DNA from: a virus
DNA: 64,000 nt
IMG/VR virus record: IMGVR_UViG_3300050343_000199
Location: 1-64,000 of that record
Reading direction: 5' to 3' (one strand)
Shown here one piece after another: positions 1 through 64,000 of this stretch. The number at the start of each line of letters is the position of its first letter. Positions within the stretch are counted from its first letter, which is position 1. The notes beneath the pieces are model-generated. The model was not told the origin of the DNA. It made no database searches and saw nothing but the letters and a program-made list of their open reading frames with translations. The position numbers and the translations under genes were made by a program.

Positions 1-1403
1 CCCATGGATCCACCCATAAGAATGAAGTTAGTTTCAGTTGCTTCTGTATCTGCAAACAGATCCATAGCAGCATTTACTTCTCCAGGAGTATATGAGTAAT
101 CATCAACTCCTCCGGATAATGTAGATTCATTTAATGCTGCAAGAAGAAACTTATCGCCGGTTGTCATTGCGGTTGATGCTTGTCCGAATGCTTCTCCACC
201 GCCTGCCGTTGTTGGTTCTACAAGACCGGTTAGTGCTCCACTTGTGTAGATAAATTCCGATTGTAAATTAACGATATCTTTGAAATACAAAGAAGAACCT
301 TCTGCACTCTTGGCATCAGTCATCTTGGAAAGATATGTAATTCTTTCTAGTACAGTTGATGCAGCACCGGAAACATCACCAGTGGTGTCAATAACTGCAA
401 TATGAATTTCGTCATATGAAATTCCTCTAGAAGATGCATATACAGAAGTACCAGGACGAGGACCAATTGCACCAAGAGTTAATTCAGTTCCTGCAATTTT
501 AGTATTGGTATACCAATCTTTAACTGAAGAAATTGCAATGTTATCATTTGATACTGTACCAATAGTAACAGAAAGATCTGCACTTGCACCAGTTCCAAGA
601 TCTGCTGCTGGTACTGTAACAACATCGCCTTGTGTATATCCAGTACCACCTGCTTGAACTGTAACTGAAGTAACAGCTCCGTTGACATCAATGATAGCTT
701 GTACTTGTAACCCAGATCCTGTACCACCAGATGGTGAAGATGTGTGGGAACCATTCTGAGAACCAACGCCAGTATATGCAGCAAATGTAACTGCTGATAC
801 AATACCATCTCCGGGTTCATCAAATACATCAGATGATGTAATAAGTGAACCGGGGTTCTCTAGGATAACTGCTAATTCATTCGTTGCACTATCAAAAGAA
901 TAAATTCTGCCTGCTTTACCACCTACAGTTGTAAATGCAGTGTTTGCTGTTGTAGTTGCAGGAGCAGATGCTAGTGTTAGAATCTGATCTGCACCACGGT
1001 CAACTGCAACAACCTTAAGTGAGTTACCCCACGATCCTGCTGTTCTTGCTACGAATGCTTCTGCACCACCAACACCAGATTGATAATCTGATTCGTTTCT
1101 TACTAAAACTGCTGTGCCATCTGATGTTGCATTAAGAACACTGGTTTCTGCACGAACTACCGCTAATCTACCACCGTATCCTAGAAACTCAGACGCAACG
1201 AGCCAGTCTTCTGCATTTGATTCCGAAGGAGTACCAAAGGTTGCTACCAAATCTTTCAATGAAGAGATGGGAGTAACTTCTCCGATGGGTCCTTTTTGGA
1301 ATGATGATGCTAAAGCTGCTGTTAGAGTTGAGCTGCCTACAATGGTAACATTAGTAAGGTCGCGTTCTCTTAAAATAACACCAGGCGAGACTTGACTTGC
1401 CAT
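1..1403 (-). CDS. 18: Tail sheath protein gp18 (3' end outside window)
   Basis: Contractile tail sheath subunit of a T4-like myovirus, which polymerises around the tail tube and contracts on infection. The frame opens with ATG at 1403 (MASQVSPGVILRERDLTNVT), the typical gp18 N-terminus, and stays open to the left edge, so about 467 N-terminal residues are present and the C-terminal domain is missing. At about residues 228-265 it carries a glycine-rich segment with VTVQAGGTGY, an insertion-like motif that recurs in several other virion proteins here. It follows the terminase and a small zinc-finger gene, the gp17-gp18 order of T4-like phages, and has its own late promoter core 38 bases upstream. 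Identity is secure from sequence and synteny; the insertion is probably a surface decoration (inference). Confidence 0.93.
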   Translation of the reverse strand, partial: MASQVSPGVILRERDLTNVTIVGSSTLTAALASSFQKGPIGEVTPISSLKDLVATFGTPSESNAEDWLVASEFLGYGGRLAVVRAETSVLNATSDGTAVLVRNESDYQSGVGGAEAFVARTAGSWGNSLKVVAVDRGADQILTLASAPATTTANTAFTTVGGKAGRIYSFDSATNELAVILENPGSLITSSDVFDEPGDGIVSAVTFAAYTGVGSQNGSHTSSPSGGTGSGLQVQAIIDVNGAVTSVTVQAGGTGYTQGDVVTVPAADLGTGASADLSVTIGTVSNDNIAISSVKDWYTNTKIAGTELTLGAIGPRPGTSVYASSRGISYDEIHIAVIDTTGDVSGAASTVLERITYLSKMTDAKSAEGSSLYFKDIVNLQSEFIYTSGALTGLVEPTTAGGGEAFGQASTAMTTGDKFLLAALNESTLSGGVDDYSYTPGEVNAAMDLFADTEATETNFILMGGSM

Positions 1404-1440
1404 CTTTTATCTCCTTAGAAATTCCGATTTTACCTGAAAT

Positions 1441-1447
1441 TATTTAT
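1441..1447 (-). promoter_or_regulatory. T4-type late promoter core before gp18
   Basis: Minus strand reads ATAAATA with the sheath start 38 bases downstream, in a non-coding gap (1404-1488). This matches the T4-family late promoter -10 element; no -35 element is expected. Confidence 0.7.
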
Positions 1448-1488
1448 CTAAACCAGGTTCTTCAGAGGGGAAACCATGCATGAACTTA

Positions 1489-1710
1489 TTACCAGTCTGG
1501 ATACTCCCACCTGTTACTATCTATTTTTCTTGTTTTTAATACTCTAATCTTAGTGCAGTCTTTACATTCGTATGAATATGCTGACGGGGTAGTTCTATTT
1601 TTTCTAGTTTTATAGAAATCATTAATCAATTCTTTAGTTACACCACACGACCTACATTTCCTTTCTGTAAATATCAGATGGTCTAGGGAGAATTGATCTT
1701 CTATATTCAT
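1489..1710 (-). CDS. Small zinc-finger protein
   Basis: A 73-residue protein whose ATG (1710) overlaps the terminase TGA by one base (TGATG), so it is probably translated by coupling; a longer reading from 1761 would intrude into gp17 and is less likely. It contains two Cys pairs, CRSCG and CKDC, about 30 residues apart, suggesting a treble-clef or zinc-ribbon fold of the kind found beside HNH endonucleases and as free-standing small proteins in cyanophages. No HNH catalytic histidines are visible, so nuclease activity is not claimed. Its place between gp17 and gp18 is compatible with a DNA-binding accessory role in late infection, but this is inference. Confidence 0.75.
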   Translation of the reverse strand: MNIEDQFSLDHLIFTERKCRSCGVTKELINDFYKTRKNRTTPSAYSYECKDCTKIRVLKTRKIDSNRWEYPDW

Positions 1711-3362
1711 CAGTAGTTCCACATGTATCCAACTTCTTCCTGTGTCGTTCCATACTGCCAAACGGTTCCGTCTTCGTCCACGAAGGTATCATCACCCAAA
1801 CCGTCATCAATAAACCCAAAAGGAGCCATGTCTTGGTCAATTTGATTTCTTTGTTCATCATAAATTCTTCTCCTAACATCTTGATCTGTCATTTCTTTGA
1901 AGTATTCTTGCATGACTAACCACGCAAACAAAACCATACACATAACAAGGTCATCATGATATCCCTCGTCTGCTTCCCACGCCTGTTTCTTCTGTACGAA
2001 CGTAGTAAGTTCTTGGAAGATCTGGAAGTCATTAAACAATAACTTATCTTCTTCAATAATTGCTTTGAGATTAGAGCAACCGATCTTCTTCACGGTTACA
2101 CTCATCTTAACACCTAGTTGAGTTTTGTTTCCTGAAAATCCTTGCCCCACGACTTGACCTGCTCTACCACGCATCGCACACATAAGTACGTTAGGATATT
2201 CAAGATCATAATTGAGAGTAGAAGCAATACCATCTCCAATATCATTTACTTCTACTAGAACATATGGATTATTATATTCTTTGCAAACTTGAAAAATTAC
2301 TGAGGGAAACAGTATAGGTTTAATCTCATTATTTCTGTACTTCGCAACGATCTGATACGGCATCGTGGTGATATCAAACACGAGGAAAGCACTGTAGTCA
2401 CCACCAATTCCTCTGGCAACATCAACAGTAATAATGTATTCGTGATCTTTTTCTGCTCTCGTATAAACATCAAGTCCTGCATTGCTTGCAATAGGATCGT
2501 GGAATGGTATAGTTTGTAATTTTGATGGACTGATTAAAGTATCAGCAGATCCAAGGAAGTCGCACTCAAACTCTTGCGCGAACTGTCTTGGAGATGTGTT
2601 CTTAATTGTCTCTTCTTTCCACTTAGCATCTCTGCCAGGTACTTGAGACCAGTGGACTTCGTTTGTAGTGTAATCATTTCTACCCCTACTAGCATCCTCC
2701 CACATCTTGTAGAAATGATTCATGCCGTTAGGCGTTGAGATAATAATTACTTTCGTTGATTTACCAGAAGTAATAGTAGGATAAACAGAGGCAAAGAATT
2801 GCTCCGCAACATGGTTTGGAACGAATGCGAATTCGTCAAGGAAGAGGATGTTAAACGACATGCCTCGGACAGCACTTGCAGATGTAGAAGCTGCCAATAT
2901 CTTACTGCCATTCTCTAACTCTACGTTACCTTTATTCCATACAAGAATACCATGCTGCATCCACTTAGGCAAGTTCTCATATGCAAGTTGTAATCTTCCT
3001 AGAAGTTCCCTAGCGGTAGATGCCTTGTTCGCAAGAATACCAATATTGACACTATCAAAAAAGATTGCATAGTAAAGAAGATAAGCGACAACAGTAGTAG
3101 ACTTCCCTGTTTGTCTTGGGAGTTTTGCGATGTTGAATCTGTTTTCATGAAAATCATTCAAAATTTTCTTTTGAAAATCATACATCTTGAAAGGTATCAA
3201 ACCCTCATCAAGAGAAATGATTTTAATGTAATTCATTGCAAAATAAATAGGATCATTTTTACATCTGATCCATTCATCAATTTGTTTTTTTGTAAAACTG
3301 ATTGGGGTCCCTGCCTTTTTTAGGTTAGGATTACCCAAATATACATCATTACTAGTTGCCAA
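1710..3362 (-). CDS. 17: Terminase large subunit gp17
   Basis: ATP-driven DNA packaging motor and headful nuclease, acting at the prohead portal. The ATPase domain shows Walker A PRQTGKST (residues 82-89), Walker B LFLDE (173-177) and a coupling motif STPNG (209-213). The nuclease domain shows TVDVARG (D314), VEVND (E371) and YHDDLVM (D470/D471), the acidic triad expected of an RNase H-like resolvase fold. At 550 residues it is near the usual cyanophage size. The only plausible start is TTG at 3362: an in-frame TAG lies a few codons upstream, the next ATG is at residue 43, and the N-terminus from TTG (YLGNPNLKKA) fits the family. A late promoter lies 25 bases upstream. It is separated from gp16 by an accessory island of about 4.5 kb. 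Confidence 0.96.
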   Translation of the reverse strand: MATSNDVYLGNPNLKKAGTPISFTKKQIDEWIRCKNDPIYFAMNYIKIISLDEGLIPFKMYDFQKKILNDFHENRFNIAKLPRQTGKSTTVVAYLLYYAIFFDSVNIGILANKASTARELLGRLQLAYENLPKWMQHGILVWNKGNVELENGSKILAASTSASAVRGMSFNILFLDEFAFVPNHVAEQFFASVYPTITSGKSTKVIIISTPNGMNHFYKMWEDASRGRNDYTTNEVHWSQVPGRDAKWKEETIKNTSPRQFAQEFECDFLGSADTLISPSKLQTIPFHDPIASNAGLDVYTRAEKDHEYIITVDVARGIGGDYSAFLVFDITTMPYQIVAKYRNNEIKPILFPSVIFQVCKEYNNPYVLVEVNDIGDGIASTLNYDLEYPNVLMCAMRGRAGQVVGQGFSGNKTQLGVKMSVTVKKIGCSNLKAIIEEDKLLFNDFQIFQELTTFVQKKQAWEADEGYHDDLVMCMVLFAWLVMQEYFKEMTDQDVRRRIYDEQRNQIDQDMAPFGFIDDGLGDDTFVDEDGTVWQYGTTQEEVGYMWNY

Positions 3363-3386
3363 AACAAAATACTAGTTCACCACTAC

Positions 3387-3394
3387 TATTTATA
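3387..3394 (-). promoter_or_regulatory. T4-type late promoter core before gp17
   Basis: A perfect TATAAATA on the minus strand, 25 bases before the terminase TTG. Its TAA is also the stop codon of the upstream 99-residue gene (3390-3392). Confidence 0.8.
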
Positions 3395-3689
3395 GGTCTC
3401 CAAATTGATCGCGCATATCTTCTAGCATTCCTTTCTTTGCTGCGATAGCACCTTCAATATAACCAGCACGTCTTTCCCACGTCTGACCACCACCAATTCC
3501 TTTTGATGGGTTGATACATGTATCGTCACCTAGGTTATTGCAAACTAATCCAGCAAGATCTAGTTCACTACTATCATAAGATGCGGCTGTACCACTAAAC
3601 ATATGTTTGCCGTTAATCCAAATAGCACCACATTTAGGACATTCTTTTCTCTCTAGTTTGAGATCCGACAGTTCCTTATCGTTGGTCAT
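3390..3689 (-). CDS. Conserved-type hypothetical protein with CxxC zinc knuckle
   Basis: A 99-residue protein that I cannot assign to a named family. It begins with a charged stretch, then has CPKCG (residues 17-21) followed by IWINGKHMF, and two further cysteines at about residues 50 and 57 (VCNN, DTCINP), enough for a zinc ribbon. The C-terminus (QTWERRAGYIEGAIAAKKG) looks helical and amphipathic. Its ATG overlaps the end of the preceding membrane-protein gene by 14 bases, so the two are probably translated together. It ends inside the gp17 late promoter. The overlap and clear protein-like composition support a real gene; function is unknown. Confidence 0.75.
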   Translation of the reverse strand: MTNDKELSDLKLERKECPKCGAIWINGKHMFSGTAASYDSSELDLAGLVCNNLGDDTCINPSKGIGGGQTWERRAGYIEGAIAAKKGMLEDMRDQFGDL

Positions 3690-3897
3690 CTTTTAATTCC
3701 TTTATAAGTTTGTTGTAATCAGGTAGATCCTTTATGAGTTGTTGTTCTAATTTACGCCTCATCATAAACATTCTAAATTTAACCCATTGATATCTAATTA
3801 CTAGATCAATGTACGCGAATAGACGCACCGTTTCTTCCATACCTGCATACGTTACAAGTAGAATAAAACAAGTGATTAATACATAGAGTCCGAGCAT
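3676..3897 (-). CDS. Small single-span membrane protein
   Basis: A 73-residue protein with an N-terminal hydrophobic segment (about residues 2-18, LGLYVLITCFILLVTYAG) and a strongly basic, helical C-terminal half (RMFMMRRKLEQQL). This suggests an inner-membrane anchor with a cytoplasmic tail. No family recognised. It is followed with a 14-base overlap by the zinc-knuckle gene and preceded by an 80-base gap that contains a possible TATAAT. Confidence 0.65.
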   Translation of the reverse strand: MLGLYVLITCFILLVTYAGMEETVRLFAYIDLVIRYQWVKFRMFMMRRKLEQQLIKDLPDYNKLIKELKDDQR

Positions 3898-3920
3898 TGT
3901 GTTACACTACGCTACAAAGT

Positions 3921-3926
3921 ATTATA
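3921..3926 (-). promoter_or_regulatory. Possible sigma70-type -10 element
   Basis: TATAAT on the minus strand in the only sizeable gap of this part of the island (3898-3977), about 24 bases before the ATG at 3897. A TTTACA lies upstream but with about 21 bases of spacing, longer than the usual 17, so this is weak. If real it would let the two small genes be expressed before late transcription. Confidence 0.3.
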
Positions 3927-3977
3927 GGACTATGTAGGTAAAAATCGTGTAAAGAATACTAACAATTTGTGTATTGT

Positions 3978-4178
3978 CTACATTTCCGTAAAATTGTATT
4001 CTGCCATCATAGCAAACATTCTCTTCTTCATTATATCCAGAAGAACTTGTTCTTCAGCAGGACGTGCAGGGGATCCTGGCCACATCTTAATTGAATAATC
4101 ATAGTGATCATACAGACATCGGACTTCATCTATTCCTAATGTCATGGTACAATGCCATTCATTTTCTTGAGGGTTCAT
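3978..4178 (-). CDS. Hypothetical protein, 66 residues
   Basis: A small soluble protein, mixed alpha/beta in appearance, with an LGIDEVRCLYDHYDYSIKMW segment and a helical C-terminal half (EEQVLLDIMKKRMFAMMAEY). I recognise no domain. The start ATG at 4178 overlaps the stop of a doubtful frame (4175-4360) in an ATGA arrangement, which is typical of the tightly packed genes around it. Codon use looks coding and no competing frame covers it. Confidence 0.65.
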   Translation of the reverse strand: MNPQENEWHCTMTLGIDEVRCLYDHYDYSIKMWPGSPARPAEEQVLLDIMKKRMFAMMAEYNFTEM

Positions 4179-4360
4179 TTGTTTACGTTACAGGTTAGTT
4201 CGCAATTTTCTCCTTCAAATTCTGAATTAGGGATAAAAGGTGAGGATCCACACACAGCACTTCTACACCATCGTGCCCCGTGCTCTTCTGATTTCTCTGA
4301 GTGCTTCAAGGTCCATGTTTTTTGTTCCTCCGTCATATGCATGAGCGTAACCCTCCTCAA
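4175..4360 (-). CDS. Doubtful small frame overlapping the nuclease 3' end
   Basis: An open frame of up to 61 residues, with alternative starts at MHMTEEQ or MTEEQ, rich in Cys near its end. About 98 bases overlap the last part of the thermonuclease-like gene, which is more than other overlaps here. In its favour, its stop forms an ATGA junction with the next gene and it fills an otherwise empty 80-base gap. I list it as possible only. Confidence 0.3.
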   Translation of the reverse strand: MRRVTLMHMTEEQKTWTLKHSEKSEEHGARWCRSAVCGSSPFIPNSEFEGENCELTCNVNK

Positions 4361-4721
4361 TCATTTGTTCGTTAAGCGACACGTCTCCGTCCCCAATGTA
4401 AAGCCAACCCAGAAGACGCCCGTATTTGCCAGTCCCACCAACAAGTTCAGTCCTAACAGACAACTCATCATCACCAGCCAACGTACCTTCCAGTTTTTCT
4501 TTGAGCCAGTTTGTTGCTTCAATTCCAAGTGCTTTCTCCTCTAGGTTTCTGGTTCTCTTCTCTGGCGTATCAACTCCTGCAACTCTAACTCTTTCTTTCT
4601 TGTATAGATCAAACCCAAGATCAATGGTGACATCAATAGTATCCCCGTCAAGAACACGATTGATCTCCGTCACTCGGAAGTTGTAGCAGCTCTTCCTGCT
4701 TGGGGGTGTCATGGATCCCAT
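4263..4721 (-). CDS. Staphylococcal nuclease-like (TNase) protein
   Basis: A Ca-dependent phosphodiesterase of the thermonuclease (SNase) family. Visible family landmarks are DGDT (residues 25-28), RVAGVDTPE (46-54) and KYGRLLGWLY (99-108). By alignment to the classical enzyme, R46, D51, E54 and R102 correspond to catalytic Arg35, Asp40, Glu43 and Arg87, so the active site looks intact. No clear signal peptide is seen, so it probably acts in the cell; nucleotide salvage from host DNA is an inference. Start is ambiguous between ATG 4721 and ATG 4712 (MTPPSRK). The 5' end overlaps the preceding membrane-protein gene by 74 bases, a large overlap that a later start would only slightly reduce. Confidence 0.88.
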   Translation of the reverse strand: MGSMTPPSRKSCYNFRVTEINRVLDGDTIDVTIDLGFDLYKKERVRVAGVDTPEKRTRNLEEKALGIEATNWLKEKLEGTLAGDDELSVRTELVGGTGKYGRLLGWLYIGDGDVSLNEQMIEEGYAHAYDGGTKNMDLEALREIRRARGTMV

Positions 4722-4854
4722 GGGATTCTCTCTTATCTATTCTTAGTATGTATATGATGCTATAAACTGCCATAACTACCACAATAAATGTCATAATAAT
4801 CACCGACCATACTGGATCAGATGGATTATCTAAAGGACGTAGTAGTAAATTCAT
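4648..4854 (-). CDS. Small single-span membrane protein
   Basis: A 68-residue protein with one hydrophobic segment (about residues 18-37, VIIMTFIVVVMAVYSIIYIL) followed by a basic patch (RIDKRESH) and a polar tail, consistent with an N-out single-pass protein. Its ATG at 4854 forms an ATGA overlap with the stop of the 58-residue gene. The tail overlaps the nuclease gene by 74 bases. Function unknown. Confidence 0.6.
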   Translation of the reverse strand: MNLLLRPLDNPSDPVWSVIIMTFIVVVMAVYSIIYILRIDKRESHGIHDTPKQEELLQLPSDGDQSCS

Positions 4855-5027
4855 AATCTATTTCCACTCCCTGCAGAAGGAATTAATTGATATGCCATCT
4901 TATTTCTCAATTCATTAATACGATCTTTATCATACTGTTGAAAGTTTCCTCTCTTATCAACTTTCTTATAGTAGTGTAATGCGTTTAGGATGATTGTGTA
5001 ATCCTCCATTGTTAATTCAAATTTCAT
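4851..5027 (-). CDS. Small hypothetical protein, 58 residues
   Basis: Encodes a 58-residue protein starting MKFELTMEDYTIILNALHYY, mostly helical and charged (KKVDKRGNFQQYDKDRINEL). Both ends are coupled to neighbours: its ATG lies in an ATGA overlap with the stop of the 27-residue membrane peptide, and its TGA lies in an ATGA overlap with the next membrane-protein start. Such double coupling is hard to obtain by chance and supports a genuine gene. No family recognised. Confidence 0.7.
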   Translation of the reverse strand: MKFELTMEDYTIILNALHYYKKVDKRGNFQQYDKDRINELRNKMAYQLIPSAGSGNRL

Positions 5028-5107
5028 TTTCTATATGGCAATGGCCAAGTAATATGTAAAGTGAAACATAACAGTGAAACAAATCCAAAAACAAATAGAG
5101 CACTCAT
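5024..5107 (-). CDS. 27-residue membrane peptide
   Basis: A micro-gene encoding a hydrophobic peptide (MSALFVFGFVSLLCFTLHIT, then WPLPYRK). The first 20 residues could span a membrane and the Arg-Lys end would face the cytoplasm. The stop overlaps the next ATG (ATGA) and it starts one base after the TAA of the preceding 57-residue gene. Evidence is positional and compositional; role unknown. Confidence 0.5.
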   Translation of the reverse strand: MSALFVFGFVSLLCFTLHITWPLPYRK

Positions 5108-5108
5108 T

Positions 5109-5282
5109 TTATTTCTTCCAAGTTATCCAAGGATCTTTATTGTGTAGACATGAATTTGGATGTGTCCAGTCTTCAAATTCCCAATGTCCTTTATCTAATG
5201 ATATTAGTTGTAGTTTTAAATTTTTATTTTCTTTTTTGAGTGCGTAAATTTCTTCTTTCAATCTTGTAATTTGCCTGTCCAT
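5109..5282 (-). CDS. Small coiled-coil protein, 57 residues
   Basis: Begins MDRQITRLKEEIYALKKENK, a heptad-like coiled coil of about 28 residues, followed by a Trp-rich tail (HWEFEDW, PWITWKK). The coil suggests oligomerisation. It overlaps the 3' end of the upstream 67-residue gene by 25 bases and is followed one base later by the membrane peptide. It was missed by a simple length cut-off but reads as a clean coding frame. No family recognised. Confidence 0.65.
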   Translation of the reverse strand: MDRQITRLKEEIYALKKENKNLKLQLISLDKGHWEFEDWTHPNSCLHNKDPWITWKK

Positions 5283-5461
5283 ATATCCCTAAAATAAAAG
5301 TCAACTTTAGTGAGCCCTGTTAAGGGTGGAGTCTCACCTCCCTCAGCCCACTCCATACAAAACCTATGTATTTGATCACATGAATTGACATGACGAACAC
5401 CATATATTCTTGCGAACGATGACATAGCAAAATTATATTTTGATTTAATATGTGGTTTCAT
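5258..5461 (-). CDS. Hypothetical protein, 67 residues
   Basis: A small soluble protein with two cysteines (NSCDQ, RFCMEW) and a Tyr/Phe-rich C-terminal half (VDFYFRDIW). Start ATG at 5461 overlaps the end of the 73-residue gene by 17 bases; its end overlaps the coiled-coil gene by 25 bases. It is part of a chain of overlapping small genes downstream of the dehydrogenase fragment. No domain recognised. Confidence 0.6.
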   Translation of the reverse strand: MKPHIKSKYNFAMSSFARIYGVRHVNSCDQIHRFCMEWAEGGETPPLTGLTKVDFYFRDIWTGKLQD

Positions 5462-5666
5462 ATTGTTGAATTAATCTTTGGGTTTGTTTTCTATCAGACC
5501 CACAAGGAGCATTCCTTAGACACATAAGAATTAATTCGTCATCACTGATAGAGGGTTTAATTGTAAACCCCCACTTATCAACTTCACCTTCTACAGGTGC
5601 TTCAACGTAATCAAATTCGTGTGGCATTACCTGGTGATAGCGATTGGAAAATTTTAGAACATACAT
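5445..5666 (-). CDS. Hypothetical protein, 73 residues
   Basis: Begins MYVLKFSNRYHQVMPHEFDY and has an acidic middle (EAPVEGEVDKWG) and a helical C-terminus. Its first 56 bases overlap, in another frame, the last codons of the dehydrogenase fragment, suggesting that deletion or recombination joined this gene to the truncated one. I recognise no family. Confidence 0.6.
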   Translation of the reverse strand: MYVLKFSNRYHQVMPHEFDYVEAPVEGEVDKWGFTIKPSISDDELILMCLRNAPCGSDRKQTQRLIQQYETTY

Positions 5667-6087
5667 TTACAGCATGGGTTGCTCCATATACTCCAGAGAA
5701 GATATATGAAATACCTAACTTACTACAATACTTTTGAAGTTCCTGACATTTTGAAATGTCACTAGTGCTGTAATCAATAACAATATCACCCTCCTCAAGT
5801 AATGGTAGCAACTCATCTAGAGTGTCTTCTGCCTTTTGCTCTGGACATGTCATCTGAAAAATACCAGGAATTTTTCCTGCACTAGTAAACTTATTCCCAT
5901 CAGATTTAACTGCTCGGACAAGATACTCTATTGAAGTTACACATCCACTAAGGTGTCCTGCTTCATATTGTCCACAGGCATTCTCATAGTTAGTACTACT
6001 GTAACCCCAGACTTCAATACCCTTAGCAAGCATACGGCGAGCCATACCTTCACCAGTACGACCTAACCCAATCATTCCAATTTTCAT
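5611..6087 (-). pseudogene. gnd: 6-phosphogluconate dehydrogenase, N-terminal fragment
   Basis: Encodes 158 residues resembling the NAD(P)-binding domain of 6-phosphogluconate dehydrogenase, the decarboxylating step of the oxidative pentose phosphate pathway that some cyanophages carry. The N-terminus MKIGMIGLGRTGEGMARRML holds a Rossmann GxGxxG (G7, G9, G12), and an IVIDYSTSD segment follows at about residue 108. The frame stops soon after a degenerate version (SGVYGA) of the family's SGG-containing motif. Cyanophage and bacterial enzymes are about 300 residues or longer; the catalytic lysine and the whole C-terminal helical domain are absent, so dehydrogenase activity is not expected. It may be a decaying remnant, or a retained single-domain NADP-binding protein. 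The lack of internal stops suggests recent truncation or selection on the remnant. Confidence 0.7.
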
Positions 6088-6096
6088 TTAATTAAC

Positions 6097-6420
6097 TCAA
6101 TTTACATGTACAACGCCGGTCATACCAGCGCCTTGATGAGGACCACAGAAGAAATTATAGTCCCCTGCGTCAGCAAATACAACGTCTTGTGATTCTCCTG
6201 GAGCAAACAGTAATGCTTCTCTAGACAGGTCAGGACGTGCCTCAACAATAATATTATGGGGAGGTAATGATTCATTGATAAAATGAACCGTATCACCTGC
6301 AGAGATTGTGATCTCATTCGGTGAGAATGCTAGGTTACCATTAGCACCCATTGATACATCAACTGCCCATACAGGAGCAGCAATAAAAAGAGTAAAAAGA
6401 AAACTAATAATAAATTTCAT
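6097..6420 (-). CDS. petE: Plastocyanin
   Basis: Soluble type-1 copper protein that carries electrons from cytochrome b6f to photosystem I in the thylakoid lumen; in cyanophages it is an auxiliary photosynthesis gene. A signal peptide (residues 1-19, ending PVWA) would direct export. The copper ligands are H55 (in PPHNI), C92, H95 and M100 (CGPHQGAGM, the C-x2-H-x4-M loop of plastocyanins). At 107 residues, about 88 mature, it is close to full size and looks functional. It lies 10 bases upstream of the dehydrogenase fragment and just downstream of a small membrane-protein gene, within the gp16-gp17 island. This is the strongest evidence for a cyanobacterial host. Confidence 0.95.
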   Translation of the reverse strand: MKFIISFLFTLFIAAPVWAVDVSMGANGNLAFSPNEITISAGDTVHFINESLPPHNIIVEARPDLSREALLFAPGESQDVVFADAGDYNFFCGPHQGAGMTGVVHVN

Positions 6421-6425
6421 AATTG

Positions 6426-6617
6426 TTATAAACTAATTTTTAACCAAGGTAATAGTGGAGGAATAATTCCTATGAGCCTGAGGAGACCTTCAGCAAATAA
6501 AGCGAGAACAACCCAACCCACACACATAGAAATAAGTCCAGCATTCCGGTTGTGTTTACGAATTGCATCATCAATCATCTCCTGACACTCTTGTTTAGTT
6601 ACGTAATCTTTGGGCAT
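6426..6617 (-). CDS. Small membrane protein, 63 residues
   Basis: A charged, helical N-terminal half (VTKQECQEMIDDAIRKHNRN) is followed by a hydrophobic stretch (about residues 27-58, LISMCVGWVVLALFAEGLL and IGIIPPLLPWL) able to cross the membrane once or form a hairpin. It ends five bases before the plastocyanin ATG, so the two are likely co-transcribed. No family recognised; a functional link to plastocyanin is only positional. Confidence 0.65.
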   Translation of the reverse strand: MPKDYVTKQECQEMIDDAIRKHNRNAGLISMCVGWVVLALFAEGLLRLIGIIPPLLPWLKISL

Positions 6618-6668
6618 TATGTAACTCCACTATCTATAATATGTGTGCGTGATTATACTAACCATTTG

Positions 6669-6845
6669 TTATGAGTTCGTGACTTCACAGATTTGATCTG
6701 GACAGTACTCCTCTTTATAGTAATGTATTTTTTCAATTAAATTTTCATATTGATCCCACATGTATTCCGAACCAGTTTGTTCTTGGTACATTTTACATGC
6801 TTTTTCTAAACGGTAAATGTCGCAGGCATTTAGTCTCATCGTCAT
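6669..6845 (-). CDS. Small hypothetical protein, 58 residues
   Basis: Reads MTMRLNACDIYRLEKACKMY and continues with a Tyr/Glu-rich helical stretch (EYMWDQYENLIEKIHYYKEE), ending in CPDQICEVTNS. Four cysteines (C8, C17, C48, C52) could bind a metal or form disulfides. It fills most of the gap between 6617 and 6880 and is too short for many gene finders. No family recognised. Confidence 0.6.
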   Translation of the reverse strand: MTMRLNACDIYRLEKACKMYQEQTGSEYMWDQYENLIEKIHYYKEEYCPDQICEVTNS

Positions 6846-6879
6846 AACACAAGTTATACAAATAATTATAGTAATTTAC

Positions 6880-7158
6880 TTAGCAATTCCACGCTCTCAA
6901 ACTTTTATTAATCCTACTGTCAGGATCTCGTGACGTTTTCTTGCTAGTCAGTTTCTTTTTCATGCCTTTCATTCTTGCACAGAATGATGCACGTCTTTTA
7001 TTTCCTTTCTTTTTTGATGGAGCTTTTAAATCAGAACCAGGATTTTCACGTTCATAAGACTTTCTTCCTTTTTCATTAAGACCACCCTCTTTATTTTGAC
7101 CGGATTTTTTTGTCCATGCAGATTCCGAAAGATCTTTAATCTCTTTATATGATTTCAT
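6880..7158 (-). CDS. DUF6321-type basic small protein
   Basis: A 92-residue, strongly basic protein. The central segment (GGLNEKGRKSYE, SDLKAP, SFCARMKGM) and the C-terminus (INKSLRAWNC) are the hallmarks I associate with DUF6321, a family common in T4-like cyanophages; the assignment is from memory, not a search. High Lys/Arg content suggests nucleic-acid binding. It has a late promoter core about 20 bases upstream, overlapping the end of the oxygenase gene. Two cysteines, one at the very C-terminus, are conserved features of the family as I recall it. Function unknown. Confidence 0.75.
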   Translation of the reverse strand: MKSYKEIKDLSESAWTKKSGQNKEGGLNEKGRKSYERENPGSDLKAPSKKKGNKRRASFCARMKGMKKKLTSKKTSRDPDSRINKSLRAWNC

Positions 7159-7177
7159 GAGATTCCAACAATTATGT

Positions 7178-7888
7178 TTATTTATTTCTACCTTGATAGT
7201 GCCATTTAGGTTTACCCGTTAAACCATTTAAATATATTAAATTAGTTGAAAGTACATAGCGAGGATTATCCGTAGGATTTAATTCCGTTTTATGAGTTAA
7301 CCAACCAGGAAAAAATAAAACATCGTTTGTTTTTACTTCAATAGGTCCCCAGATAAGATCAGTACTATCTTGACCTAGAGGTTCTGAACATTTATATGGT
7401 CTTAGTGGATTTTCAATTAAAAGGTTTCCACTTTTTTCTGGGACTTCTAGATATGCTGCAATAGCAATACATGCATTTTGATGGTGATGTGCTTCAGTCC
7501 ATCCACCCTTTCTATGTACATTAATCCATGATTCTGATACAGACATATGACATGGTGGAGACTTATACCATGTGGTCATTAAAAATGAAGTTACATACTC
7601 AACAAACTCAAAAAATTTTTCAAATTCTTGCCAGTTATGTGGTACATCCCAATCAGTTTCTACTTTGTACCCTGCAACATTATTAAGATGAACTCCAGTA
7701 ATAGCATCACCGTTTTCTGGATCACCCCAACCTTTTGCTGTAGAAATCTTTTTTGATTCTTTTAAATAATTATCTACTTTAGGTTGAAATGATTTAAAAT
7801 TAAAATTAAAATTTGTTTTGTAGATATATGCAGGAAAGGCATCTATGCCTTCCATAAAATCAAACTCATTATGATATTGAAAATCCAT
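7178..7888 (-). CDS. 2-oxoglutarate/Fe(II) dioxygenase family protein
   Basis: A 236-residue non-heme iron oxygenase of the 2OG-FeII_Oxy_5 type that is frequent in cyanophages; it would couple decarboxylation of 2-oxoglutarate to hydroxylation of an unknown substrate. Visible landmarks are a His cluster EAHHHQNA (residues 132-139), FFPGWLTHKTEL with the distal His at 199, and the co-substrate Arg at 210 (NPRYVLSTNL). The motif order and about 60-residue spacing fit the double-stranded beta-helix core. Length is normal for the family. It sits between gp16 and the DUF6321-type gene, with late promoter cores on both sides. Substrate is not predictable from sequence. Confidence 0.85.
   Translation of the reverse strand: MDFQYHNEFDFMEGIDAFPAYIYKTNFNFNFKSFQPKVDNYLKESKKISTAKGWGDPENGDAITGVHLNNVAGYKVETDWDVPHNWQEFEKFFEFVEYVTSFLMTTWYKSPPCHMSVSESWINVHRKGGWTEAHHHQNACIAIAAYLEVPEKSGNLLIENPLRPYKCSEPLGQDSTDLIWGPIEVKTNDVLFFPGWLTHKTELNPTDNPRYVLSTNLIYLNGLTGKPKWHYQGRNK
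7179..7186 (-). promoter_or_regulatory. T4-type late promoter core (AATAAATA)
   Basis: Minus strand AATAAATA at the junction between the oxygenase stop codon (7178-7180) and the DUF6321-type gene, 20 bases before its ATG. Confidence 0.55.
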
Positions 7889-7908
7889 AATTTAATTACT
7901 CATAATAA

Positions 7909-7915
7909 TATTTAT
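7909..7915 (-). promoter_or_regulatory. T4-type late promoter core before the oxygenase
   Basis: ATAAATA on the minus strand in the 27-base gap between gp16 and the oxygenase, 21 bases before the oxygenase ATG at 7888. It allows the island to be transcribed as a late unit. Confidence 0.65.
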
Positions 7916-8329
7916 CTACCTTTTTCCACCACTCATATCCTTAAGCATTTTCTGTAACTCAGCAGTACTACCAACAAACATAGCGTTATTGGTAACTTTA
8001 GATGGTCCTTTTTTATCTTCATCTAAGTCTTTCATTTTTTTATGAAGATCTTGAAGTTTCTCTGTCATGTCTGAGACATGCTTCATTGCCGCTACAGCAA
8101 CTTCATATGCTCTTGGGTGCCCACTTTCCTGAGCAACCTCTAACGCACCTCTGACCGCCTCCTGACCTTGATCTATGAGTGAGTATAGTTCTCCTCTGGT
8201 ATATCGGTAATCTTTTTCCCGATCATCCTCGTCAACCTTAGGTGGTTGTGGTTTACATGGTTTTGATTCCTCAACAGGTTCAGCACTAATGTTGAGGACA
8301 TCTTCCATATTTTCTTCTAGGTTACTCAT
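7916..8329 (-). CDS. 16: Terminase small subunit gp16
   Basis: DNA-recognition subunit of the packaging motor, forming a ring that regulates gp17. The 137-residue protein has an acidic N-terminal tail, then a helical core (RGELYSLIDQGQEAVRGALE; HPRAYEVAVAAMKHVSD) and a charged coiled-coil region (LQDLHKKMKDLDEDKK) as in other T4-like gp16 proteins. The ATG at 8329 overlaps the gp15 stop (ATGA), so the two are translationally coupled. In T4, gp17 follows directly; here the island separates them. Identity is supported by both sequence character and position. Confidence 0.9.
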   Translation of the reverse strand: MSNLEENMEDVLNISAEPVEESKPCKPQPPKVDEDDREKDYRYTRGELYSLIDQGQEAVRGALEVAQESGHPRAYEVAVAAMKHVSDMTEKLQDLHKKMKDLDEDKKGPSKVTNNAMFVGSTAELQKMLKDMSGGKR

Positions 8330-9123
8330 AAGAATTCCATCCCTTCATTAAATCCAAAATCATCGGTAGAGACTACAAACTGATCATCGGCAGCATCAAC
8401 TTGTCCATCTTGATTATAATCAACCTTTGCTTTAGGAGTGTATGACAATTCAACGTGTCTCTTGTTAACATTAAGATCTCCAATAGTCTCAATGACACGT
8501 GCCTTACGAATAACATCTGCCTTGGTGTAGGGACCATAGATGTAAGATTTCGCAGTAAATGATAAAGTATATGTAATAGATCTTCTTGTACTAAAATCTT
8601 CTTCCCAATCATCCTCAAAGTTTACACTGTTGAGAACAAAAGCAACATCTCTAATTTCATCCATGTCAGGAATAAATTTAATACTCACATTTAACGATGG
8701 TTGAAAAAATGGTAAAATTTGTTCTAAAATTTGCAGTCCATCGTCTTGCGACTTAGCGATAATGCCTACTTCAAATCCTATATTATATGGTACAGGAACA
8801 TATTGAGTTCTTACTTCTTCTCCGTTATCTGCAATAGCAGTTTTATATTTTTGAGTGGCTGCTGTTTTTCTTGCACTATCATAATCAATGCTTGACATTT
8901 CAAAGTACATTCTTGGTAGAGTAATAGATACCTTTCTACCATCAGAAGGATTACCTTGTAATGGATACAAGAATTTTTGTTTAGGTCCATAAGCAAGAGG
9001 AACTTTTTCAGTTTCCAGTACCTGACCATCAACAGTTTTTTTCAATTCAATATTATTGAATAATGTTCCAAAAGCGATTACTGTTTTTCTAACCGCTTCG
9101 TTATAAAATTGTGTTCCTAACAT
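8326..9123 (-). CDS. 15: Tail sheath terminator/stabiliser gp15
   Basis: Caps the tail sheath and joins tail to head-neck in T4-like phages. The N-terminus (MLGTQFYNEAVRKTVIAFGT) and the LPRMYFEMSSIDYDSARK segment are characteristic. It is 265 residues long. Near the C-terminus, residues 235-246 read DYNQDGQVDAAD, a complete EF-hand or dockerin-style calcium loop (acidic or amide groups at positions 1, 3, 5, 9 and 12, Gly at 6), which is not part of the T4 gp15 core as I know it. Start ATG at 9123 overlaps the gp14 stop (TAATG). It is followed with an ATGA overlap by gp16. Confidence 0.9.
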   Translation of the reverse strand: MLGTQFYNEAVRKTVIAFGTLFNNIELKKTVDGQVLETEKVPLAYGPKQKFLYPLQGNPSDGRKVSITLPRMYFEMSSIDYDSARKTAATQKYKTAIADNGEEVRTQYVPVPYNIGFEVGIIAKSQDDGLQILEQILPFFQPSLNVSIKFIPDMDEIRDVAFVLNSVNFEDDWEEDFSTRRSITYTLSFTAKSYIYGPYTKADVIRKARVIETIGDLNVNKRHVELSYTPKAKVDYNQDGQVDAADDQFVVSTDDFGFNEGMEFL

Positions 9124-10529
9124 TAGAAGCTACCTGTAAAATTACCAAACTCACCGAATGGGTTTCTTTCACCCCAGTCAATAATATTATCCGCACCATC
9201 TTCAATTGATTGATTCTGATCAAACTCAGTGCTTGTGTTATTAATTGTTGAGAATGTTCCTAGTGTATATATCGCATTAGACTCAACACCTCTGATGAGA
9301 TCTCCATCTAAGAAATTGCCAGTACGATTCATTACCTCTAGGGTATAATCAACTCCATTCCAATCTGCTACCTCAGCAATTGTTGCACTATCTAAGTCAA
9401 ACATCTGTGCTCTTTGACCACTGGTGGTAGTATCTGTGTAAGCATTAATTACGTATTTAAGATTTACTGAGTCGTAATAAAAATGTCCCGGTACAGTTGT
9501 TGTATCCGTACCATTAAATGTGTAAACGTAAGAGATTCTACTATCTTCAAATTTCCAGTAGTAGTATTTTTTCTGAGTAGTAATTGCATAGTTTGGATCA
9601 AATCCACCAAGAGCAGTTACTTCAATTACACTGTTAGATGAAGTCCAAGTTCTACTACCACTTTGTTGTACCATTCCTCCAATGACAACATGTTCATCTT
9701 TAATAAATTGAACCGTTTGAGGTGGAGCATCAATAGATATGGTAGGTGGGTTTGCAGGATCATATCCCGTTCCTCCACCAACGATTGATAGTGACACTAC
9801 ACCACCATCTTCAATAGTAGATTCAACAATACCACCTGTCCCCCCTCCACCTGTAATACTTACAGAGGGTGCTGTGTTATAACCAGTTCCTGCAAGAGTT
9901 ACAGTTGCTCCAGATATACTGCCGCTAGAATCAACGGTAACTGTTCCAGTTGCTTGCTGTCTGGTAGTAAGACCAAGATTAAGGGTTGTGATGTTACTGA
10001 AATCTCTTTCAATATCGTCAATTTCGTCAATCCCGGTGTCAAACTTGTCTGCTCCTTGCTCGTAGAGTTCAGCAGTAAGAACATAAAAATACTGTTTGCC
10101 CAATTGGAAGAATGGTTGTTCTCTTTCAACATACTTGATTTCGTAAGTATCTTCTGTCAATGGAAAATATATTAAATCTCCTTCGTTCGGTCTACCATCT
10201 ACTGCTAAATTCATTGCAGGATTTGCAGATTGTTCCCACCTTCTTCTAGAAACAACAAATGTAATTTCGTCAGTAATTCTTAAACCAAACTTACTAACAA
10301 ATTCATTGCCTGCTCCAAATCCCTCAACATTAACTAGCATCATTTCAATCATATAACTTTGATTGAATTCTGATTGAATAACTTCTCCTAAAGTTTTATC
10401 TTTAATTTGAACCCTAGGAACGTAATAAACATCAGCACCGAACAATTTAATTTGCTCGTCTACTAAATCTTGTACAAGATTCTGTTCGGTTTTATTACCA
10501 CCGTATTGTGGGAAGTATACCTTTTTCAT
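9123..10529 (-). CDS. 14: Neck protein gp14
   Basis: Head-completion (neck) protein that, with gp13, seals the filled head and provides the tail attachment site. The N-terminus MKKVYFPQYGGNKTEQNLVQ and the segment SRRRWEQSANPAMNL are typical of cyanophage gp14. At 468 residues it is much larger than T4 gp14 (about 256). The extra length includes a glycine-rich repeat (about residues 195-275, ATVTLAGTGYNTAPSVSITG and LSIVGGGTGY) that occurs in other virion proteins of this window. Its ATG overlaps the gp13 stop in an ATGA. The insertion is likely an exposed decoration on the neck (inference). Confidence 0.92.
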   Translation of the reverse strand: MKKVYFPQYGGNKTEQNLVQDLVDEQIKLFGADVYYVPRVQIKDKTLGEVIQSEFNQSYMIEMMLVNVEGFGAGNEFVSKFGLRITDEITFVVSRRRWEQSANPAMNLAVDGRPNEGDLIYFPLTEDTYEIKYVEREQPFFQLGKQYFYVLTAELYEQGADKFDTGIDEIDDIERDFSNITTLNLGLTTRQQATGTVTVDSSGSISGATVTLAGTGYNTAPSVSITGGGGTGGIVESTIEDGGVVSLSIVGGGTGYDPANPPTISIDAPPQTVQFIKDEHVVIGGMVQQSGSRTWTSSNSVIEVTALGGFDPNYAITTQKKYYYWKFEDSRISYVYTFNGTDTTTVPGHFYYDSVNLKYVINAYTDTTTSGQRAQMFDLDSATIAEVADWNGVDYTLEVMNRTGNFLDGDLIRGVESNAIYTLGTFSTINNTSTEFDQNQSIEDGADNIIDWGERNPFGEFGNFTGSF

Positions 10530-11362
10530 CCGATCATATCCATTGGTGGAAGTTCATATGTACTGCTGGATTTTTCCATTAAAGCAGCAATTTCTTTTTC
10601 TGCATCATCATATAATTGCCTACCATTCATACTGACACCACCTGGAAGTTGAATACCATTAAATTTAATAAGGTTCTGACCCCACTGTCTTTTAATTAAT
10701 GCGGTAGAATATTTTTTAATAAACGGATCGTTATACACTTGAGTAAACGTTTCTGGATCAAGTGCTCTAAAACAATCAATAAGTACCCACTCGTCTTTCA
10801 TAACTCTTTTTGGATCAATATCAATATACAAACGATCTTGTCTGCAATTAAATCTATATGAAATCAATGAACCAGTATTGATAATCATATCAATATTTTC
10901 AAAGTGTTGCTTTATCATGTAGTAGTTGACCATATCAAAACCACCAAAAGCAAGACCTGTACCTGATGCATTTGAAAACAAATCCATCAAATAATACTGG
11001 TTGCTCATACCAAACATATTATTTCTTACGAAGTTTGAACTGATACCATATACTTTACTGATACCAAATATATGATCAGGAACTTCTAAGTAATTTTTTC
11101 GGTTCTCCCAAGTTGCTGCATCTGGAGCAGCAGTAGAAACTGTTTCATCTTCTGATGTAAACCTTGTTATATCATCGTCAGTAAACTGATGTTTGAGGTA
11201 CATTCTTTCAACACCATCATAGTGACGCTCACGATAATATTGCAATGCATCATCAATAGCATCGTCAACTTGATCGTCATCTATATTGATCTCTAGAACT
11301 GGGAACCCTAATTGTCTTAAACAATAGTCCCTTAGCTCGGACCTGCTAGAAGGTTGAGCCAT
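10526..11362 (-). CDS. 13: Neck protein gp13
   Basis: Head-completion protein that binds the portal beneath the packaged head. The 278-residue sequence starts MAQPSSRSELRDYCLRQLGF, continues INIDDDQVDDAIDDALQYY, and has a conserved DPKRVMKDEW segment, all typical of T4-like gp13. It leads a four-gene block (gp13-14-15-16) in which each start overlaps the preceding stop. The ATG follows immediately after the T-tract of a hairpin terminator, and the late promoter core lies 28-35 bases upstream, so its leader is very short. Confidence 0.94.
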   Translation of the reverse strand: MAQPSSRSELRDYCLRQLGFPVLEINIDDDQVDDAIDDALQYYRERHYDGVERMYLKHQFTDDDITRFTSEDETVSTAAPDAATWENRKNYLEVPDHIFGISKVYGISSNFVRNNMFGMSNQYYLMDLFSNASGTGLAFGGFDMVNYYMIKQHFENIDMIINTGSLISYRFNCRQDRLYIDIDPKRVMKDEWVLIDCFRALDPETFTQVYNDPFIKKYSTALIKRQWGQNLIKFNGIQLPGGVSMNGRQLYDDAEKEIAALMEKSSSTYELPPMDMIG

Positions 11363-11394
11363 AAAAAAATACCCCTAGTTTCCTAAGGGTATTT
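11363..11394 (-). terminator. Rho-independent terminator before gp13
   Basis: On the minus strand an 8-bp stem AAATACCC/GGGTATTT, extended by three inner pairs past one mismatch, is followed by seven T. It ends transcripts from the fibre genes upstream. Its 5' arm overlaps the gp13 late promoter (11390-11397) and its T-tract touches the gp13 ATG. Confidence 0.85.
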
Positions 11395-11397
11395 ATA
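11390..11397 (-). promoter_or_regulatory. T4-type late promoter core before gp13
   Basis: A perfect TATAAATA on the minus strand. With the usual spacing, transcription would start inside the terminator hairpin, leaving a transcript with only the 3' part of the stem, so new transcripts would escape termination. Confidence 0.8.
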
Positions 11398-11411
11398 ATT
11401 CCTAATGATGA

Positions 11412-11945
11412 TCAGAAATCAATCGTATTTGCTGCGAGAAATGCTGGAACCCAATTAGGATCAAATGCTGTAACATCTTCTTCCGTGGTAAGATTATTCA
11501 ACAAAACTTCGTGGGCATTGTTGGCATCACGTGCTGCTTTTCTATATGCAGCAACTTTTGTTTGTCTAGTAGTTACACCTTCACCTTCAAGAGAATCTAA
11601 TTCTTTTGCTCTTTCACCACGCCATGCAACGGGTTCAATAGCATCCGAAATTAAAGATTTAATTCTAGCAGTTTTAACAGTTTTTAATTGATTAATCCGA
11701 GATGTTTCTGCTTCTAATAATAATAATGCTTGCTGTTCTTCTTTCGTTTTACCAGCAAAACGATTAACAACAGTATCTTTAACATCATTTAATGTTAAAG
11801 ATGAAATCTCCTCATTATCAGGATCAAAATTATATTCAACAATATAATCACCAGAGTCTAATGACTCCCCCTCAAAAGGGTTAGTATCCCACATATTTGT
11901 AGGAATTATATTTCCACTCTCTGTACTGAAAAAAATATATGCCAT
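11412..11945 (-). CDS. Fibre-associated protein, copy B2 of a duplicated module
   Basis: A 177-residue helical protein that pairs with the fibre gene just upstream. It shares architecture with the 168-residue gene at 13501-14007: MAYI/MAFI start, an IVEYNFD or IVEYDWQ strand, NRFAGKT or NRFPGKT followed by EEQQALL or AEQVALI, a long charged helix, and an LTTEEDVTAF or LTTIEELRAF ending. The similarity is diffuse, so the duplication is not recent. A fibre-assembly chaperone or attached subunit is possible, by analogy with gene pairs of fibre plus small protein, but no known chaperone family is recognised. The terminator follows its stop. Confidence 0.75.
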   Translation of the reverse strand: MAYIFFSTESGNIIPTNMWDTNPFEGESLDSGDYIVEYNFDPDNEEISSLTLNDVKDTVVNRFAGKTKEEQQALLLLEAETSRINQLKTVKTARIKSLISDAIEPVAWRGERAKELDSLEGEGVTTRQTKVAAYRKAARDANNAHEVLLNNLTTEEDVTAFDPNWVPAFLAANTIDF

Positions 11946-11968
11946 GTGACTACTTTAATTTCCTATTA

Positions 11969-11980
11969 TATTTATTTATT
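11969..11980 (-). promoter_or_regulatory. Tandem late promoter cores before gene B2
   Basis: AATAAATAAATA on the minus strand, giving two overlapping registers of the late core; one includes part of the stop codon of the fibre gene (11979-11981). It lies 24-35 bases before the ATG at 11945. Confidence 0.6.
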
Positions 11981-13460
11981 ACGCTAGATTACTCTCTAAT
12001 TGAGAACTAAACATAGAAGTGTTGTACATTGAAGGAACAATGAAAGGATATCCTGTACTATTTCCTGCAGTATCAAGCATGTAAGCTTTGTAATTATTAT
12101 CAAATTCTGAGTACTCAGCTCCATCACTTCTTTTTGTGAATTCAAAATCTAAATCATGCACTCTAAAATAAGTACCTGGATCATCTTTATTGGTGGATTT
12201 TGAAACGATTATTTTATTTTTACCCAAAGGAGCAAGAGATCTTCCGTGAGTACTATCTTGGTTTCGGAAATACATCCACTTACCATCTTTAACTCTTACG
12301 CATGCCCAATAGATGCCAGATCCATAATAATACGAAGGACAATATGCCCACCAATAATCACCACTACTACTTACTTGCCATCTAGAACCAAATCGCCTCC
12401 CTTGCTCATATCCATAAGTTGTAGTCCAACCTTGATTCCATACCATACCAGCATATGTTCCATCTGCATTCCATTTTTCCAACTGGACACCATGACTAGG
12501 TGTCATTGTAAATGCAAATACTACTCCATTATCGCAAATACAAGTTTGGGATCTGTTATAAGCTTCAGAAGCACCGGAGTACGAAACGGCGCGATCAGTA
12601 CTTCTATCGTATGCAGTATAATTTGCGGAATTATTAAAGAACTGATAAATTTTTGAATCACTATCAGATTTAGCATTACTTCCTTTAGGAGTTCCTTCAA
12701 AATGATTATTTGCAAGAGCATATGCTCTCCAATCCATTTGCACATCAGTATAAACGATAGGTTGACGCCTACCGTCACCATCAGTTTGCATCAAACAAAC
12801 TTTTTTAGATCTAGTATTAATACATGAACCACCGTACATCCTATCGCTAGTAGTATCACTAGTGGAGACTCCCGCAGCAGTTTGGACTGGGATTTGGATC
12901 ATATTTGCCCCCTCCCTAGTCCAATTATGATAATACTTAGCAGCATTTCTCCCACTAAACATCATTCTATGATTTCCACCACTTCCTTCTTTATTACAAA
13001 ACCAAGCCCAATCTTGGTCTATATCACCTACAATAGAGTTAACATCTCTAAATGCATATGGAATAGAGCTCTCAACAGCTGGCCAACCACGAAGATATCC
13101 TGCAGTTTTAGTAAATTCAGTTACACTGACGTGTCCTTGATGTCCTAAGTAACCATTATTGCAAGTGTTGGAACCATAGTTTGATGAACTACCTGCATGA
13201 CTTCCAGTCTCCTGGTAGGCACTACTAGCATAAGCATTAAAAAATTCTGGAGCGTAAGAAGTATATGTTCTAAATTGATTGTAATAATCGTTACCGTCGC
13301 CAACATACTTAGCAATCGGTTCTATATTGTGGTCAAATAATATCCAACCACAACCATTAACACTATGCTGACATGCATAAGTAGCAAAACATGGTTGCGA
13401 ATATGGATCTTGAACTTTTGATTTAACCGTTGCTGGTTTAGTACTAATACTTCTTGCCAT
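11979..13460 (-). CDS. Putative tail fibre/adhesin, copy A2 of a duplicated module
   Basis: A protein of 493 residues rich in Tyr, Trp, Ser and Gly. I place the start at ATG 13460 (MARSISTKPATVKSK) because the paralogue at 14010-15545 begins MARRLTITD and aligns from there; the longer frame would need a TTG at 13490. Shared blocks with the paralogue include DPYSQPCFATYA near the N-terminus, FRTYTSYAPEFF, YGYEQGRRFGSRWQVSS and WAYCPSYYYGSGIYW. The repeated short strand-turn units suggest a beta-propeller or similar beta-rich tip. Carbohydrate or receptor binding is inferred from composition and from its place next to fibre genes; no named domain is recognised. Confidence 0.75.
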   Translation of the reverse strand: MARSISTKPATVKSKVQDPYSQPCFATYACQHSVNGCGWILFDHNIEPIAKYVGDGNDYYNQFRTYTSYAPEFFNAYASSAYQETGSHAGSSSNYGSNTCNNGYLGHQGHVSVTEFTKTAGYLRGWPAVESSIPYAFRDVNSIVGDIDQDWAWFCNKEGSGGNHRMMFSGRNAAKYYHNWTREGANMIQIPVQTAAGVSTSDTTSDRMYGGSCINTRSKKVCLMQTDGDGRRQPIVYTDVQMDWRAYALANNHFEGTPKGSNAKSDSDSKIYQFFNNSANYTAYDRSTDRAVSYSGASEAYNRSQTCICDNGVVFAFTMTPSHGVQLEKWNADGTYAGMVWNQGWTTTYGYEQGRRFGSRWQVSSSGDYWWAYCPSYYYGSGIYWACVRVKDGKWMYFRNQDSTHGRSLAPLGKNKIIVSKSTNKDDPGTYFRVHDLDFEFTKRSDGAEYSEFDNNYKAYMLDTAGNSTGYPFIVPSMYNTSMFSSQLESNLA

Positions 13461-13500
13461 TGGGAATATTGCAATATTTTGGGATATCAATCACCTATAT

Positions 13501-14007
13501 TTAGGCGAAATGTTCTTTGGTCTTAAATGCACGTAACTCTTCAATAGTTGTTAATGCATTTAAGTTTGCTTCTGCTTGATTTGATTTAGTTCTTACTGAA
13601 TTTCTTTCTGTAAAGTATTTGGTTAGTTCATTGTTATTACCATTAACTAAATCAGTATCGCGAGCTCTGGTTTCTTTCCATTCCATTCTCCTTAACAACT
13701 CTTTAGCATATAATTTAATATCTTCAGTTTTAAATTCAATTTCTATATCAATTCGTTTTTGATCATCTTCTTCTTCAATTAAAGCAACTTGTTCTGCAAT
13801 AGTTTTACCAGGAAATCTATTTGACATAGTTACATTATCATCCGCCACTGTCATTGATGGTAGATAATCAGTTTCTTGCCAATCATATTCTACAATTAAA
13901 AGATATCCTTCAGGAGCTCCTCCACGTCCCCACTCTTCCGCTTCAAGTCTAGTATTGTATACACCAAAAGCTGATTTTTGATAGTTGTCGTATCCGATAA
14001 AAGCCAT
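13501..14007 (-). CDS. Fibre-associated protein, copy B1 of a duplicated module
   Basis: A 168-residue, highly charged helical protein that starts three bases after the stop of the 511-residue fibre gene. It parallels the 177-residue protein at 11412-11945 in layout: an N-terminal strand region (LLIVEYDWQETDYLPS), an NRFPGKTIAEQVALI segment, and a long Glu/Lys/Arg-rich helical region. A weak late-promoter-like CTAAATAT overlaps its stop. Possible fibre chaperone or helical fibre subunit; not identified. Confidence 0.75.
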   Translation of the reverse strand: MAFIGYDNYQKSAFGVYNTRLEAEEWGRGGAPEGYLLIVEYDWQETDYLPSMTVADDNVTMSNRFPGKTIAEQVALIEEEDDQKRIDIEIEFKTEDIKLYAKELLRRMEWKETRARDTDLVNGNNNELTKYFTERNSVRTKSNQAEANLNALTTIEELRAFKTKEHFA

Positions 14008-14009
14008 TT

Positions 14010-15545
14010 TTATAATCCTGCGATATTGGGCATGTTAGGTTCACTACAGAATAGTGAAGTATCATATTTTGCTGGAATGATTCCTGCATATGCGGTAGTA
14101 TCACATCCTCCTTCAAAATTTTGAGTCAACCAATTTTGAAGGTTTAGTTGATCACCGTAATTTTTTCTTTCCATTTCATATGCTATATCAACTGCGGCAA
14201 TGTACATACCTGCACCGCCGTCTGTATTGATGCTTCCATTGAATCCCATGCTACTTACACCAATCGGGAAAGGTTGGAAACCATAACTACTATCGTTGGT
14301 ATAATACCATAAGATTTTACCATCAGAAATTCTAACAGCCATCCAATAGATACCAGATCCATAATAATACGAAGGACAATATGCCCAAAAATACTTACCG
14401 TCGCTACTTACTTGCCATCTAGCACCATATTGCCTACCTTGTTCATATCCATAACATGTAGTCCAACTTTGACCATGCCAATATTCACCATTTGGATTGA
14501 GACCACTGCTTGGTTGAGTTCTATCTTGCTCTTTAGTAGTACCATCCCATTTCCAAATAGTAAATCCCCAACTAGGAACCATATTGTAGCAAATGATATC
14601 TCCATTATCACATAGAACAGGTACAGGTCTATATCTAGCCTCCTCGGCACTACCCAGCTGGTTATAACCAGTCCAAGTGTTTAACTCCTGATACTCTGTG
14701 GCATTAGCAGTATTATGAAAATACTCATATAGTAAATTATCATTAGCATCTTGGTTCTCACCGACCATCGCTGTCGTATACTGTTTGCTAGCATCGTGGG
14801 CAAAATGTCTAAGATCCGGGCAGTTGTTATAAACTACTGGTTTCCATCTTCCATCACTAGTGGAGTACATAACAAGCAACTGATTAGTTTTCTTGTTATA
14901 GCAACATCCACCATGCGTGGTATGAAAATTTTTGCTACTACCGCTACGATCGGTCCAAGTATTTGGAATGTAAGTTCTACCGGTATATGTATTATTATGC
15001 CTCAACATATTATATTGAGTAGCAGATCTTCCACCAAGAATTAATTCTTGTTTTGTTTGACTACCGCCGTTAGGAACAAAGATAGCATAATCTTGATGAG
15101 TTTCATTTACGATAGGGCAGACATCTCTAAAACCAAATGCTCTATAACTGCTACCATTATCCCGACCAGATATGTTCCAACCACCATCATTACCAGATTG
15201 ACCCCCTGGTGATGAATGCGACATATGTCCTAGATATCCAACCGCTGTAGTAAAGGATGCATAGTATCCACTATTACTACTTGGATTGTTATTGGTCTGA
15301 ACACTTTGGTAACTACTTGTAGATTCAAAAAACTCGGAAGCGGTGGTAGAATAGGTTCTAAAAGATCCGTACCTGTCGCTACCATTACCATGAGTCGTAG
15401 CAATTATATTAAAGTTATGATCATACTGATAATAACCCCCGCCATGAGAATGGTTCATTGCGTATGCTGTAAAGCACGGTTGAGAATACGGATTAATCGT
15501 CTTCTGTTGTAGTGCAGTATCAGTTATTGTTAGTCTACGAGCCAT
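14010..15545 (-). CDS. Putative tail fibre/adhesin, copy A1 of a duplicated module
   Basis: A 511-residue beta-rich protein, paralogous to the protein at 11979-13460 over its whole length. Shared blocks include NPYSQPCFTAYA, FRTYSTTASEFF, GYEQGRQYGARWQVSS and CPSYYYGSGIYW. Differences concentrate between these blocks and include asparagine- and glycine-rich loops, as expected for receptor-binding surfaces under diversifying selection. Its ATG (15545) follows the 107-residue virion protein by 32 bases. Function as a host-recognition protein is inferred from position between fibre genes and neck genes. Confidence 0.75.
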   Translation of the reverse strand: MARRLTITDTALQQKTINPYSQPCFTAYAMNHSHGGGYYQYDHNFNIIATTHGNGSDRYGSFRTYSTTASEFFESTSSYQSVQTNNNPSSNSGYYASFTTAVGYLGHMSHSSPGGQSGNDGGWNISGRDNGSSYRAFGFRDVCPIVNETHQDYAIFVPNGGSQTKQELILGGRSATQYNMLRHNNTYTGRTYIPNTWTDRSGSSKNFHTTHGGCCYNKKTNQLLVMYSTSDGRWKPVVYNNCPDLRHFAHDASKQYTTAMVGENQDANDNLLYEYFHNTANATEYQELNTWTGYNQLGSAEEARYRPVPVLCDNGDIICYNMVPSWGFTIWKWDGTTKEQDRTQPSSGLNPNGEYWHGQSWTTCYGYEQGRQYGARWQVSSDGKYFWAYCPSYYYGSGIYWMAVRISDGKILWYYTNDSSYGFQPFPIGVSSMGFNGSINTDGGAGMYIAAVDIAYEMERKNYGDQLNLQNWLTQNFEGGCDTTAYAGIIPAKYDTSLFCSEPNMPNIAGL

Positions 15546-15577
15546 TAGATTGTCCTTTATAGTACTTATTCAAATAT

Positions 15578-15901
15578 TCAAGCGTTGCCGTCAATACCAT
15601 AGGCAACTGCTGAAACTCCAGTTGACGATGCCCATACTTGAATACCGTTTGTGCTGTCAGCAAGGATGCCAGTTCTTTCAAGAACACCGTTTGCTGGAAG
15701 AGCAACATTATATTCAATGTTGTCTGCATCTGCAACAGTGGTAGTTGCCGCTAGTGCAATTCTAATTTGAACAGAACCAGAAGTTCTATTGCAAATATTA
15801 ACAGTACAAACTTTAATATCTCCTGCTGAGGTGGGAGCGACTAATGTCTCCCAAGTTGAGGCGGACGCAACGTCCACCTTTGCATATACTCCTGACGCCA
15901 T
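15578..15901 (-). CDS. Small virion protein, 107 residues
   Basis: A compact beta-sandwich-like protein (MASGVYAKVDVASASTWETL; NICNRTSGSVQIRIALA; GIQVWASSTGVSAVAYG) with no charged coils or membrane segments. The strand pattern, Ala/Val/Thr richness and position between two fibre genes suggest a fibre or decoration subunit. A late promoter core lies 41 bases upstream. I recognise the general type from cyanophage genomes but not a named family. Confidence 0.7.
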   Translation of the reverse strand: MASGVYAKVDVASASTWETLVAPTSAGDIKVCTVNICNRTSGSVQIRIALAATTTVADADNIEYNVALPANGVLERTGILADSTNGIQVWASSTGVSAVAYGIDGNA

Positions 15902-15941
15902 GTTAATGCTCCTTGTTAGATCTTGCTTATGGTGTTATGAT

Positions 15942-15949
15942 TATTTATA
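15942..15949 (-). promoter_or_regulatory. T4-type late promoter core
   Basis: A perfect TATAAATA on the minus strand in the 49-base gap after the 1563-residue fibre gene; it would drive the 107-residue gene and the duplicated module. Confidence 0.8.
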
Positions 15950-15950
15950 A

Positions 15951-18900
15951 TTACATTGCGGCAATGAAATAACCAATAGCGGTTACTTCATTTACAGCAC
16001 TATCAACGTATGTCTTGACTGCCAACTGAGTTGGAACTGATATATCATCAGCAGATCCACCAGCAAGAGTAACATCATTGTCAAATGATACACCCAGTAC
16101 TGTAGTTTCAGTTAGAACTGAAGTTCCGTTAACGTGATATTCCTTAGAACCAGCAATATCAACATGCTCCGAAAGAACCCACTTATCACCGGATGCTGAC
16201 CAAGAAATAGTCTTGTCGTTACCAGCTTTTACGGTAATACCACCACCGTCTCCAGTGACATCTGAAGGTCCACCAGCACTGAATACAGTACCAGTTGCAC
16301 TACCACTACCTTGGAACACAGCACTTAATGTAACTGTACTTCCGTTGACAGCAGAAACTGTATATGTACCAGACATAGTGACTGTACCGCCACCGGACGT
16401 TACTCCAACAGCAACACCAGGTGCTAGGTTAGTGGTATCACTTACATTCGTGATGTCAGTTGAACCGGCACTGATATCACCGGTAAAACTACCAGAAGCA
16501 ACTGTACCAAGTTCAATGTTACGATCTTTGGAAGTAACAGTAACAGAATTAACAGAAGTTGTAGTTCCTTTAACAGTTAAGTTTCCTCCAACTGTAAAGT
16601 CAGAACTAACTGAATTCAGTGTGCTGACATAAGTAACGACTGCTGCCTGAGTAGGAACTTTCTCGTTACTGTTCTGCGCCATCGTGCCATCAGTTGAGAA
16701 TTCGTTAATAGCAGCACCCAACTGAGCACCGATAGAACCAAGTCTCAAACTTGATAGACCAGATAGATCAAACGCAGAAGCATCTAGAGTTGCTTTACCA
16801 GTTGCCTGTTCAACTTTAAAGTACTTACCAACTGCAAAGTTACCATCTTGGTCAGTAGATACGTAGTAAACACGACCAGGACGTGATTCGTCAGTTTCCT
16901 GTGAAGGAACATTTGGTGATAGGGGAAGACCAGGCCAATTCGTATTTGCTTGACTTCCAGTACCAACGTCTAGGAAATCGTGTGCAGTTAATCTAACTTG
17001 AGAATAACGATAACGAATCTTAAAGTCTTGACCATCGCCAGCAGCAATTACTTTCTCGTCAGCAAATAGTAACGTAGTAATACCAGTAGTATCAGGAGTT
17101 ACTGCACTAATGAGGAAGAATTCATTACCAACCTTAACAAAATCATTTGCTTCAAAGTTAAGATCCGCACGTTTGATACGTAGGAAGAGTTGTGCATCTG
17201 TAGCATCTTCAATTAGTTCATCTTGTGAAGTAACCTTAGTTTGATAAATGCTTACTGCATCACCCTGTGCATGATTTTGTGCAACAGTTCCGTCTTGTGC
17301 CCTAGCAACTTCAATTTGGTCTGCAGCGACAATTGCTACAACCTTGAAGAGTTCCTGGTTAACAACAACATAACCGTTTGCAATCATTCCAGTAACGCTT
17401 GCAACACCCATGATGTATGGTGCTGCTTCAGTACCTGTTGAGGTAGAGTTGATAGCACCACTCAAAGTGGTTGATACAGCAGTTGCGTTCTCTGGGTAGT
17501 GTGTTACACTAGTAGTACCATTATGCGTTGCTGCAGTTGATCCTAGAGCGCCTCTGTTGACTGTTAGCGAACCTCTACCATCTGGAGCAGTATAGCTGGA
17601 GTTGGAGATAACGTATGAACCAGCGTCATCATTAACTCCATTATCCTGCATCTCAACAGAACCACCTTGGTCAGGACCATATGAAAGATCAACAACCGTA
17701 AGGACAAAACCTTTTTGTCCGGTAACTGCATCAGTATTATTAACGAGGGTAATATATGCAGATGAAAGTTGTCCTGTAATTACTTCACCTTGTACAAAGG
17801 TTCCTGTAATTGGGAAGTAGTAAAGGTAACCAGATGGTGATTGATCGCTGATCAACTCACCAATTGCACCTGAAGTACCACCAATGATTCTTTCACCTGG
17901 AGTAAATCCGCCATCTTTAGCACCAGCAGGATTAATTTCTAGACGACCACCTTTGATTTTACCGTTAACGGTAGATTCATTAGCATCAAATCCTCTAGCA
18001 ATTGCACCATACTTACCATAAGAAGAGTTACCAGAAACACCACGAATTCTACCACCTCTTGTAGAGGTGTATGAAATGTGATTATAATATGTGAAGCAAG
18101 ATACAATCTCAGTTGCAGCACCTCTAGTTACATAGAAACCAATACCACCATCAAGGATTTGGGTATAGGAGTCAAACACCATTGACTTGTTTGACTTAGT
18201 TGAGGTGTTATCAAAGTGTTCGTGAGTACCACCATCAAGTACAACACCTACAGCAGCACCACCAATTGCGGCACAGTTTTGAACATAAGGTGACTTAGTA
18301 ATCGGTGAATTTGGATTAAGTCTGAAGTATACACCTTTAAGCGTTCCATGATCTGTGTTCTTATCATCTGGAGCATAAGGAACAAATCCAGACATGCCTT
18401 CAAATACCATATCTTTAATGGTATTTGCAGTAGACAGGAAGAACATCGTGGTTTCCTGGTTAGGAATACCAGCAGCAGTCGTGATAGACTTGTATCCATC
18501 ATCATTAGTAAGTGCAGTAAGATTGCCTGAGAATAGCGAACCTGCTGCTAAATCGCATAAAGTTTGTACTGCTGCAGTTTGAGTTGCACAGAATCCAGGA
18601 TCACTGGTAATTGTATTATCAATTACTTGATTGATGACGTTATTCGTTGCTGCAGATACTGTTTCATTTTTAACTACCTGAATACCAGCATCACGAATAA
18701 TATCAATAAGTAATTTATCTTCAGAACCAACAGTGGTAATAGCATCAGAACCACCGGCAATAACAGCAGTTGCAAAAGCATGAACTCTGTCATTACCACC
18801 GGATCTTACTTGAGCAGCAAGTTCTACAACAAACTCCTCCAATCTTAGGCGGATATCAGCAGCAGCACCAGTAGGATTTGAACTTTGATCTGCAACAAAT

Positions 18901-20642
18901 TTATAGTATGCTTGGTGAGCAAGGAAAGTTTTGTTTGAAACTAAAAGATTTGCAGCATCAGCAGACGAATTGGAAATTGTATTTGTCCATTTGTCTGCTG
19001 TATTCCAAGCACCACCTGTAACCTGTTGAATAGTAACAGTATTTGTTTGAGACTCTAAAATTCTAGCAGTCTTAGTTCTAACTGAGTTAGAAACGATATC
19101 TCCATACTGGAAAGAATCTGCTGCCTGAGAAAGAACTAGATTTTGAGAAGTAGAATTAAAACCTGATTTTGGTTTAACCTTTGAAGTTCTTAGGTTATCA
19201 CCAACAATAGAAACAAATTCAGGAACTACAATCGGAAGAGTTTCTTCGTAGACACCTGCTTTGAGGTAAATTGCAATAGGATTTGTTGCACTGGCTGCGT
19301 CTGCACCAGTTAAAGCATTAATAGTATCACAGGCATAACGTAAACTACCAAATGCTCTTGAGATTGATCTACCGCTATTTGAATCGGAACCTTCTTTGGT
19401 TACGTAGTAAACAGCATTTGATACATTATTAGATTCCCATCTTGGCAGAATAGGTGAACCTCCAACAGTCAGAATCTGACCACTTGCTTCTTTAAGTTCT
19501 GCTGCAGTTGCAGTATTTGGATTTGCTGGTAATGCAATTCTGTTAATACCAGATGCAGATTGATAAAGAAGGTCACCAGTTTCTTGTAGTACCTGAGCAG
19601 CGTCACCACCTTGAGAGACGTAGTTCCAATAAACTGCAGTAGTATCAAGTTCCGGAGCAGTTGTTGCACCAGTAGTGTTAGATCTAATACAAACGTAAGA
19701 GTTACCGTTTCTATTAACGACATCACCTAGTTGATAAACTGCGCCATTATTCCATGCAGCGTTCCAGTTTAGACCTTCAAGAACTAGATCCCAGAATCTT
19801 GTATTAGTTGGATATGGGATATAAACAATACTACCGCCAGTAGCACTAGCAGTCTCAGTACTTTCAATCGTAAATCCGGTAGTCGTAGATAATTTAACGC
19901 GGAATGCTGTGTTGTATTGAGCAGCAGATGTTCCGGAAAGTGTTACTAAATCACCAACACCAAATGGTGCGACAGGTTGAGCAGCATCAAATACAACTGT
20001 TACTTCACTGCCATCACCACTGATAGTGGCGATAGTGTAAGACTCAGGAGTTGTAGTAAGTTTACATGAGTAAGCATTACCACCATACTTGACAAGATTT
20101 CCTGGTTCGTATACTTCGTTGCTATCAAAATCACCTTGTGGTGAGAAGCCAGTTGAAAGAACTTTCCAATAAAGTTCATCCGTATTTGGTGCTACGTTAG
20201 TAGAATTTTGTTGTGCTGTGTATGTGTAACCACCAAAGGTTACAATGTCACCTTTTTGGTAGATAGTTGCGGAGGACCAAGTATCTTCAAAATTTAGACC
20301 TTCCGAATAAACTTCAAACTTAGCGAAGTCAAAACTTGCAGGACCAGTATGTGCCGTAGTACAACGATATACCGTATTGCCGTACTTGACAAGATCGTTT
20401 AGTGAATACCAAACTCCAGTCGTTTGATACTCTCCGCGATTTCTAAGACCTTCTGTTTGAAGATCCCAATTTCCTAGGTCGGAAGAATAAAAACTAGTTT
20501 CCGTATTTGCGGAAGTGTGATTGGTGGTACAGACATATGCGTTTGCACCGTACTTGACAATATCGTCAATGACATAAGCAGTGCTCGCCGTCCAATCACC
20601 GCGCCACTTAAACTTCAGTCTGCCGAGTCTAAAATCTGCCAT
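15951..20642 (-). CDS. Large modular tail fibre with carbohydrate-binding repeats and a beta-helix-like region
   Basis: A 1563-residue virion protein. The first 330 residues hold at least five copies of a W..STAY..DDIVKYG..AYVC-type unit (about residues 15-40, 70-95, 125-150, 178-198 and 300-325), resembling chitin-binding CBM5/12-like modules. From about residue 410 (YVTKEGSDSNSG, AFGSLRYACDTINAL, IYLKAGVYEETLPIVV) it looks like the start of a right-handed parallel beta-helix of the pectate-lyase type, found in many phage fibres. The C-terminal part has serine/threonine/glycine-rich stretches and a final TQLAVKTYVDSAVNE segment common at fibre ends. It probably contacts host surface polysaccharide (inference). 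It follows the 122-residue gene by 11 bases. Confidence 0.85.
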   Translation of the reverse strand: MADFRLGRLKFKWRGDWTASTAYVIDDIVKYGANAYVCTTNHTSANTETSFYSSDLGNWDLQTEGLRNRGEYQTTGVWYSLNDLVKYGNTVYRCTTAHTGPASFDFAKFEVYSEGLNFEDTWSSATIYQKGDIVTFGGYTYTAQQNSTNVAPNTDELYWKVLSTGFSPQGDFDSNEVYEPGNLVKYGGNAYSCKLTTTPESYTIATISGDGSEVTVVFDAAQPVAPFGVGDLVTLSGTSAAQYNTAFRVKLSTTTGFTIESTETASATGGSIVYIPYPTNTRFWDLVLEGLNWNAAWNNGAVYQLGDVVNRNGNSYVCIRSNTTGATTAPELDTTAVYWNYVSQGGDAAQVLQETGDLLYQSASGINRIALPANPNTATAAELKEASGQILTVGGSPILPRWESNNVSNAVYYVTKEGSDSNSGRSISRAFGSLRYACDTINALTGADAASATNPIAIYLKAGVYEETLPIVVPEFVSIVGDNLRTSKVKPKSGFNSTSQNLVLSQAADSFQYGDIVSNSVRTKTARILESQTNTVTIQQVTGGAWNTADKWTNTISNSSADAANLLVSNKTFLAHQAYYKFVADQSSNPTGAAADIRLRLEEFVVELAAQVRSGGNDRVHAFATAVIAGGSDAITTVGSEDKLLIDIIRDAGIQVVKNETVSAATNNVINQVIDNTITSDPGFCATQTAAVQTLCDLAAGSLFSGNLTALTNDDGYKSITTAAGIPNQETTMFFLSTANTIKDMVFEGMSGFVPYAPDDKNTDHGTLKGVYFRLNPNSPITKSPYVQNCAAIGGAAVGVVLDGGTHEHFDNTSTKSNKSMVFDSYTQILDGGIGFYVTRGAATEIVSCFTYYNHISYTSTRGGRIRGVSGNSSYGKYGAIARGFDANESTVNGKIKGGRLEINPAGAKDGGFTPGERIIGGTSGAIGELISDQSPSGYLYYFPITGTFVQGEVITGQLSSAYITLVNNTDAVTGQKGFVLTVVDLSYGPDQGGSVEMQDNGVNDDAGSYVISNSSYTAPDGRGSLTVNRGALGSTAATHNGTTSVTHYPENATAVSTTLSGAINSTSTGTEAAPYIMGVASVTGMIANGYVVVNQELFKVVAIVAADQIEVARAQDGTVAQNHAQGDAVSIYQTKVTSQDELIEDATDAQLFLRIKRADLNFEANDFVKVGNEFFLISAVTPDTTGITTLLFADEKVIAAGDGQDFKIRYRYSQVRLTAHDFLDVGTGSQANTNWPGLPLSPNVPSQETDESRPGRVYYVSTDQDGNFAVGKYFKVEQATGKATLDASAFDLSGLSSLRLGSIGAQLGAAINEFSTDGTMAQNSNEKVPTQAAVVTYVSTLNSVSSDFTVGGNLTVKGTTTSVNSVTVTSKDRNIELGTVASGSFTGDISAGSTDITNVSDTTNLAPGVAVGVTSGGGTVTMSGTYTVSAVNGSTVTLSAVFQGSGSATGTVFSAGGPSDVTGDGGGITVKAGNDKTISWSASGDKWVLSEHVDIAGSKEYHVNGTSVLTETTVLGVSFDNDVTLAGGSADDISVPTQLAVKTYVDSAVNEVTAIGYFIAAM

Positions 20643-20653
20643 TTTTTAAATCC

Positions 20654-21022
20654 TTACTTAGGTCCTTGAGTGTTATGATCATATGATTTATTTAGTCTTG
20701 CAACTAAGTAACCATCATCATCAATGAAATATGTCAAGCGTCTGAAATCAAACCTGAACTGTTGGTATTTATCATCAGTGTCATTTGAATATTGTCTCGC
20801 AACATTAGGTGTTGCATCTACATATTCAGTTCCTTGGAGAAAATCTTTATATTCTTCTCCATCAGTTCTGTGAAAATCGTAAACTACGTCTTCTGTTGAT
20901 CTCGCATTAGTATAATGAAGCATACCGTCCTTATCTCTTCTCAGAGCGTGTACGGTAAAGTCATTTGAATTTGCAACATTTTGTTCTTGTGTTGCAGTAC
21001 TTGCACTAAGATATAAACTCAT
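20654..21022 (-). CDS. Small virion protein, 122 residues
   Basis: A polar, Tyr/Asp-rich protein (DFTVHALRRDKDGMLHYTNA; FRFDFRRLTYFIDDDGYLVA) with no membrane segment. It reads like the small structural proteins that T4-like cyanophages encode between fibre genes. Its ATG overlaps the stop of the upstream gene (ATGA), so production is coupled. No named family; a baseplate or fibre connector is possible. Confidence 0.7.
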   Translation of the reverse strand: MSLYLSASTATQEQNVANSNDFTVHALRRDKDGMLHYTNARSTEDVVYDFHRTDGEEYKDFLQGTEYVDATPNVARQYSNDTDDKYQQFRFDFRRLTYFIDDDGYLVARLNKSYDHNTQGPK

Positions 21023-21477
21023 GCTAAGATCCTCCAGTAAATTCCGTCCCAGATAAACTGAACATATAAACCAGCAACATCTAAAACAAATACGCTATCA
21101 GTATTTCCAAATTTATTCAAAAATAACTGTCCATTACTGGATGTTAGCGTGACATTATTTATAGCCCATGTTGCTTTAAAATCAACTAGTTCCAGCACAT
21201 CACCAACGTGAGGAACAACTCCCGCTGATTCAAATGGCATAGTTAATGATAGCGCACTTGCACTAGTATCAATTAACCATCTAAGTCCGCATGATAAACT
21301 TGTATCTGTATTGACAACTTCCCATCTCGTTCGTTGGAGTTCAAACCCTCCAATATCACTACCATCATGTACAACCGCTGTTTTTTTATCGGTATCTACC
21401 GTAAGTTCAGCTAACGCACCTGTAAATAGTGCGTGTTCGGAAGTTGTGCCCTTTCTAAATTGTACCTGAGTGGTCAT
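21019..21477 (-). CDS. Small fibre protein with Mtd-like N-terminal motif
   Basis: A 152-residue protein. The first 40 residues (VQFRKGTTSEHALF, GALAELTVDTDKKTAVVHDG) match the pattern at the N-terminus of the major tropism determinant and many other fibre proteins: an RRGT-type strand, then AEL.VDTD and a V.DG turn. The rest (DVLELVDFKATWAINNVTLT; GLYVQFIWDGIYWRILA) is a beta-sandwich resembling the tips of other cyanophage fibres. A late promoter core lies 27 bases upstream, and the next gene is coupled by ATGA. Domain assignment is by eye and moderately sure. Confidence 0.7.
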   Translation of the reverse strand: MTTQVQFRKGTTSEHALFTGALAELTVDTDKKTAVVHDGSDIGGFELQRTRWEVVNTDTSLSCGLRWLIDTSASALSLTMPFESAGVVPHVGDVLELVDFKATWAINNVTLTSSNGQLFLNKFGNTDSVFVLDVAGLYVQFIWDGIYWRILA

Positions 21478-21503
21478 TATTAGCGCACAGTTTTTCTATG
21501 ATC

Positions 21504-21511
21504 TATTTATA
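21504..21511 (-). promoter_or_regulatory. T4-type late promoter core
   Basis: A perfect TATAAATA on the minus strand, 27 bases before the ATG at 21477, in the 37-base gap after the 2173-residue gene. Confidence 0.8.
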
Positions 21512-21514
21512 GAA

Positions 21515-24500
21515 TTAAATCATCCAAACATATGTGCGAGGTGGTTGGAACAACTCAACTTGTACAATTCCGAATCCACTAATTGCAATTGAACCACTTG
21601 CAATATAAGGAGCACGTGCAAATGCCTCATCTCCATTAATAAATCCAAACAACGTTCCAGATCCGGCATAAGCACGGGATCTGATGGTTGTACTAATACC
21701 ATTAACATTAATTTTAACGAATGGTTGCTCAGAGAATGTAAGTAATGGATCTCCGGATGTTCCTTGAAGTGTAAATTTGCCGGGAGTACCAAGTTCTCTT
21801 GCGGTAATTTTTTCGGATATTCTTTCTCCCGCAAACGAGAAGAGCATTTGCTTCTCGTCTGGATTGACAGTGAGAGATTCTGCTGCACCAGATAGAGTTG
21901 GGATAATACCAAACCCAACAAAATCTCTTGCTCTTGTAGTAGTTGCATTTCCACTGAGAGGAATTGTTCCTTCTCCAGTGTGTGCAAATCTGACAAGAAC
22001 ACCAGCTTCTCCAGATGCTTTGAACAATCCACCCTGACTGACTTCTCTTGCAGTTGTATTTTCTGTTCCTGCACCAATGAACGAGAAGAGCATTTGCCTC
22101 TCGTCTGGATTGAAGGTAACCGACTCTGCAGATCCCGATAGTTTTCTGAGTGAACCAGAACCAACATGTAGTACAGAGATTTTGTTGATAGAATCTCCGG
22201 AGACCTTGAACAGAACTTGTTCTGTCTGTGGTACAACTCCAGTAGATTCTGATACTCCACCAAATCCGAAGAGTGAACCAGTACCAATAATACTGCGATG
22301 AGTGGTGAAGAATACTTTGCCACTGATCTTCGTCTGAACAAATGGTTGTTCTGCGAACGTAAGTAATGGATCTCCAGATGTACCAGAGAATGTAAATGTT
22401 CCACCTTGACTGATTTCTCTGACAAGAATTCTTTCTGTACCTTCTCCTGTAAAGGAGAAGAGCATTTGCTTCTCGTCTGGGTTGAAGGTAATAGATTCGG
22501 CACTACCTGCAAGAGCAAAGATATTACCAGATCCAATGTTGTTCGGAACAAACTTCTCTGTAACAACACCAGAAATTTGAGCAGAACCAGAACCTGTGTA
22601 TACACTGGTAAGATTTTCTTGACCTTCTCCAGTAATATCAACTTCAATCTGTTTGATTTCAGTAGCACTGAAGGATTCTAATGCTTCCCCAATGAAGGAG
22701 AAGAGCATCTGACGTTCATCTGGATTAAACGTTACAGATTCTGCAGCACCATTGATAGCGAAGATATTACCTGATCCGATGTTATTAGGAACATATCGGA
22801 CAAATACATCACCAGAAATTCTTAGATCAGCTTGTAGTTCTGGCGATGCAGTGAAGGATTCTGATAGACCACCAATTCCGAATAGAGAACCAGTACTAAA
22901 TTCAACAATAGATGTAGTCTCTGCAATTCTCGTTCCAGTAAACGAGAAGAGCATCTGTCTCTCTTCTGGATTGACAGTAAGAGATTCTGCAGATCCGGAG
23001 AGTGTTTTGAGTGAACCAGAACCATTGTGTAGTAGACTGAAGTTTGTTTTTGCTTCACCACTAACTGGGATAGTACCAGTAACAACCCAAGATGGTTGCC
23101 AATCAAAGGTCTCAAAGTCAGATAGCGCACCTCTGCGAATTCTGATTGCTTTTTCAATACCAACATAGTTCTCGGTATGAGTCTCTTTTCCTTCTCCAAT
23201 AAAGGAGAAGAGCATTTGTTTCTCTTCTGGATTGACAGTGAGAGATTCGGATGCACCAGAGAACTTCCTGAATGTACCAGTACCAACAACACTTGGAACA
23301 TAATGTGTCTTGGCAATACCACTGACAGGAATAACTCCAAATGGTTGCTCTGCAAATGTAAGGATCTGAGGAGTTGTATCTCCAGATAGTCTGATTTCAG
23401 TTCCTTCTTCTGGTGGATTGGCAGAGAATACTTCTTCGGATGTACCACCAAATTTGATATGTGCAGTAAATGCCGGAAGTCTCTTGGTGAGAGACTCGGA
23501 ACTAATTCCGTTAGAGAAGATAGCACCACTTCCAATAAAGTCTCTTGCTCTTGGAGTTGCAGCAACACCAGAAACATTGATAGTTCCAAATACAAAGTGA
23601 TGAACAAGTACACGTTCAACCAGATTATTAACAGTGAATAGACTTCCTGTTCCTGTGTATGGAACAGTAAAGCTTTCTGCGAGAACACCAGATAGTTTGA
23701 TGTCTGTGGTAATATCTGGTGGGTTGAATGATACTGCTTCCGCTGCACCATTGATTCCGAATAGTGAACCAAATCCTGTAAATGCTCTTGCTCTTGGAGT
23801 TTCTGCAATTCCGGAAACTGGAATTGTACCTTGAGATACCCAAGAAGGTTGCCAATCGTAAGTAACAAATCTGCTGAACGGACCAGGAGATACTTTGAAT
23901 AGAAGTTGTACTTCGTCTGGTGAGTATCTTCTGCTTTCTGTGGCACCACCGAATCCGAATAGAGATCCACCACCAAATGTTCGTAGACTGAATAATGGAA
24001 TCGCTGCATTGCGAACAAGAATCGGTGGAGATATATTGTTCCATTGAGGTGGAACAACAACGAATGCATCTCCAACAATCTTGATGACTGTACTTTCCGT
24101 AAATATAGAAGTATTACGAATGTACTTCTCAACCAGTGTACCCTTGAGTGAATCAAGTTGACCGAATGGACAGACAAGACCAGTAGTATCAAGGATATGT
24201 CCGTAATCTGTCAGTCCATCTTCTGTATCTGATACATCCTGATAGTCTGCGAATACTGTTGGTACAGTTGTAAATGCAGTTAATGTATAAGTTACTCCAG
24301 GATCAATTGATAATGTAGATCCTAGAGTTACCTTTGTGCATCCAGAAGACGATGTGGTATTTGTAGAAACGACCCCATCAACATCAACACATACACTATT
24401 TGCAGAAAGATCAACGATTCTTCCATAATCAAGTTCCGGTTCGTCTCTACAGAGATCCATACTGTAAACTTCAGTATGCTTCTCTTCTGAAAGTTCACTG

Positions 24501-27500
24501 AGTTCTGGTTTCTTGGAACATAGAGTAATAGAACCAGTAGTCTCATATGCATATTGAACTCTAAGATCTCCACCACTAACTGCGAATAGAGAACCAACAC
24601 CTTCATGTGCAAGACAAATTCCTGGATCTCCAGATGTACCAACGAATGTGAAGATTGGTTCTTCGGTAGGAGGAACTGAAGTAGTAGACTCTGCTGTTCC
24701 TGTATATCCAAATAAAGTTCCTGTTCCCTTAATACCAACGGTAATACCAATCGCAGTATCACTACGGAATCCGAATAAACCATCACCTGGTTGTATTAGA
24801 CTGAAGTTAGTCTTGGAATTTCCGCCAAGTTTGATCTGACCACTACCAATTTCACTAGCAAATAGTGGGGAGATTGCAACACCACTAATATCAATAAATC
24901 CACGACCGTTATAATTTGGAGTGAATTTAACATCACCAACTCCAAAGATATCAATCTGACCGTAGATACATGCAGGTAATCCTTGTCTTGGAGTTCCAAG
25001 AATATGACCATGATCAACTAGAGGTGAAGCATTCTCTGCAACAAATCCATAATCCAGAGTAGAAGATGGAACTGTGTATTGTGGAGTAATGGTGTAAGTA
25101 ACACCAGGATCAACTGCTAAGGAATTGAGTACCTTGGTGCATCCAGTTGCAGACGTGGTATCTGTAGAAATAATACCGTCAACATCAACACAAGAAACTG
25201 CATTCGGATCAATAATAAATCCGTAATCTGGTTCGGTGAATGGTGCAATAGAACTACAGTTGTAACTGTAAACCTTGACTTCCTCAAGATTGTTGAATCC
25301 AAAGAGTCCACCAGAACCAACGTAATCGTATACAGTTCTTTCAACTGCAGTTTGTAGAGTGAATAGAACACCACTACCAATCCAGTTAGGATTGAATGCA
25401 AACGTTGCTTCTCCAGTAAAGGAGAATAGAAGATCTCTTTCGTCTGGGTTAAAGGTAACAGAATCTGCAGCGCCACTGAGAGTTGGGATAAGACCATCAC
25501 CAAGTATACCAACGCCAATTCCAATCTGAGATTCACTATGGAATCCAAATAAACCATCACCTGGTTGCAGTAGACTAAAGTTGGTAATGGAATCACCACC
25601 AAGTGTTTTGATGCTTCCTGAACCAAATACAGTGACATCAAGAGGAACTCTACCTTCACCAAAGATACTAATGCCACCCTGAGATATCCAGTTAGGTGCA
25701 AGACTATTAACAGATTCACCTGTGATATCAATATGACCGTAAATACATCCTGGCATTCCGAGACGTGGAGTACCAAGAATATCTCCAAAGTCTGCAAGAG
25801 GAGCTGCGTTCTCTGAAGTTAATCCATAATCTAAGACACTAGATGCAATAGTATTCTGAGGTCTTACTGAATAATTAACACCTGGATCAATTGTTAACGA
25901 ATTGAGTACCTTGATGCATCCAGACGTTGTTGTTTCACTCGTAGAAATAACACCGTCAACATCAACACATGCAATTGCTCCTGTGTTGATAATAAATCCA
26001 TAGTCGTTCTCTGGGAAAGGAACGATAGAACTGCAGTTATAATCGTATACTTTCTTCTCTTCAAGATTATTAAATCCGAAGATTCTTCCAGATCCAACAT
26101 AGTCATATACAGTTTTCTCAACTGCAGTTTGTAGAGTGAATAGAACACCACTACCAATCCAGTTGGGATTAAAGGAGAATGTTGCCTCTCCAATAAGAGA
26201 GAACAATAAATCTTTTTCTTCTGGATTAAAGGTAACGGACTCTGCAGAACCATTAATACTTGGAATAAATCCTGTTCCGGTAATTCCGGCAGTAATACCA
26301 ATTTGAGTATCACTACGGAATCTGAATAAACCATCACCTGGTTGCAACAGAGCAAAGTTCGTGATGGAGTCTCCACCAAGTGTTTTGATACTTCCTGTAC
26401 CAAATACGGATACATCCAGAGGAACACTAGCTTCACCAGTAAGTTTACTGATGTATCCTCTACTTGTCCAAGTTGGATTAAACGCAAACTGCGCTCCATT
26501 TTCTGGATCAAGATGGAACAATCCAAACGGAATAAGATTGCTAGTCGTTAAGATATTACCAAAGTCTACCTGTGGTGCAGCAGATTCTGATATTAGACCA
26601 TAGTCAATAAAGTTACTAGGAGCATTAGCACCTAGACTTACATCATAAGTTGTTCCTGGATCAATACTCGCAGTTGATCCCACACGTACAATACATCCGG
26701 AAGATGTTCCAGATAATGTTCCTGATACATCTTCAATATCACTTGGATGACATATAGTTAGATAACCATAGTCTGCCTTAGAGAATTCAATGATACTATC
26801 ATTGATGTATCTTTCTGTATGTTTTTCGTCTGATAGTTCAGGAAGTTCTGGTTTTCTGCTAACCAGTTTAAGTCCACCAGATCCAACGAACGCATTTGTA
26901 GCGCGTTGCTGTCCATTAGATAGAGTGAATAGATCTCCAAATCCTGTTTCATGTACAAGAGTAATATCTCTTGCAGCACCTGTAACCTTACTAATATATC
27001 CGCTACTAGTCCATGTTGATACGAATGCATCATCTGTACTTGCAATCGTAAATAGAGTACCAGAACCAAAGATTCCAATACCAATACCAATACCCGAATT
27101 TCCAAGTATGGAGGTAGTTCCCGCACCGTCGTGCTTGCCAGAAAATACCCCCAGACTTGTACCACTAAGACCTTTGACTTTTCCATCAACGATATAACCG
27201 TATACTGCTGGTGAAGTCTGTCTACCAAAGGTAAACGCAATACCTGTACCTTCGTATGTGTTAGTCGCCTTCCAAGACGCTTCGCTAACAACTTTAACAA
27301 ATCCGAAAGATTCTACATTAGTTACATAAACAACTCTGCCGTAATCTTCTAGTGTGGCATTGATATCTGAAATATTACCAAAATTTATTGTTGGTAATAC
27401 TGGAGTTGTTGTATGTGTATATGTTACTGATTTTAATCCATAGTGATCCCAATTATTTCCAGTATGAGATGGTTGTATTAACCTGAATTGTGTTCCCGCT

Positions 27501-28036
27501 GTCCTCGCTACAGAAGGAATTGTAATTTCTACAGATTTTAAAGTATTAAATGTAGTGTCATTATGCGCTACTACAGTATCAATAGAAGTCCACAAACTTC
27601 CATTATAATACTCTAAGTATAAACTCTCGTTAACAGTATCAGGATCTTCTCCACCATTGGCATCATTGCCTCTAATTACTTCAAAGGTTAGTGAAGAATT
27701 AACATTATTTGGTAAACTAAACTCTACTATTCTGGATGCTGCGGTACTGCTGTTGAATCTAATATGTCTACCAATATTAAATCCACCAGTTGATCCTGTG
27801 CCTGTACCTGAATTTGTTAAAAATGTATTTGTTAAAGTAGCATTTAAATTATCTACTGCTACAGTTTCAGTTGCAGTTACTGGAGTATTATTAAATGCTA
27901 ATGAACCATAATCAAGTTCATTGTACCGATCAATGATACTTGGTTCATAAACATATGAAAAGCTGCCCAAACCCTCACTCGCAGCGCGAATGATTGATGG
28001 AAATATTCCTTGTGTATTATAGGAATAAACGGACAT
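21515..28036 (-). CDS. Giant repeat-containing virion protein, 2173 residues
   Basis: A very long, almost entirely beta-strand protein. Three units of about 260 residues, starting at GSIKTLGGDSITNFALLQPG-like sequences near 26420, 25640 and 24860, are followed by a C-terminal zone of shorter units of 45-60 residues. Each short unit carries an AES.T.NP.E.QMLFSF-type sequence; six have MLFSF exactly and several have LLFSF, LLFSL or VLFKV. Strands alternate as GSGSLF...SG.A, suggesting stacked beta sandwiches along a fibre. There is no recognised enzyme or binding motif. It begins after a hairpin terminator-like sequence and ends just before a late promoter. Long tail fibre or whisker is the likeliest role (inference). 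Confidence 0.8.
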   Translation of the reverse strand: MSVYSYNTQGIFPSIIRAASEGLGSFSYVYEPSIIDRYNELDYGSLAFNNTPVTATETVAVDNLNATLTNTFLTNSGTGTGSTGGFNIGRHIRFNSSTAASRIVEFSLPNNVNSSLTFEVIRGNDANGGEDPDTVNESLYLEYYNGSLWTSIDTVVAHNDTTFNTLKSVEITIPSVARTAGTQFRLIQPSHTGNNWDHYGLKSVTYTHTTTPVLPTINFGNISDINATLEDYGRVVYVTNVESFGFVKVVSEASWKATNTYEGTGIAFTFGRQTSPAVYGYIVDGKVKGLSGTSLGVFSGKHDGAGTTSILGNSGIGIGIGIFGSGTLFTIASTDDAFVSTWTSSGYISKVTGAARDITLVHETGFGDLFTLSNGQQRATNAFVGSGGLKLVSRKPELPELSDEKHTERYINDSIIEFSKADYGYLTICHPSDIEDVSGTLSGTSSGCIVRVGSTASIDPGTTYDVSLGANAPSNFIDYGLISESAAPQVDFGNILTTSNLIPFGLFHLDPENGAQFAFNPTWTSRGYISKLTGEASVPLDVSVFGTGSIKTLGGDSITNFALLQPGDGLFRFRSDTQIGITAGITGTGFIPSINGSAESVTFNPEEKDLLFSLIGEATFSFNPNWIGSGVLFTLQTAVEKTVYDYVGSGRIFGFNNLEEKKVYDYNCSSIVPFPENDYGFIINTGAIACVDVDGVISTSETTTSGCIKVLNSLTIDPGVNYSVRPQNTIASSVLDYGLTSENAAPLADFGDILGTPRLGMPGCIYGHIDITGESVNSLAPNWISQGGISIFGEGRVPLDVTVFGSGSIKTLGGDSITNFSLLQPGDGLFGFHSESQIGIGVGILGDGLIPTLSGAADSVTFNPDERDLLFSFTGEATFAFNPNWIGSGVLFTLQTAVERTVYDYVGSGGLFGFNNLEEVKVYSYNCSSIAPFTEPDYGFIIDPNAVSCVDVDGIISTDTTSATGCTKVLNSLAVDPGVTYTITPQYTVPSSTLDYGFVAENASPLVDHGHILGTPRQGLPACIYGQIDIFGVGDVKFTPNYNGRGFIDISGVAISPLFASEIGSGQIKLGGNSKTNFSLIQPGDGLFGFRSDTAIGITVGIKGTGTLFGYTGTAESTTSVPPTEEPIFTFVGTSGDPGICLAHEGVGSLFAVSGGDLRVQYAYETTGSITLCSKKPELSELSEEKHTEVYSMDLCRDEPELDYGRIVDLSANSVCVDVDGVVSTNTTSSSGCTKVTLGSTLSIDPGVTYTLTAFTTVPTVFADYQDVSDTEDGLTDYGHILDTTGLVCPFGQLDSLKGTLVEKYIRNTSIFTESTVIKIVGDAFVVVPPQWNNISPPILVRNAAIPLFSLRTFGGGSLFGFGGATESRRYSPDEVQLLFKVSPGPFSRFVTYDWQPSWVSQGTIPVSGIAETPRARAFTGFGSLFGINGAAEAVSFNPPDITTDIKLSGVLAESFTVPYTGTGSLFTVNNLVERVLVHHFVFGTINVSGVAATPRARDFIGSGAIFSNGISSESLTKRLPAFTAHIKFGGTSEEVFSANPPEEGTEIRLSGDTTPQILTFAEQPFGVIPVSGIAKTHYVPSVVGTGTFRKFSGASESLTVNPEEKQMLFSFIGEGKETHTENYVGIEKAIRIRRGALSDFETFDWQPSWVVTGTIPVSGEAKTNFSLLHNGSGSLKTLSGSAESLTVNPEERQMLFSFTGTRIAETTSIVEFSTGSLFGIGGLSESFTASPELQADLRISGDVFVRYVPNNIGSGNIFAINGAAESVTFNPDERQMLFSFIGEALESFSATEIKQIEVDITGEGQENLTSVYTGSGSAQISGVVTEKFVPNNIGSGNIFALAGSAESITFNPDEKQMLFSFTGEGTERILVREISQGGTFTFSGTSGDPLLTFAEQPFVQTKISGKVFFTTHRSIIGTGSLFGFGGVSESTGVVPQTEQVLFKVSGDSINKISVLHVGSGSLRKLSGSAESVTFNPDERQMLFSFIGAGTENTTAREVSQGGLFKASGEAGVLVRFAHTGEGTIPLSGNATTTRARDFVGFGIIPTLSGAAESLTVNPDEKQMLFSFAGERISEKITARELGTPGKFTLQGTSGDPLLTFSEQPFVKINVNGISTTIRSRAYAGSGTLFGFINGDEAFARAPYIASGSIAISGFGIVQVELFQPPRTYVWMI
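21770..26900 (-). repeat. In-frame coding repeats of the 2173-residue gene
   Basis: The DNA itself repeats: a block encoding NP.E(K/R)QMLFSF recurs near 21835, 22085, 22455, 22705, 22945 and 23205, with related blocks near 25430 and 26200, and the larger units recur with a period of about 780 bases. Repeats keep the reading frame, indicating expansion by unequal recombination. Confidence 0.8.
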
Positions 28037-28051
28037 ACACTAACAAGCATT

Positions 28052-28078
28052 AAAAATGAGGATTGCAAAATTGCAACC
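28052..28078 (-). terminator. Likely rho-independent terminator before the 2173-residue gene
   Basis: On the minus strand GGTTGCAA and TTGCAATC form a short stem with one G-U pair, followed by CTCATTTTTAATG with five T. Stem and T-tract are modest, so attenuation rather than full termination is possible. The surrounding gap (28037-28120) shows no late promoter core. Confidence 0.5.
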
Positions 28079-28120
28079 CCCACAAAAGATAACTAAAAAC
28101 TGGGTCTCTAGTATATAGGG

Positions 28121-29536
28121 TCAGTCTAGGCTGACGTTTAGAGTAACCTTAATTTGGTCACCGTTGTTTTGAATAGCGTATGGACCATTAGTAAATCTTT
28201 CTGCAAAGAAAATACTAGCGTAAAGAGTCGCATCACCAGTTCCTGATAAAGCAGGGGTTGTGGTAAATGTTGATGACGTTGGAGTCTCAAATACGGTGTA
28301 GTGTGCAGCAGGGATAGAGCTACTAGAACCTTGTGCAATGTAGATAACATCGCCAGGATTTAGATTATGATCTAAAGCACTGCCACCGGGGTCTGAAGTG
28401 ACGATAGAGTAATCATATAGAATTGCGTCATTACCGTTAGATACCTGAATGTTATCAACTAGCAATTCACTTAGATATACACGAGGACCGATTTCACCGG
28501 TTTTAGTTTCTAGATCAATACCAACAATAGTTGTTGTTGCAGCAATACCATTTGGAGATGCAGTTTGGGAAATTGCCATACCAACAGTTAGATTTTCTGC
28601 GACATTAACTTGGAATGTTGCAGTACCAGAAGCAGCACCAGTAAGTGCTTTGTCTAGGTAAATTGCTGTTCCTGAAATACCAACAACACGAGTTTGTGCT
28701 GCAATACCAGTACCAGTAACTCTCTGACCAATAGCAACATTAGTTGCAGAATCAACTGCAATTTCATATGTTCCAGAAACACCAGAAGTAATCGTTGGAG
28801 TTACATTAACATCAAGAAGGTTAACATAGTTGTTACCAATAACACCTTTACAACCAGACTTAGTAATTTGAGATCCTGAAGCAACACTACCACCATCAAC
28901 TACGCCTTGTAAAGTAACAGGCATGTTGTTTGCACGAGATAGGTAATATCCGTAAACGCTACCAGCAGCAGAAGTGAAGGTGAAAACTTGTTCGGGGTAA
29001 GAAGCGGTAGTTCTACCTCTACCAAAGGAAACTGCAGTTGTACTCATAGTTGCAGTCAATTGCTGACTCAACTCAAGATCTAGACCTTGGATATCAACAA
29101 CATAGGTGTTTGTAGGGATACCAGCACCTTCTGCATAGTCTCCTTTTTTAATATCAGCAGCATCATTAACTGTAATTGCATAAGTTCCAGAAGTTCCGTC
29201 AGCGGTTCTTCCTGTTGCAACTGCATTTAAAGTTGTACCAATATCCCAACGGTTACCATTGAGAAGGATACCATACTGTTCGGTGAAGTCTTGATCTTCT
29301 TCAGTACGATTGTTAACTACTTCGGGATAACCCGTGGAAGGGCTTACGCCATAACCAGCAGAGTTGCTAGCATCGTATGGTTCGTAATAATTCGCTACTG
29401 ATGGAACATCCGATTCAGCAGGGGTGGTATTACTGGTGTATAGTTTTAGAACTAAGTTCCTGGGAATTTTATGAGTCGCGTTCAGTAGTGTACGTAGCGA
29501 ATCAATTTCACCCTGGTCTGTGACTAGAAGTGCCAT
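28121..29536 (-). CDS. Virion structural protein, 471 residues
   Basis: Starts MALLVTDQGEIDSLRTLLNA and a LVLKLYTSNTTPAESD segment, an N-terminus I associate with structural proteins of T4-like cyanophages. The middle contains two related units (GTSGTYAITVNDAADIKKGD and GVSGTYEIAVDSATNVAIGQ, each followed by G.GIP or GTGIA), about 150 residues apart, which look like small repeated beta-domains. The C-terminus ends ALSGTGDATLYASIFFAE and NGDQIKVTLNVSL. It heads a unit with its start 38 bases downstream of the end of a late promoter core at 29574. Probably a tail or baseplate component; exact role unknown. Confidence 0.75.
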   Translation of the reverse strand: MALLVTDQGEIDSLRTLLNATHKIPRNLVLKLYTSNTTPAESDVPSVANYYEPYDASNSAGYGVSPSTGYPEVVNNRTEEDQDFTEQYGILLNGNRWDIGTTLNAVATGRTADGTSGTYAITVNDAADIKKGDYAEGAGIPTNTYVVDIQGLDLELSQQLTATMSTTAVSFGRGRTTASYPEQVFTFTSAAGSVYGYYLSRANNMPVTLQGVVDGGSVASGSQITKSGCKGVIGNNYVNLLDVNVTPTITSGVSGTYEIAVDSATNVAIGQRVTGTGIAAQTRVVGISGTAIYLDKALTGAASGTATFQVNVAENLTVGMAISQTASPNGIAATTTIVGIDLETKTGEIGPRVYLSELLVDNIQVSNGNDAILYDYSIVTSDPGGSALDHNLNPGDVIYIAQGSSSSIPAAHYTVFETPTSSTFTTTPALSGTGDATLYASIFFAERFTNGPYAIQNNGDQIKVTLNVSLD

Positions 29537-29573
29537 TCAACGATCTCCTTGTGTTTCTTACCTATGTTAATGT

Positions 29574-29581
29574 TATTTATA
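29574..29581 (-). promoter_or_regulatory. T4-type late promoter core
   Basis: A perfect TATAAATA on the minus strand in the 51-base gap upstream of the 471-residue gene. A Shine-Dalgarno-like AAGGAGA precedes the ATG at 29536. Confidence 0.8.
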
Positions 29582-29587
29582 CAAAGC

Positions 29588-30313
29588 TTAGAGTGCTAGT
29601 TTCATAGAAACCATACACCTCTGTATATTTATAGCGTAGACAACTTCAAATTGTAAAAGGTCTCCAGCATTTAATGCTTTGTTCCAAGATGAAATTGTAG
29701 TATTTGTATTTTTTCTTTGGACCGAGTTACTTGTAATATCTCCTAACTGTGGTCTTTCAGTGCCACATATAGATGCAAAATTGGGAAAATTTGCATAGTC
29801 AACTTTTCCGATGTCCAATTGAATTTGACCATCTTGGTCACCAATGATAGTCCAAGACTGAATCTCTCCAGTAACATCTAATGTCATTTCTCCTTTAATA
29901 CCGGAAGATAATGGTGCAGACCCAGAATCAATAACAAAATTAATAGTTCTTGTTAAATCAGCTGTTGTGGAAAGTCCTACAACATATACCGTATCTCCTG
30001 CAGTTGGTGCAGTATTAAAGATAATAGTTGTGCCACTAATAGTATAATCAATTCCTGGAACTTGAACTAATCCATTAATAGCAACGATTAATTGCTGATC
30101 ATTGACAGGAGTATATGCGTCTCCTGCTTGATCAATTAATGGATAGTCTGATGTAGTTCCATCAAATACCCAGTTTGTAGTATCAAGAATTTCATTACCA
30201 TATTGTAGATACTTACTAGGAATCTCATAGTTAACACCTACATTGTATTTTTTCTGAGGATCAGAAAGTACATTATAGTTTGATGATTTAACTGAAACAT
30301 TATAGTTAGGCAT
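29588..30313 (-). CDS. Virion structural protein, 241 residues
   Basis: Start is ATG 30313 (MPNYNVSVKSSNYNV), overlapping the upstream stop by one base (TGATG); a TTG one codon earlier is less likely. The central part (QQLIVAINGLVQVPGIDYTI, then IIFNTAPTAGDTVYVVGL) is the N.G..Q.PG.DYT....I.F...P..GD.V.V motif seen in many phage baseplate and fibre proteins, where it forms a small beta-domain. A second beta-domain follows (GEIQSWTIIGDQDGQIQLD). Likely fibre or baseplate attachment protein. Confidence 0.8.
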   Translation of the reverse strand: MPNYNVSVKSSNYNVLSDPQKKYNVGVNYEIPSKYLQYGNEILDTTNWVFDGTTSDYPLIDQAGDAYTPVNDQQLIVAINGLVQVPGIDYTISGTTIIFNTAPTAGDTVYVVGLSTTADLTRTINFVIDSGSAPLSSGIKGEMTLDVTGEIQSWTIIGDQDGQIQLDIGKVDYANFPNFASICGTERPQLGDITSNSVQRKNTNTTISSWNKALNAGDLLQFEVVYAINIQRCMVSMKLAL

Positions 30314-30648
30314 CAAACAACTCCTGGTGTTACTTCTAAGATACCTTCAATAACTCTAGTTTTTATTCCTTGGGGGGATGTCAATACAATATCATAAACA
30401 TAACGTCTAGGATCTAATGCTGCTGTTGCTGCATTAGTCATTGAAATTTTTAAAATACCATTATAACGATCAACAAACCCGACAGTAAAATCTGTAGAAG
30501 TTGTTGAATAATAACTACGACGCATCTTAGCATCTGCTGTATATCCAGTCAGATTAAGAGGAGTTGTGTTATCTTCATTCTGGATATTAAAGGTGGCATC
30601 AAAGTCCGTTCCTTTCTCCAGTAATAGATTTAGTGGGATTGCTGCCAT
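30313..30648 (-). CDS. Small virion protein, 111 residues
   Basis: A beta-sandwich protein (LLEKGTDFDATFNIQNEDN; LNLTGYTADAKMRRSYYS; DPRRYVYDIVLTSPQGIKTR). The opening, 'PL.L..GTDF..TF.I.......LNLTGYTA.A..R', closely resembles BppU-like or baseplate upper-protein N-terminal domains of other phages, and is common in cyanophage structural clusters. Coupled to the next gene by TGATG. Role in baseplate-fibre attachment is inferred. Confidence 0.75.
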   Translation of the reverse strand: MAAIPLNLLLEKGTDFDATFNIQNEDNTTPLNLTGYTADAKMRRSYYSTTSTDFTVGFVDRYNGILKISMTNAATAALDPRRYVYDIVLTSPQGIKTRVIEGILEVTPGVV

Positions 30649-30655
30649 GATGGAA

Positions 30656-30826
30656 TCATTCTTCTTTTGTTTCTTCTTTTGAAAGTAGATCTAGAGTTTC
30701 TAAACCACCAACCAACTTAATTTTATATTCTTTCAATTTAGTAAGTTGCTCTTCTGCTTGAGCAATTTTTGCTTCTGCATCTTTGAGCTGACCTTCAAAT
30801 TCAGATCTGAGAGTTACGGAATCCAT
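30656..30826 (-). CDS. Small coiled-coil protein, 56 residues
   Basis: Encodes MDSVTLRSEFEGQLKDAEAK, then IAQAEEQLTKLKEYKIKLVG and an acidic end. The central 35 residues form a clear coiled coil, much like the small conserved proteins that accompany fibre genes in T4-like cyanophages. It lies eight bases before the 111-residue gene and 25 bases downstream of a late promoter core. Function unknown; trimeric fibre linker is possible. Confidence 0.7.
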   Translation of the reverse strand: MDSVTLRSEFEGQLKDAEAKIAQAEEQLTKLKEYKIKLVGGLETLDLLSKEETKEE

Positions 30827-30850
30827 AATTATTAAACATGATTATAATCA

Positions 30851-30858
30851 TATTTATA
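30851..30858 (-). promoter_or_regulatory. T4-type late promoter core
   Basis: A perfect TATAAATA on the minus strand. Directly downstream lies a 14-bp perfect palindrome ATGATTATAATCAT (30838-30851), where the transcript would start. Confidence 0.8.
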
Positions 30859-30883
30859 TGGTCTTAAAAATAATCAATTACAT

Positions 30884-32014
30884 CTAATAGTTAATTATTT
30901 TTGTATATGCATAATTATTGTTTATTCTAGAAACATTGGTAATGGTTCCTGGTAGAAGGGTTACTACTATTGGTGTTTGTAGACCACCACTCGCTAAATA
31001 CTTTCTAATCTTAACCTGACCAGACTCAATATATACAAAAGCAGCTCCTCCAGGAATAGATTGCACTGTCATTCCATAAGAGAATTGGGGGGGAGTGAAA
31101 AGATCACTGAACCCACTGCTACTCATGAGACTACATTTAGGATTGCCATCAGCGATCGGATCTCTTATAGTTATCCATGTATTAGTCCCCAAAACAGCTG
31201 CTGGTGAAAATCCATTAACGGGAGGGTTAAAAAGACCATTACCAGTTATTGCAGTACCAGGTCCATTACCAGTAAATATGTGTACTAATGTTCCATCCAT
31301 ACCAGTAATCAAGCAATATCCATTTCCCCCAGTAGCTGCTATTGGACGAGAATAGTTAGGGTTAAAGTTGGTAGACCCATTGAATCCTATTGTTGTACCT
31401 GAACTATTCACTGTCATAGAACCACGAGCCGATGGTGCGCTAGTACCTTCATTAGGCGCTTTTGTACCTATGGTTCCCATGCTAGACAAAATCCCTGTGC
31501 TGGAATTAATAGTTGCCTGACCAGCTATTACCGGGTTACCAATCATACCGTAAGTACTGTTACGAACTCCCATATTTGTTGCGGTATTGGAAGCTATCTG
31601 AGTCAACCCTGAATTGCTAACACTATGGGTATAAGCAGTAGCCGTAGTATTGCCAGAAGTATTCTCCCAACCAAGAGTTAGTATTTTATCAGACGCAAAT
31701 TTTACACTATCAGCAGTAAAATTAGTAGCAATCTGTCCAGTTGCAATTTTTTGTAAAGTCAGTGCTGACCAAAGTTCCCAAGAACTATTAGAACTCATAT
31801 TTAGAATATTAGTTCCAAATCTATATAAGTGTCCACTATAACCAATATTTGGAATACGTTCTTCTACTTCACCTGTAGTACTGTCTATAAACAATAAATC
31901 GTTATTACTACCACTAGAAAACGGGACAATAAGATACTCACCTGCTTTATTTACGTCGTAACCGGCGTAAGTAATACCGGGACTACTACCACTGAATAAC
32001 ATTTGTTGCATCAT
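30884..32014 (-). CDS. Putative fibre-tip protein with propeller-like repeats, 376 residues
   Basis: Starts MMQQMLFSGSSPGITYAGYD; the MMQQM leader is shared with the next upstream gene. The body alternates four-stranded units with a core such as YLIVPFSSGSNNDLLFIDST, HLYRFGTNILNMSSNSSWEL, and GYCLITGMDGTLVHIFTGNG, as in beta-propellers. There are no catalytic motifs. A Shine-Dalgarno AAGGAA lies before the ATG. By position within the fibre cluster it is probably a host-binding protein attached by its short leader; this is inference. Confidence 0.7.
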   Translation of the reverse strand: MMQQMLFSGSSPGITYAGYDVNKAGEYLIVPFSSGSNNDLLFIDSTTGEVEERIPNIGYSGHLYRFGTNILNMSSNSSWELWSALTLQKIATGQIATNFTADSVKFASDKILTLGWENTSGNTTATAYTHSVSNSGLTQIASNTATNMGVRNSTYGMIGNPVIAGQATINSSTGILSSMGTIGTKAPNEGTSAPSARGSMTVNSSGTTIGFNGSTNFNPNYSRPIAATGGNGYCLITGMDGTLVHIFTGNGPGTAITGNGLFNPPVNGFSPAAVLGTNTWITIRDPIADGNPKCSLMSSSGFSDLFTPPQFSYGMTVQSIPGGAAFVYIESGQVKIRKYLASGGLQTPIVVTLLPGTITNVSRINNNYAYTKIINY

Positions 32015-32026
32015 GTTAATATTCCT

Positions 32027-32854
32027 TTATTCGTATATTAAAACTACTAATCCATCTTGACCTGCAGCACCATAACCATCAATATAATCCGGATCAGTTG
32101 AATCTGCTGCAATTGCCGATCCTCTTCCACCTTGACTAGAAATACTATTAGACCAAGAACCAATAATTATTCCAGATCCTCCACCAGCACCTCCGCCACT
32201 AGCAGTACCAGTATCATATCCACCTCCGCCACCACCACCATAGTATCCAGCACCTCCACCGCCACCACGGTTTCCTGTAGATATACCAGAACCACCAGCA
32301 TATCCACCATTAACTAAACTAGAACCATTATTCCAAGATGTTCCACTACCACCACTTACTCCTGATGGTGCAGATCCTCCGCTTCCTGCGCTTCCTCCAC
32401 CACTTTGCGATGCACCACCACCATAATTTGGACCATCGCCAGATTGTCCAGAACCATTGCCGCCACCGCCACCGCCGTTACCTTTCTGACCAGATCCACC
32501 GCCACCACCAGCAATCAATACAAATGATCCGTATATAGCAGATGATAATCCGCCACCTCTCCCTGATCCATAACCAGATAAATCATGTGGTTGTGTTGCA
32601 GATCCATCATTTGACCCACCGACATGTATAGTAATAGTACTGCCACCTGTTACGGGTATTGTTCCCTCAACGTGACCACCAGCACCGCCAAGAACAGCAA
32701 GATTTTCTCCAGTACCTGCTCCACCGGCACCCCATACTTTTATGGTAACTACAGTTGCTGATTGAGGAACAGTTTCAGTAAAAGTTCCTTTAGTTGAATA
32801 TATTTCATTGGAACCTTGGTAGTTACCATATCCAACCATCATTTGTTGCATCAT
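32027..32854 (-). CDS. Glycine-rich tail fibre adhesin, 275 residues
   Basis: After an MMQQM leader and a beta-strand segment (TFTETVPQSATVVTIKVWGA), the protein becomes extremely glycine-rich (from about residue 55; GGGGGSGQKGNGGGGGGNGS, GGGGGAGYYGGGGGGGYD), ending in a IIGSWSNSISSQGGRGS and GQDGLVVLIYE closure. This is the glycine-rich domain found in phage adhesins, where Gly-rich strands form polyglycine-II-like sheets that present variable loops, as in T4-type gp38. It starts two bases after the stop of the next fibre gene. Likely receptor-recognition tip. Confidence 0.85.
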   Translation of the reverse strand: MMQQMMVGYGNYQGSNEIYSTKGTFTETVPQSATVVTIKVWGAGGAGTGENLAVLGGAGGHVEGTIPVTGGSTITIHVGGSNDGSATQPHDLSGYGSGRGGGLSSAIYGSFVLIAGGGGGSGQKGNGGGGGGNGSGQSGDGPNYGGGASQSGGGSAGSGGSAPSGVSGGSGTSWNNGSSLVNGGYAGGSGISTGNRGGGGGAGYYGGGGGGGYDTGTASGGGAGGGSGIIIGSWSNSISSQGGRGSAIAADSTDPDYIDGYGAAGQDGLVVLIYE

Positions 32855-32855
32855 A

Positions 32856-34670
32856 TTAACTTAATCCAGAACCCGAAATATATGCAGTATTAGCAGCAGT
32901 AAAAACAAAAGTGCATGCTCCACGTTGAGCTAAAATTCTAGTACCATTAGTACCATCAGCAGTATTATATAAAGTAAGTCCGGAACCTTCTATAATGTTT
33001 ATATCACTAGTAGTTTGATTTACTATAGTAACCATATCACCAGCAGTAAATCCAGTAGGAACAGTTATACTTTGTGATGCAGCAGACTGAACTATCATTT
33101 TACCAGCATCACCAGTAACCAATGTATAAGCACCACTCTTAACTTCAACGCCAAGTCTTCTTAGTGGACCTATTGAATCACTTATAGATCCTACTGACAA
33201 TGTATTAGTAGTAGTAGCACCTCTACCAGTTACACTATCAAGAGTGTCAATTTCATTGGCAGTATTTCTAGCACGAACAGTAATTGTTCCGACCATACCA
33301 GAGTGATTACCACATTGATAAACATAAGATCCAACAGATCCTCCATTACTTATCTGTGGTGTCCAAGATACTTGCCCTGATGTAGCACCTTGATTAGAAA
33401 CCGTTGGGTTGCTAACAGAAGTGCCACCAGAAGTATCTCTTATATAAAATGGATGATTTGTCCCACTACTTATAACAAATTGAATAGTATCTCCTTCATT
33501 GATAGTAATAGGTGCATCATCACCAGAAACGCTACCTAATCTATCATTACCATTTAAATTATATTCTGAGGTGGATGGTGCTGTTACTGCTATACTATAA
33601 ATCTGACCTGTAGATCCACTTGATTGATCAACCCATTGTACATTTCCTGCACCATCACTAGACAATACTTGTTCACTAGTTCCATTGGTAGTTGGATAAG
33701 TTAAACCACCAGCAGTCAGAGAACCAGTGATAGTTACACCAGAAGATGAAAATACTGCTCTATCAGTTAGACCATCCTGACTTGTAATTCTAACCGCAGG
33801 ACCAGAACCAAGAATTAAATTCGCGCTACCACCAGGAGCTCTTATATAAAATGTATCGGTAGAGGATGTATAAGAGATACGACCATCTTGACTTGCACCA
33901 AAATTTAATACTACATCATCAGCAACTTGAATTTGATCATTGAAATCCGTGCTTCCACCAAAAATAAGATTATTATTAGTGCTAGATCCTCTACCAGTTA
34001 CAGTGTCAAGTGTATCTACTTCTGTATATGATGTTAAATACCCAGAATTAGCATGATCACCCCAACCATATGCAGTATCCCAACTAGTTATCTTAGCAGT
34101 AGTAACACCAGCAGCATCACCAAGTGAGGTTAGATATGCTGATAAATCTGGTGGAGTATATGAAAATACTCCATTAGAATTATTGTATGTTAGTGCAGCA
34201 GTACCAACAGAGTTACTAGTAACAGATAAACTTGCTAGTGAAATACCACCACCACCGCCACCTGATCCAGTACCTGCAGGACTAGCATCTACCCATTGGG
34301 TTGAATCTCCATCATTATAATATATTTTTAAATATCCAGTATCGGATTGCCACCAAAGATCTCCATCACTAGGTGATGTAGGTGCAGTATCTGATGCTGT
34401 TACTGAAGCACCACCCCCATTTCCAAGAGAAGTTAAATATCCTGCTTGACTATGATCTCCCCAACTATATGCAGTATTCCAATTAGCAATATTTATTGAA
34501 GTGATACTACCTGCAGTAGAAGAAGTAAATATTGGGTCAGATTCATTTGTACTACTAGAAACTCCAGATCTCCAAGTAAGTCCATCCCATAACCATGTTA
34601 TGTTACCAACAGTGTGTGTATAGCTACCATCTGTTGGTTGCCCTGAGGTTGCGGGAAAATTGATTGCCAT
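32856..34670 (-). CDS. Tail fibre with embedded cupredoxin-like domain, 604 residues
   Basis: Start is ATG 34670 (MAINFPATSGQPTDGSYTHT), chosen because the 744-residue fibre at 36276-38510 starts with the same leader and because a late promoter lies between the longer GTG start (34745) and this ATG. Modules in order: leader; NWNTAYSWGDHSQAGYL; LWWQSDTGYLKIYYNDGDS; a second NWDTAYGWGDH-type unit; beta-helical region; then a cupredoxin-like domain (about residues 360-470) with possible copper ligands H406, C453, H456 and M459 (QCGNHSGM). A C-terminal beta-domain follows. Such a domain in a fibre is unusual. Copper binding is a prediction; structural use without metal is possible. Confidence 0.85.
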   Translation of the reverse strand: MAINFPATSGQPTDGSYTHTVGNITWLWDGLTWRSGVSSSTNESDPIFTSSTAGSITSINIANWNTAYSWGDHSQAGYLTSLGNGGGASVTASDTAPTSPSDGDLWWQSDTGYLKIYYNDGDSTQWVDASPAGTGSGGGGGGISLASLSVTSNSVGTAALTYNNSNGVFSYTPPDLSAYLTSLGDAAGVTTAKITSWDTAYGWGDHANSGYLTSYTEVDTLDTVTGRGSSTNNNLIFGGSTDFNDQIQVADDVVLNFGASQDGRISYTSSTDTFYIRAPGGSANLILGSGPAVRITSQDGLTDRAVFSSSGVTITGSLTAGGLTYPTTNGTSEQVLSSDGAGNVQWVDQSSGSTGQIYSIAVTAPSTSEYNLNGNDRLGSVSGDDAPITINEGDTIQFVISSGTNHPFYIRDTSGGTSVSNPTVSNQGATSGQVSWTPQISNGGSVGSYVYQCGNHSGMVGTITVRARNTANEIDTLDSVTGRGATTTNTLSVGSISDSIGPLRRLGVEVKSGAYTLVTGDAGKMIVQSAASQSITVPTGFTAGDMVTIVNQTTSDINIIEGSGLTLYNTADGTNGTRILAQRGACTFVFTAANTAYISGSGLS

Positions 34671-34692
34671 TTCTAAAATGCTCCTTCCGTGA

Positions 34693-34700
34693 TATTTATT
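34693..34700 (-). promoter_or_regulatory. T4-type late promoter core (AATAAATA)
   Basis: AATAAATA on the minus strand in the gap between the propeller gene (ends 34712) and the fibre ATG at 34670; an AAGGAG ribosome site lies between. Confidence 0.65.
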
Positions 34701-34711
34701 ATTGTTGATCC

Positions 34712-36253
34712 TTATTTGTGTGTCACGTATGGACCATATGTCCACTCAGCAGGTTTAGATGCTACACCAATTCTAATTTCAATTACACCTTGTGGTGCGG
34801 GGGAACTCTTTTCAGTTCCAGGTGGCATATAAAGATGTCCATTTGGAGCAGGAATTAAACTACGACCATAATCAGTTCCAGGTCCAGTCGCATCATTCCA
34901 ACCCGGCATATCAATTAATTCGTAACCATGTTCTGCAGGACAAGCTGCTGCAGCTGCAGTATTACTTTCTCCAAATCCAGTGTAAATTTTGAGTAGTTTA
35001 TTATTATTACCGGGAGCAGCATAAATGTTACCATCTGCTCCAATTACACAACCTACATGTCTATGATCTGTACCGTGAGTTTGATTATTAACATCAACTG
35101 TACCAATCGCTGCATTAGTTTTATCTGTATTTGATAAATTAGCAAGTACAGTTCTACCAGTTAATTGATGGAAAGTATTTGCAATAGGATCATACTTCAT
35201 AATCCATGGATATTCATCGGGTAAAATATAAATCATACCATCAGGACCCATCTCACATGCTTGTGTGAGATTAGTCATAGTAAGTGAATTCATCAAGAAC
35301 CAACTATCAGCTGAAGTTGAAGATCCGTTATCCGCATATGCTTTATGTGTGAAGTTTACAGTATCTGCAACTGGATCAATAACACCAATATACCTATGGT
35401 AGTTACCAATCATATAAATTTTTCCATCTGGTCCTAGACAAGCATCGCTGAATTTATGGCGACCAGTTCCATTGGTAGAATTCCATGGATATGAACCACC
35501 AGTATCATCAACCAAATTACCAATGTTACCAGTCGTTGCGCCAACTTGAATAGCTTCATACGTTACTGGATTGTATTTTATAACACAATCGTGGAAATCT
35601 GGAACCATATAAATGCACCCATTATTGGGAGCTACAATTCCAGTGCAGAACATAAACCCTGCTTTGGAGTTCAAACTATACGACCCTGGAGAGGAGAATA
35701 GATTATCACCAATAGTGTTCTCTGCTGTTACACTACCAAGTACTCTAGGTCCACCGGGATATGGTTGCCAGTTGGTATGGTTCAGAGGATCGTAGTGATA
35801 TAAATCGTCTCCTCTAGCAGGAACATTAACTACAGTACCATTTGGAGTTGCGACCATTGCTGAAGTTTTACTAGATGCCATATCCTGACCAGCACTGGAG
35901 TGGATATATGACTTTCTGGTATTAGGATCAATCATTAATGTAAATACTGCTCCCTGTCTTCCGCAATAAATTTTACCATTGTTAGTGACAGTACCACCTT
36001 TCCATCCATACTCATCACGATATGGTCCTCTAGTATAAGTTTCATATCCAGTTATAGCACCAGTATTAGCATCAATAATTGGTGTATTCTGAATAGGAAT
36101 TTCAGACCAAGACCCTAAAGCACTAGGAACAACGGATGGGAATGAATTATTACCAACAAAATCATCCTTATTCATATGGTATTGGTGACTGCCACCTTGC
36201 CAAGCATAAGCATAATAATGCTCGGTTCCTACTTTTTGCCTTGCGTTAGTCAT
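34712..36253 (-). CDS. Putative beta-propeller virion protein, 513 residues
   Basis: At least six repeats of the form G.DG.IY..P....W.MKYDP occur: NNGKIYCGRQGAVFTLMIDP, APNNGCIYMVPDFHDCVIKY, GPDGKIYMIGNYHRYIGVID, GPDGMIYILPDEYPWIMKYD, GADGNIYAAPGNNNKLLKIY and APNGHLYMPPG. Spaced about 60-90 residues apart, they indicate a six-bladed NHL- or SMP30-like propeller. No signal peptide or catalytic site is evident. Lying between two fibre genes with a late promoter just upstream, it is best read as a receptor- or glycan-binding head. Confidence 0.75.
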   Translation of the reverse strand: MTNARQKVGTEHYYAYAWQGGSHQYHMNKDDFVGNNSFPSVVPSALGSWSEIPIQNTPIIDANTGAITGYETYTRGPYRDEYGWKGGTVTNNGKIYCGRQGAVFTLMIDPNTRKSYIHSSAGQDMASSKTSAMVATPNGTVVNVPARGDDLYHYDPLNHTNWQPYPGGPRVLGSVTAENTIGDNLFSSPGSYSLNSKAGFMFCTGIVAPNNGCIYMVPDFHDCVIKYNPVTYEAIQVGATTGNIGNLVDDTGGSYPWNSTNGTGRHKFSDACLGPDGKIYMIGNYHRYIGVIDPVADTVNFTHKAYADNGSSTSADSWFLMNSLTMTNLTQACEMGPDGMIYILPDEYPWIMKYDPIANTFHQLTGRTVLANLSNTDKTNAAIGTVDVNNQTHGTDHRHVGCVIGADGNIYAAPGNNNKLLKIYTGFGESNTAAAAACPAEHGYELIDMPGWNDATGPGTDYGRSLIPAPNGHLYMPPGTEKSSPAPQGVIEIRIGVASKPAEWTYGPYVTHK

Positions 36254-36272
36254 TAAAACAGTGCTTTTTCAT

Positions 36273-36279
36273 TATTTAT
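36273..36279 (-). promoter_or_regulatory. T4-type late promoter core
   Basis: ATAAATA on the minus strand, 20 bases before the ATG at 36253. The TAA of the 744-residue gene (36276-36278) lies within it. Confidence 0.65.
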
Positions 36280-38510
36280 GAAAGAATTCTCCAACCATAG
36301 AATGCTCCACAGAAAACAAGTTTAATTGATTGCCCATTTTTATTAACAACAAAAGGCATTCCATGCATATCTTCACCCCAATATTTACCAGTTGTATTGG
36401 TTGTTGGTAACCAATACACACTAGATCCATTTTGATCTCCAGTCCATGGAGCAGGTCCAGTTTGTTGAATTCCTTGTTCAAGGGAGGGGTAGATTACAAT
36501 CGGACAATTTGTAGCATTACCAGGATTATAATCATATGATGGATACCCAGGACTAAATGCATTCGGGAAAGTACCATCATCATTTCTATTAAGTTTTCCA
36601 GTACCAACATCCAGTATCGTAATAGTATCTCCTTCTCTGCACATATAATGGATTGGAAGAACAAGAGATCTAGGAATTAATGTGTTAACTGCGATAATAC
36701 TATTCAAGTGCTCGGCACCTAATTGTAGGTTTACACTGGCGTCGTGTTTATATAATGTTTTTCCAGCACCACCAATTCCAACCTTAGATGATTTATAAAC
36801 CATCATACCATTAGATCCACCAAAGGAAGCAATGACATAGTACAATCTTCCTGTAGCACCACTAGCGGTGACCGTTTTAAATACTAAATTCTCTAATTGT
36901 AATCCTGTTCCCGACGTATACGGTTTAACTACAATTTCTTGAATATCGTTTGTTAGAGTTGTAGTAGTTACGTAATTTCCACCATTATATCCAGGTTGCA
37001 CATTTCCATCATATCCAATAGTCAATTCATTAAAATAGTCAACATTTAGTGGATTTGTAAAAGTTAATTCAATAACTCCATTATCAATAGAACTAGCAAC
37101 ATTCAACCAAGTATCAAACCTTGCATCAAATGCCAATGATACTGGATCTGGATGATCTGGGGGATTTGCAATTGGAGGGAGATTACCTGCAGTGTCAGAA
37201 TATGCAGGCATATACTGAGGTAAATTATTCCGTGCAATATTGTGTCCGACGATGGAACTCCCGTCCCCCCAATTCAGAGGATCATCTCCAGTATCTCCAT
37301 AAGACCATTCACCTCCAATATTTGAATTTGTTACGTCAATAGTTGGTTCAGCATTTATCGGATCTTCCACATAAATGACTCCACTCATTTCAGAATGATC
37401 ACCACATTGATAATAATAAGTACCAGTAGCTGCTGGTGTCCAAGAAATACTAGCAGTTCCCTCTCCTGTAGCTGCTGGATTGCTTACACTTGCACCTCCA
37501 TCACTAACTCTGATGTATAAAGGATGAGATCCACTTAGAGCAGAAGTATCAAATGTAACTGTGTCTCCAGTATACATTTTAACGGGAACATCATTTCCAC
37601 CTACTTGGCCATATCTATCATTACCAGATAAAGTATAGTATTTGCTATATGTGGTATTAGTAGCACTAGGTACAGTAATATCAAATGTTTCTGGTGATAC
37701 TAAGACACTACTAGTACTGCTACCTCCGCCAGTTTGATCTGCTACCCAAGCATAATCAGTTCCATTCCAACTTAAGATTTCTCCGGAAGATGCACCACTA
37801 GTATTCAAATGTACATCAACACCAGCGTTGATAGTGGACTGTAGTCCACCAATAGATGCTCCACTAAAACTAATGGTACTATTTTGAAAGTCAATAGAAG
37901 TTCCTGCTGCAGTAATACTACCACCAACATCAAGACTCAAACTTTCAGCAGCAATCCTACCAGTAACATTAACACCCTGTGCGGAAGTTTCTAATCTTTT
38001 TCCGTTAGATCCATAATGCAACTCAACTGCGCCGCCATTGAGAATTGATATTCCGCCACTAGCACCACTACCTTTTAGATAAACATCATATGATGCAATA
38101 GTACTAGTATTGGGTTTAATAGTTAAACTTCCTGTTGTACCACTTACATTCCAGTCAAAGAAAACATCAGGATGTCCAGATGCATGTCCAGTTCCAAGTC
38201 CTAATCCTGTGTCATCTTTTAGTACAAGATAGTTTGTTTGAGAACCTGGATATCCAGACACACTAGCGTTGTATACAATGCCGTCGTTTGGAGTCCAATT
38301 GGTTCCATCATACGCAAAAAATTCACCAGTTGCTAAACCAGTTGTATCTACATTTCCGATCTCATTAATATCAGTTATACCACCACCGCCTTGGCCACTA
38401 ACAGAAGCATTCCAACTAACTCCGTTCCATTTATAAGTAACGTAACCAACTACGTGGGTAAAAGAACCATCAGTTGCTTGTCCCGTAGTTGATGGGAAAT
38501 TGATTGCCAT
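36276..38510 (-). CDS. Tail fibre with embedded cupredoxin-like domain, 744 residues
   Basis: Leader MAINFPSTTGQATDGSFTHV is shared with the 604-residue fibre, as is a W.GVSW module. The middle is a cupredoxin-like domain (about residues 273-383: KYYTLSGNDRYGQVGGNDVP through SGVIYVEDP) with a complete ligand set H329 (GSHPLYIRV), C369, H372 and M375 (QCGDHSEM). The C-terminal half contains a beta-jelly-roll-like region (FDTWLNVASSIDNGVIELTF) and a final domain ending FVVNKNGQSIKLVFCGAFYG. The domain is as well conserved in its key residues as in the 604-residue paralogue although surrounding modules differ. Role of copper in a virion fibre is unknown. Confidence 0.85.
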   Translation of the reverse strand: MAINFPSTTGQATDGSFTHVVGYVTYKWNGVSWNASVSGQGGGGITDINEIGNVDTTGLATGEFFAYDGTNWTPNDGIVYNASVSGYPGSQTNYLVLKDDTGLGLGTGHASGHPDVFFDWNVSGTTGSLTIKPNTSTIASYDVYLKGSGASGGISILNGGAVELHYGSNGKRLETSAQGVNVTGRIAAESLSLDVGGSITAAGTSIDFQNSTISFSGASIGGLQSTINAGVDVHLNTSGASSGEILSWNGTDYAWVADQTGGGSSTSSVLVSPETFDITVPSATNTTYSKYYTLSGNDRYGQVGGNDVPVKMYTGDTVTFDTSALSGSHPLYIRVSDGGASVSNPAATGEGTASISWTPAATGTYYYQCGDHSEMSGVIYVEDPINAEPTIDVTNSNIGGEWSYGDTGDDPLNWGDGSSIVGHNIARNNLPQYMPAYSDTAGNLPPIANPPDHPDPVSLAFDARFDTWLNVASSIDNGVIELTFTNPLNVDYFNELTIGYDGNVQPGYNGGNYVTTTTLTNDIQEIVVKPYTSGTGLQLENLVFKTVTASGATGRLYYVIASFGGSNGMMVYKSSKVGIGGAGKTLYKHDASVNLQLGAEHLNSIIAVNTLIPRSLVLPIHYMCREGDTITILDVGTGKLNRNDDGTFPNAFSPGYPSYDYNPGNATNCPIVIYPSLEQGIQQTGPAPWTGDQNGSSVYWLPTTNTTGKYWGEDMHGMPFVVNKNGQSIKLVFCGAFYGWRILS

Positions 38511-38535
38511 TTCTAAACCAGACTATCTGCTAATC

Positions 38536-38802
38536 TTATTTATTATAATATCCACGTGGATACTGTAATCCTTTATGTGGTCTTCTTCCTCTCAAGAAAC
38601 CATGTTCAACAGAATGATCTCCTGTAGCACCATCAGAAAGATTAGTGATTAAATGATTTAGGGGGTTAGTTGCTGTACTTTGAGATCTGGAAGTTCCCGA
38701 AAATACTGTAGGTACAACATCAGTATTTGTATTTGCAATTAATTGTACAGTTGAAAATCCAGATACCACACTAGTTAGATTTGAAAAAGTAAAATCTGCC
38801 AT
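38536..38802 (-). CDS. Small virion protein, 88 residues
   Basis: A serine/threonine-rich N-terminal half (MADFTFSNLTSVVSGFSTVQ) is followed by a basic C-terminal tail (FLRGRRPHKGLQYPRGYYNK). Tails of this kind end several small cyanophage structural proteins. Its ATG overlaps the stop of the 789-residue gene (TGATG), so it is likely made in step with it. Attachment peptide or fibre linker is possible; unknown. Confidence 0.7.
   Translation of the reverse strand: MADFTFSNLTSVVSGFSTVQLIANTNTDVVPTVFSGTSRSQSTATNPLNHLITNLSDGATGDHSVEHGFLRGRRPHKGLQYPRGYYNK
38537..38544 (-). promoter_or_regulatory. T4-type late promoter core (AATAAATA)
   Basis: AATAAATA on the minus strand, 27 bases before the ATG at 38510, partly overlapping the TAA of the 88-residue gene. 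Confidence 0.65.
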
Positions 38803-41171
38803 CAGGTAGTCCTCGCTAGGAATAGCATACCTTCACTAGAATTATTAGTCACTCCATCTAAACCAGTTTGTTGCGCTGCATATGATGCTTGGATAACCTC
38901 ATAAATTTCAGATCCACTTACTGTAACTGTATCACCTGGTCTGAATTCTGTTAGTCCTGGAGTTGTTGCTACTTGTAGCAACACAAAATCATCTGGTAGA
39001 TAATATGGGCAAGGAATCATTCTTTGTGAAATTGGAATAGTTTTGATAGGCTTGTAGTAATCTGCACTAGCATCCATACTCACATTACCGTACTTATCGT
39101 ATGTACTATTTCTGTAATAGATAGCTGTTGAATTATTCGTGCCCTCTTTAATATTATTATAATAGTCGTCATACACGTAGTGGTTATAACTGCCATCCCC
39201 TCTCATATATCCATAATAAGCATTTCTTGCCTGACTATACGAGGTCACAGGTTCATTAGATGTAGCACGATATGATGAATATCCACTGGTATAACCAGGC
39301 ATGTATGTCGTTACTCTCAATCCTTGAGTAACATTAGTCAAATACGAAGTATATGCTCCCAAGAATACCTCATCTAAATCAAATACATTATTACCATATC
39401 CATCACCTACATGAAAATTAAATACAGCAAAAGGTTCAGTTTTTTCATTGATTGTTTGAGTGAATTGAATAACTGCAAAATTTGTATCTTGCGGTGCTTG
39501 AGCTCTAAAGGTTTTAATCTGCATTGGATATGCAGTTGGAGTTGAAGATGTGCTTACAGTCAAAAAATCTACACTAGTAGTGATATTAATATCTTGTCTA
39601 TCTAATCCCATGTAACCAGTGAACGCTCCCCAATCATTTGTAACAGTAATACTAGTTGAAGATGATCCTCTGTGGTTTAAAAATTCCCATCCATTGCCAC
39701 ATTGTATTTTTAAAGTCCAAGCAGTGCTGGCACTACCCTCTAGGAATAACGAGTAAAATGTATTTCCATATTTTTTAGTGGCGTCGTTTTCTACATTAAG
39801 AACAGCAAAAGCACCTACACCAGATTTTTGGTAGAAATTAGATCCACCACCTAACGTAGTTACCTTGATACTAGCAATGCCATCATATGCATTATTAGAT
39901 GTTTCTGGGGTAGTAACACCAAATCTAATATCACCAGTTGTGGCAGTACCACCAACTAGTTCTCCTGGAATTGTAAATACTTCATCATCAGTCCACCCAG
40001 ATCCAAGACTGTGGATGGTGATATTTTTTAAATGATTATCATTGTAAGCTCCTCTCCAAACTCTCAACTTAAGTTCAGATCTTCCTCCAGATGCAGGTAC
40101 AGTATATTTGTAATACGGATCTGAATTTACTTGAGATGGAAGAGATGCATTTACATTACCAGGAAGAAGATTGATTACTCCTTTTGCAGTTGCAGTAGTT
40201 TCACTACAATAGATATACTTTCTAATACCATCTTCTCCAGGTCTTCCTACAAATGATGGATTGAGAAGGGATGCAGGATAAAAAGGTTCTGATTCTGATT
40301 GTGGATATGACTGAGTGTACCAAGTTAAATTAGCACCAGGAACACAACTAACATTAATAGTATTATTTCTGTAAGATATAGAAGTCTCATTATCGGGAGT
40401 ACTTCCATATGTCGCATCATTATAAACAATCCTTTGATCATTATCAAATGAATCTACATCTCTACATACAGTAATATTTGTTGCATTTCCAGAAACATTT
40501 TCAAATTCAATATTATCACCATAGTAAATATCAATAGTCGGATTGATATAATCGGATGCCTGTTGTGCTTCTTGCTGCCAAACTACAGGAAACTGGGAAT
40601 TAGATGTTGAATGACCATCAATATCAATTGCGATACCGTTAGTTGCATTAGATGCTGATGTTGCAACTTTAAATCTATCTCTACTAACGTTAATTATATA
40701 AACTAAAGTATCAGGTGCTAAATTAGTTCCTAATGTATATTGTGCATCAGTTTCTCCCGGAAGATATCGGACAGGATCACCTGTTTTTAAACCATGACGA
40801 GCATAAATGAGCTCATCAGTGGTTAGATCAGCCATATTAGCATAGTATGGTGCATAAGTATTAATGCCAAGTTTTTTTTCAACTTTATAGTCTGTACCAA
40901 CTTCAGTAACTTTATAACTTTGAGTTTGAATACTTCCCCAGCTAATCTCACCTTGATCTGCATTATTAGCATCTCTAAGAGATGCTAAATTTCCACGTAG
41001 AGTTGTACTATTTCCATCTGGAGCCACACAAATTTGAGGAACGCCAGTTACAGTTGATCCTGCATTCAATCCTAGATTACCCAATGCAGTTTCAAGAGCA
41101 TCCATTAAATTTTGTTTTGTCCATCCAGAGTTGCCATTGTTGACATCAACAACTGATTTTAAAACTGACAT
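38802..41171 (-). CDS. Virion structural protein, 789 residues
   Basis: Begins MSVLKSVVDVNNGNSGWTKQ, NLMDALETALGNLG, an N-terminal helix-turn typical of a group of cyanophage structural proteins. Later parts hold a Tyr-rich region (YYGYMRGDGSYNHYVYDDYY) and a beta-domain with an ITIHSLGSGWTDDEVFTIPG sequence, similar to the G-x-G-Y-type repeats elsewhere. The C-terminus (FRPGDTVTVSGSEIYEVIQA) is a classic strand closure. It is coupled to the 88-residue gene. Likely fibre or baseplate-associated; no known enzyme domain is seen. Confidence 0.75.
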   Translation of the reverse strand: MSVLKSVVDVNNGNSGWTKQNLMDALETALGNLGLNAGSTVTGVPQICVAPDGNSTTLRGNLASLRDANNADQGEISWGSIQTQSYKVTEVGTDYKVEKKLGINTYAPYYANMADLTTDELIYARHGLKTGDPVRYLPGETDAQYTLGTNLAPDTLVYIINVSRDRFKVATSASNATNGIAIDIDGHSTSNSQFPVVWQQEAQQASDYINPTIDIYYGDNIEFENVSGNATNITVCRDVDSFDNDQRIVYNDATYGSTPDNETSISYRNNTINVSCVPGANLTWYTQSYPQSESEPFYPASLLNPSFVGRPGEDGIRKYIYCSETTATAKGVINLLPGNVNASLPSQVNSDPYYKYTVPASGGRSELKLRVWRGAYNDNHLKNITIHSLGSGWTDDEVFTIPGELVGGTATTGDIRFGVTTPETSNNAYDGIASIKVTTLGGGSNFYQKSGVGAFAVLNVENDATKKYGNTFYSLFLEGSASTAWTLKIQCGNGWEFLNHRGSSSTSITVTNDWGAFTGYMGLDRQDINITTSVDFLTVSTSSTPTAYPMQIKTFRAQAPQDTNFAVIQFTQTINEKTEPFAVFNFHVGDGYGNNVFDLDEVFLGAYTSYLTNVTQGLRVTTYMPGYTSGYSSYRATSNEPVTSYSQARNAYYGYMRGDGSYNHYVYDDYYNNIKEGTNNSTAIYYRNSTYDKYGNVSMDASADYYKPIKTIPISQRMIPCPYYLPDDFVLLQVATTPGLTEFRPGDTVTVSGSEIYEVIQASYAAQQTGLDGVTNNSSEGMLFLARTT

Positions 41172-41175
41172 CTAA

Positions 41176-43326
41176 TTATTCTCCGATCTGTAGTGCTGTT
41201 AGTGTTACGGTAACCGTGGATGCGGATCCACTTCTATTTGTTACTGAAAGATAAATTGTAGTTGTTCTAGGACTATCATTATTGAATCCCATAATACCAG
41301 GAGTAATTAATATAGATTCTGCTGTAGTAGTTCTTACTTCAGCAATAACACCACTACCAGGAGAAGGATCTGCTCCCTCACTTCTAGTTTGATCAGCATC
41401 TCTGGAAGCATCATCAGTATATACTCTGACCCATGCTGCAGCGTCAACTTCAATCTTAAATAATGAATACGCTTTGTAACCTGTAATATTTAGTTCTGCG
41501 GTTGCGTCATCAGCGAGTGATGATGTAGTACCTGTAAGATCTTGAATCTGTGGTACGCTAGAACCGCCTGTAGCAGTGAGAACACCTGCAGCATCAATAG
41601 ATAAACCAGAACCAATTTTAATACCACCCAGTGTTCCTGCTGCAGCGATTGGCAGTGTATAACCACCAGCAACAGCAGAGATATTTCCACTACCATCTAC
41701 TGTAATAGTAGTACCATCAGGAATTACACCACCAAGTGATGATGCTGATGCTGCTGGTAATGTATATGCAGATGGAATAGATGGTTTGTTAAGGATCTGT
41801 GCTAATCCAGAAGTAGCATCCCAATCTGATTGAACTGGAGCAATGCTATTAATCGTAACTTTTTTATTAGCACTATCCCAAGTAATATCAGTTCCATTGC
41901 TTCCCGTAAATTCAATGGTGTCATCATTATTAGCAGCATCACGCAATGTAAGAATTGCATTGTTGCTGGTTGTATTTGAACCAAGTAAATCGTAGGTAGT
42001 GCCTCCACCACCTCCACCACCAGTTACTACAGCATCAATACTATTATTATTGTCATCATATGTAAAAGTAATACCAGTATGAGTTCCATTACTGAATAAC
42101 AGTGCTGCAGCATCTTGTGCATCTTCTGTTGTATATGATCCACCACTAGCACCAGATGGTGCTCTGAAGGTGAGTGTGTTAGCATCGGTTCGTTCTACAA
42201 GTAGACCGTCAGCACCAGCAAATGTAATCTCATCAGTAGTTCCAGCATTATCAGTTAAAGTAAGTTTAGAACTTGCTGCTCCTGCCGCAGTTTCTGCAGA
42301 AATAGAATATGTAGAGTTTGCAATGTCTGCAGTCAAATCAATCTGAATCTCATCACTAGAATCGCTAATTGCTAGTCCAGTTCCTGCGACTAAAACAATT
42401 TGATCTGTAGTACCGCTAGAATCTTCAAGACGAATTATTTTTCTTGCAAGATTCTCTGCCGTAGTTCCTGTAGTAAAATCAACAACGTTAATATTATAAG
42501 TAAGTTGAGTATTACCTAGAAGTGTTGCAAAATCTGAAGATGTGGTACTATTTGTAGTTACTAATCTTTGACTGGTCCAACTTACTCCATTGGAGTAATA
42601 CATTATTCCCGTATCATCTGCATATGCAAATTTACTTTCCGAATCTGCTACTGCAGGGAATGATGCTACATCAGCATATAGAATTGATGGAGATCCTCCT
42701 CCACCGCCACCAGTAATTCCTCCTGCCGGAGATGCGTCAACCCATTGATTACTATCAGAATCTGAAAAATATACTTTTAATGTCCCACTATCACTCTTCC
42801 ACCACAAATCGCCATTAACCGGATTTGCGGGAGGTACATCTGCTGTTAATACTTTTGCACTAGTAGCGGATGCAGAGGTAGGACTAGCATCTACCCATTG
42901 ATTTGTATCCCCATCTTCATAATAAACTTTTAATACACCACTATCACTCTTCCACCAAAGTTCACCATTAGATGGATTTCCCGGTTGATTATCTGAAATT
43001 GCAATAGTGGACTTTAATAAGTACCCTGCTTGAGCATGATTACCCCACAAGAATGCACTGTCCCAGTTGGCAATTCTTAAATGCGTTACTGAATAAGCAG
43101 GAGATGCTGAAAATATAGGATCACTTTCTTGAAAAGTTGAGGTAAACTGATATGCAGAATTCCAATCACTAATATTTTGTGTAGTTACAGCCGAAGCTGC
43201 AGATGCTGTAAATATTGGATCAGTTTCCGAACCAATAGAAAGTGCGTGCAGATCAGCAGCGAGTAAGTTAATCTCTTGTCTTTGCTGTTCCAGACTAAAA
43301 GTTTTAGCTACATTCCTTAATACCAT
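41176..43326 (-). CDS. Modular tail fibre, 716 residues
   Basis: The first 32 residues (MVLRNVAKTFSLEQQRQEIN, LLAADLHALS) match the N-terminus of the 1361-residue fibre upstream, suggesting a common attachment leader. It then has NWDSAFLWGNHAQAGYL and two copies of a LWWKSDSG.LKVY..D.D.NQWVDASP module, shared with the 604-residue fibre. The remainder is a series of short beta-repeats (YTLPAASASSLGGV; YTLPIAAAGTLGGI) and a C-terminal beta-sandwich (ATAELNITGYKAYSLFKIEV) common in phage proteins. It starts 38 bases upstream of the end of the 1361-residue gene's frame. Confidence 0.8.
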   Translation of the reverse strand: MVLRNVAKTFSLEQQRQEINLLAADLHALSIGSETDPIFTASAASAVTTQNISDWNSAYQFTSTFQESDPIFSASPAYSVTHLRIANWDSAFLWGNHAQAGYLLKSTIAISDNQPGNPSNGELWWKSDSGVLKVYYEDGDTNQWVDASPTSASATSAKVLTADVPPANPVNGDLWWKSDSGTLKVYFSDSDSNQWVDASPAGGITGGGGGGSPSILYADVASFPAVADSESKFAYADDTGIMYYSNGVSWTSQRLVTTNSTTSSDFATLLGNTQLTYNINVVDFTTGTTAENLARKIIRLEDSSGTTDQIVLVAGTGLAISDSSDEIQIDLTADIANSTYSISAETAAGAASSKLTLTDNAGTTDEITFAGADGLLVERTDANTLTFRAPSGASGGSYTTEDAQDAAALLFSNGTHTGITFTYDDNNNSIDAVVTGGGGGGGTTYDLLGSNTTSNNAILTLRDAANNDDTIEFTGSNGTDITWDSANKKVTINSIAPVQSDWDATSGLAQILNKPSIPSAYTLPAASASSLGGVIPDGTTITVDGSGNISAVAGGYTLPIAAAGTLGGIKIGSGLSIDAAGVLTATGGSSVPQIQDLTGTTSSLADDATAELNITGYKAYSLFKIEVDAAAWVRVYTDDASRDADQTRSEGADPSPGSGVIAEVRTTTAESILITPGIMGFNNDSPRTTTIYLSVTNRSGSASTVTVTLTALQIGE

Positions 43327-43357
43327 TGATATTACGCTACTGGGACAGTCTTTTGAT

Positions 43358-43364
43358 TATTTAT
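43358..43364 (-). promoter_or_regulatory. T4-type late promoter core
   Basis: ATAAATA on the minus strand, 32 bases before the ATG at 43326 and next to the TGA of the 1361-residue gene. Confidence 0.6.
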
Positions 43365-46300
43365 CATACCTTCATAATGTATGCCAATGCATAATATGGA
43401 GGTCTATTTTCGTGTGCAGTTCCATTTCCAGTAGATCCAGTATCACCACTTCCACCATCATCAATAACTCCCGAAGCTTGATTTGTACCTGGTGAAGAAG
43501 TACCAGTTGAACCACTAGAACCTCCAGTTTCTCCTGGACCACCCTGATTAGTTTGACCACTAATAGACACATTAACTGAGTGTAAGTGAGTTGTGTCTGT
43601 TGCTGCTCCCGTATTCCTTGGGGAGTAATCACCTGTATAATTAGTTCCAAGTGCCAGACCAGAACCAGTTCCTACAGTTCCGGTAATAGCATGTGTATGA
43701 GGAACTGCTGTGTTACCAGTATTACCGGTAGCACTACCACTAAAGTTATGCCAATGATCTCCAACACTATGAGTATGATTTCCGATATTATGAGAATGAC
43801 TATCTACACTATGACCATGATTTCCGATATTATGAGTATGGGCAGAAATAGTATGAGTATGTGAAGGTAAATCTGACGTTGTTAGAACTACACTTTCACT
43901 ACCACCAGTATCTCCAGTACTGTAAGTTCCTCCAGAACCTACAATAAACATTCCTCTTAAATCTGGAGTAGCACTACTTCCAACCGTTTGACCATTACAT
44001 AATGCCCAACCAGATGGAATGCTACTTGCAGAACCAGACCACATCACAATAATTCCATTTGGAATTGATGCACCTCCACCTTGAGTCAAGGAAGTAATTT
44101 GTCCTTGACCGTTTACTACAATTTGGTCTGGATTATTATACGTACCTGCTACAACACCAGTATCTGCTAATTCTATAGTCCCACTAGATGTAATAGGACC
44201 GCCACTAATTCCTGTTCCTGTGTCTATCTGAGTAACTGTTCCACTACCACCACTACTACTTCCTCCTGCACTATCAATAGTAAATCCAGCTGAAGATACA
44301 TTACTAAATGTAATATTATTTCCAGCATTCATTACTATACTAGTAGTACCTGACGCACCACCCGAAACTGGAATGGAAAGAAAATTCAATTGAACAGATG
44401 TAGATCCTCCAATCAACTGTTGCGAATAATTATTAGTGCTGTATCCTGCTTGAGAATGATCACCCCATCCATATGCAGTATCCCATTCAGTTGCATTTGC
44501 AATTTGAGATTCATTTGCTAATGGAACCCAAGCACCTGCATGTGCAAAATATCCTTTACCAGTTCCATGTACATGAGCAAACATGCCATGATAAGATGAT
44601 GCACTCGGAAGATCTCCAGTAGTGGAGAATACGTTCGCAAAATATACTTTACCAGTTGTATTAATATCCCTAGTTGTTGTTGCACCTCTAGAAAGAACAG
44701 TATCTAGAGTATCAGATTCTGTACCTCCACTGCCACCACCACTACTACCGCCATATACTGCAGTTGGAGTCAGTAATAATCCGTTTGATTTAACACCGGA
44801 AATTGAAATATTTAAATTGGTAGTTGTAGTTGAAACTTTAAAACTACCAGCAGTCCCAGAAGTAAGAGTAACCCAACCACCAGTAGATCCTACCGCTCCA
44901 CTTACATCCGGAGTAACAGTTACACCATCTACTTCATACGTGTAATTTGCAGTATCTGCATATCTAACAAAAATTTCTACAGGACCATTAAGTATGGGGA
45001 GATTTGCACCATTAGCAGTATTATCCCATCCTATGTAATCTGCACTTGTAGTTTCTACTTTTGACCAACTAGTCAAATTTCCATCAAACATTTGATCTGA
45101 AAGGTCGCTAGAATACCATCCAGAAAATACTACACCATCTGCCCACTGATATGTTGTTCCTGAACTACTACCGCCACTAGATTGTGCTACCCATGCATAA
45201 TCAGATCCATTCCAACTTAATACATGACCATTAGTTGGAGAAGATGTTACATTTAAATGTGAGTCAACATCAGAATTTGTATATGCTGCAGGGATATTAG
45301 TTAGATCATTATAACTTCCAGAAAATAATGTGGGTTTATCAGTTAAATCATTATAGCTTCCAGAGAATGTAGAGTATCCTGAAAGGTCTGGAGGTGTATA
45401 TGAAAATAATCCTGTGGTATTATTGTATGATAAATCTGCCGTACCTACTGAAAGTATATTGACTGATAAATCATCTAGTTCAATAGGATTACCAGAACTG
45501 CCACCAGAAGCAGTTGTACAGTATATAAAACATAATGAATAATACGGAGGGAGATTTGTACCGACAGCAGATATACCTTCAGATCCGGTATTACCACTAA
45601 GACTTACATTAACACTAACATTATGACTATGACTTAGATTTGAACTATTTGTACTTCCAGTTATGCTTACATTATGTGAGTGTGATCCTGCATCAGAAGT
45701 ATCTGCACTTTTATTTCCACCACCATTACCTTGAGGATTATCTAATGCATCAGCATTACTACCACTCTGTACTGACCATGTATTAGCACCCCATCTATGA
45801 TCGTGACTTCCGGTGTTATTTGTACTACCAGAACCAGAAACATTATGAGAGTGATTACTTAATTGACTATTAGTAGTACCGTTTGAAGTACCACTACCAG
45901 ACCAAGTATGTGTATGAGATGGTAAAGCAGAATCTTTACTACCACCAGTATCTCCTACTGGATAAGTACTACCAGCACCTATAACAAATCTATCTCTTAA
46001 ATCTGGAGAATTGCCGCTGCCATCACAAAGTTGCCATCCAGTGGGAATATCAACGATAGCCCCAGACCACATCATAATAGACCCTACGGCGACATTACCG
46101 CCACCACCTGATGAACTAGATGACGTTCCGCTATTTTGGTCAGCACCTAGTTCCCATCTACTATTTGTACCATTATATTTAAGAACCGCTCCATCATTAG
46201 GAGTTCCTGAAATTAATACATCAATTAAATCATTTAATGACGAAGGGATTGTCGGTTTATTAGTTAAATCTACGTAACTTCCAGAAAATAATGTAGGTTT

Positions 46301-47449
46301 ATCAGTTAGATCATTATAACTTTCAGAAAATAATGTAGGTTTATCAGTTAGATCATTATAACTTTCTGAGAATAATGTAGGTTGATTAGTTAAATCTGTA
46401 TAACTTCCGGAAAATAATGTGGGTTGATTAGTTAAATCTGTATAACTTCCAGAAAATGTAGAGTATCCCGAAAGATCTGGAGGTGTATAGCTGAATACAC
46501 CAGTAGTATTATTATAAGTTAAAGTTGATGTACCTACCGAAAGCACATTAACTGACATATCTGATAGCGCAATACCAGTACCAGTTGAAGTCAGATCAGC
46601 AGCGGGTGACCATTCCGTACCATCCCATTTTAGTATTTGACCAATTGATGGAGATGTAGAATTTACATCAGTTAGATCTGATACTGAGAATGTAGGTTTG
46701 TCAGTTAAATCATTATAGCTTCCAGAGAATGTAGAGTATCCTGAAAGGTCTGGAGGTGTGTAACTGAATACACCACTAGTATTATCGTATATTAAACTTG
46801 CAGTGCCAGGAGATAAAGAAGTTACAGTAATATCTGTTAATGCAATTCCACCACCCGATGAAGCAACTGTTCCTGCTATCCAAGTGCTACTAGGAGCATT
46901 CCAAATAAGTGCTTGACCAGTAGTAACTCCTGTGGTATCAACATCAGTAATATCATTTAATGCAAATGCAACCGAAGTTAAATATCCAGATGTTGAGTGA
47001 TCTCCCCAACCATATGCAGTATCCCAGTTAGAAGAGTTTACTACTGCTGTATTAAGATCAGATGTTGTTGCATAACCTTGAGTAGAATGATCTCCCCATC
47101 CGTATGCTGTATCCCAATTAGTTATCTTAGTATTAGTTACATTTACTGCAGCAGAAGCACTGTATACGGGATCAGTTTCTACTGCATTATTAGTAAATGT
47201 TATTTGACCACCGGATAATCCAATTGATAAACCAGTTCCTGCAACTAATACAATATCAGCATTAATGCCATCAGAACCCGTAAGTCTAATTATTTTCCTG
47301 TCTAGTCCACTACCATCAACAGGGTTCATGGTATAAGTAGTAGGTGCTACTGCTCCCTGCGATAGAGCATGCACATCAGAAGCAAGTGCATTAATTTCTA
47401 GTCTTTGTTGTTCTAGACTAAAAGATTTAGCTACGTTTCTAAGAACCAT
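43364..47449 (-). CDS. Tail fibre with two phage tail-collar domains, 1361 residues
   Basis: Leader MVLRNVAKSFSLEQQRLEIN, then NWDTAYGWGDHSTQGY modules and a tandem set of 14-residue units (SGSY.DLT.QPTLF) around residues 330-400. Two collar domains follow. The first, about residues 450-650, has MMWSGAIVDIPTGWQLCDG, LRDRFVIGAGSTYPVGDTGG and NLPPYYSLCFIYC. The second, about residues 1125-1361, has VMWSGSASSIPSGWALCNG, LRGMFIVGSGGTYSTGDTGG and RPPYYALAYIMKV. The second includes a run of at least seven H-x-H pairs (about residues 1195-1235, HTHTISAHTHNIGNHGHSVD), like the iron-coordinating needle of T4 gp37-type tips. The collar domains link it to gp12/short fibre families. Likely trimeric receptor-binding fibre. 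Confidence 0.88.
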   Translation of the reverse strand: MVLRNVAKSFSLEQQRLEINALASDVHALSQGAVAPTTYTMNPVDGSGLDRKIIRLTGSDGINADIVLVAGTGLSIGLSGGQITFTNNAVETDPVYSASAAVNVTNTKITNWDTAYGWGDHSTQGYATTSDLNTAVVNSSNWDTAYGWGDHSTSGYLTSVAFALNDITDVDTTGVTTGQALIWNAPSSTWIAGTVASSGGGIALTDITVTSLSPGTASLIYDNTSGVFSYTPPDLSGYSTFSGSYNDLTDKPTFSVSDLTDVNSTSPSIGQILKWDGTEWSPAADLTSTGTGIALSDMSVNVLSVGTSTLTYNNTTGVFSYTPPDLSGYSTFSGSYTDLTNQPTLFSGSYTDLTNQPTLFSESYNDLTDKPTLFSESYNDLTDKPTLFSGSYVDLTNKPTIPSSLNDLIDVLISGTPNDGAVLKYNGTNSRWELGADQNSGTSSSSSGGGGNVAVGSIMMWSGAIVDIPTGWQLCDGSGNSPDLRDRFVIGAGSTYPVGDTGGSKDSALPSHTHTWSGSGTSNGTTNSQLSNHSHNVSGSGSTNNTGSHDHRWGANTWSVQSGSNADALDNPQGNGGGNKSADTSDAGSHSHNVSITGSTNSSNLSHSHNVSVNVSLSGNTGSEGISAVGTNLPPYYSLCFIYCTTASGGSSGNPIELDDLSVNILSVGTADLSYNNTTGLFSYTPPDLSGYSTFSGSYNDLTDKPTLFSGSYNDLTNIPAAYTNSDVDSHLNVTSSPTNGHVLSWNGSDYAWVAQSSGGSSSGTTYQWADGVVFSGWYSSDLSDQMFDGNLTSWSKVETTSADYIGWDNTANGANLPILNGPVEIFVRYADTANYTYEVDGVTVTPDVSGAVGSTGGWVTLTSGTAGSFKVSTTTTNLNISISGVKSNGLLLTPTAVYGGSSGGGSGGTESDTLDTVLSRGATTTRDINTTGKVYFANVFSTTGDLPSASSYHGMFAHVHGTGKGYFAHAGAWVPLANESQIANATEWDTAYGWGDHSQAGYSTNNYSQQLIGGSTSVQLNFLSIPVSGGASGTTSIVMNAGNNITFSNVSSAGFTIDSAGGSSSGGSGTVTQIDTGTGISGGPITSSGTIELADTGVVAGTYNNPDQIVVNGQGQITSLTQGGGASIPNGIIVMWSGSASSIPSGWALCNGQTVGSSATPDLRGMFIVGSGGTYSTGDTGGSESVVLTTSDLPSHTHTISAHTHNIGNHGHSVDSHSHNIGNHTHSVGDHWHNFSGSATGNTGNTAVPHTHAITGTVGTGSGLALGTNYTGDYSPRNTGAATDTTHLHSVNVSISGQTNQGGPGETGGSSGSTGTSSPGTNQASGVIDDGGSGDTGSTGNGTAHENRPPYYALAYIMKV
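46250..46465 (-). repeat. Tandem 42-bp in-frame repeats in the 1361-residue fibre
   Basis: About five units of 42 bases encode SGSY.DLT.KPTLF-type 14-residue repeats. Two further single units occur near 45300-45370 and 46690-46735. Units differ by a few substitutions, so they have expanded and then drifted. Confidence 0.85.
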
Positions 47450-47648
47450 TGGACTTCAGCAACTGGTGCAGTAGGGATTTAATTTCACCGACCTCATTTT
47501 TCACATAGTCTAATTCTTGTTCCATATTACGAAACTTACTTCTAGACTTTTTATATTTTTCAAAGGAAGATCTGTCAGTATTTATGATCGCACCTGTATC
47601 AGAATCACGATACAGGTGATCTTCGTTTTTAACTTTTATGTGTTTCAT
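47439..47648 (-). CDS. Small coiled-coil protein, 69 residues
   Basis: Begins MKHIKVKNEDHLYRDSDTGA and ends in a coiled coil (MEQELDYVKNEVGEIKSLLH). Overlaps the following fibre by 11 bases and starts one base after the giant gene's stop. An internal ATAAATA (47579-47585) lies about 130 bases before the fibre start and might serve as its promoter. Small proteins of this pattern, with 'VKN..HLYRD..T.AI.N.D...Y', are frequent in T4-like cyanophages; role unknown. Confidence 0.8.
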   Translation of the reverse strand: MKHIKVKNEDHLYRDSDTGAIINTDRSSFEKYKKSRSKFRNMEQELDYVKNEVGEIKSLLHQLLKSNGS

Positions 47649-47649
47649 T

Positions 47650-50600
47650 TTAATAAGAAGCTACTGCTCTCAAGTCTTGAACTTTAGGAACATATGCTGG
47701 ATTACTAGACTTCATTACGATCTTGATAGCGAATGAAGAAAACTCAGGGAGATCTTCAATACTATATGATAACTCTTGATATGAATCTTGTTTTTCTGAA
47801 ATACTACTAATAGAATTTTCTGAAGATGCAATTACATCTACATCAGGATTTCCAGTTTCATTGAAATATACCCATTCAATATCATCAAAATTTTCTTGAG
47901 AAGAAGATTTTTTAATTCTATAAAGAATTTTGATATTTTCAATGTCAGACACATTTACAGTAGTCTTAACATCAATTGATGTTCCCGGATTTTCAATGGC
48001 AATTTCTTTAGTTACATATTTGGCAACACTAGAACTATTTTTTGATTGAGTATCAGAAACATAATCCGTACCATTTGAATATGTAATTTTGGAAATTTCA
48101 ATGAAATTATATTCGTCATTTGGTTGATCTTGATATGATAAAATATCTCCAACTCTAAAGATGTCTTCATTTTGAGCATCAACTGAGGCATTTCTTGTAA
48201 ATGCTGCAGAGTCAATAATCTTTCCTGTGTAATCATCAGAAATTGGTTGTTTATCATTGACTACGGTTAATTTACCGGATTTCTCATTCCATAAAACAAT
48301 TTTTCCTGTAATTTTATTGTCATAAGTATCAGCAAGAACTGATGGGTTTCTTGCTGTTACATATGTTGGAGGAACAATTATATTAGGAATTTGGAATACT
48401 TCTTTAGATGCACCCGACAAAGCTACTGTAGTAGTTCCGGCAAAAGTTTGATTTGAAAAACTTAATTGTTCACCTGGAGTAAATGCATTAGTAGTTTTTA
48501 ACTTGACATATACTGTAGTACCAGTAACTTTAATAATTTCACCGGATGCATTGGTTGTTGATCCAGCAATAGTCTGATTTGGTTGAATAATTTCTGTAGT
48601 GGTATCAATTCCAGAAACAATAAAATTATATACTGGATAAAATTCTAAGATTTGATTTTTTCTTCCAAATCTATCTTCAGAACCTGTCGCATTTTCTACT
48701 TTGTTTGTAATAGTTTTGACGGTGGAACGAGATAGATCTATGATAGGTGATAGATGAGAAACAGAACTTGAAAGATCCATTTTATATGTAAGAGACCTAT
48801 CTAGATTATTAATAGTTTGATTTACTCTTGAAGCAATTAACTTCTGATTGATAAAGAATATATCTTCATTCAAAAATGTTTTTTCATAACCAGTTTGACT
48901 ATATGAAGTAAATGTATTAACGTTATCATCTACTGGAGAAACATTGGTTGTTTGTACAAAACTGGTAACTTCTGTACTTCCAAAAGATAAGAAAGGAACT
49001 ACTGCATGTAACTTTTCAAATTTTCTGTTATATGATGCTAAGATGGAATCTCCTCCACCAAAAGCATTTGACGAAGATCTACTACTAGAGAAAATGTTAT
49101 AGTAATCTATACCCGTATTATGAACTTGATATAGTCTACTATTAATTTGTGAAGCAGCAACTCCACCAACATCTAAACAATTTTTAAAGAATACATATGA
49201 TTTTTTATCGGAATCAAATCCATTATCCGGATGATTTATTTTAAGAATGAAATTATTATTCTTAAACAGAGTTGATGTAGCAGAAGTATTTGATTCTGCA
49301 TTAGATTCAACACTATTAATTTCTAATTTTTCATATCCCAAATCTTCATTTGTAAGTAATAAGGATGCGGTTCTTGAAGTATCAAATTCTGCACGGTTAA
49401 GTTTAAACTTAACATCTTCAAATAAATCTTCAACCCAATTATTAGTATTTTGAGATTTGAATAATGATCCTAAAGCAGGTTGAGTTGTTACTGTAGTACT
49501 AGTAGCAATTTCAGTTTCACCTAACTTAGACGCCCAGATAAGATAATCTGTAGAATCTGTTTCTACAACCATAGAGTATTCAGTATCTGACTCTAGATAT
49601 ACAGGATAATCAAACTTAAAGTTTGTTGGAGTAGTTGATTCAGTTACTCCATCTTCATCAATAGCAATACCCATACGAACTGCAGGACTATCAATAGTAA
49701 TAAATGACTCAATTTCAGCACCAGCATTACCAGTTCCAGTTCCACCAATAATAACTGCAGGAGGTTCGGTGTATTCTGATCCGGGAAGTACAATTTCAGT
49801 GTGGTAAACTTTACCGTCAGAAACTCTAACTGTAGCAGTTGAATTACCACCACCAGGCAATTGAGGACTTTCAATAGTTAAGATTGCAGAATCGTAATCT
49901 GACCCAGTGTTCTTAACTTTTAAGTCTGTAACTCTTCCGGAATCTTTAGTAATTTTTAAAGATGATGTTTTGTTATTTGCATTATTAGATTCCGTTATAG
50001 ATGGAACTTCTAGAAGTTCATCTGGTTTAAACAATTTACCATTGTGATTACTTAATACTAATGTATAAACTTGGTCATTAGTTAACGTAAATATTCCTGT
50101 TGTTGAAGCATTAACTGCGGTATTATTTTTGTCAAATACTTTTGAAATAGGACCAGATGCATTGGAAGAAGATCCAACTACCTTCTCATCTTTAGTTATG
50201 GTTAAGGTTTCACTAGCAAAAACTCTCAAATAAGTTTCTGGATTTAGAATTTTTTGAGTTCCGGGAATAATATTCTTTCCTGGTTTACCACTTTGAGTAT
50301 CAGTCAAATAGACTCTCAGTGGAATAGTACTACTCTTTGCAGAGAAGAATAGATCTACACTAGTTACAAATACACCACCTTCAAATCCTTCTACGTTAAA
50401 TGTTTGGGCAAGTGGATTTGGTTTGATTGGATTTTCGGTATTACTATCAGTAACTTGAATTCCTTCGTTTGATTTAAAGAATGCAGGAGTAGTTGATATA
50501 ATTGAAGATGGATTTTCTGGAAGAAGACCCGTTGCATAAAACTTAACTTCTGCGTATGAATCTACTTCATCTTTAGGTGCATCAGTAGAACTAGATGTAA

Positions 50601-53600
50601 ATCTAATAGTCTTTACTCCTGTTGAAAATCTCATTTCATCAGCATCAGTATCATATACAACTGTTTTGGTGTCACCAGTCCATGTTGCATTTTCTCTAGG
50701 TGGAAGACCAGCAGGAATTAAAATAATACCACTAGCATTACCATTTTCATCAGTCTTAACTTGACTGTTAAAAGATGATAAAGAATTTCCTGCAATACCA
50801 GTATATCTAAAATCTGGATTAATCCAACGGGAAATATCTCTACTCTCCATAAAGACTGAAATATTTGTATTTGGTTTCAGTCTACTAATGTTAAATTTAA
50901 CTGGAATACTTCTAGCAAAGAAAGATAACGAAGTTGAAATAACATTATTCCCTACGCCTTTAGTGGAAATACCTTTTCCAATTTCATTATTTTCTGGACT
51001 AATATTAGAAGAACTACCAACTGAAGCACTTGTTACTGAAGAATCTGATATGCTACTATTAACATCTGAGAATGATGCAATATTAAAGAACGACCTACTC
51101 GCACCTAACCAGTTAACTTTATACGAATTGTAGATACTTGAGAATGCATCCTTTAATTCATTTTTTGCTAAGAAAATTGAATATAGATTTGTGTTATTGT
51201 CATTTACTAATGGAGCAACACTTGTATCATACCAAGAGTCTACATTAGGTCCGACAAATGCATCACCAACGTACTGTAGGACAACAAATGGATTTGGATT
51301 AATAGTCTTTGTAGCAAAACTATTACCCAATAATTCTAATTCTGAATATGGTAATGTGACACGATCATTGTTTTTAACATAACCAGAAATAGATCTCTGG
51401 TCATCTCGCTGATTAACCTCAACTAAAGTAAAAGAATCCTCTTTTGATTGAGGTCTCATCACAGATTGCTGAGTATCAATAGAGCACTTATAATCAAGAG
51501 ATTGTAATGAACCAATTTTATGAGTTTCAAAATTATCTACGATAAACCCACTCTTAAATCTATTAACACCGGCAGCATCAATGATTTGCATATTTAATGC
51601 TTGCTGTTCTAATACACTTAATAGTGTATAATATTCAAGACGTTCAATACGCTTCTCTAACTTACCGATGTCACGCATCGTATAACGACGGTTATCAACA
51701 GGAGTAATTCTTACATCTTTACTGCTTTGTGTAAATGCAGGTACGTACATATAGTACAAAGGTACTGCATCACTAATTAAATCTGGTTTTGTTGGGTTTA
51801 GAGAAGAGTTACCTTCTTTAATAATAAACTCACCTTTTTTATTAAGGAATAATGCATCAATTCTGTCAAGATATTGAGTTTGAGTAAATGAGAATGTAAA
51901 CTCTAAATTAGAATCTGGGGCGGGAGTACTTGTAATAACTCCACCAGTTCCTGTGAAAGATCTAGTATTAGCAGCTGATAATAAAGCATTATCCTGGAAT
52001 CCAGAAATAATAGAATCGTTATCTACTTTAGGTCTATAATCAAGAACATCTTTTAATGAAATTTTACCTAACGTTGGTGAATTGAATGAAGGAATCTCTT
52101 CTGGTCCTACACCTGCTTCATGGAGGTAAGAATCAACTGTACAAAAATCTCCTCTCGTATGTTCAAAATAATCAAATGCAATTACCAACTGTCCAGATGG
52201 AGGATTAAACCCTGGTTTTAATACAATACGGGAAACGTCATAAACGGTATCTCTTTGACCATCGTCAAATGTAAATCTATTAGATACATCTATTCCACTA
52301 ACAAGATTTCCATTTCTATCAACAACAGGAGGTTCTGAAGAAGATCCTTCATAAACATATCTTAACTTGTATACATCAGCATAACTATAGATAGCAAGAC
52401 TTTCCGAGTCATAATCACTTCCTCTAAAAGGTATGATCATGTCTCCGGGAGAATCAATAATAATTCTCTTATTAACTACTGCAGTTTTTAATCTTGGTTT
52501 TGCTTTAGTTACTTCTAATGTTGCAGTTAATTTTAACGTCGGATATGCACCACCACTAGGAATTGATCCAAAATATGTTGATGCTAGATTTAGCATTACA
52601 CTACCAGAAGTTAATCCACTAGCAGAATCACTTGATGCTTTAATTATAACTTGATCTTGTGTAACATAAATGATATCACCTTCTGCAATATCAGGAGCAT
52701 CACCAGGATCCAAAACAGTAATTAAGAAATTACTTTCTGAGAATGAAACAAATCTTTGTGTTCCAAATGGGAGTTGAGCAGCAAAAGTAATTACTCCTGC
52801 GCCACCAACACCAGTAGCAACAAAATCTCTTCTTAAGAAATAAGCAATTTTTGAATCTTCGCTATCTACTACAATAGAACTTACTTGATTAGATCCAGTT
52901 TTATAAAGTAACGTTCCTTGATTGAAGTTTGAAATAGAAGGACGAACTCTAACAACACTACTATTACTTACATCTTGTGGTAAAGATCTATCAAGATAAA
53001 CTCTTGATTTTGAAACACCTTCTGGTTTTGTTGAATATTGTACAATTGATTTGATGATAGTATCTGTAGAATCTGAAAATTGAATTAAATCTCCTTGATT
53101 AACAAATTTAGTTGCATCTCCACCAAACCCATTACATTCAATATACTTTCTTCCTTTAGTACCACTAAAAGTAAAATTAGTAATAGACGTAATTTCTGCA
53201 AATTTTTCTTTATTGACCTCTACATCAGAAGTAAATTTATTAGCATTTCCTGATCCATACTCACAGAAAAATGATTTAACATTTTGTGGGGTATATGTAA
53301 CTACTGAATTTCTAACAAGAACTGGTGTAATTACAGATGCACTAGGAGTACCGCCACCGTCTCCTTGAATTACATTAATGACAGGAGGTTTTGCATATTC
53401 TTTTTTAAATAGTTCTCTGTTGGAAACAACTGCACTTACAATAGCACCACTTGCAATGTTTAAACTTACTTTGGATGAATCAAATTCAACACCATCAATT
53501 CTTAATTTTGATCCATCAACATAATTAGAACCTCTATTGTTTACAACGAAATGTGAAATTGTATTATCTTTTGCAACTCTCACTGAGTTGTTATCTTCAT

Positions 53601-55767
53601 CCCTAATAGTCTCTCCGGACATAAAGTTACCGAAAAGAGTCTTAACCATTAATGTTTTATTAGTTGTAAACTTACCATCAGATGGACCTTCTACAACTCC
53701 ATAAGCACCGCTTTCTAAACCATAAACATACTTACCAGATGAAAATCTACCATCTGCAACAATTTCTTCGTCTAATAAAATTTTAGTGAAGAACTGAGGG
53801 TCAAAATACGATAATCCAAATGTAGTATTATATACAGCATTACCGTTTGATAATCTACCTTTAGAAACTACTGAATCCGAATCTTCATTAAATCCAGATC
53901 CTCGTTCAATTAAAGTAAAATTACTTGGTTTAGCAAGACCAATTACCGGAGTGATTGTTTCATTATAATCAATAACAGTTCCAAATGGTGTAGAACCATT
54001 GATTGCATCATTTTCAGTTAAATAAACTTCCCTATAATTTGATCCTGCTGAAGTATCATACTCCAAGAAATAAGAATCTAGTAAATCTTTTCTTCCTGTA
54101 ATAGTAAGTTCTAAGAATGTTACTCCAGTACTTGAATTGACTTCAATTCTATTAACTTTTGAAAATGCTAAAGATTTTACAGAATTTACTACAGATGGTT
54201 CTCCAACATCAGTTCTTGTTTGTACAAACCATAAGGTTCCTAGAACTGATTCAAAATTAGCATCTGTTAAAGTTGAATATGTATTTGCATAGAATGTATC
54301 AATATTAATGTAAATGGTTTTAATACCAGAATTTACATCAAAAAACTGTCCTCTACGACTTAATGTTTGTTTTAAATCGTCATCTTCTTCTGTGTTGTTT
54401 AATCCAATACTACCATCATTAAAATTACTACACAGAAAAATATTAGGATATGCAGTTAGTTCTGAACCTTCTGCATTTAATGGAATCGTTCCAAATGTAT
54501 TTGTTACTTTGTAAGTAGGTAGACCTTTAGTACTGAGTCTAATATCTTCCCGATTTAAAGTTTCTCTTGCTTTACTAACATTAAGATACTTAGTTTCTTT
54601 ATTAACAATTTCATATCCTTTAATGTATGCTTTACCTGGTCCAATACTAGCAACTAGTTTTTCTTTTGCTGCTTGTAATTCTAAACCATTAACTAATCCA
54701 AATTCATCTTGACCATAAACACCTAGATTACCATTTTGCTGATAAAATTCACGGATATCTAATGAAAAATTATCAACTACATAATCTCCAGACTCATCAT
54801 AAGTTCTTCTCGCAAGAGTCTGTTCTAGTAAATTATAATCAGTTTGAGATACAATACTTTGTACAACTCCTGAACGAACTGTAAGGAGTTGGATAAAATT
54901 CTTATCTGTAATCTCAGATAAAGAATATTTTACAATGTTTAATACAATTTGAAGTCTATGTGCTCCGGGAGCAGTGTAGTTACTAGACCCAATAGAATTG
55001 TCATATAAAGATTCATCTTCTTCTGGAGTTATGATGCTTTCAACAATCTTAAATCCAATTTTTGCAGATGGTTTATTATAGTAACGATCAATAACTAATA
55101 GTTGAGTATTGTTTCTAACAAAATACCCATTGACAAAATAAATTCCTTCTTCTACTTTTATAGCAGAAGCATATCCCATAGCGGGACTTTCTAGAGATGT
55201 AACTTCCGAAGTATCAGGATTAGTTACTTCAATGCTTGTCGGAAGAACACTACCATCAGTTCCAACAACTAGTAAAGGTGTGTTGACTCCATCTACTACT
55301 TCTAGTGTTTCACCTTGTCGGAAAGTTTCTTCGTTTCCTGCATCACCACTATTAGTATAGTTTACATAGATGACATCAGAAGCAGTCTCAGACGCCGTGA
55401 ATGCCTCTATAACAGTAGCTACGACACCAGAGGTCAAACCTCTAAGAGTTTCCCCTTTGAGACCGCTAGCGTCGTATTTTTTATATATAATTTGCCCATC
55501 CTGATTTACAGGAATTTCTGAAATAGAAGACAACTTAACAAAGTTAAGTTTGGTATTTAAACCCACCTCACCAGGAATGACAAGTTCGCCTTGCTTAAAA
55601 GCGTACTTGCCAAACTGTTCAATCTGATTCTGTAGAATAGATTGTAACTGAGTTAACTCCCTTGCCTGAATAGAATATCCAGGACGGATTAAAACTTTAT
55701 AGAAATTTTTCTCTTGGTCAAAATCGTCGTAGAATGGAGCTACGTTCAGGTTAGTCTTTTGGGGCAT
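47650..55767 (-). CDS. Giant virion structural protein with DUF4815-type N-terminus, 2705 residues
   Basis: The largest complete gene here. The N-terminus (MPQKTNLNVAPFYDDFDQEK, VLIRPGYSIQARELTQLQSI, EQFGKYAFKQGELVIPGEVG) is the DUF4815 signature of many phage structural proteins. The middle is a series of beta-domains; about residues 1970-2040 hold a copy of the G-x-G-Y repeat (ATVRVSDGKVYHTEIVLPGS, EYTEPPAVIIGGTGTG). The C-terminus (VYFNETGNPDVDVIA; SFAIKIVMKSSNPAYVPKVQ) is a closing beta-domain. It lies directly downstream of gp8, in the place of T4 gp9-gp10. It is probably a baseplate-fibre connector or tail spike; it has no enzyme motif that I recognise. Confidence 0.85.
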   Translation of the reverse strand: MPQKTNLNVAPFYDDFDQEKNFYKVLIRPGYSIQARELTQLQSILQNQIEQFGKYAFKQGELVIPGEVGLNTKLNFVKLSSISEIPVNQDGQIIYKKYDASGLKGETLRGLTSGVVATVIEAFTASETASDVIYVNYTNSGDAGNEETFRQGETLEVVDGVNTPLLVVGTDGSVLPTSIEVTNPDTSEVTSLESPAMGYASAIKVEEGIYFVNGYFVRNNTQLLVIDRYYNKPSAKIGFKIVESIITPEEDESLYDNSIGSSNYTAPGAHRLQIVLNIVKYSLSEITDKNFIQLLTVRSGVVQSIVSQTDYNLLEQTLARRTYDESGDYVVDNFSLDIREFYQQNGNLGVYGQDEFGLVNGLELQAAKEKLVASIGPGKAYIKGYEIVNKETKYLNVSKARETLNREDIRLSTKGLPTYKVTNTFGTIPLNAEGSELTAYPNIFLCSNFNDGSIGLNNTEEDDDLKQTLSRRGQFFDVNSGIKTIYINIDTFYANTYSTLTDANFESVLGTLWFVQTRTDVGEPSVVNSVKSLAFSKVNRIEVNSSTGVTFLELTITGRKDLLDSYFLEYDTSAGSNYREVYLTENDAINGSTPFGTVIDYNETITPVIGLAKPSNFTLIERGSGFNEDSDSVVSKGRLSNGNAVYNTTFGLSYFDPQFFTKILLDEEIVADGRFSSGKYVYGLESGAYGVVEGPSDGKFTTNKTLMVKTLFGNFMSGETIRDEDNNSVRVAKDNTISHFVVNNRGSNYVDGSKLRIDGVEFDSSKVSLNIASGAIVSAVVSNRELFKKEYAKPPVINVIQGDGGGTPSASVITPVLVRNSVVTYTPQNVKSFFCEYGSGNANKFTSDVEVNKEKFAEITSITNFTFSGTKGRKYIECNGFGGDATKFVNQGDLIQFSDSTDTIIKSIVQYSTKPEGVSKSRVYLDRSLPQDVSNSSVVRVRPSISNFNQGTLLYKTGSNQVSSIVVDSEDSKIAYFLRRDFVATGVGGAGVITFAAQLPFGTQRFVSFSESNFLITVLDPGDAPDIAEGDIIYVTQDQVIIKASSDSASGLTSGSVMLNLASTYFGSIPSGGAYPTLKLTATLEVTKAKPRLKTAVVNKRIIIDSPGDMIIPFRGSDYDSESLAIYSYADVYKLRYVYEGSSSEPPVVDRNGNLVSGIDVSNRFTFDDGQRDTVYDVSRIVLKPGFNPPSGQLVIAFDYFEHTRGDFCTVDSYLHEAGVGPEEIPSFNSPTLGKISLKDVLDYRPKVDNDSIISGFQDNALLSAANTRSFTGTGGVITSTPAPDSNLEFTFSFTQTQYLDRIDALFLNKKGEFIIKEGNSSLNPTKPDLISDAVPLYYMYVPAFTQSSKDVRITPVDNRRYTMRDIGKLEKRIERLEYYTLLSVLEQQALNMQIIDAAGVNRFKSGFIVDNFETHKIGSLQSLDYKCSIDTQQSVMRPQSKEDSFTLVEVNQRDDQRSISGYVKNNDRVTLPYSELELLGNSFATKTINPNPFVVLQYVGDAFVGPNVDSWYDTSVAPLVNDNNTNLYSIFLAKNELKDAFSSIYNSYKVNWLGASRSFFNIASFSDVNSSISDSSVTSASVGSSSNISPENNEIGKGISTKGVGNNVISTSLSFFARSIPVKFNISRLKPNTNISVFMESRDISRWINPDFRYTGIAGNSLSSFNSQVKTDENGNASGIILIPAGLPPRENATWTGDTKTVVYDTDADEMRFSTGVKTIRFTSSSTDAPKDEVDSYAEVKFYATGLLPENPSSIISTTPAFFKSNEGIQVTDSNTENPIKPNPLAQTFNVEGFEGGVFVTSVDLFFSAKSSTIPLRVYLTDTQSGKPGKNIIPGTQKILNPETYLRVFASETLTITKDEKVVGSSSNASGPISKVFDKNNTAVNASTTGIFTLTNDQVYTLVLSNHNGKLFKPDELLEVPSITESNNANNKTSSLKITKDSGRVTDLKVKNTGSDYDSAILTIESPQLPGGGNSTATVRVSDGKVYHTEIVLPGSEYTEPPAVIIGGTGTGNAGAEIESFITIDSPAVRMGIAIDEDGVTESTTPTNFKFDYPVYLESDTEYSMVVETDSTDYLIWASKLGETEIATSTTVTTQPALGSLFKSQNTNNWVEDLFEDVKFKLNRAEFDTSRTASLLLTNEDLGYEKLEINSVESNAESNTSATSTLFKNNNFILKINHPDNGFDSDKKSYVFFKNCLDVGGVAASQINSRLYQVHNTGIDYYNIFSSSRSSSNAFGGGDSILASYNRKFEKLHAVVPFLSFGSTEVTSFVQTTNVSPVDDNVNTFTSYSQTGYEKTFLNEDIFFINQKLIASRVNQTINNLDRSLTYKMDLSSSVSHLSPIIDLSRSTVKTITNKVENATGSEDRFGRKNQILEFYPVYNFIVSGIDTTTEIIQPNQTIAGSTTNASGEIIKVTGTTVYVKLKTTNAFTPGEQLSFSNQTFAGTTTVALSGASKEVFQIPNIIVPPTYVTARNPSVLADTYDNKITGKIVLWNEKSGKLTVVNDKQPISDDYTGKIIDSAAFTRNASVDAQNEDIFRVGDILSYQDQPNDEYNFIEISKITYSNGTDYVSDTQSKNSSSVAKYVTKEIAIENPGTSIDVKTTVNVSDIENIKILYRIKKSSSQENFDDIEWVYFNETGNPDVDVIASSENSISSISEKQDSYQELSYSIEDLPEFSSFAIKIVMKSSNPAYVPKVQDLRAVASY

Positions 55768-55792
55768 CTCGCACGATCTCTAAGTCAACTAA

Positions 55793-57559
55793 TCAGAATT
55801 CAATTACTAGCTTAATGTCCTCAATTTGGTCGGGAGCTCTAGTAATCTCTCTTCTATTCTCTATGTATACGATTTCTCCTGAGTTTGGTTCTAATTCAGG
55901 GGATGCAAGACCACCTGTAAATGAGATATCAGAAAGAACCGCATCCTGTGCAGTATCAACCGTTCCGGATGCTGAAGAGGTACTACCAACAACTGCATTT
56001 GATGCATTTGATTCAAATGCTAGAATTTTACCACCATCGGTGTGTAGAGATGCTGATTGATAATACTTCAAAATACCGTTTGTTGCATCCCAAGATACTA
56101 CAGTTCCTTTTGCAGTTCCTCCGGTTACAGTTTGAGTAATCATTTCATCTGCAACATAACCTGCAGTAGCACCATTTAATTTTAGTACTCTTGTACCACG
56201 AAGTGTGCTTGCAGATGCAAATGTACTAGTGCCATACTCATAAGGATCTTGAATAATACCAATACGACGGAAATCATTATCTACAGGGAAGTCTCCTTGT
56301 CCTTCATCATAGGTTAAGCGAATATTAGTCATTACACGCTTAGAAAAGAATTCATCTTCTGCGTGTGACCCATGTCCACCTTCTGGAGAAATAACTGCTT
56401 CAATTGAAGCAGTTCCTGCAAATGCACCAGCAGCTGCCGTGAGACCAGTATCGGTAAATACCGATCCAGTTTCAAGAATAATGTTACCATATGAGTAACC
56501 GGTGCCCTTCGCCTCTACTTCTGTAGATGTAATAGTTCCAGAACCATTAGTTTCAAATTTAATAATTGCTCCAGTACCATCACCCTGAACAGCAGTATAT
56601 AATGTAGCAGAAGCAGGTAATGCAGTTCCTGCATCACGAATTACTGATACATTAATAGATCCATCAACTGCAAGTGCTTCAACTGCAATTCTTGATGCAT
56701 CAGATGTAGAAGCAATAGGCATAAAGTCAGAAGAAAGGAATGAAAGAACATCACTCGTAGGAAGTGTGAACATATGCTTCCAAATGTAACCAGCAGTTGC
56801 TGCTGGTTCTGTGTAGATACCAGTACCAGCATCAAATGTACCCTGACCAGCACTTGGTTGAGATTTTGGTTCGTAGGTAGCGTTTTGTCCTGTTGGATTC
56901 GTGGGGGATTCGCCGTTATATAAACACTTAAACACTTCGTATGAAGAGTTCATTACATAGAACTTTGAATTAGATAGTGTAGAAGACCCTAGTGCAGTTT
57001 CAACGCCAATAGCTCCACCACCACCTGGTGTTGGAGAATAATTTGGACGATACATATCAAATTTTGGATTCAGCGCAAGGTTCCAGTTATAACGGGGAAC
57101 TACAAGACGAGCAAAGGGACCAGTAACTCTCTTGGCAGCAATGAGTTCTTCGTATACAGATCTTTTCTCGGAAAAATTATCCAATGGCATTGGAGGTACA
57201 TCTTCAGTACCGTATCTGTATGTACCACTCTTAGAAGTAGCACCACTAGTTGCACCAGTAATAGTAGTTCCAAATGATGGAGTTGTAGTTGCAGTCGGTA
57301 GAACGGTATTAAGTAGAAGGCTGTTAGAATATGCTGCAGCAACTACACCACTCCATCCACCGCCGCTTACAGTTTCTCCAACTTGAAATGTTCCACTTAC
57401 GTTGAAAATTTCTAAGTAAGCATCCCACCTAGAAGATCTTCCAACGAAGAAATACATTCTGGTACGCGCTGCATCTGCATCGTTCGTACCTTCTGATAAA
57501 GATTCTAGAAATTGCTTCGCATTGAAGATTCTAAATTTTTCTGAAATAATAGCTGCCAT
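55793..57559 (-). CDS. 8: Baseplate wedge protein gp8-like
   Basis: A 588-residue protein whose opening (MAAIISEKFRIFNAKQFLES, MYFFVGRSSRW) matches cyanophage gp8 baseplate wedge proteins. Expected segments follow: LVVPRYNWNLALNPKFDMYR, YVMNSSYEVFKCLYNG, and YIWKHMFTLPTSDVLSFL. An insertion near residues 330-380 carries the G-x-G-Y repeat (STEVEAKGTGYSYGNIILET). The gene is larger than T4 gp8 (334 residues), as is usual in this group. It is preceded by a cluster of late promoter cores and located between the gp7-like and DUF4815 genes. Confidence 0.85.
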   Translation of the reverse strand: MAAIISEKFRIFNAKQFLESLSEGTNDADAARTRMYFFVGRSSRWDAYLEIFNVSGTFQVGETVSGGGWSGVVAAAYSNSLLLNTVLPTATTTPSFGTTITGATSGATSKSGTYRYGTEDVPPMPLDNFSEKRSVYEELIAAKRVTGPFARLVVPRYNWNLALNPKFDMYRPNYSPTPGGGGAIGVETALGSSTLSNSKFYVMNSSYEVFKCLYNGESPTNPTGQNATYEPKSQPSAGQGTFDAGTGIYTEPAATAGYIWKHMFTLPTSDVLSFLSSDFMPIASTSDASRIAVEALAVDGSINVSVIRDAGTALPASATLYTAVQGDGTGAIIKFETNGSGTITSTEVEAKGTGYSYGNIILETGSVFTDTGLTAAAGAFAGTASIEAVISPEGGHGSHAEDEFFSKRVMTNIRLTYDEGQGDFPVDNDFRRIGIIQDPYEYGTSTFASASTLRGTRVLKLNGATAGYVADEMITQTVTGGTAKGTVVSWDATNGILKYYQSASLHTDGGKILAFESNASNAVVGSTSSASGTVDTAQDAVLSDISFTGGLASPELEPNSGEIVYIENRREITRAPDQIEDIKLVIEF

Positions 57560-57595
57560 AGCACTAGTGCCTGTATAGTAAGACTGAATCCGAGT

Positions 57596-57613
57596 TATTT
57601 ATATTTATTTATA
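57596..57613 (-). promoter_or_regulatory. Cluster of three overlapping late promoter cores before gp8
   Basis: Within 18 bases the minus strand carries TATAAATA (57606-57613), AATAAATA (57602-57609) and TATAAATA (57596-57603). One includes the TAA stop of the upstream gene. This is the densest promoter in the window, 37-54 bases before the gp8 ATG. Confidence 0.75.
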
Positions 57614-60600
57614 GAGCGTTTCTTAAGTAGTCTCCTACTGTATGCAATGCGATAGGCGACCCGTCCGCGCCTCTTGTGCAGTTAATAAAACGATCTGATA
57701 ATTTAGATGTGTAGGAAATTTTTTCCCCACCAATTAAAATGGTTCCTGATGATGGGAATCTTGCAGTATTTGCGTAGACAACTTCTCCAGTAGCAATAAA
57801 TCCAGCATCACCCTGATCGGGTAGATCTGATGTATCTAATTGCGCCATATAATAGTTAATTGAAGAGTACCCTAAGTTAAATGGATACGCGGAAGAAGAA
57901 GAACCGTCAGAGATAATTTCGTATGGTTCTAGTTCAGCAAGTTGAACTTCTGATACTGGATCACCACTTGGAGCAATAATATCTCCAAGATCCATGAATA
58001 TGCTATTTTCCCAATGATTAATATTATTAAAGAATGTCAAATCAACAAGATCGGATGCCCACATTGAGAATCCAACTTCAAAATATTCAGTTACATTAAT
58101 AGATGTTGTAACTAAAATATTATCTGATACTAATTTGGGTTCAATAATAACTAAAATATCTGCATCTGCCTGTGTTGTAGGTCCTGCAATTGAAGTAGAT
58201 CCAGCAAATGGATTGAAGAATTTATATTCACGAGAGACTGTAAACAGAGGAGCAGTATCAACAATACTTTGAATAATTAGTGTAATATCAATGTATTCAT
58301 CTGTAATTGTTACAGAAGGATCTATAATAGCGACTGGTAGATCAATACCCTTAATGATATTAAAGAATGATGCTACTGCAACTGGAGAACTTTGCCCAAT
58401 TTGCGTTCCAATTCCAAGAGTATGAAAAGTATCAATTTTTCTACCAGAACTTTTGATTAAATCATAAGATCTTGCGGTAATTACTTTTGGTGATTTAGTA
58501 TATCCGGATCCTTTTTTAGTTAATACAATATCAACAATTTGACCACCAGAAACAACCACTTCAGCTCTTGCTCCACCACCTTCTTGATTTACGGAGACAA
58601 AATGTAAAATTGGAGGTGAATCATAATCATATGCAGTAGTTGGTTGAATAATACCTTCATCATATAATAATTGTAAATCTCTCCTATTCCATGTTACTTT
58701 AGAAACACTACCATTTTCTATTTCACACGTAACACTAAGACCTACACCTCGTACATTACCATTGTAGTTAGTAGTAGTTACAGAACCAAAGAAAGCATTT
58801 GATACATCTTGACCTGGATTATAATCCTTGGGATTGGTATATCTTGGTAATGCATTTATGGTTCTAAACTCTTTTTCGCCATCAATTCTAATGAGATCTT
58901 TTGCATTTAAATTAGCAAGGAGACGTTTTCTTTCGTAGAAAGACTCATCTGCACGTGGAGTTCCATACAACCAATTGCCGGAATTTCTCTGCATTCTATA
59001 ATCATTATTAGAATCTCTAATAACTTCTATAGTATCTGTAGTTTCACTCAACTCATACTCATCAGAAAAATCAGATTCTCCAGCAAAGAAGATATTGCTA
59101 GTATCTACATTTGGGTTGTTACCTGCTAATGTAATAATTAAAGTTTGACTAGTAGTTGTATAATTTTTAACATTACCAATAAACTTCTTAGTATTACCAA
59201 TTTTTTGATATGCAACTTGGAACTTATCATACGAAGTATTGAACCAAGAAATCCAATCAATAAAGTTATTTGGAGATCCTGCGTCACAAGTAATTTTAAT
59301 TTCGTTATAATAACTATTTCTTTGGAAATCAAATAATGTTACTGTTTGATCAATGTCTCTACCATACAGTAATATAATTTCAACATTGTTTTCTCTAAAG
59401 ATTTTTTTAGTAAATCTAATTGCTGGTCCCGTGATTGTGTAAGAAACACCATTACGTTGAAGGATACCATCTATGAATACATAAGCAAACTTAGGATCAT
59501 CAACAGTTTGTACTTTTTTATTTTTAGAATTTAAAATTAAGAATGGTCCACCAGAACCAGTTAAAATTCCAGATTTTTCAATTTCGCATCTAATGTAGTT
59601 ACCAACACCATGAGCAAAGAATTTTTCAACTGCTAAAGGTTCTTGGACAGTTTTTGTGTTTTCGTCCTGTCCCCAAATAGGTGGTGTGTCAAATACAACT
59701 TTATTTGGTACTGATGTTTTATCAATGGTATATGCAGGATCATGTTGTAATACACCGCTAAGTGCAATAAATAAATTTTCATTTATTTCAGTATCAACCG
59801 CAGTTCCATCTTCATAGTACAATTCAAATATTGTATTCTCTCCATTGATATAGTCTGGGTAAGATATTGTTGAAGTTTGAGGACCTGTTGTCAATGTCTC
59901 ACGTACATTTTCAAACAAAGAATCTAAAGCAGATGCTACTTCCTCACATTCTTTTAATTCACTTAAAAGTAATGGATCTGGAAGGATATTATAATTTGAA
60001 TATGAAGTGAAAGTAGTCCAATATCCTGTGGAATTTGAATTTTGTTCAACTGTATCTATTCTATTAGGTCCACCTTCCAAAATAGATTCAACAATATCAA
60101 TATAAGTTGTTATAGAACTAGCAACTTCAGCACATGCAGGTGAGGATGAATCAATACGAATACTATTATCTTTTACCGATCCCTGATTTCTCATTGCAAT
60201 AATCATTAAATCACGCAATACCTTATGAGCATAAACGGTTTCGTTAAGTTCATCTTTAATATAATTAAGATTTCCGTCAACAAAATAACTCTCTGCAAAC
60301 TCTACAATTTTTCTATTACCACCATACTTTAAACAATAATTTACTGCATCAACTAACAATCCAAGATCTCTAGAACATTTTGTGCTATAATTGGTAGATG
60401 CGAGAGAAAGATACTTTGTATTAATTGCATTGATTGTATCAGTAATCATACTGGACTTATTTTTTTCAATTAATGTTGATGCATCAAAATAAGTACCAAC
60501 ATTCAATCCACTCCAAATAAATGTCATGTCTGCATTACCAGATGGATCTGGTGTTACTGCAACTGAGTTATTACTTACTTGTATAGTTCTACCATCAATA

Positions 60601-63600
60601 ATGTCTGTAATAATAGTTCCATCTGGGAATGATCTTCCCGAACTAACTTTCATACCAATAGCAATATCATCAGTATTAGTCATTGTAACTTGATTAGTTC
60701 CTACTGTCCAAGATACTTGACGATCTGAGTAATCCCAATTTCTTGATGCTAATTTACTTAAACGTACTGCATACTCAAATGCATCAATAGTTGCTTCTAG
60801 TTCTCCCGAAATATAATTAAGTACTCCAGCATTGAAATATTTTTCAACAGCAAACAAAGTTTTTTGATTGCCACCAAATCTCAAGTCATGTTCTAATGCG
60901 TCTAATATAAGACCAATGTCACGATAACATTTTTCACTTAAATTTGTCCATGGAATTGATGTATACTTAGACTTAACATAACCTAAAGTTTCTGATTGAA
61001 TAAATCTTCTGTTTTGGTTAATCTGATTTGCAGCATCTATCCATGTACCACTACGTTGGAAAATATTTTTAATCTTTTTAAGATATTTTTGATTTAATGT
61101 ATCCGATTTAAATTGAAAATTTCTACCATAGAATAGAACCCCTGGAACTGATTGCCCATCTTTATTGGTAGGTCCCAGAGGAGGAGATGCGAAAGTAATT
61201 TTATCTCCGTTTATTGTATACGAGATTCCAGGTTCTTGTAGTATAGCATCCAAGGTAATAGTTAACGCCTGTTCATTGTATGGGTTGACTGAATTGCCAT
61301 TCACATCAACAATATTAAATACAGTTTTTCCTTGTAAATTTCCTTTGTCACCAAAGTTACCATCAAAAGATTCTGTTAAGTAAACTTCAGTAGAAGTAAT
61401 TTCCGAAGTATTAAAAGATTCCGTTGCAACAGAACCAATTCCTTTTTCAACTTTGAAGGAATCCATAAGAACAATACTCTGAGTAATATTCTTTTTGGTA
61501 CTAATAACAGAAATTTTATTTACATCAGGATTCCAAATTTGTACAATACTTGTACCAATAAATTTACTATCACTATTCATTGAAGCATTTGATGCCGATT
61601 CAATCAATACTTCGCCAAAAACTTTAAATCCTGCAGGATGAGTTGTTGACTTGATTAAAGATCTCCAACTATCAATAGAAGTTTTTGATTTAACTAAGTA
61701 TGAATAATCTTGATAATAAAAAGAATCTGTAATTCTTTGATTCTGATCACTTACTTTTCCAGAATCAGATTCAAAGTATCCTTGATTATCATAATAAGTT
61801 TTAATTTGAGGAGAAAACTCAGTATATCTAATAGTTTCTAATATTGCACTTTTGTTTCTAGCAAGACCTTTAATTAGTTTCTTCTGTCTAAAAACACCAG
61901 ATACTCTATCAACACTTAATCTACCAGATCTAAATGAAGTTATTCTTGCTCTTGCCACCTCTACATTATTAATTTCTTGAACAATAGTTTCTCCAATTGC
62001 AAAACAATTCGGATCAAAATTAGACAAAGATAAAATATAATTAGACCTAAATGTTGACGTTAAAGTATTATCTCCATGGAAAGATCCACCTACGTTAATA
62101 ACGTTAATATTTCTAGGGACTCCAATATCATCACTATTAATAAGACATTCAACACTAGACTCAGCAATTTTAACTTCTGGAGCTATAGAATATCCAAACC
62201 CAGAATTTACAACTTCAACACCAGTGATTCTACCTTGGTCTATAATTGCTTTTAATTTTGCATTTCCTTCAACCGAAACAATAGGATTAACATATCCACT
62301 TCCACCGGTTTTTACTGATACTCCAACAATTTTACCATTCTCTATAATAGATGTTGCAGTAGATTTATTGGTGGGCATAATACCCAAAACAGAAGGAACC
62401 TTCTTGTAATCATTACCAATATTAATTACGGCAATAGTATTAATTTTTCCTATTGAAAATTTTGATTTACTAGTATATTCAATTGATCCACTTCCATCAT
62501 TAGTAGCGAGTGTAGCAGTATCGTAAACAACTTTAGTTGGCGTGATATACAATGCAGACTTACTACCCTGCAATGGATCTGGAACTACTTTAATAAAAGA
62601 TCCTTCAGATTGAACATTATTTAACTTATCAAAGTAAAAATATGTCCTAAAAGAAACTTCTGACTTTGTGCTATAGTTATTTGTAGCAATACGTGGACCA
62701 AACCCAAACTTAACATCTAAGACATTGTTTCCTCTAATCGCTTCTAAAGTTTTTAGATTTAAATTTTTGCTAGGTGAAATATCAAATTCAACATCATTCA
62801 TTGATGAGTGGGAAGTATCAAAAATATAACGATAGTCTTCTTTAATTTCAATTAATTGATTTCTCACAAACAAAGTATTATCTAAAGAAAATTCAAAACA
62901 ACGAATCGGATCTTGTACAGAAATTATTCCTGCAAGTCTTTGTTCTTGATCAAAAAATACAGTACTTAGATCAATTGGAGTGATACTATTGACTGTTTGT
63001 CCATAATTGTATACAAACACAATTTTTTGTGTTCTAGAATCATATGAAAAAATACTAGCATCACCAACTGCAGTACCAGGAGAAATAACATAACCGGCAT
63101 TATAAGTTGACACAGTAGCACCATTAAAATGATTTAATGGTGTTGCTCCTCTAGCAACATTAATAGATTTTGTTGAATTGACTACTCGCGATAAAACTGT
63201 AATAACTTCATTTCCAATGCTTAATTTATCACCAGGATTAATTCCTACATTACTACTAAGATTTACAACTGTTTCTGATGAAGAAAGACCAATATGATCA
63301 ACATTAATTTGTACAGCAGGAGTATTAGTATTTGTTTTACTAAGAGCTGTATCTCCAACAGTTAAAACATCAAACAGTTCATAACCAGTACCTTTTTCGG
63401 TTATAGTAACAGATGTTACATTACCGGTAGAAGAAACAACAATATTTGCTTTTGCTCCCGATCCACTACCCCCTACTAATGCAAGGTCATTATATGTGTT
63501 AGTGGTGTAGTCTTCTCCCCCATTTAAGATACTAACTTTTCCAACACCATTGTCGTTTAAAACCCTAGTGATACCAGGGGTTTGTAGCGTTGCTTCTTGG

Positions 63601-64000
63601 TAAACTCTAGATCTTAAATAATATGTTGTTGTAGTGGATGCATCATCCGGATTGATGTCAATATCAATAATATCACTTTCAGCAATACCGTGTGCATCTG
63701 TTGTGGTTAAGATTGCTACATTATCTTTTAAATTGAAGATAATTAAATCATCACTCAGTAAATTAATTGTTATTATTTTAGAACCAGTAGTATTAATTAA
63801 ATCTGAACTTCTTAAAAATAAAGTATCAGATACAACAAAAGAACCAGTAAGAACTTTAATTTTTACGACGTTTTGTTTCGTGGTAGTTTCTAAAACCTCT
63901 CCCGATGCTACTGGAGCACTAAGACCATCAGTAAATTCTAATGTAGCTCCTTTAGTATAAGAAGAGTTTTTATCTAAAAATAGACTAATAACCTTTACAT
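57609..64000 (-). CDS. 7: Giant baseplate wedge protein, gp7-like (5' end outside window)
   Basis: The frame is open from 57609 to the right edge with no stop codon, giving over 2130 residues; the GTG at 63113 is not a start, because the frame continues upstream with protein-like sequence (LSIGNEVITVLSRVVNSTKS). Three features stand out: glycine-rich strands of the G-x-G-Y type (VSVKTGGSGYVNPIVSVEGN; VEVVNSGFGYSIAPEVKIAE); two helical units with the signature KC.RD.GL..DA (SEKCYRDIGLILDALEHDLR and STKCSRDLGLLVDAVNYCLK) about 170 residues apart; and a C-terminal beta-domain (TARFPSSGTILIGGEKISYT; CTRGADGSPIALH) that is typical of cyanophage structural proteins. It precedes gp8, the usual place of gp7. 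Identity as gp7 is from context; T4 gp7 is only about 1030 residues. Confidence 0.7.
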   Translation of the reverse strand, partial: VKVISLFLDKNSSYTKGATLEFTDGLSAPVASGEVLETTTKQNVVKIKVLTGSFVVSDTLFLRSSDLINTTGSKIITINLLSDDLIIFNLKDNVAILTTTDAHGIAESDIIDIDINPDDASTTTTYYLRSRVYQEATLQTPGITRVLNDNGVGKVSILNGGEDYTTNTYNDLALVGGSGSGAKANIVVSSTGNVTSVTITEKGTGYELFDVLTVGDTALSKTNTNTPAVQINVDHIGLSSSETVVNLSSNVGINPGDKLSIGNEVITVLSRVVNSTKSINVARGATPLNHFNGATVSTYNAGYVISPGTAVGDASIFSYDSRTQKIVFVYNYGQTVNSITPIDLSTVFFDQEQRLAGIISVQDPIRCFEFSLDNTLFVRNQLIEIKEDYRYIFDTSHSSMNDVEFDISPSKNLNLKTLEAIRGNNVLDVKFGFGPRIATNNYSTKSEVSFRTYFYFDKLNNVQSEGSFIKVVPDPLQGSKSALYITPTKVVYDTATLATNDGSGSIEYTSKSKFSIGKINTIAVINIGNDYKKVPSVLGIMPTNKSTATSIIENGKIVGVSVKTGGSGYVNPIVSVEGNAKLKAIIDQGRITGVEVVNSGFGYSIAPEVKIAESSVECLINSDDIGVPRNINVINVGGSFHGDNTLTSTFRSNYILSLSNFDPNCFAIGETIVQEINNVEVARARITSFRSGRLSVDRVSGVFRQKKLIKGLARNKSAILETIRYTEFSPQIKTYYDNQGYFESDSGKVSDQNQRITDSFYYQDYSYLVKSKTSIDSWRSLIKSTTHPAGFKVFGEVLIESASNASMNSDSKFIGTSIVQIWNPDVNKISVISTKKNITQSIVLMDSFKVEKGIGSVATESFNTSEITSTEVYLTESFDGNFGDKGNLQGKTVFNIVDVNGNSVNPYNEQALTITLDAILQEPGISYTINGDKITFASPPLGPTNKDGQSVPGVLFYGRNFQFKSDTLNQKYLKKIKNIFQRSGTWIDAANQINQNRRFIQSETLGYVKSKYTSIPWTNLSEKCYRDIGLILDALEHDLRFGGNQKTLFAVEKYFNAGVLNYISGELEATIDAFEYAVRLSKLASRNWDYSDRQVSWTVGTNQVTMTNTDDIAIGMKVSSGRSFPDGTIITDIIDGRTIQVSNNSVAVTPDPSGNADMTFIWSGLNVGTYFDASTLIEKNKSSMITDTINAINTKYLSLASTNYSTKCSRDLGLLVDAVNYCLKYGGNRKIVEFAESYFVDGNLNYIKDELNETVYAHKVLRDLMIIAMRNQGSVKDNSIRIDSSSPACAEVASSITTYIDIVESILEGGPNRIDTVEQNSNSTGYWTTFTSYSNYNILPDPLLLSELKECEEVASALDSLFENVRETLTTGPQTSTISYPDYINGENTIFELYYEDGTAVDTEINENLFIALSGVLQHDPAYTIDKTSVPNKVVFDTPPIWGQDENTKTVQEPLAVEKFFAHGVGNYIRCEIEKSGILTGSGGPFLILNSKNKKVQTVDDPKFAYVFIDGILQRNGVSYTITGPAIRFTKKIFRENNVEIILLYGRDIDQTVTLFDFQRNSYYNEIKITCDAGSPNNFIDWISWFNTSYDKFQVAYQKIGNTKKFIGNVKNYTTTSQTLIITLAGNNPNVDTSNIFFAGESDFSDEYELSETTDTIEVIRDSNNDYRMQRNSGNWLYGTPRADESFYERKRLLANLNAKDLIRIDGEKEFRTINALPRYTNPKDYNPGQDVSNAFFGSVTTTNYNGNVRGVGLSVTCEIENGSVSKVTWNRRDLQLLYDEGIIQPTTAYDYDSPPILHFVSVNQEGGGARAEVVVSGGQIVDIVLTKKGSGYTKSPKVITARSYDLIKSSGRKIDTFHTLGIGTQIGQSSPVAVASFFNIIKGIDLPVAIIDPSVTITDEYIDITLIIQSIVDTAPLFTVSREYKFFNPFAGSTSIAGPTTQADADILVIIEPKLVSDNILVTTSINVTEYFEVGFSMWASDLVDLTFFNNINHWENSIFMDLGDIIAPSGDPVSEVQLAELEPYEIISDGSSSSAYPFNLGYSSINYYMAQLDTSDLPDQGDAGFIATGEVVYANTARFPSSGTILIGGEKISYTSKLSDRFINCTRGADGSPIALHTVGDYLRNAL

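Follow-up and report, generated by a model that had tools for sequence, protein, structure and literature searches.

Two neighbouring genes, designated A and B, are duplicated in tandem in the order A1-B1-A2-B2 in a T4-like marine cyanophage, and the array sits in the host-recognition island of this virus. The window analyzed was a stretch of 64,000 nt, positions 1 to 64,000 of IMG/VR virus record IMGVR_UViG_3300050343_000199, the whole record being 192,818 bases long. The duplicated cassette is genuine and conserved, and represents a variant form of the familiar pairing of fibre and chaperone. New here is that a motif shared by the two A proteins falls in the sole tract of A in which silent codons are common to both copies of a phage; this localized homogenization was the most surprising part of the case.

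With modest confidence, the whole is read as a duplicated adhesin and chaperone cassette of which both copies were kept and one blade was locally converted. The A protein would be a beta-propeller tail protein binding a receptor on the host surface, probably a glycan. The B protein, encoded by the next gene, would serve as its assembly chaperone, holding the adhesin with a small beta domain and oligomerizing through a helical bundle. Doubling of the cassette would have taken place in an ancestor of this group of cyanophages, with a second duplication or a large homogenization in the lineage of two relatives (L028 and L029). Both copies would since have been retained as two divergent adhesins, probably expressed from one late transcription unit, and one conserved propeller blade would have been copied repeatedly between the two A genes of the same phage while the rest diverged.

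The tandem array and its genomic setting

Positions of the genes and other features are given in Table 1. The four ORFs of the array are all on the minus strand and are transcribed in the order A1-B1-A2-B2, so that order and strand are equal in both copies, as the original prediction had stated. The stop codon of A1 is separated from the start of B1 by 2 nt, and the ORF of A2 is open 5′ of its ATG as far as a TTG at 13490. A1 and A2, predicted to be full-length paralogues, aligned over their whole length (36% identity in 515 alignment columns, E 3e-88), and both contain YGYEQGR and CPSYYYGSGIYW. A search of the whole record revealed no third A gene. The paralogy claimed for B1 and B2 was also borne out by a significant BLASTP alignment (35% identity over 127 residues, E 4e-15), outside which lay their first 34–37 residues; across the whole MAFFT alignment the identity was 30%.

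Table 1. Features of the array and its surroundings (positions in the window)
Feature	Position	Strand	Basis or remark
A1, predicted beta-propeller tail adhesin, 511 aa	14010..15545	-	ORF, paralogy, model
B1, predicted assembly chaperone of A, 168 aa	13501..14007	-	ORF, paralogy
A2, paralogue of A1, 493 aa from ATG	11979..13460	-	ORF, paralogy
B2, paralogue of B1, 177 aa	11412..11945	-	beta domain 2-61 and helices 68-150 (model)
gp13-type neck protein, downstream border of cassette	10526..11362	-	
107-aa gene preceding A in most relatives	15578..15901	-	also in cyanophages without A
TATAAATA, late-promoter-like site before 107-aa gene	15942..15949	-	
Tract copy in A1, 156 nt, putative gene-conversion tract	14317..14472	-	raised silent-site identity
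Tract copy in A2, 156 nt	12280..12435	-	82% identical to A1 copy

Downstream of the array lie the genes for gp13 (Ad2), gp14 (Hc2), gp15 (sheath stabilizer) and the small terminase gp16; upstream are the 107-aa gene and a tail fibre gene whose 1563-aa product strongly matches a PHROG. Elsewhere in the record, two genes of photosystem reaction centres (PF00124, psbA/psbD-type) mark the virus as a cyanophage. The sequence TATAAATA, which we take to be the consensus of a T4-type late promoter, was found ahead of the 107-aa gene and again ahead of gp13, and nowhere in the stretch separating them. The window holds 10 copies, all of them on the coding (minus) strand and several just upstream of ORFs; their number was not above chance (8.3 expected; at least 10 in 30 of 100 shuffles). 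Elsewhere in the window (21515-28036), a repetitive 2173-aa protein has 11 stretches matching phrog_11522, a family of unknown function.

The interval from the fibre to gp13 is described in PMC7029224 as a host recognition cluster found in pelagimyophages and cyanomyophages. In the cultured cyanophages S-CAM3 and P-SSM2, the interval from the fibre and the 107-aa homologue to gp13 holds other fibre genes and sugar-modification (surface-sugar) genes. The array thus occupies the same place, a variable island of fibre genes that ends at the neck genes, but is a compact AB or ABAB cassette, unlike the sets of long fibre and LPS genes of that cluster. Homologues of the 107-aa gene precede A both in T4-like phages and in two prophage-like loci of bacteria; they were also observed in the A-less cyanophages S-CAM3, P-SSM2 and AG-345-P14, and related stretches occur inside longer fibre proteins.

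Two fibre/assembly pairs in one phage, functions being predicted in the present case, are also known from the G segment of phage Mu, for which PMC11915804 describes two interchangeable sets of fibre and fibre-assembly genes linked to host range. The array differs from it in that both copies are on the same strand, are not accompanied by inverted repeats and could be co-transcribed. Inverted repeats of at least 20 nt were absent from 11300-16000 and the A/B pairs are on the same strand; a Mu-type invertible switch was therefore dropped. A diversity-generating retroelement was likewise dropped because no RVT_1 was detected in the record, which may be incomplete.

Predicted folds and roles of the A and B proteins

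Searches of Pfam, PHROGs, NCBIfam and the PDB sequences yielded no match of A or B to any named family of receptor-binding proteins, lectins or chaperones. The AlphaFold2 model of A, with moderate pLDDT (71.7) and a pTM of 0.81, displayed repeated strands, and propellers dominated its PDB matches. Lectins of the Photorhabdus PLL/PHL type ranked first (Foldseek E 8e-6; VIA Z 9.8, rmsd 6.2, 266 aligned residues), with non-lectin propellers nearly as high (Z 9.2). A is likely a beta-propeller, judging from this model; its relation to lectins is a lead. An hmmsearch with a 34-row A profile retrieved no lectin up to E 10. Phage propeller domains for which receptor binding is proven or has been proposed (PMC4901313) include those of phi11 gp45, PRD1 P2 and PhiKZ gp131C. 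No sequence similarity was found between these and A, in which nearly the whole 490–510 aa are predicted to form the propeller.

The genomic position suggests that A is a tail adhesin which would be located on the virion and bind a receptor, and A1 and A2 together may give the phage two receptor options, as originally proposed. It is quite unlikely that A is instead an enzyme with a propeller fold, hydrolysing host glycans in the manner of a tailspike, and not a pure receptor binder: sialidases, neuraminidases and prolyl peptidases were among the propeller matches of A, but lectin propellers were top-ranked and A matched no enzyme family.

The model of B2 had a pLDDT of 91.8, with strands within residues 2-61 and helices at 68-97, 99-120 and 126-150. 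When the B model was searched alone with Foldseek, nothing was found below E 0.99. Among the 50 VIA matches listed, one came from a tail-fibre system, chain 7ypx_a, which is gp25 of cyanophage Pam3, a chaperone of the fibre; it covered nearly the whole B chain (residues 1-176 of the model; Z 4.9, rmsd 7.4, 146 aligned). These values are under what helical bundles attain by common arrangement, unrelated helical matches reaching Z 8.7. According to PMC9608196, gp25 consists of a fibre-binding beta domain and a trimerizing helical domain, and was not found in the virion by mass spectrometry. The B model has the same layout as described there, an N-terminal beta domain followed by a C-terminal helical domain. 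In 48 B sequences, residues 1-50 varied more than residues 76-150 (2.49 versus 2.15 bits, permutation p 0.017).

Two known systems resemble the cassette in these respects, Pam3 gp24-gp25 (PDB 7YPX) and the Tfa system of phage Mu. Both likewise combine an adhesin gene with a small partner gene, and the partner has an N-terminal beta and a C-terminal helical domain, the N-terminal part being the more variable. They differ from the present case in the client, which is a TNF-like/glycine-rich trimer there and a predicted propeller here. No sequence match to these systems was observed, and the structural score quoted above is weak.

The original prediction had held that the partner may be a specific chaperone. 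A chaperone role of B in the assembly of A is plausible, favoured by the model and the gp25-like two-domain layout. Support from sequence families did not follow: among 34 B proteins no chaperone family was detected in Pfam or PHROGs, 11 of them matching phrog_26358 (unknown function) and the other matches being stray and weak, and NCBIfam gave nothing of use for three B proteins. That B is a second structural or tip protein remaining attached to A in the virion, as adhesin tip proteins do, is regarded as somewhat unlikely. B always follows A, being directly downstream of the predicted adhesin in the relatives as well, the chaperone families gave no match, and the high variability of the first 50 residues is also expected of an exposed tip. 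Against a tip protein are the layout shared with gp25, which is absent from the virion by mass spectrometry (PMC9608196), and the presence of one B per two A in phages with the arrangement AAB, which fits a reusable helper better.

The specificity of the predicted chaperone was examined by correlating distances among A1, A2, B1 and B2 in 12 phages, one per near-identical set. All correlated at 0.93–0.98, crossed pairs being equal to proper pairs; gp13 was a poor control (0.37–0.46). Strict one-to-one A-B pairing is not supported, since both the AAB arrangements and the equal crossed-pair correlations speak against strict one-to-one chaperoning.

Relatives and duplication history

Scans of IMG/VR gave 6, 28 and 72 loci, and genome contigs gave three: an ABAB on a MAG contig and a single AB each in a MAG of Rhodoferax and an isolate of Tepidimonas, tail genes adjoining the latter. 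The MAG contig with ABAB (L091, WTIV01000013.1) was binned as Euryarchaeota; its array is of the typical cyanophage type, and it is probably a wrongly binned phage contig.

Where one contig gave several loci, the repeats were dropped, which left 77 contigs for a census. The upstream gene (103–109 aa), the cassette and gp13 were all held by 48 of them, comprising 23 ABAB, 23 single AB and 2 AAB. A further eight had A..A without recognized B and a small gene of about 97 aa after each A; three more AAB and one AAA were also counted, and two ABAB and two AB contigs had no gp13 in view. The remaining 13 were cut, had one flank missing or had no recognized B. Complete relatives of this phage group are ABAB or AB, the sole unequal count of A and B being that of the two distant AAB contigs. 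Of the single- or triple-copy versions that the original prediction had suggested looking for in related phages, the single copy is seen in the 23 complete AB contigs, and three copies of A are seen in the AAA contig. No second A was found in the five single-copy phage records searched whole (25–92 kb; L053, L065, L068, L073 and L077). Natural phages with AB, ABAB, AAB and AAA make copy-number change of a whole adhesin cassette open to study.

Several observations were made on the less common arrangements. In the AAB contigs (L062, L064, L067, L071 and L072), one partner may serve two adhesins. The gene of about 97 aa after each A in L081, L083 and L085 to L090 lacks the helical part of B; some of these genes are weakly like the N-terminal part of B (E 0.4–4.7 in L081, L083 and L085; 0.019 for an ORF in L086). 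In L084 (4803-8900), three tandem A genes (448, 454 and 458 aa) are followed by a gene of about 104 aa with a B-like stretch seen by eye.

When A1, A2, B2 and the A of L093, L062 and L084 were searched by tblastn in 50,697 phage records, a set that may omit records near the window, no match was obtained. HMMs of A and B had no credible match in the examined stretches of S-CAM3, Syn1, AG-345-P14, Mosig EXVC030M and P-SSM2. A pair of 516 and 136 aa in Mosig was considered as an AB module and rejected by sequence for this reason. Together with their dedicated partner, these predicted tail adhesins of the propeller type form a family that had no match among the sequenced isolates searched.

A quick A tree of 91 rows, from which A fragments below 380 aa and same-contig repeat loci were left out, placed ABAB, AAB, A..A and AAA each in groups of their own; tandem multiplication of A therefore probably occurred more than once. 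Careful trees of A and B were then based on 30 representative contigs (48 A and 48 B). In that of A, the 36 ABAB copies were split from the 12 single copies by one branch with support of 100/99. Clades of A1 (94/62) and A2 (100/95) each comprised 14 phages. L028 and L029 were the only two phages in which A1 and A2 were sisters (100/99), and L051 and L052 were unplaced. With full-length A, one clade of all A1 was rejected (p-AU 0.002), as was one clade of all A2 (p-AU 0.013). The C-terminal part of A gave a p-AU of 0.355 for A1 and A2 of L028 and L029 as one clade and p 0.0008 for all A1 as one clade, for which the N-terminal part gave p 0.077. The B tree was compatible with the A tree and weakly supported (singles 50/68, B1 71/83). 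The lengths of the B proteins are reversed in L028 and L029 (B1 181–182 aa, B2 165 aa), most others having about 166 and 178 aa.

The simplest reading of these trees is a single old duplication together with a further duplication, or a homogenization, confined to the lineage of L028 and L029. That A and B were duplicated jointly and then diverged, as had been predicted, is supported by the ABAB or AB state of the complete relatives and by the position of the singles outside the ABAB group. We consider it very improbable that A2-B2 was gained from another phage by recombination and not duplicated in place. The long divergence, the mosaic nature of fibre islands, the lack of clean A1 and A2 clades and the chance that close donors lie outside the sampled phages would fit such a gain; against it, all ABAB copies form one group relative to the single-copy phages, and no sampled single-copy phage was nearer to A2 than to A1 in the careful A tree.

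A conserved tract shared by A1 and A2

Mapping of divergence along the aligned pairs, a check suggested with the original prediction, showed that A has diverged almost everywhere save in a 156-nt tract, which holds YGYEQGR and CPSYYYGSGIYW, includes an exact match of 35 nt and is the most conserved part of A. The tract was analyzed in 17–18 ABAB phages, with permutations on 13 (or 9 or 7) lineages represented by one phage each. At codons for identical residues in the 13 lineages, silent identity between A1 and A2 of the same phage was 0.756 in the tract, compared with 0.582 across phages; outside the tract the values were 0.529 and 0.508. Matching for amino acid gave 0.757 versus 0.572 in the tract and 0.574 versus 0.543 in the rest. 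The tract had first been chosen by eye in sliding windows, and the statistic used in the retest was the maximum over all windows. None of 5000 permutations reached the observed maximum at any of five window sizes from 20 to 80 columns; a set of the 7 most distant lineages that lacked L028 and L051 gave 11 of 5000. No such silent-site signal was detected between B1 and B2, for which 2901 of 5000 permutations reached the value.

The region of the shared motifs, the significance of which had been overlooked in the original prediction, looks like a conversion tract and not just leftover similarity. Recurrent local gene conversion between A1 and A2 is likely, but not proven, to be the cause of the signal. 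A tree of the tract DNA required 6 changes of the A1/A2 label, versus 2 for the rest of A. In an AU test of this short tract alone, separate A1 and A2 clades were not rejected (p 0.268), and the best match in the tract was the own partner in 6 of 13 lineages and the copy of another phage in the other 7. These last two results, together with the strong conservation of the tract, would also be compatible with selection at the codon or RNA level in place of conversion. That explanation is judged unlikely, because in the tract, and not elsewhere in A, the two copies have codon states specific to their phage in common, even when amino acids are matched.

If local conversion is real, it would provide a simple, testable mechanism by which two adhesins are kept different yet mutually compatible. 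A more far-reaching idea, to which we attach little probability, is that the conserved blade serves as a recombination handle. Short conversions and an occasional crossover would then reshuffle propellers in cis, and A1 and A2 would form a two-specificity set in which the shared blade remains matched as the binding faces diverge, a diversification of receptor binding independent of retroelements. Among the open-licence PMC papers listed, none was found that deals with a duplicated cassette of propeller adhesin and chaperone, or with gene conversion from one tandem fibre copy to another.

No clear silent-site signal was seen in 5 phages with AAB or in 5 with A..A, these groups being compared without a permutation test. 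Direct repeats in 11300-16000 consisted of the 156-nt pair and one chance-like pair of 30 nt.

Follow-up and report, generated by a model that had tools for sequence, protein, structure and literature searches.

The window analyzed here is a stretch of 64,000 nucleotides (bases 1-64000) from a virus record of 192,818 bases. Within its fiber cluster lies a gene encoding a 604-amino-acid tail-fiber protein, fiber 2 (32856..34670, minus strand, stop codon included). In the list of open reading frames, this gene sits in a larger frame (32856-34745, minus strand), and the 604-residue translation is obtained when the frame is read from the ATG of a conserved MAINFP start at 34670. This start is common to fiber 2 and the neighboring fiber genes, and the protein is a member of tail-fiber families in PHROG (phrog_9729, tail fiber, E = 5e-72; also phrog_15006), so that both criteria for a tail-fiber assignment, family membership and location in a fiber cluster, are met. 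The tail-gene cluster of the window also contains a 2173-amino-acid protein with many short degenerate repeats (21515-28036).

Fiber 2 contains a cupredoxin domain of about 116 amino acids (residues ~352-467; 33270..33617, minus strand), as evidenced by a family profile match (E = 8.9e-45), an AlphaFold2 (AF2) model, and Foldseek. Translation and alignment place four putative metal ligands in this domain, all encoded on the minus strand: a first histidine, H406 (33453..33455); a cysteine, C453 (33312..33314); a second histidine, H456 (33303..33305); and an axial methionine, M459 (33294..33296). The resulting C-x2-H-x2-M spacing is that of amicyanin. A first-pass annotation, made from sequence alone, had named the same four residues in the 604-residue fiber, and the translation bears this out. 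The span that it gave, 33255-33610, covers the domain, while the profile match itself runs from 33270 to 33617. Its statement that the domain has similar flanks in two fibers of the window also held, as both of the flanks that it quoted were found.

The second of these fibers, fiber 1, is a 744-amino-acid protein that has the same MAINFP start (36276..38510, minus strand, from the open reading frame list and translation). Its cupredoxin domain (37362..37700, minus strand; profile E = 2.1e-41) has a full set of ligands by translation, namely, H329 (37524-37526), C369 (37404-37406), H372 (37395-37397), and M375 (37386-37388). The two fiber domains are only 44% identical to one another and yet keep all four ligands, as had been claimed. 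They are not recent duplicates of each other, given that both show a higher identity, about 56%, to domains of other phages and that the two are placed in different, weakly supported regions of the domain tree.

The window also encodes a phage plastocyanin, petE, of 107 amino acids (6097..6420, minus strand; Copper-bind E = 4e-20), which lies outside the tail-domain family. The claim of three cupredoxin-type proteins thus holds for the window, but across the whole genome the count rises to four proteins, which together hold five such domains. The fourth is a subtilase outside the window (141328-143721, minus strand; G000:C1; L030:7329-9722; Peptidase_S8 E = 3e-26) that adjoins another MAINFP fiber gene. 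It carries two cupredoxin copies, one nested in the other, with the insertion falling just before the first histidine of the host copy; H, C, H, and M are complete in both. The petE loop, CGPHQGAGM, has the C-x2-H-x4-M spacing that the first-pass annotation reported, from which it had inferred that the fiber domains are not simple copies of petE. That conclusion stands, but the argument from loop length is weak because C-x2-H-x4-M and C-x4-H-x2-M also occur within the tail-domain family. What excludes petE as the source is instead the profile score, which is E = 0.09 for petE compared with 8.9e-45 and 2.1e-41 for the fibers. Beside petE, a short open reading frame (5445-6087) resembles by eye the N-terminal part of 6-phosphogluconate dehydrogenase and is possibly a remnant of the zwf/gnd/petE cassette described elsewhere (PMC3037559).

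Sequence and structure comparisons agree on the affiliation of the fiber 2 domain. A search with the single sequence already matched plastocyanins (E = 6e-4). When a profile of 40 family sequences was run against the Protein Data Bank (PDB), 118 sequences were matched at E<0.1, including plastocyanin, nitrite reductase, amicyanin, and rusticyanin; the best match was a plastocyanin (E = 4.9e-8), and at least 60 of the matches were cupredoxins or copper proteins, almost exclusively of type 1. In the hidden Markov model alignment to plastocyanin 2plt, the H, C, H, and M of the family fall on the 2plt ligands. AF2 predicted a confident beta-sandwich of nine strands (pLDDT 94.3, pTM 0.88), and Foldseek matched this model to small laccases, rusticyanin, and nitrite reductase in the PDB (E about 1e-4, probability 1.00, TM about 0.55). 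Among viral models, the best were in cyanophage fibers, gp9 connectors, and S8 peptidases. Fold, ligand order and register, and significant homology to solved type 1 copper proteins therefore all meet what is expected of a type 1 copper cupredoxin.

Curated models, however, do not claim the domain. It narrowly missed the PF00127 cut-off (21.1 bits versus 21.2; 17.1 for the whole fiber 2 protein), fell far below that of the plastocyanin equivalog TIGR02656 (28.2 bits versus 87.85), and was under the curated cut-off of the pseudoazurin model. Also, the fiber 2 copy was absent from the listed matches to amicyanin TIGR02657, although 29 of 40 family members match this model at E<0.1. By computation, then, the domain belongs with the type 1 copper cupredoxins in fold, homology, and ligands, but it is neither a plastocyanin nor an amicyanin by curated cut-offs, and no metal has been observed. 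The missed Pfam and NCBIfam cut-offs may explain why relatives carry hypothetical or immunoglobulin-like annotations.

Those annotations bear on one reading of the domain, that it is a metal-free, immunoglobulin (Ig)-like spacer in which a beta-sandwich serves as filler and the ligands are mere structural leftovers. In its favor, public annotation labels relatives as immunoglobulin-domain proteins, and a few copies in tandem arrays still align without ligands. The pattern of conservation argues against it. In an alignment of 40 sequences with 30 to 55% identity to the query, no columns are invariant except those of the four ligands, the proline after the first histidine, and one tyrosine (H, P, Y, C, H, M). 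Of 215 distinct copies, 212 retain the complete set, 211 of them with HCHM in register and one with an extended C-x4-H loop. The other three each lack three or four ligands, and no copy shows the loss of a single ligand. Degenerate copies with three or four ligands lost together were seen at L250:2440-4938, where two lie beside an intact copy in one protein, and at L242:5215-6138.

Because ligand motifs had been used as search patterns, recruitment bias was countered in two ways. With a ligand-masked profile, H, C, H, and M were found in 36 of 36 nonredundant copies. With a query limited to an N-terminal stretch of 49 amino acids that holds no ligand, 67 distinct copies were recovered; the set was kept in 66 of them, four with C-x2-H-x4-M, and the remaining copy is circularly permuted, with its ligand set still complete. 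Site rates point the same way, with the ligands ranking 1, 2, 3, and 7 of 107 (rates of 0.158 to 0.166, compared with a median of 0.71 for hydrophobic core columns). The P value of the ligand-rank test, about 1.4e-6, should be read only as an indication, given the relatedness of the sequences and some recruitment bias that the sets share. In close orthologues, the ligands are constant despite variation at the positions that separate them; dN/dS values from these orthologues were noisy (0.25 to 1.2) and were not relied on. A chance motif is ruled out by the masked-profile, invariant-column, PDB-profile, and site-rate results. The first-pass annotation had proposed selection on the metal-binding residues and had named as its refutation a finding that ligands are no more conserved than the core; the comparison did not show this, and the proposal is supported. 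With ligands that evolve more slowly than the hydrophobic core and, as described below, persist through circular permutation and nesting, the metal-free spacer is very unlikely.

The module recurs well beyond this genome. P-HM1 and MED4-213 are among the marine T4-like cyanophages in which relatives of the fiber domains occur, and profile matches were found in 12 of 13 phage genomes examined (one to five in each, plastocyanins counted). The module lies at the C-terminal end of the gp9 connector, inside proximal fibers, in subtilases, and in a podovirus. A tblastn search with the gp9-type domain returned 347 phage records, nearly all from marine cyanophages. The N-terminal part of gp9 returned 306 records, which include eight Aeromonas and four Methylophilales phage records, whereas these phages are absent from the list for the domain. 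For this reason, the domain in gp9 is likely an addition made in marine lineages. On the domain tree, the class of host protein switches at least 17 times. This tree is poorly resolved, with 113 columns and few supported forks; it includes no plastocyanins or halocyanins, and profile scores were used in place of a tree containing them because resolution was already this low. When fiber 2 is compared with its relatives, the domain has diverged to a different degree from the sequence on either side of it, which suggests recombination.

Some copies have been rearranged more deeply. In 30 contigs (L276-L305), a cyanophage subtilase carries an inserted copy that is circularly permuted, in some cases with a second one, and all ligands are kept. 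Permuted copies at one or two subtilase sites also occur in L237:2151-4754 and in S-CAM1, where the ligands are kept in permuted order. The model of a permuted copy is confident (pLDDT 92.7); Foldseek, which aligns chains in sequence order, found nothing for it. Nested and permuted copies such as these lend themselves to the study of how a metal site can persist when the topology of its fold is rearranged.

Outside phages, marine Bacteroidetes have small, secreted single-domain relatives as well as long domain-bearing proteins, and 10 of 198 genomes of the phylum match. One relative from a marine Bacteroidetes genome (L194:7926-8321) is a 131-amino-acid single-domain protein with a signal-peptide-like start and no Pfam match at E<0.01. 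A plasmid search with the gp9-type copy gave no match.

Evidence that such domains reach the virion is limited to annotation. In S-SCSM1, the domain is intact in gp231, the long tail fiber proximal subunit, whose annotation reads "(virion protein)." Mass spectrometry of S-SCSM1 virions detected 45 phage proteins (PMC9602691), and we take the annotation as a record of that detection, which is likely but inferred. That fiber 2 is present in the virion of its own phage is likewise an inference from relatives, among which only S-SCSM1 gp231 is so annotated. The gp9 protein of S-SM1 also has an intact domain; the virion proteome of this phage has been measured (PMC3037559) but was not used as evidence that gp9 is in the virion. 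The domain is absent from the genome of S-CREM2, whose virion proteome has also been measured (PMC10665884).

Taken together, the computational evidence shows that a cupredoxin domain is encoded here and that its type 1 copper ligand set (two histidines, a cysteine, and a methionine) is complete, although its occupancy by copper is inferred. It shows, too, that this domain is a module built into a tail-fiber protein of a marine T4-like cyanophage, that it is homologous to type 1 copper proteins, that its near-invariant ligands are kept or lost as a whole, and that it recurs in many marine cyanophage tail proteins. That the metal site is real is very likely; no metal has been observed, and the convergence of the ligands is inferred from sequence and the predicted fold.

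The identity of the metal is less certain. The site could hold another soft metal, such as zinc, or could merely scavenge or detoxify copper, without the tail depending on the metal for its work. Metal on tails is plausible in general because iron on paired histidines has already been proposed for the fibers of marine phages (PMC11705849). Nevertheless, a cupredoxin fold that bears Cys-His-Met-His is a hallmark of copper binding, and the profile matches are nearly all type 1 copper proteins, which makes this alternative unlikely and copper the likely metal, by inference and without binding data.

Regarding function, we lean toward a copper-type module with a structural or adhesive use on the tail rather than a redox one, a preference that has no direct evidence and rests on inferred binding. 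In this scheme, the site would bind a single copper ion, which it would probably acquire once the virion has left the reducing cytoplasm. The module would serve the adsorption apparatus as an adhesion or spacer domain exposed at the surface, comparable to Ig-like domains of other phages. Copper would tie the histidine, cysteine, and methionine loops together, keeping a small beta-sandwich rigid and protease resistant outside the cell. Against it, sequence and AF2 cannot show metal occupancy, and virions form in the cytoplasm, an environment in which a type 1 site may remain empty.

A redox module is a competing but less likely possibility. Here, tail copper would cycle between Cu(II) and Cu(I), passing electrons to or from host-surface or periplasmic partners, or would act as a host-sensing trigger in adsorption or ejection. 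Electron-transfer proteins (plastocyanin, amicyanin, and rusticyanin) have this same ligand set, the methionine is as invariant as the other ligands, and the small secreted relatives in marine Bacteroidetes resemble mobile carriers. However, there is no sign of a redox partner or of a route for electrons, and a domain found in proteins as different as proteases and baseplate connectors fits a general module better than a single reaction. Electron transfer or sensing at the host surface thus cannot be excluded but is without evidence. Bolder still is the possibility that marine cyanophage tails carry type 1 copper centers, that copper, as a redox-active or otherwise needed cofactor, acts in host adsorption or genome delivery, and that virions bind copper in seawater.

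No description of cupredoxins in phage tails was found in the open-access full text searched; subscription papers were not covered, and absence from the literature is unproven. What is new, by computation, is the wide spread of a cupredoxin module among the tail proteins of marine cyanophages (gp9 connector, fibers, and subtilases). That these tails bind copper is suggested but unproven. If they do, about 340 records of sequenced phages, along with many environmental contigs, would represent tails with blue-copper-type sites, and this would point to a new means by which adsorption proteins may be stabilized or act.

Several known systems offer comparisons. Ig-like domains of tailed-phage structural proteins are promiscuous beta-sandwich modules on exposed virion proteins, much like the tail cupredoxins, but they are not known to have a conserved metal site. 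The cyanophage petE product, encoded as an auxiliary metabolic gene (PMC3037559), is likewise a cupredoxin and is carried by the same phage, yet it differs from the tail domain in being stand-alone, with a signal-peptide-like start, the C-x2-H-x4-M loop, and the marginal profile score given above. With type 1 (blue) copper proteins at large (plastocyanin, amicyanin, rusticyanin; PF00127 Copper-bind and kin), the tail domain shares the cupredoxin fold and the order and register of His-Cys-His-Met. Those proteins are small secreted carriers, whereas the tail domain is embedded in fibers, baseplate connectors, and subtilases, has conserved HPF/HPL and GxDRxGxVSG features, and, in its fiber 2 copy, stays under the PF00127, TIGR02656, and pseudoazurin cut-offs. 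Finally, the closest idea in the literature searched concerns the iron-binding HxH motifs of phage tail fibers, such as those of T4 gp37, which underlie the Ferrojan (Trojan Horse) hypothesis, in which virions are proposed as trace-metal carriers (PMC11705849). Both systems place conserved metal ligands on marine phage fibers; in HxH fibers, iron lies between histidine pairs along the trimeric fiber, whereas the tail domain is a folded cupredoxin with a Cys-Met-His-His site. If it does bind copper, it would be the copper counterpart to the iron-in-phage-tails hypothesis and might count as a new ligand for copper in the trace-metal chemistry of the ocean.

Follow-up and report, generated by a model that had tools for sequence, protein, structure and literature searches.

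A predicted type-1 cupredoxin domain on tail proteins of marine cyanophages

Organization of the locus

The window, by which we mean the whole stretch of 64,000 nucleotides that was analysed (positions 1 to 64,000 of the virus record IMGVR_UViG_3300050343_000199), includes two fibre-like genes with a predicted cupredoxin domain and one plastocyanin gene, all on the minus strand. The features at issue were as follows.

36276..38510, minus strand: P0001, a fibre-like structural protein of 744 residues with a cupredoxin domain (open reading frame and PHROG matches)
38394..38510, minus strand: N-terminal leader of P0001, MAINFPSTTGQATDGSFTHVVGYVTYKWNGVSWNASVSG, common to other fibre-like open reading frames
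37719..37730, minus strand: GGGS linker of P0001 (residues 261-264), the module junction just N-terminal of the cupredoxin domain, located by comparison with fibre L014
37347..37709, minus strand: predicted cupredoxin domain of P0001 (residues about 268-388; family profile matching blue copper proteins, AlphaFold2 and Foldseek)
32856..34745, minus strand: second fibre-like protein, 629 residues when read from GTG (PHROG 9729, tail fibre protein, E 5e-72)
33276..33587, minus strand: second cupredoxin domain, within that fibre, HPFYI ... CGNHSGM (Pfam Copper-bind, E 0.008, below the cut-off)
6097..6420, minus strand: petE, plastocyanin gene with an N-terminal signal-like segment (Pfam Copper-bind, E 3.9e-20; PHROG 515, E 7e-59)

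The reading of P0001 as a 744-residue frame agreed with the preliminary description of this DNA, in which both the second domain copy and the plastocyanin gene were absent. P0001 matched phrog_27200, phrog_677 and phrog_15343, the match to phrog_677 (baseplate wedge tail fibre connector) covering residues 183-383. In the 629-residue protein, the leader, beginning MAINFP, starts at residue 26 as numbered from the GTG. Judging from its neighbours, the shared N-terminal leader and the phage-family matches, P0001 is probably a tail fibre. The petE gene adjoins a 158-residue protein (5611-6087) matching the phage 6-phosphogluconate dehydrogenase family, and this pair is placed between the terminase and tail genes. 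A gene of the 2OG-Fe(II) oxygenase family was also found among the structural genes (7178-7888).

Prediction of the cupredoxin fold

A complete set of type-1 copper ligands in P0001 had been proposed beforehand, and all four residues were found exactly at the positions proposed, in the order and spacing His...Cys-x(2-4)-His-x(2-4)-Met. Together they span 37386-37526 of the window.

37524..37526, minus strand: His329, first putative copper ligand (in SHPLYI)
37404..37406, minus strand: Cys369, putative copper ligand (in YYYQC)
37395..37397, minus strand: His372, putative copper ligand
37386..37388, minus strand: Met375, putative axial ligand

The ligand loop is thus C-x2-H-x2-M, the amicyanin type, and the first His is followed by Pro, where Asn is usual. 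Taken by itself the motif is weak evidence, since a loose H..C..H..M pattern occurred eight times, in part as nested matches, when all six frames of the window were scanned. Homology is what sets the observation on P0001 above chance, and a chance motif was rejected because profile, structure and conservation all go beyond it.

By single-sequence phmmer search against the PDB, amicyanin was the top match (E 0.0036), with C, H and M aligned to amicyanin's own ligands. A family profile built from 15 diverse relatives then detected 73 PDB sequences at E<=0.1; the 60 matches listed were almost all cupredoxins, and included a copper nitrite reductase, rusticyanin, plastocyanin, amicyanin and pseudoazurin. 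The E values taken as significant for PDB cupredoxins ran from 1.8e-7, the best of the search, to 1e-4. In the search against Pfam, P0001 reached no family, and the sister domain in the fibre at 32856-34745 scored 17 bits, below the curated cut-off of 21.2 bits for PF00127.

The AlphaFold2 model of the P0001 domain, for which an alignment of 41 sequences was used as input, contained nine strands and was of high confidence (pLDDT 91.7, pTM 0.85). In a Foldseek search of the PDB with this model, all 36 matches at E<=0.001 were copper proteins of the cupredoxin fold. Prediction and search together bore out the cupredoxin fold, a two-sheet Greek-key beta-sandwich, as had been suggested from the strand pattern. 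As the TM-scores to solved cupredoxins were modest (0.35-0.54), the domain represents a divergent version of the fold. Against a viral library, the model came closest to other cyanophage proteins, with TM-scores reaching 0.85; baseplate wedge tail fibre connectors, peptidase S8 proteins and the proximal tail fibre of P-SSM2 were among these. The alignment columns of the domain correspond one by one to those of blue copper proteins of solved structure, amicyanin included, which suggests that the four ligands would meet at one point. We consider this segment of P0001 to be a cupredoxin domain of the type-1 ('blue copper') class whose loop is of the amicyanin type, with a rough probability of 0.75 for the best explanation taken as a whole.

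Conservation of the copper ligands

Conservation was scored over 90 columns in 143 viral copies less than 90% identical to each other, and the four ligand columns were the most conserved of all. His329 was kept in 142 of the 143, Cys369 and His372 in all 142 copies scored, and Met375 in 138, the exceptions being Gln (twice), Leu (once) and unaligned residues (twice). Free replacement of H, C, H and M among homologues was thus not observed, the four residues being kept at 98-100% in viral copies outside the few with lost ligands, while the rest of the domain diverges to about 20% identity. Likewise, in the 41-sequence alignment, with a mean column identity of 34%, the only invariant columns were H, C, H, M and one G. 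The spacing C-x2-H-x2-M was observed in 151 of 158 non-redundant viral copies. For avoidance of circularity, domain copies were also placed by a profile restricted to the N-terminal half; C-x(2-5)-H-x2-[MQL] followed downstream in 49 of 51 non-redundant viral copies, compared with 0.6% in shuffled sequence, and the two exceptions were interrupted domains.

Gln and Leu are natural axial variants of type-1 sites (stellacyanin-like and laccase-like, respectively). The change from Met to Gln was found in two proteins, L214 (at about residue 1420) and L215 (at about residue 1421), and that from Met to Leu in the domain of L204 (residues 94-198). Real losses, such as those in L300 and S-SZBM1_53, remove several ligands together. 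In L300 (residues 565-665) and S-SZBM1_53 (record L332, 26672-28876) three or four ligands are gone, the S-SZBM1_53 copy retaining the first His alone, and one of these two copies sits in a virion-detected protein. Ligands are also lost in the second open reading frame of L032. The persistence of the copies in S-SZBM1_53 and L300 suggests that the fold can serve without copper.

Distribution and exchange of the domain

The preliminary description had regarded a metal-binding fibre domain as an unusual virion component. This expectation did not hold: far from being confined to one fibre, the domain recurs widely on the tail proteins of cyanophages, as a module open to exchange. The P0001 domain matched 102 records of the phage collection, and the copy that forms the C-terminal end of the gp9-type 'baseplate wedge tail fibre connector' matched 347, nearly all cyanophages in both cases. 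This connector domain, present in hundreds of cyanophage records, was also identified as a cupredoxin by sequence, AlphaFold2 and Foldseek; the full-length model was poor overall (pLDDT 61), and its usable part was the C-terminal domain (pLDDT 73-89). As a rough denominator, the neck protein gp13 of the window matched about 463 cyanophage-named records (Synechococcus 378, Cyanophage 61, Prochlorococcus 24), which suggests that about three quarters of cyanophage records carry the domain. On this sequence evidence, most of the T4-like cyanophages known from the sea carry the domain on their tail proteins.

Several other architectures were detected. The source phage record (192,818 bases) encodes, outside the window at 141331-143730 on the minus strand, an 800-residue subtilase (L329) with two tandem cupredoxin domains. 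This subtilase has a GTSMASP motif, both of its cupredoxin domains retain complete ligands, and similar subtilase-cupredoxin fusions are present in S-H9-1 and S-CAM4. In the podovirus P-SCSP2, one domain lies close to the N-terminus of a 437-residue protein. In a putative proximal tail fibre of S-CAM1 (L033, 3293-5554), fragments of the cupredoxin domain lie out of order around a segment resembling a subtilase, an arrangement that recombination may have left behind as a scar. Outside phages, the bacterial relatives were overwhelmingly from marine Flavobacteriia and other Bacteroidota, and the domain usually ends the open reading frame. Within this set, L118 to L178 make up a large family of such marine Flavobacteriia frames, with several copies per genome in some. 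A search of plasmids with the domain gave no match.

Evidence for exchange was obtained near P0001 itself. The 640-residue fibre L014 of another viral contig is 96% identical to P0001 over residues 43-262, diverges completely at the GGGS linker and is without a cupredoxin domain. The existence of this near-identical stem without the domain indicates that the domain is a swappable module. It appears to be exchanged among exposed tail proteins of marine cyanophages, namely fibres, the gp9-type connector and tail-associated subtilases. Tandem duplication between the two fibres of the window was not favoured, as their domains did not group as nearest relatives in a tree that was weakly supported throughout. 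An origin by duplication of the phage's own petE was rejected, since the fibre-domain profile matched petE weakly (E 0.0016) and the ligand loops differ.

At least one protein with an intact site is a virion component. S-SZBM1_206, a 'baseplate wedge protein' of 498 residues, has the C-terminal domain with all four ligands, and was detected in CsCl-purified virions by nine peptides with 24.9% coverage (PMC9146016, Table 1). The virion proteome of S-CREM2 was dropped as evidence, the 422-residue short tail fibre and the neighbouring open reading frames checked being without the domain. The occurrence of the domain on tail proteins suggests that marine cyanophages may carry copper on their tails.

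Discussion

The site in P0001 is very probably competent to bind copper. We argue for metal binding because four near-invariant residues have no other obvious joint use. Mature particles may hold copper at this site, although for virions in seawater we regard actual occupancy as an even bet. Cyanobacteria keep cytosol-folding proteins away from copper. The P0001 fibre has no evident signal peptide, while petE of the same window has a signal-like N-terminus, and the folding of the fibre should thus take place in the cytosol of the host, a compartment poor in copper. The metal would therefore most likely be acquired at the cell envelope or once lysis has released the particles, and could hold the beta-sandwich rigid, giving the fibre or connector a knob that resists proteases. 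Such stabilisation of an exposed knob is the simplest role for the bound copper; that it is the main one is put forward tentatively, at somewhat worse than even odds.

A different use of the metal, rather unlikely in our estimate, is in adsorption, with the copper-loaded domain serving as a 'Trojan horse' that is recognised by, or exchanges copper with, a copper-handling component or ligand of the host surface. We know of no host receptor or copper uptake partner for such a step, and the domain in P0001 is located in the middle of the fibre rather than at its tip. On the other hand, the domain is found on exposed adsorption proteins in several architectures, and close relatives occupy the C-terminus of large marine Flavobacteriia open reading frames. 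By analogy, iron on phage fibres has been proposed to act as a lure (PMC11705849), and a comparable role for copper might be imagined.

The domain could also have a structural task and no other, with the beta-sandwich acting as spacer or knob and the ligands as mere remnants, as the ligand-loss copies in S-SZBM1_53, L300 and the second frame of L032 would allow. The near-invariance of the ligands in the other viral copies, in which they are the most conserved residues of an otherwise diverging domain, makes this reading improbable. Slightly less probable still is that zinc or another metal is bound in vivo. Zinc can occupy such a ligand set in vitro, and a zinc-bound or apo form is possible for a domain folded in the cytosol, as would be expected of the fibre, which in contrast to petE shows no evident signal peptide. 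However, both the 3+1 arrangement and an axial position filled by Met (or by Gln or Leu) are characteristic of copper sites, and by the Irving-Williams order copper would displace zinc outside the cell. A part in electron transfer, or in sensing redox conditions where the phage meets its host, is very improbable: such ligands are those of electron-transfer proteins, but no redox partner domain was found among the neighbouring proteins scanned, and the domain is unlikely to serve electron transfer as such.

Returning to a copper-loaded type-1 domain, we searched the literature outside subscription journals and found no paper linking cupredoxins with tail fibres or baseplates of cyanophages or other phages, but some of the domain-bearing proteins may already carry automatic database annotation. 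Cupredoxins, the petE gene of cyanophages and, for iron, metals on fibres were known before; the cupredoxin on phage tail proteins appears to be new. If the sites hold copper, a redox metal would be present on the adsorption apparatus of many of the best-known marine cyanophages, as a copper counterpart to the iron-on-fibres proposal and with a possible tie of viral particles to the chemistry of copper in the ocean. Should the copper turn out to have no special role, the C-terminal domain of the connector would still gain a name and a testable metal site; present annotation of this protein goes no further than 'baseplate wedge tail fibre connector' or hypothetical. As a speculation to which we give low odds, the particles of most marine cyanophages of the T4-like group, and of at least one cyanopodovirus, might bear copper in several type-1 domains per virion (on connector and fibres), take up the metal on release, use it to adsorb to the host or to pirate copper at the surface of the cyanobacterium, and act as a virus-borne copper ligand in seawater.

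Comparison with known systems

Amicyanin, the top PDB match by sequence, shares with P0001 the upstream His, the C-x2-H-x2-M loop and the Y-x-C strand before this loop. It is, however, a free-standing periplasmic electron carrier with methylamine dehydrogenase as partner and Asn after the first His, whereas the P0001 domain is internal to a phage fibre, has Pro at that position and is surrounded by phage tail genes; no gene for a methylamine dehydrogenase-type partner was found among the neighbours of P0001 scanned. Rusticyanin, pseudoazurin and plastocyanin were top matches in both Foldseek and profile searches, but these free electron carriers have longer ligand loops. The petE plastocyanin, known from cyanophages (PMC3037559) and a photosynthesis auxiliary gene, belongs to the same superfamily as the fibre domain and is encoded in the same genome, yet it is a separate gene with a signal-like N-terminus and a C-x2-H-x4-M loop. 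In the marine Flavobacteriia, cupredoxin-tailed open reading frames carry a domain up to 47% identical to that of P0001 over most of its length, mostly with the same ligands; they are bacterial, and the domain is usually terminal. The fibres of T4 (gp37) and of Alteromonas phage R22Y resemble P0001 in placing metal ligands on an adsorption protein, but hold octahedral iron through HxH motifs and have no cupredoxin fold (PMC11705849).
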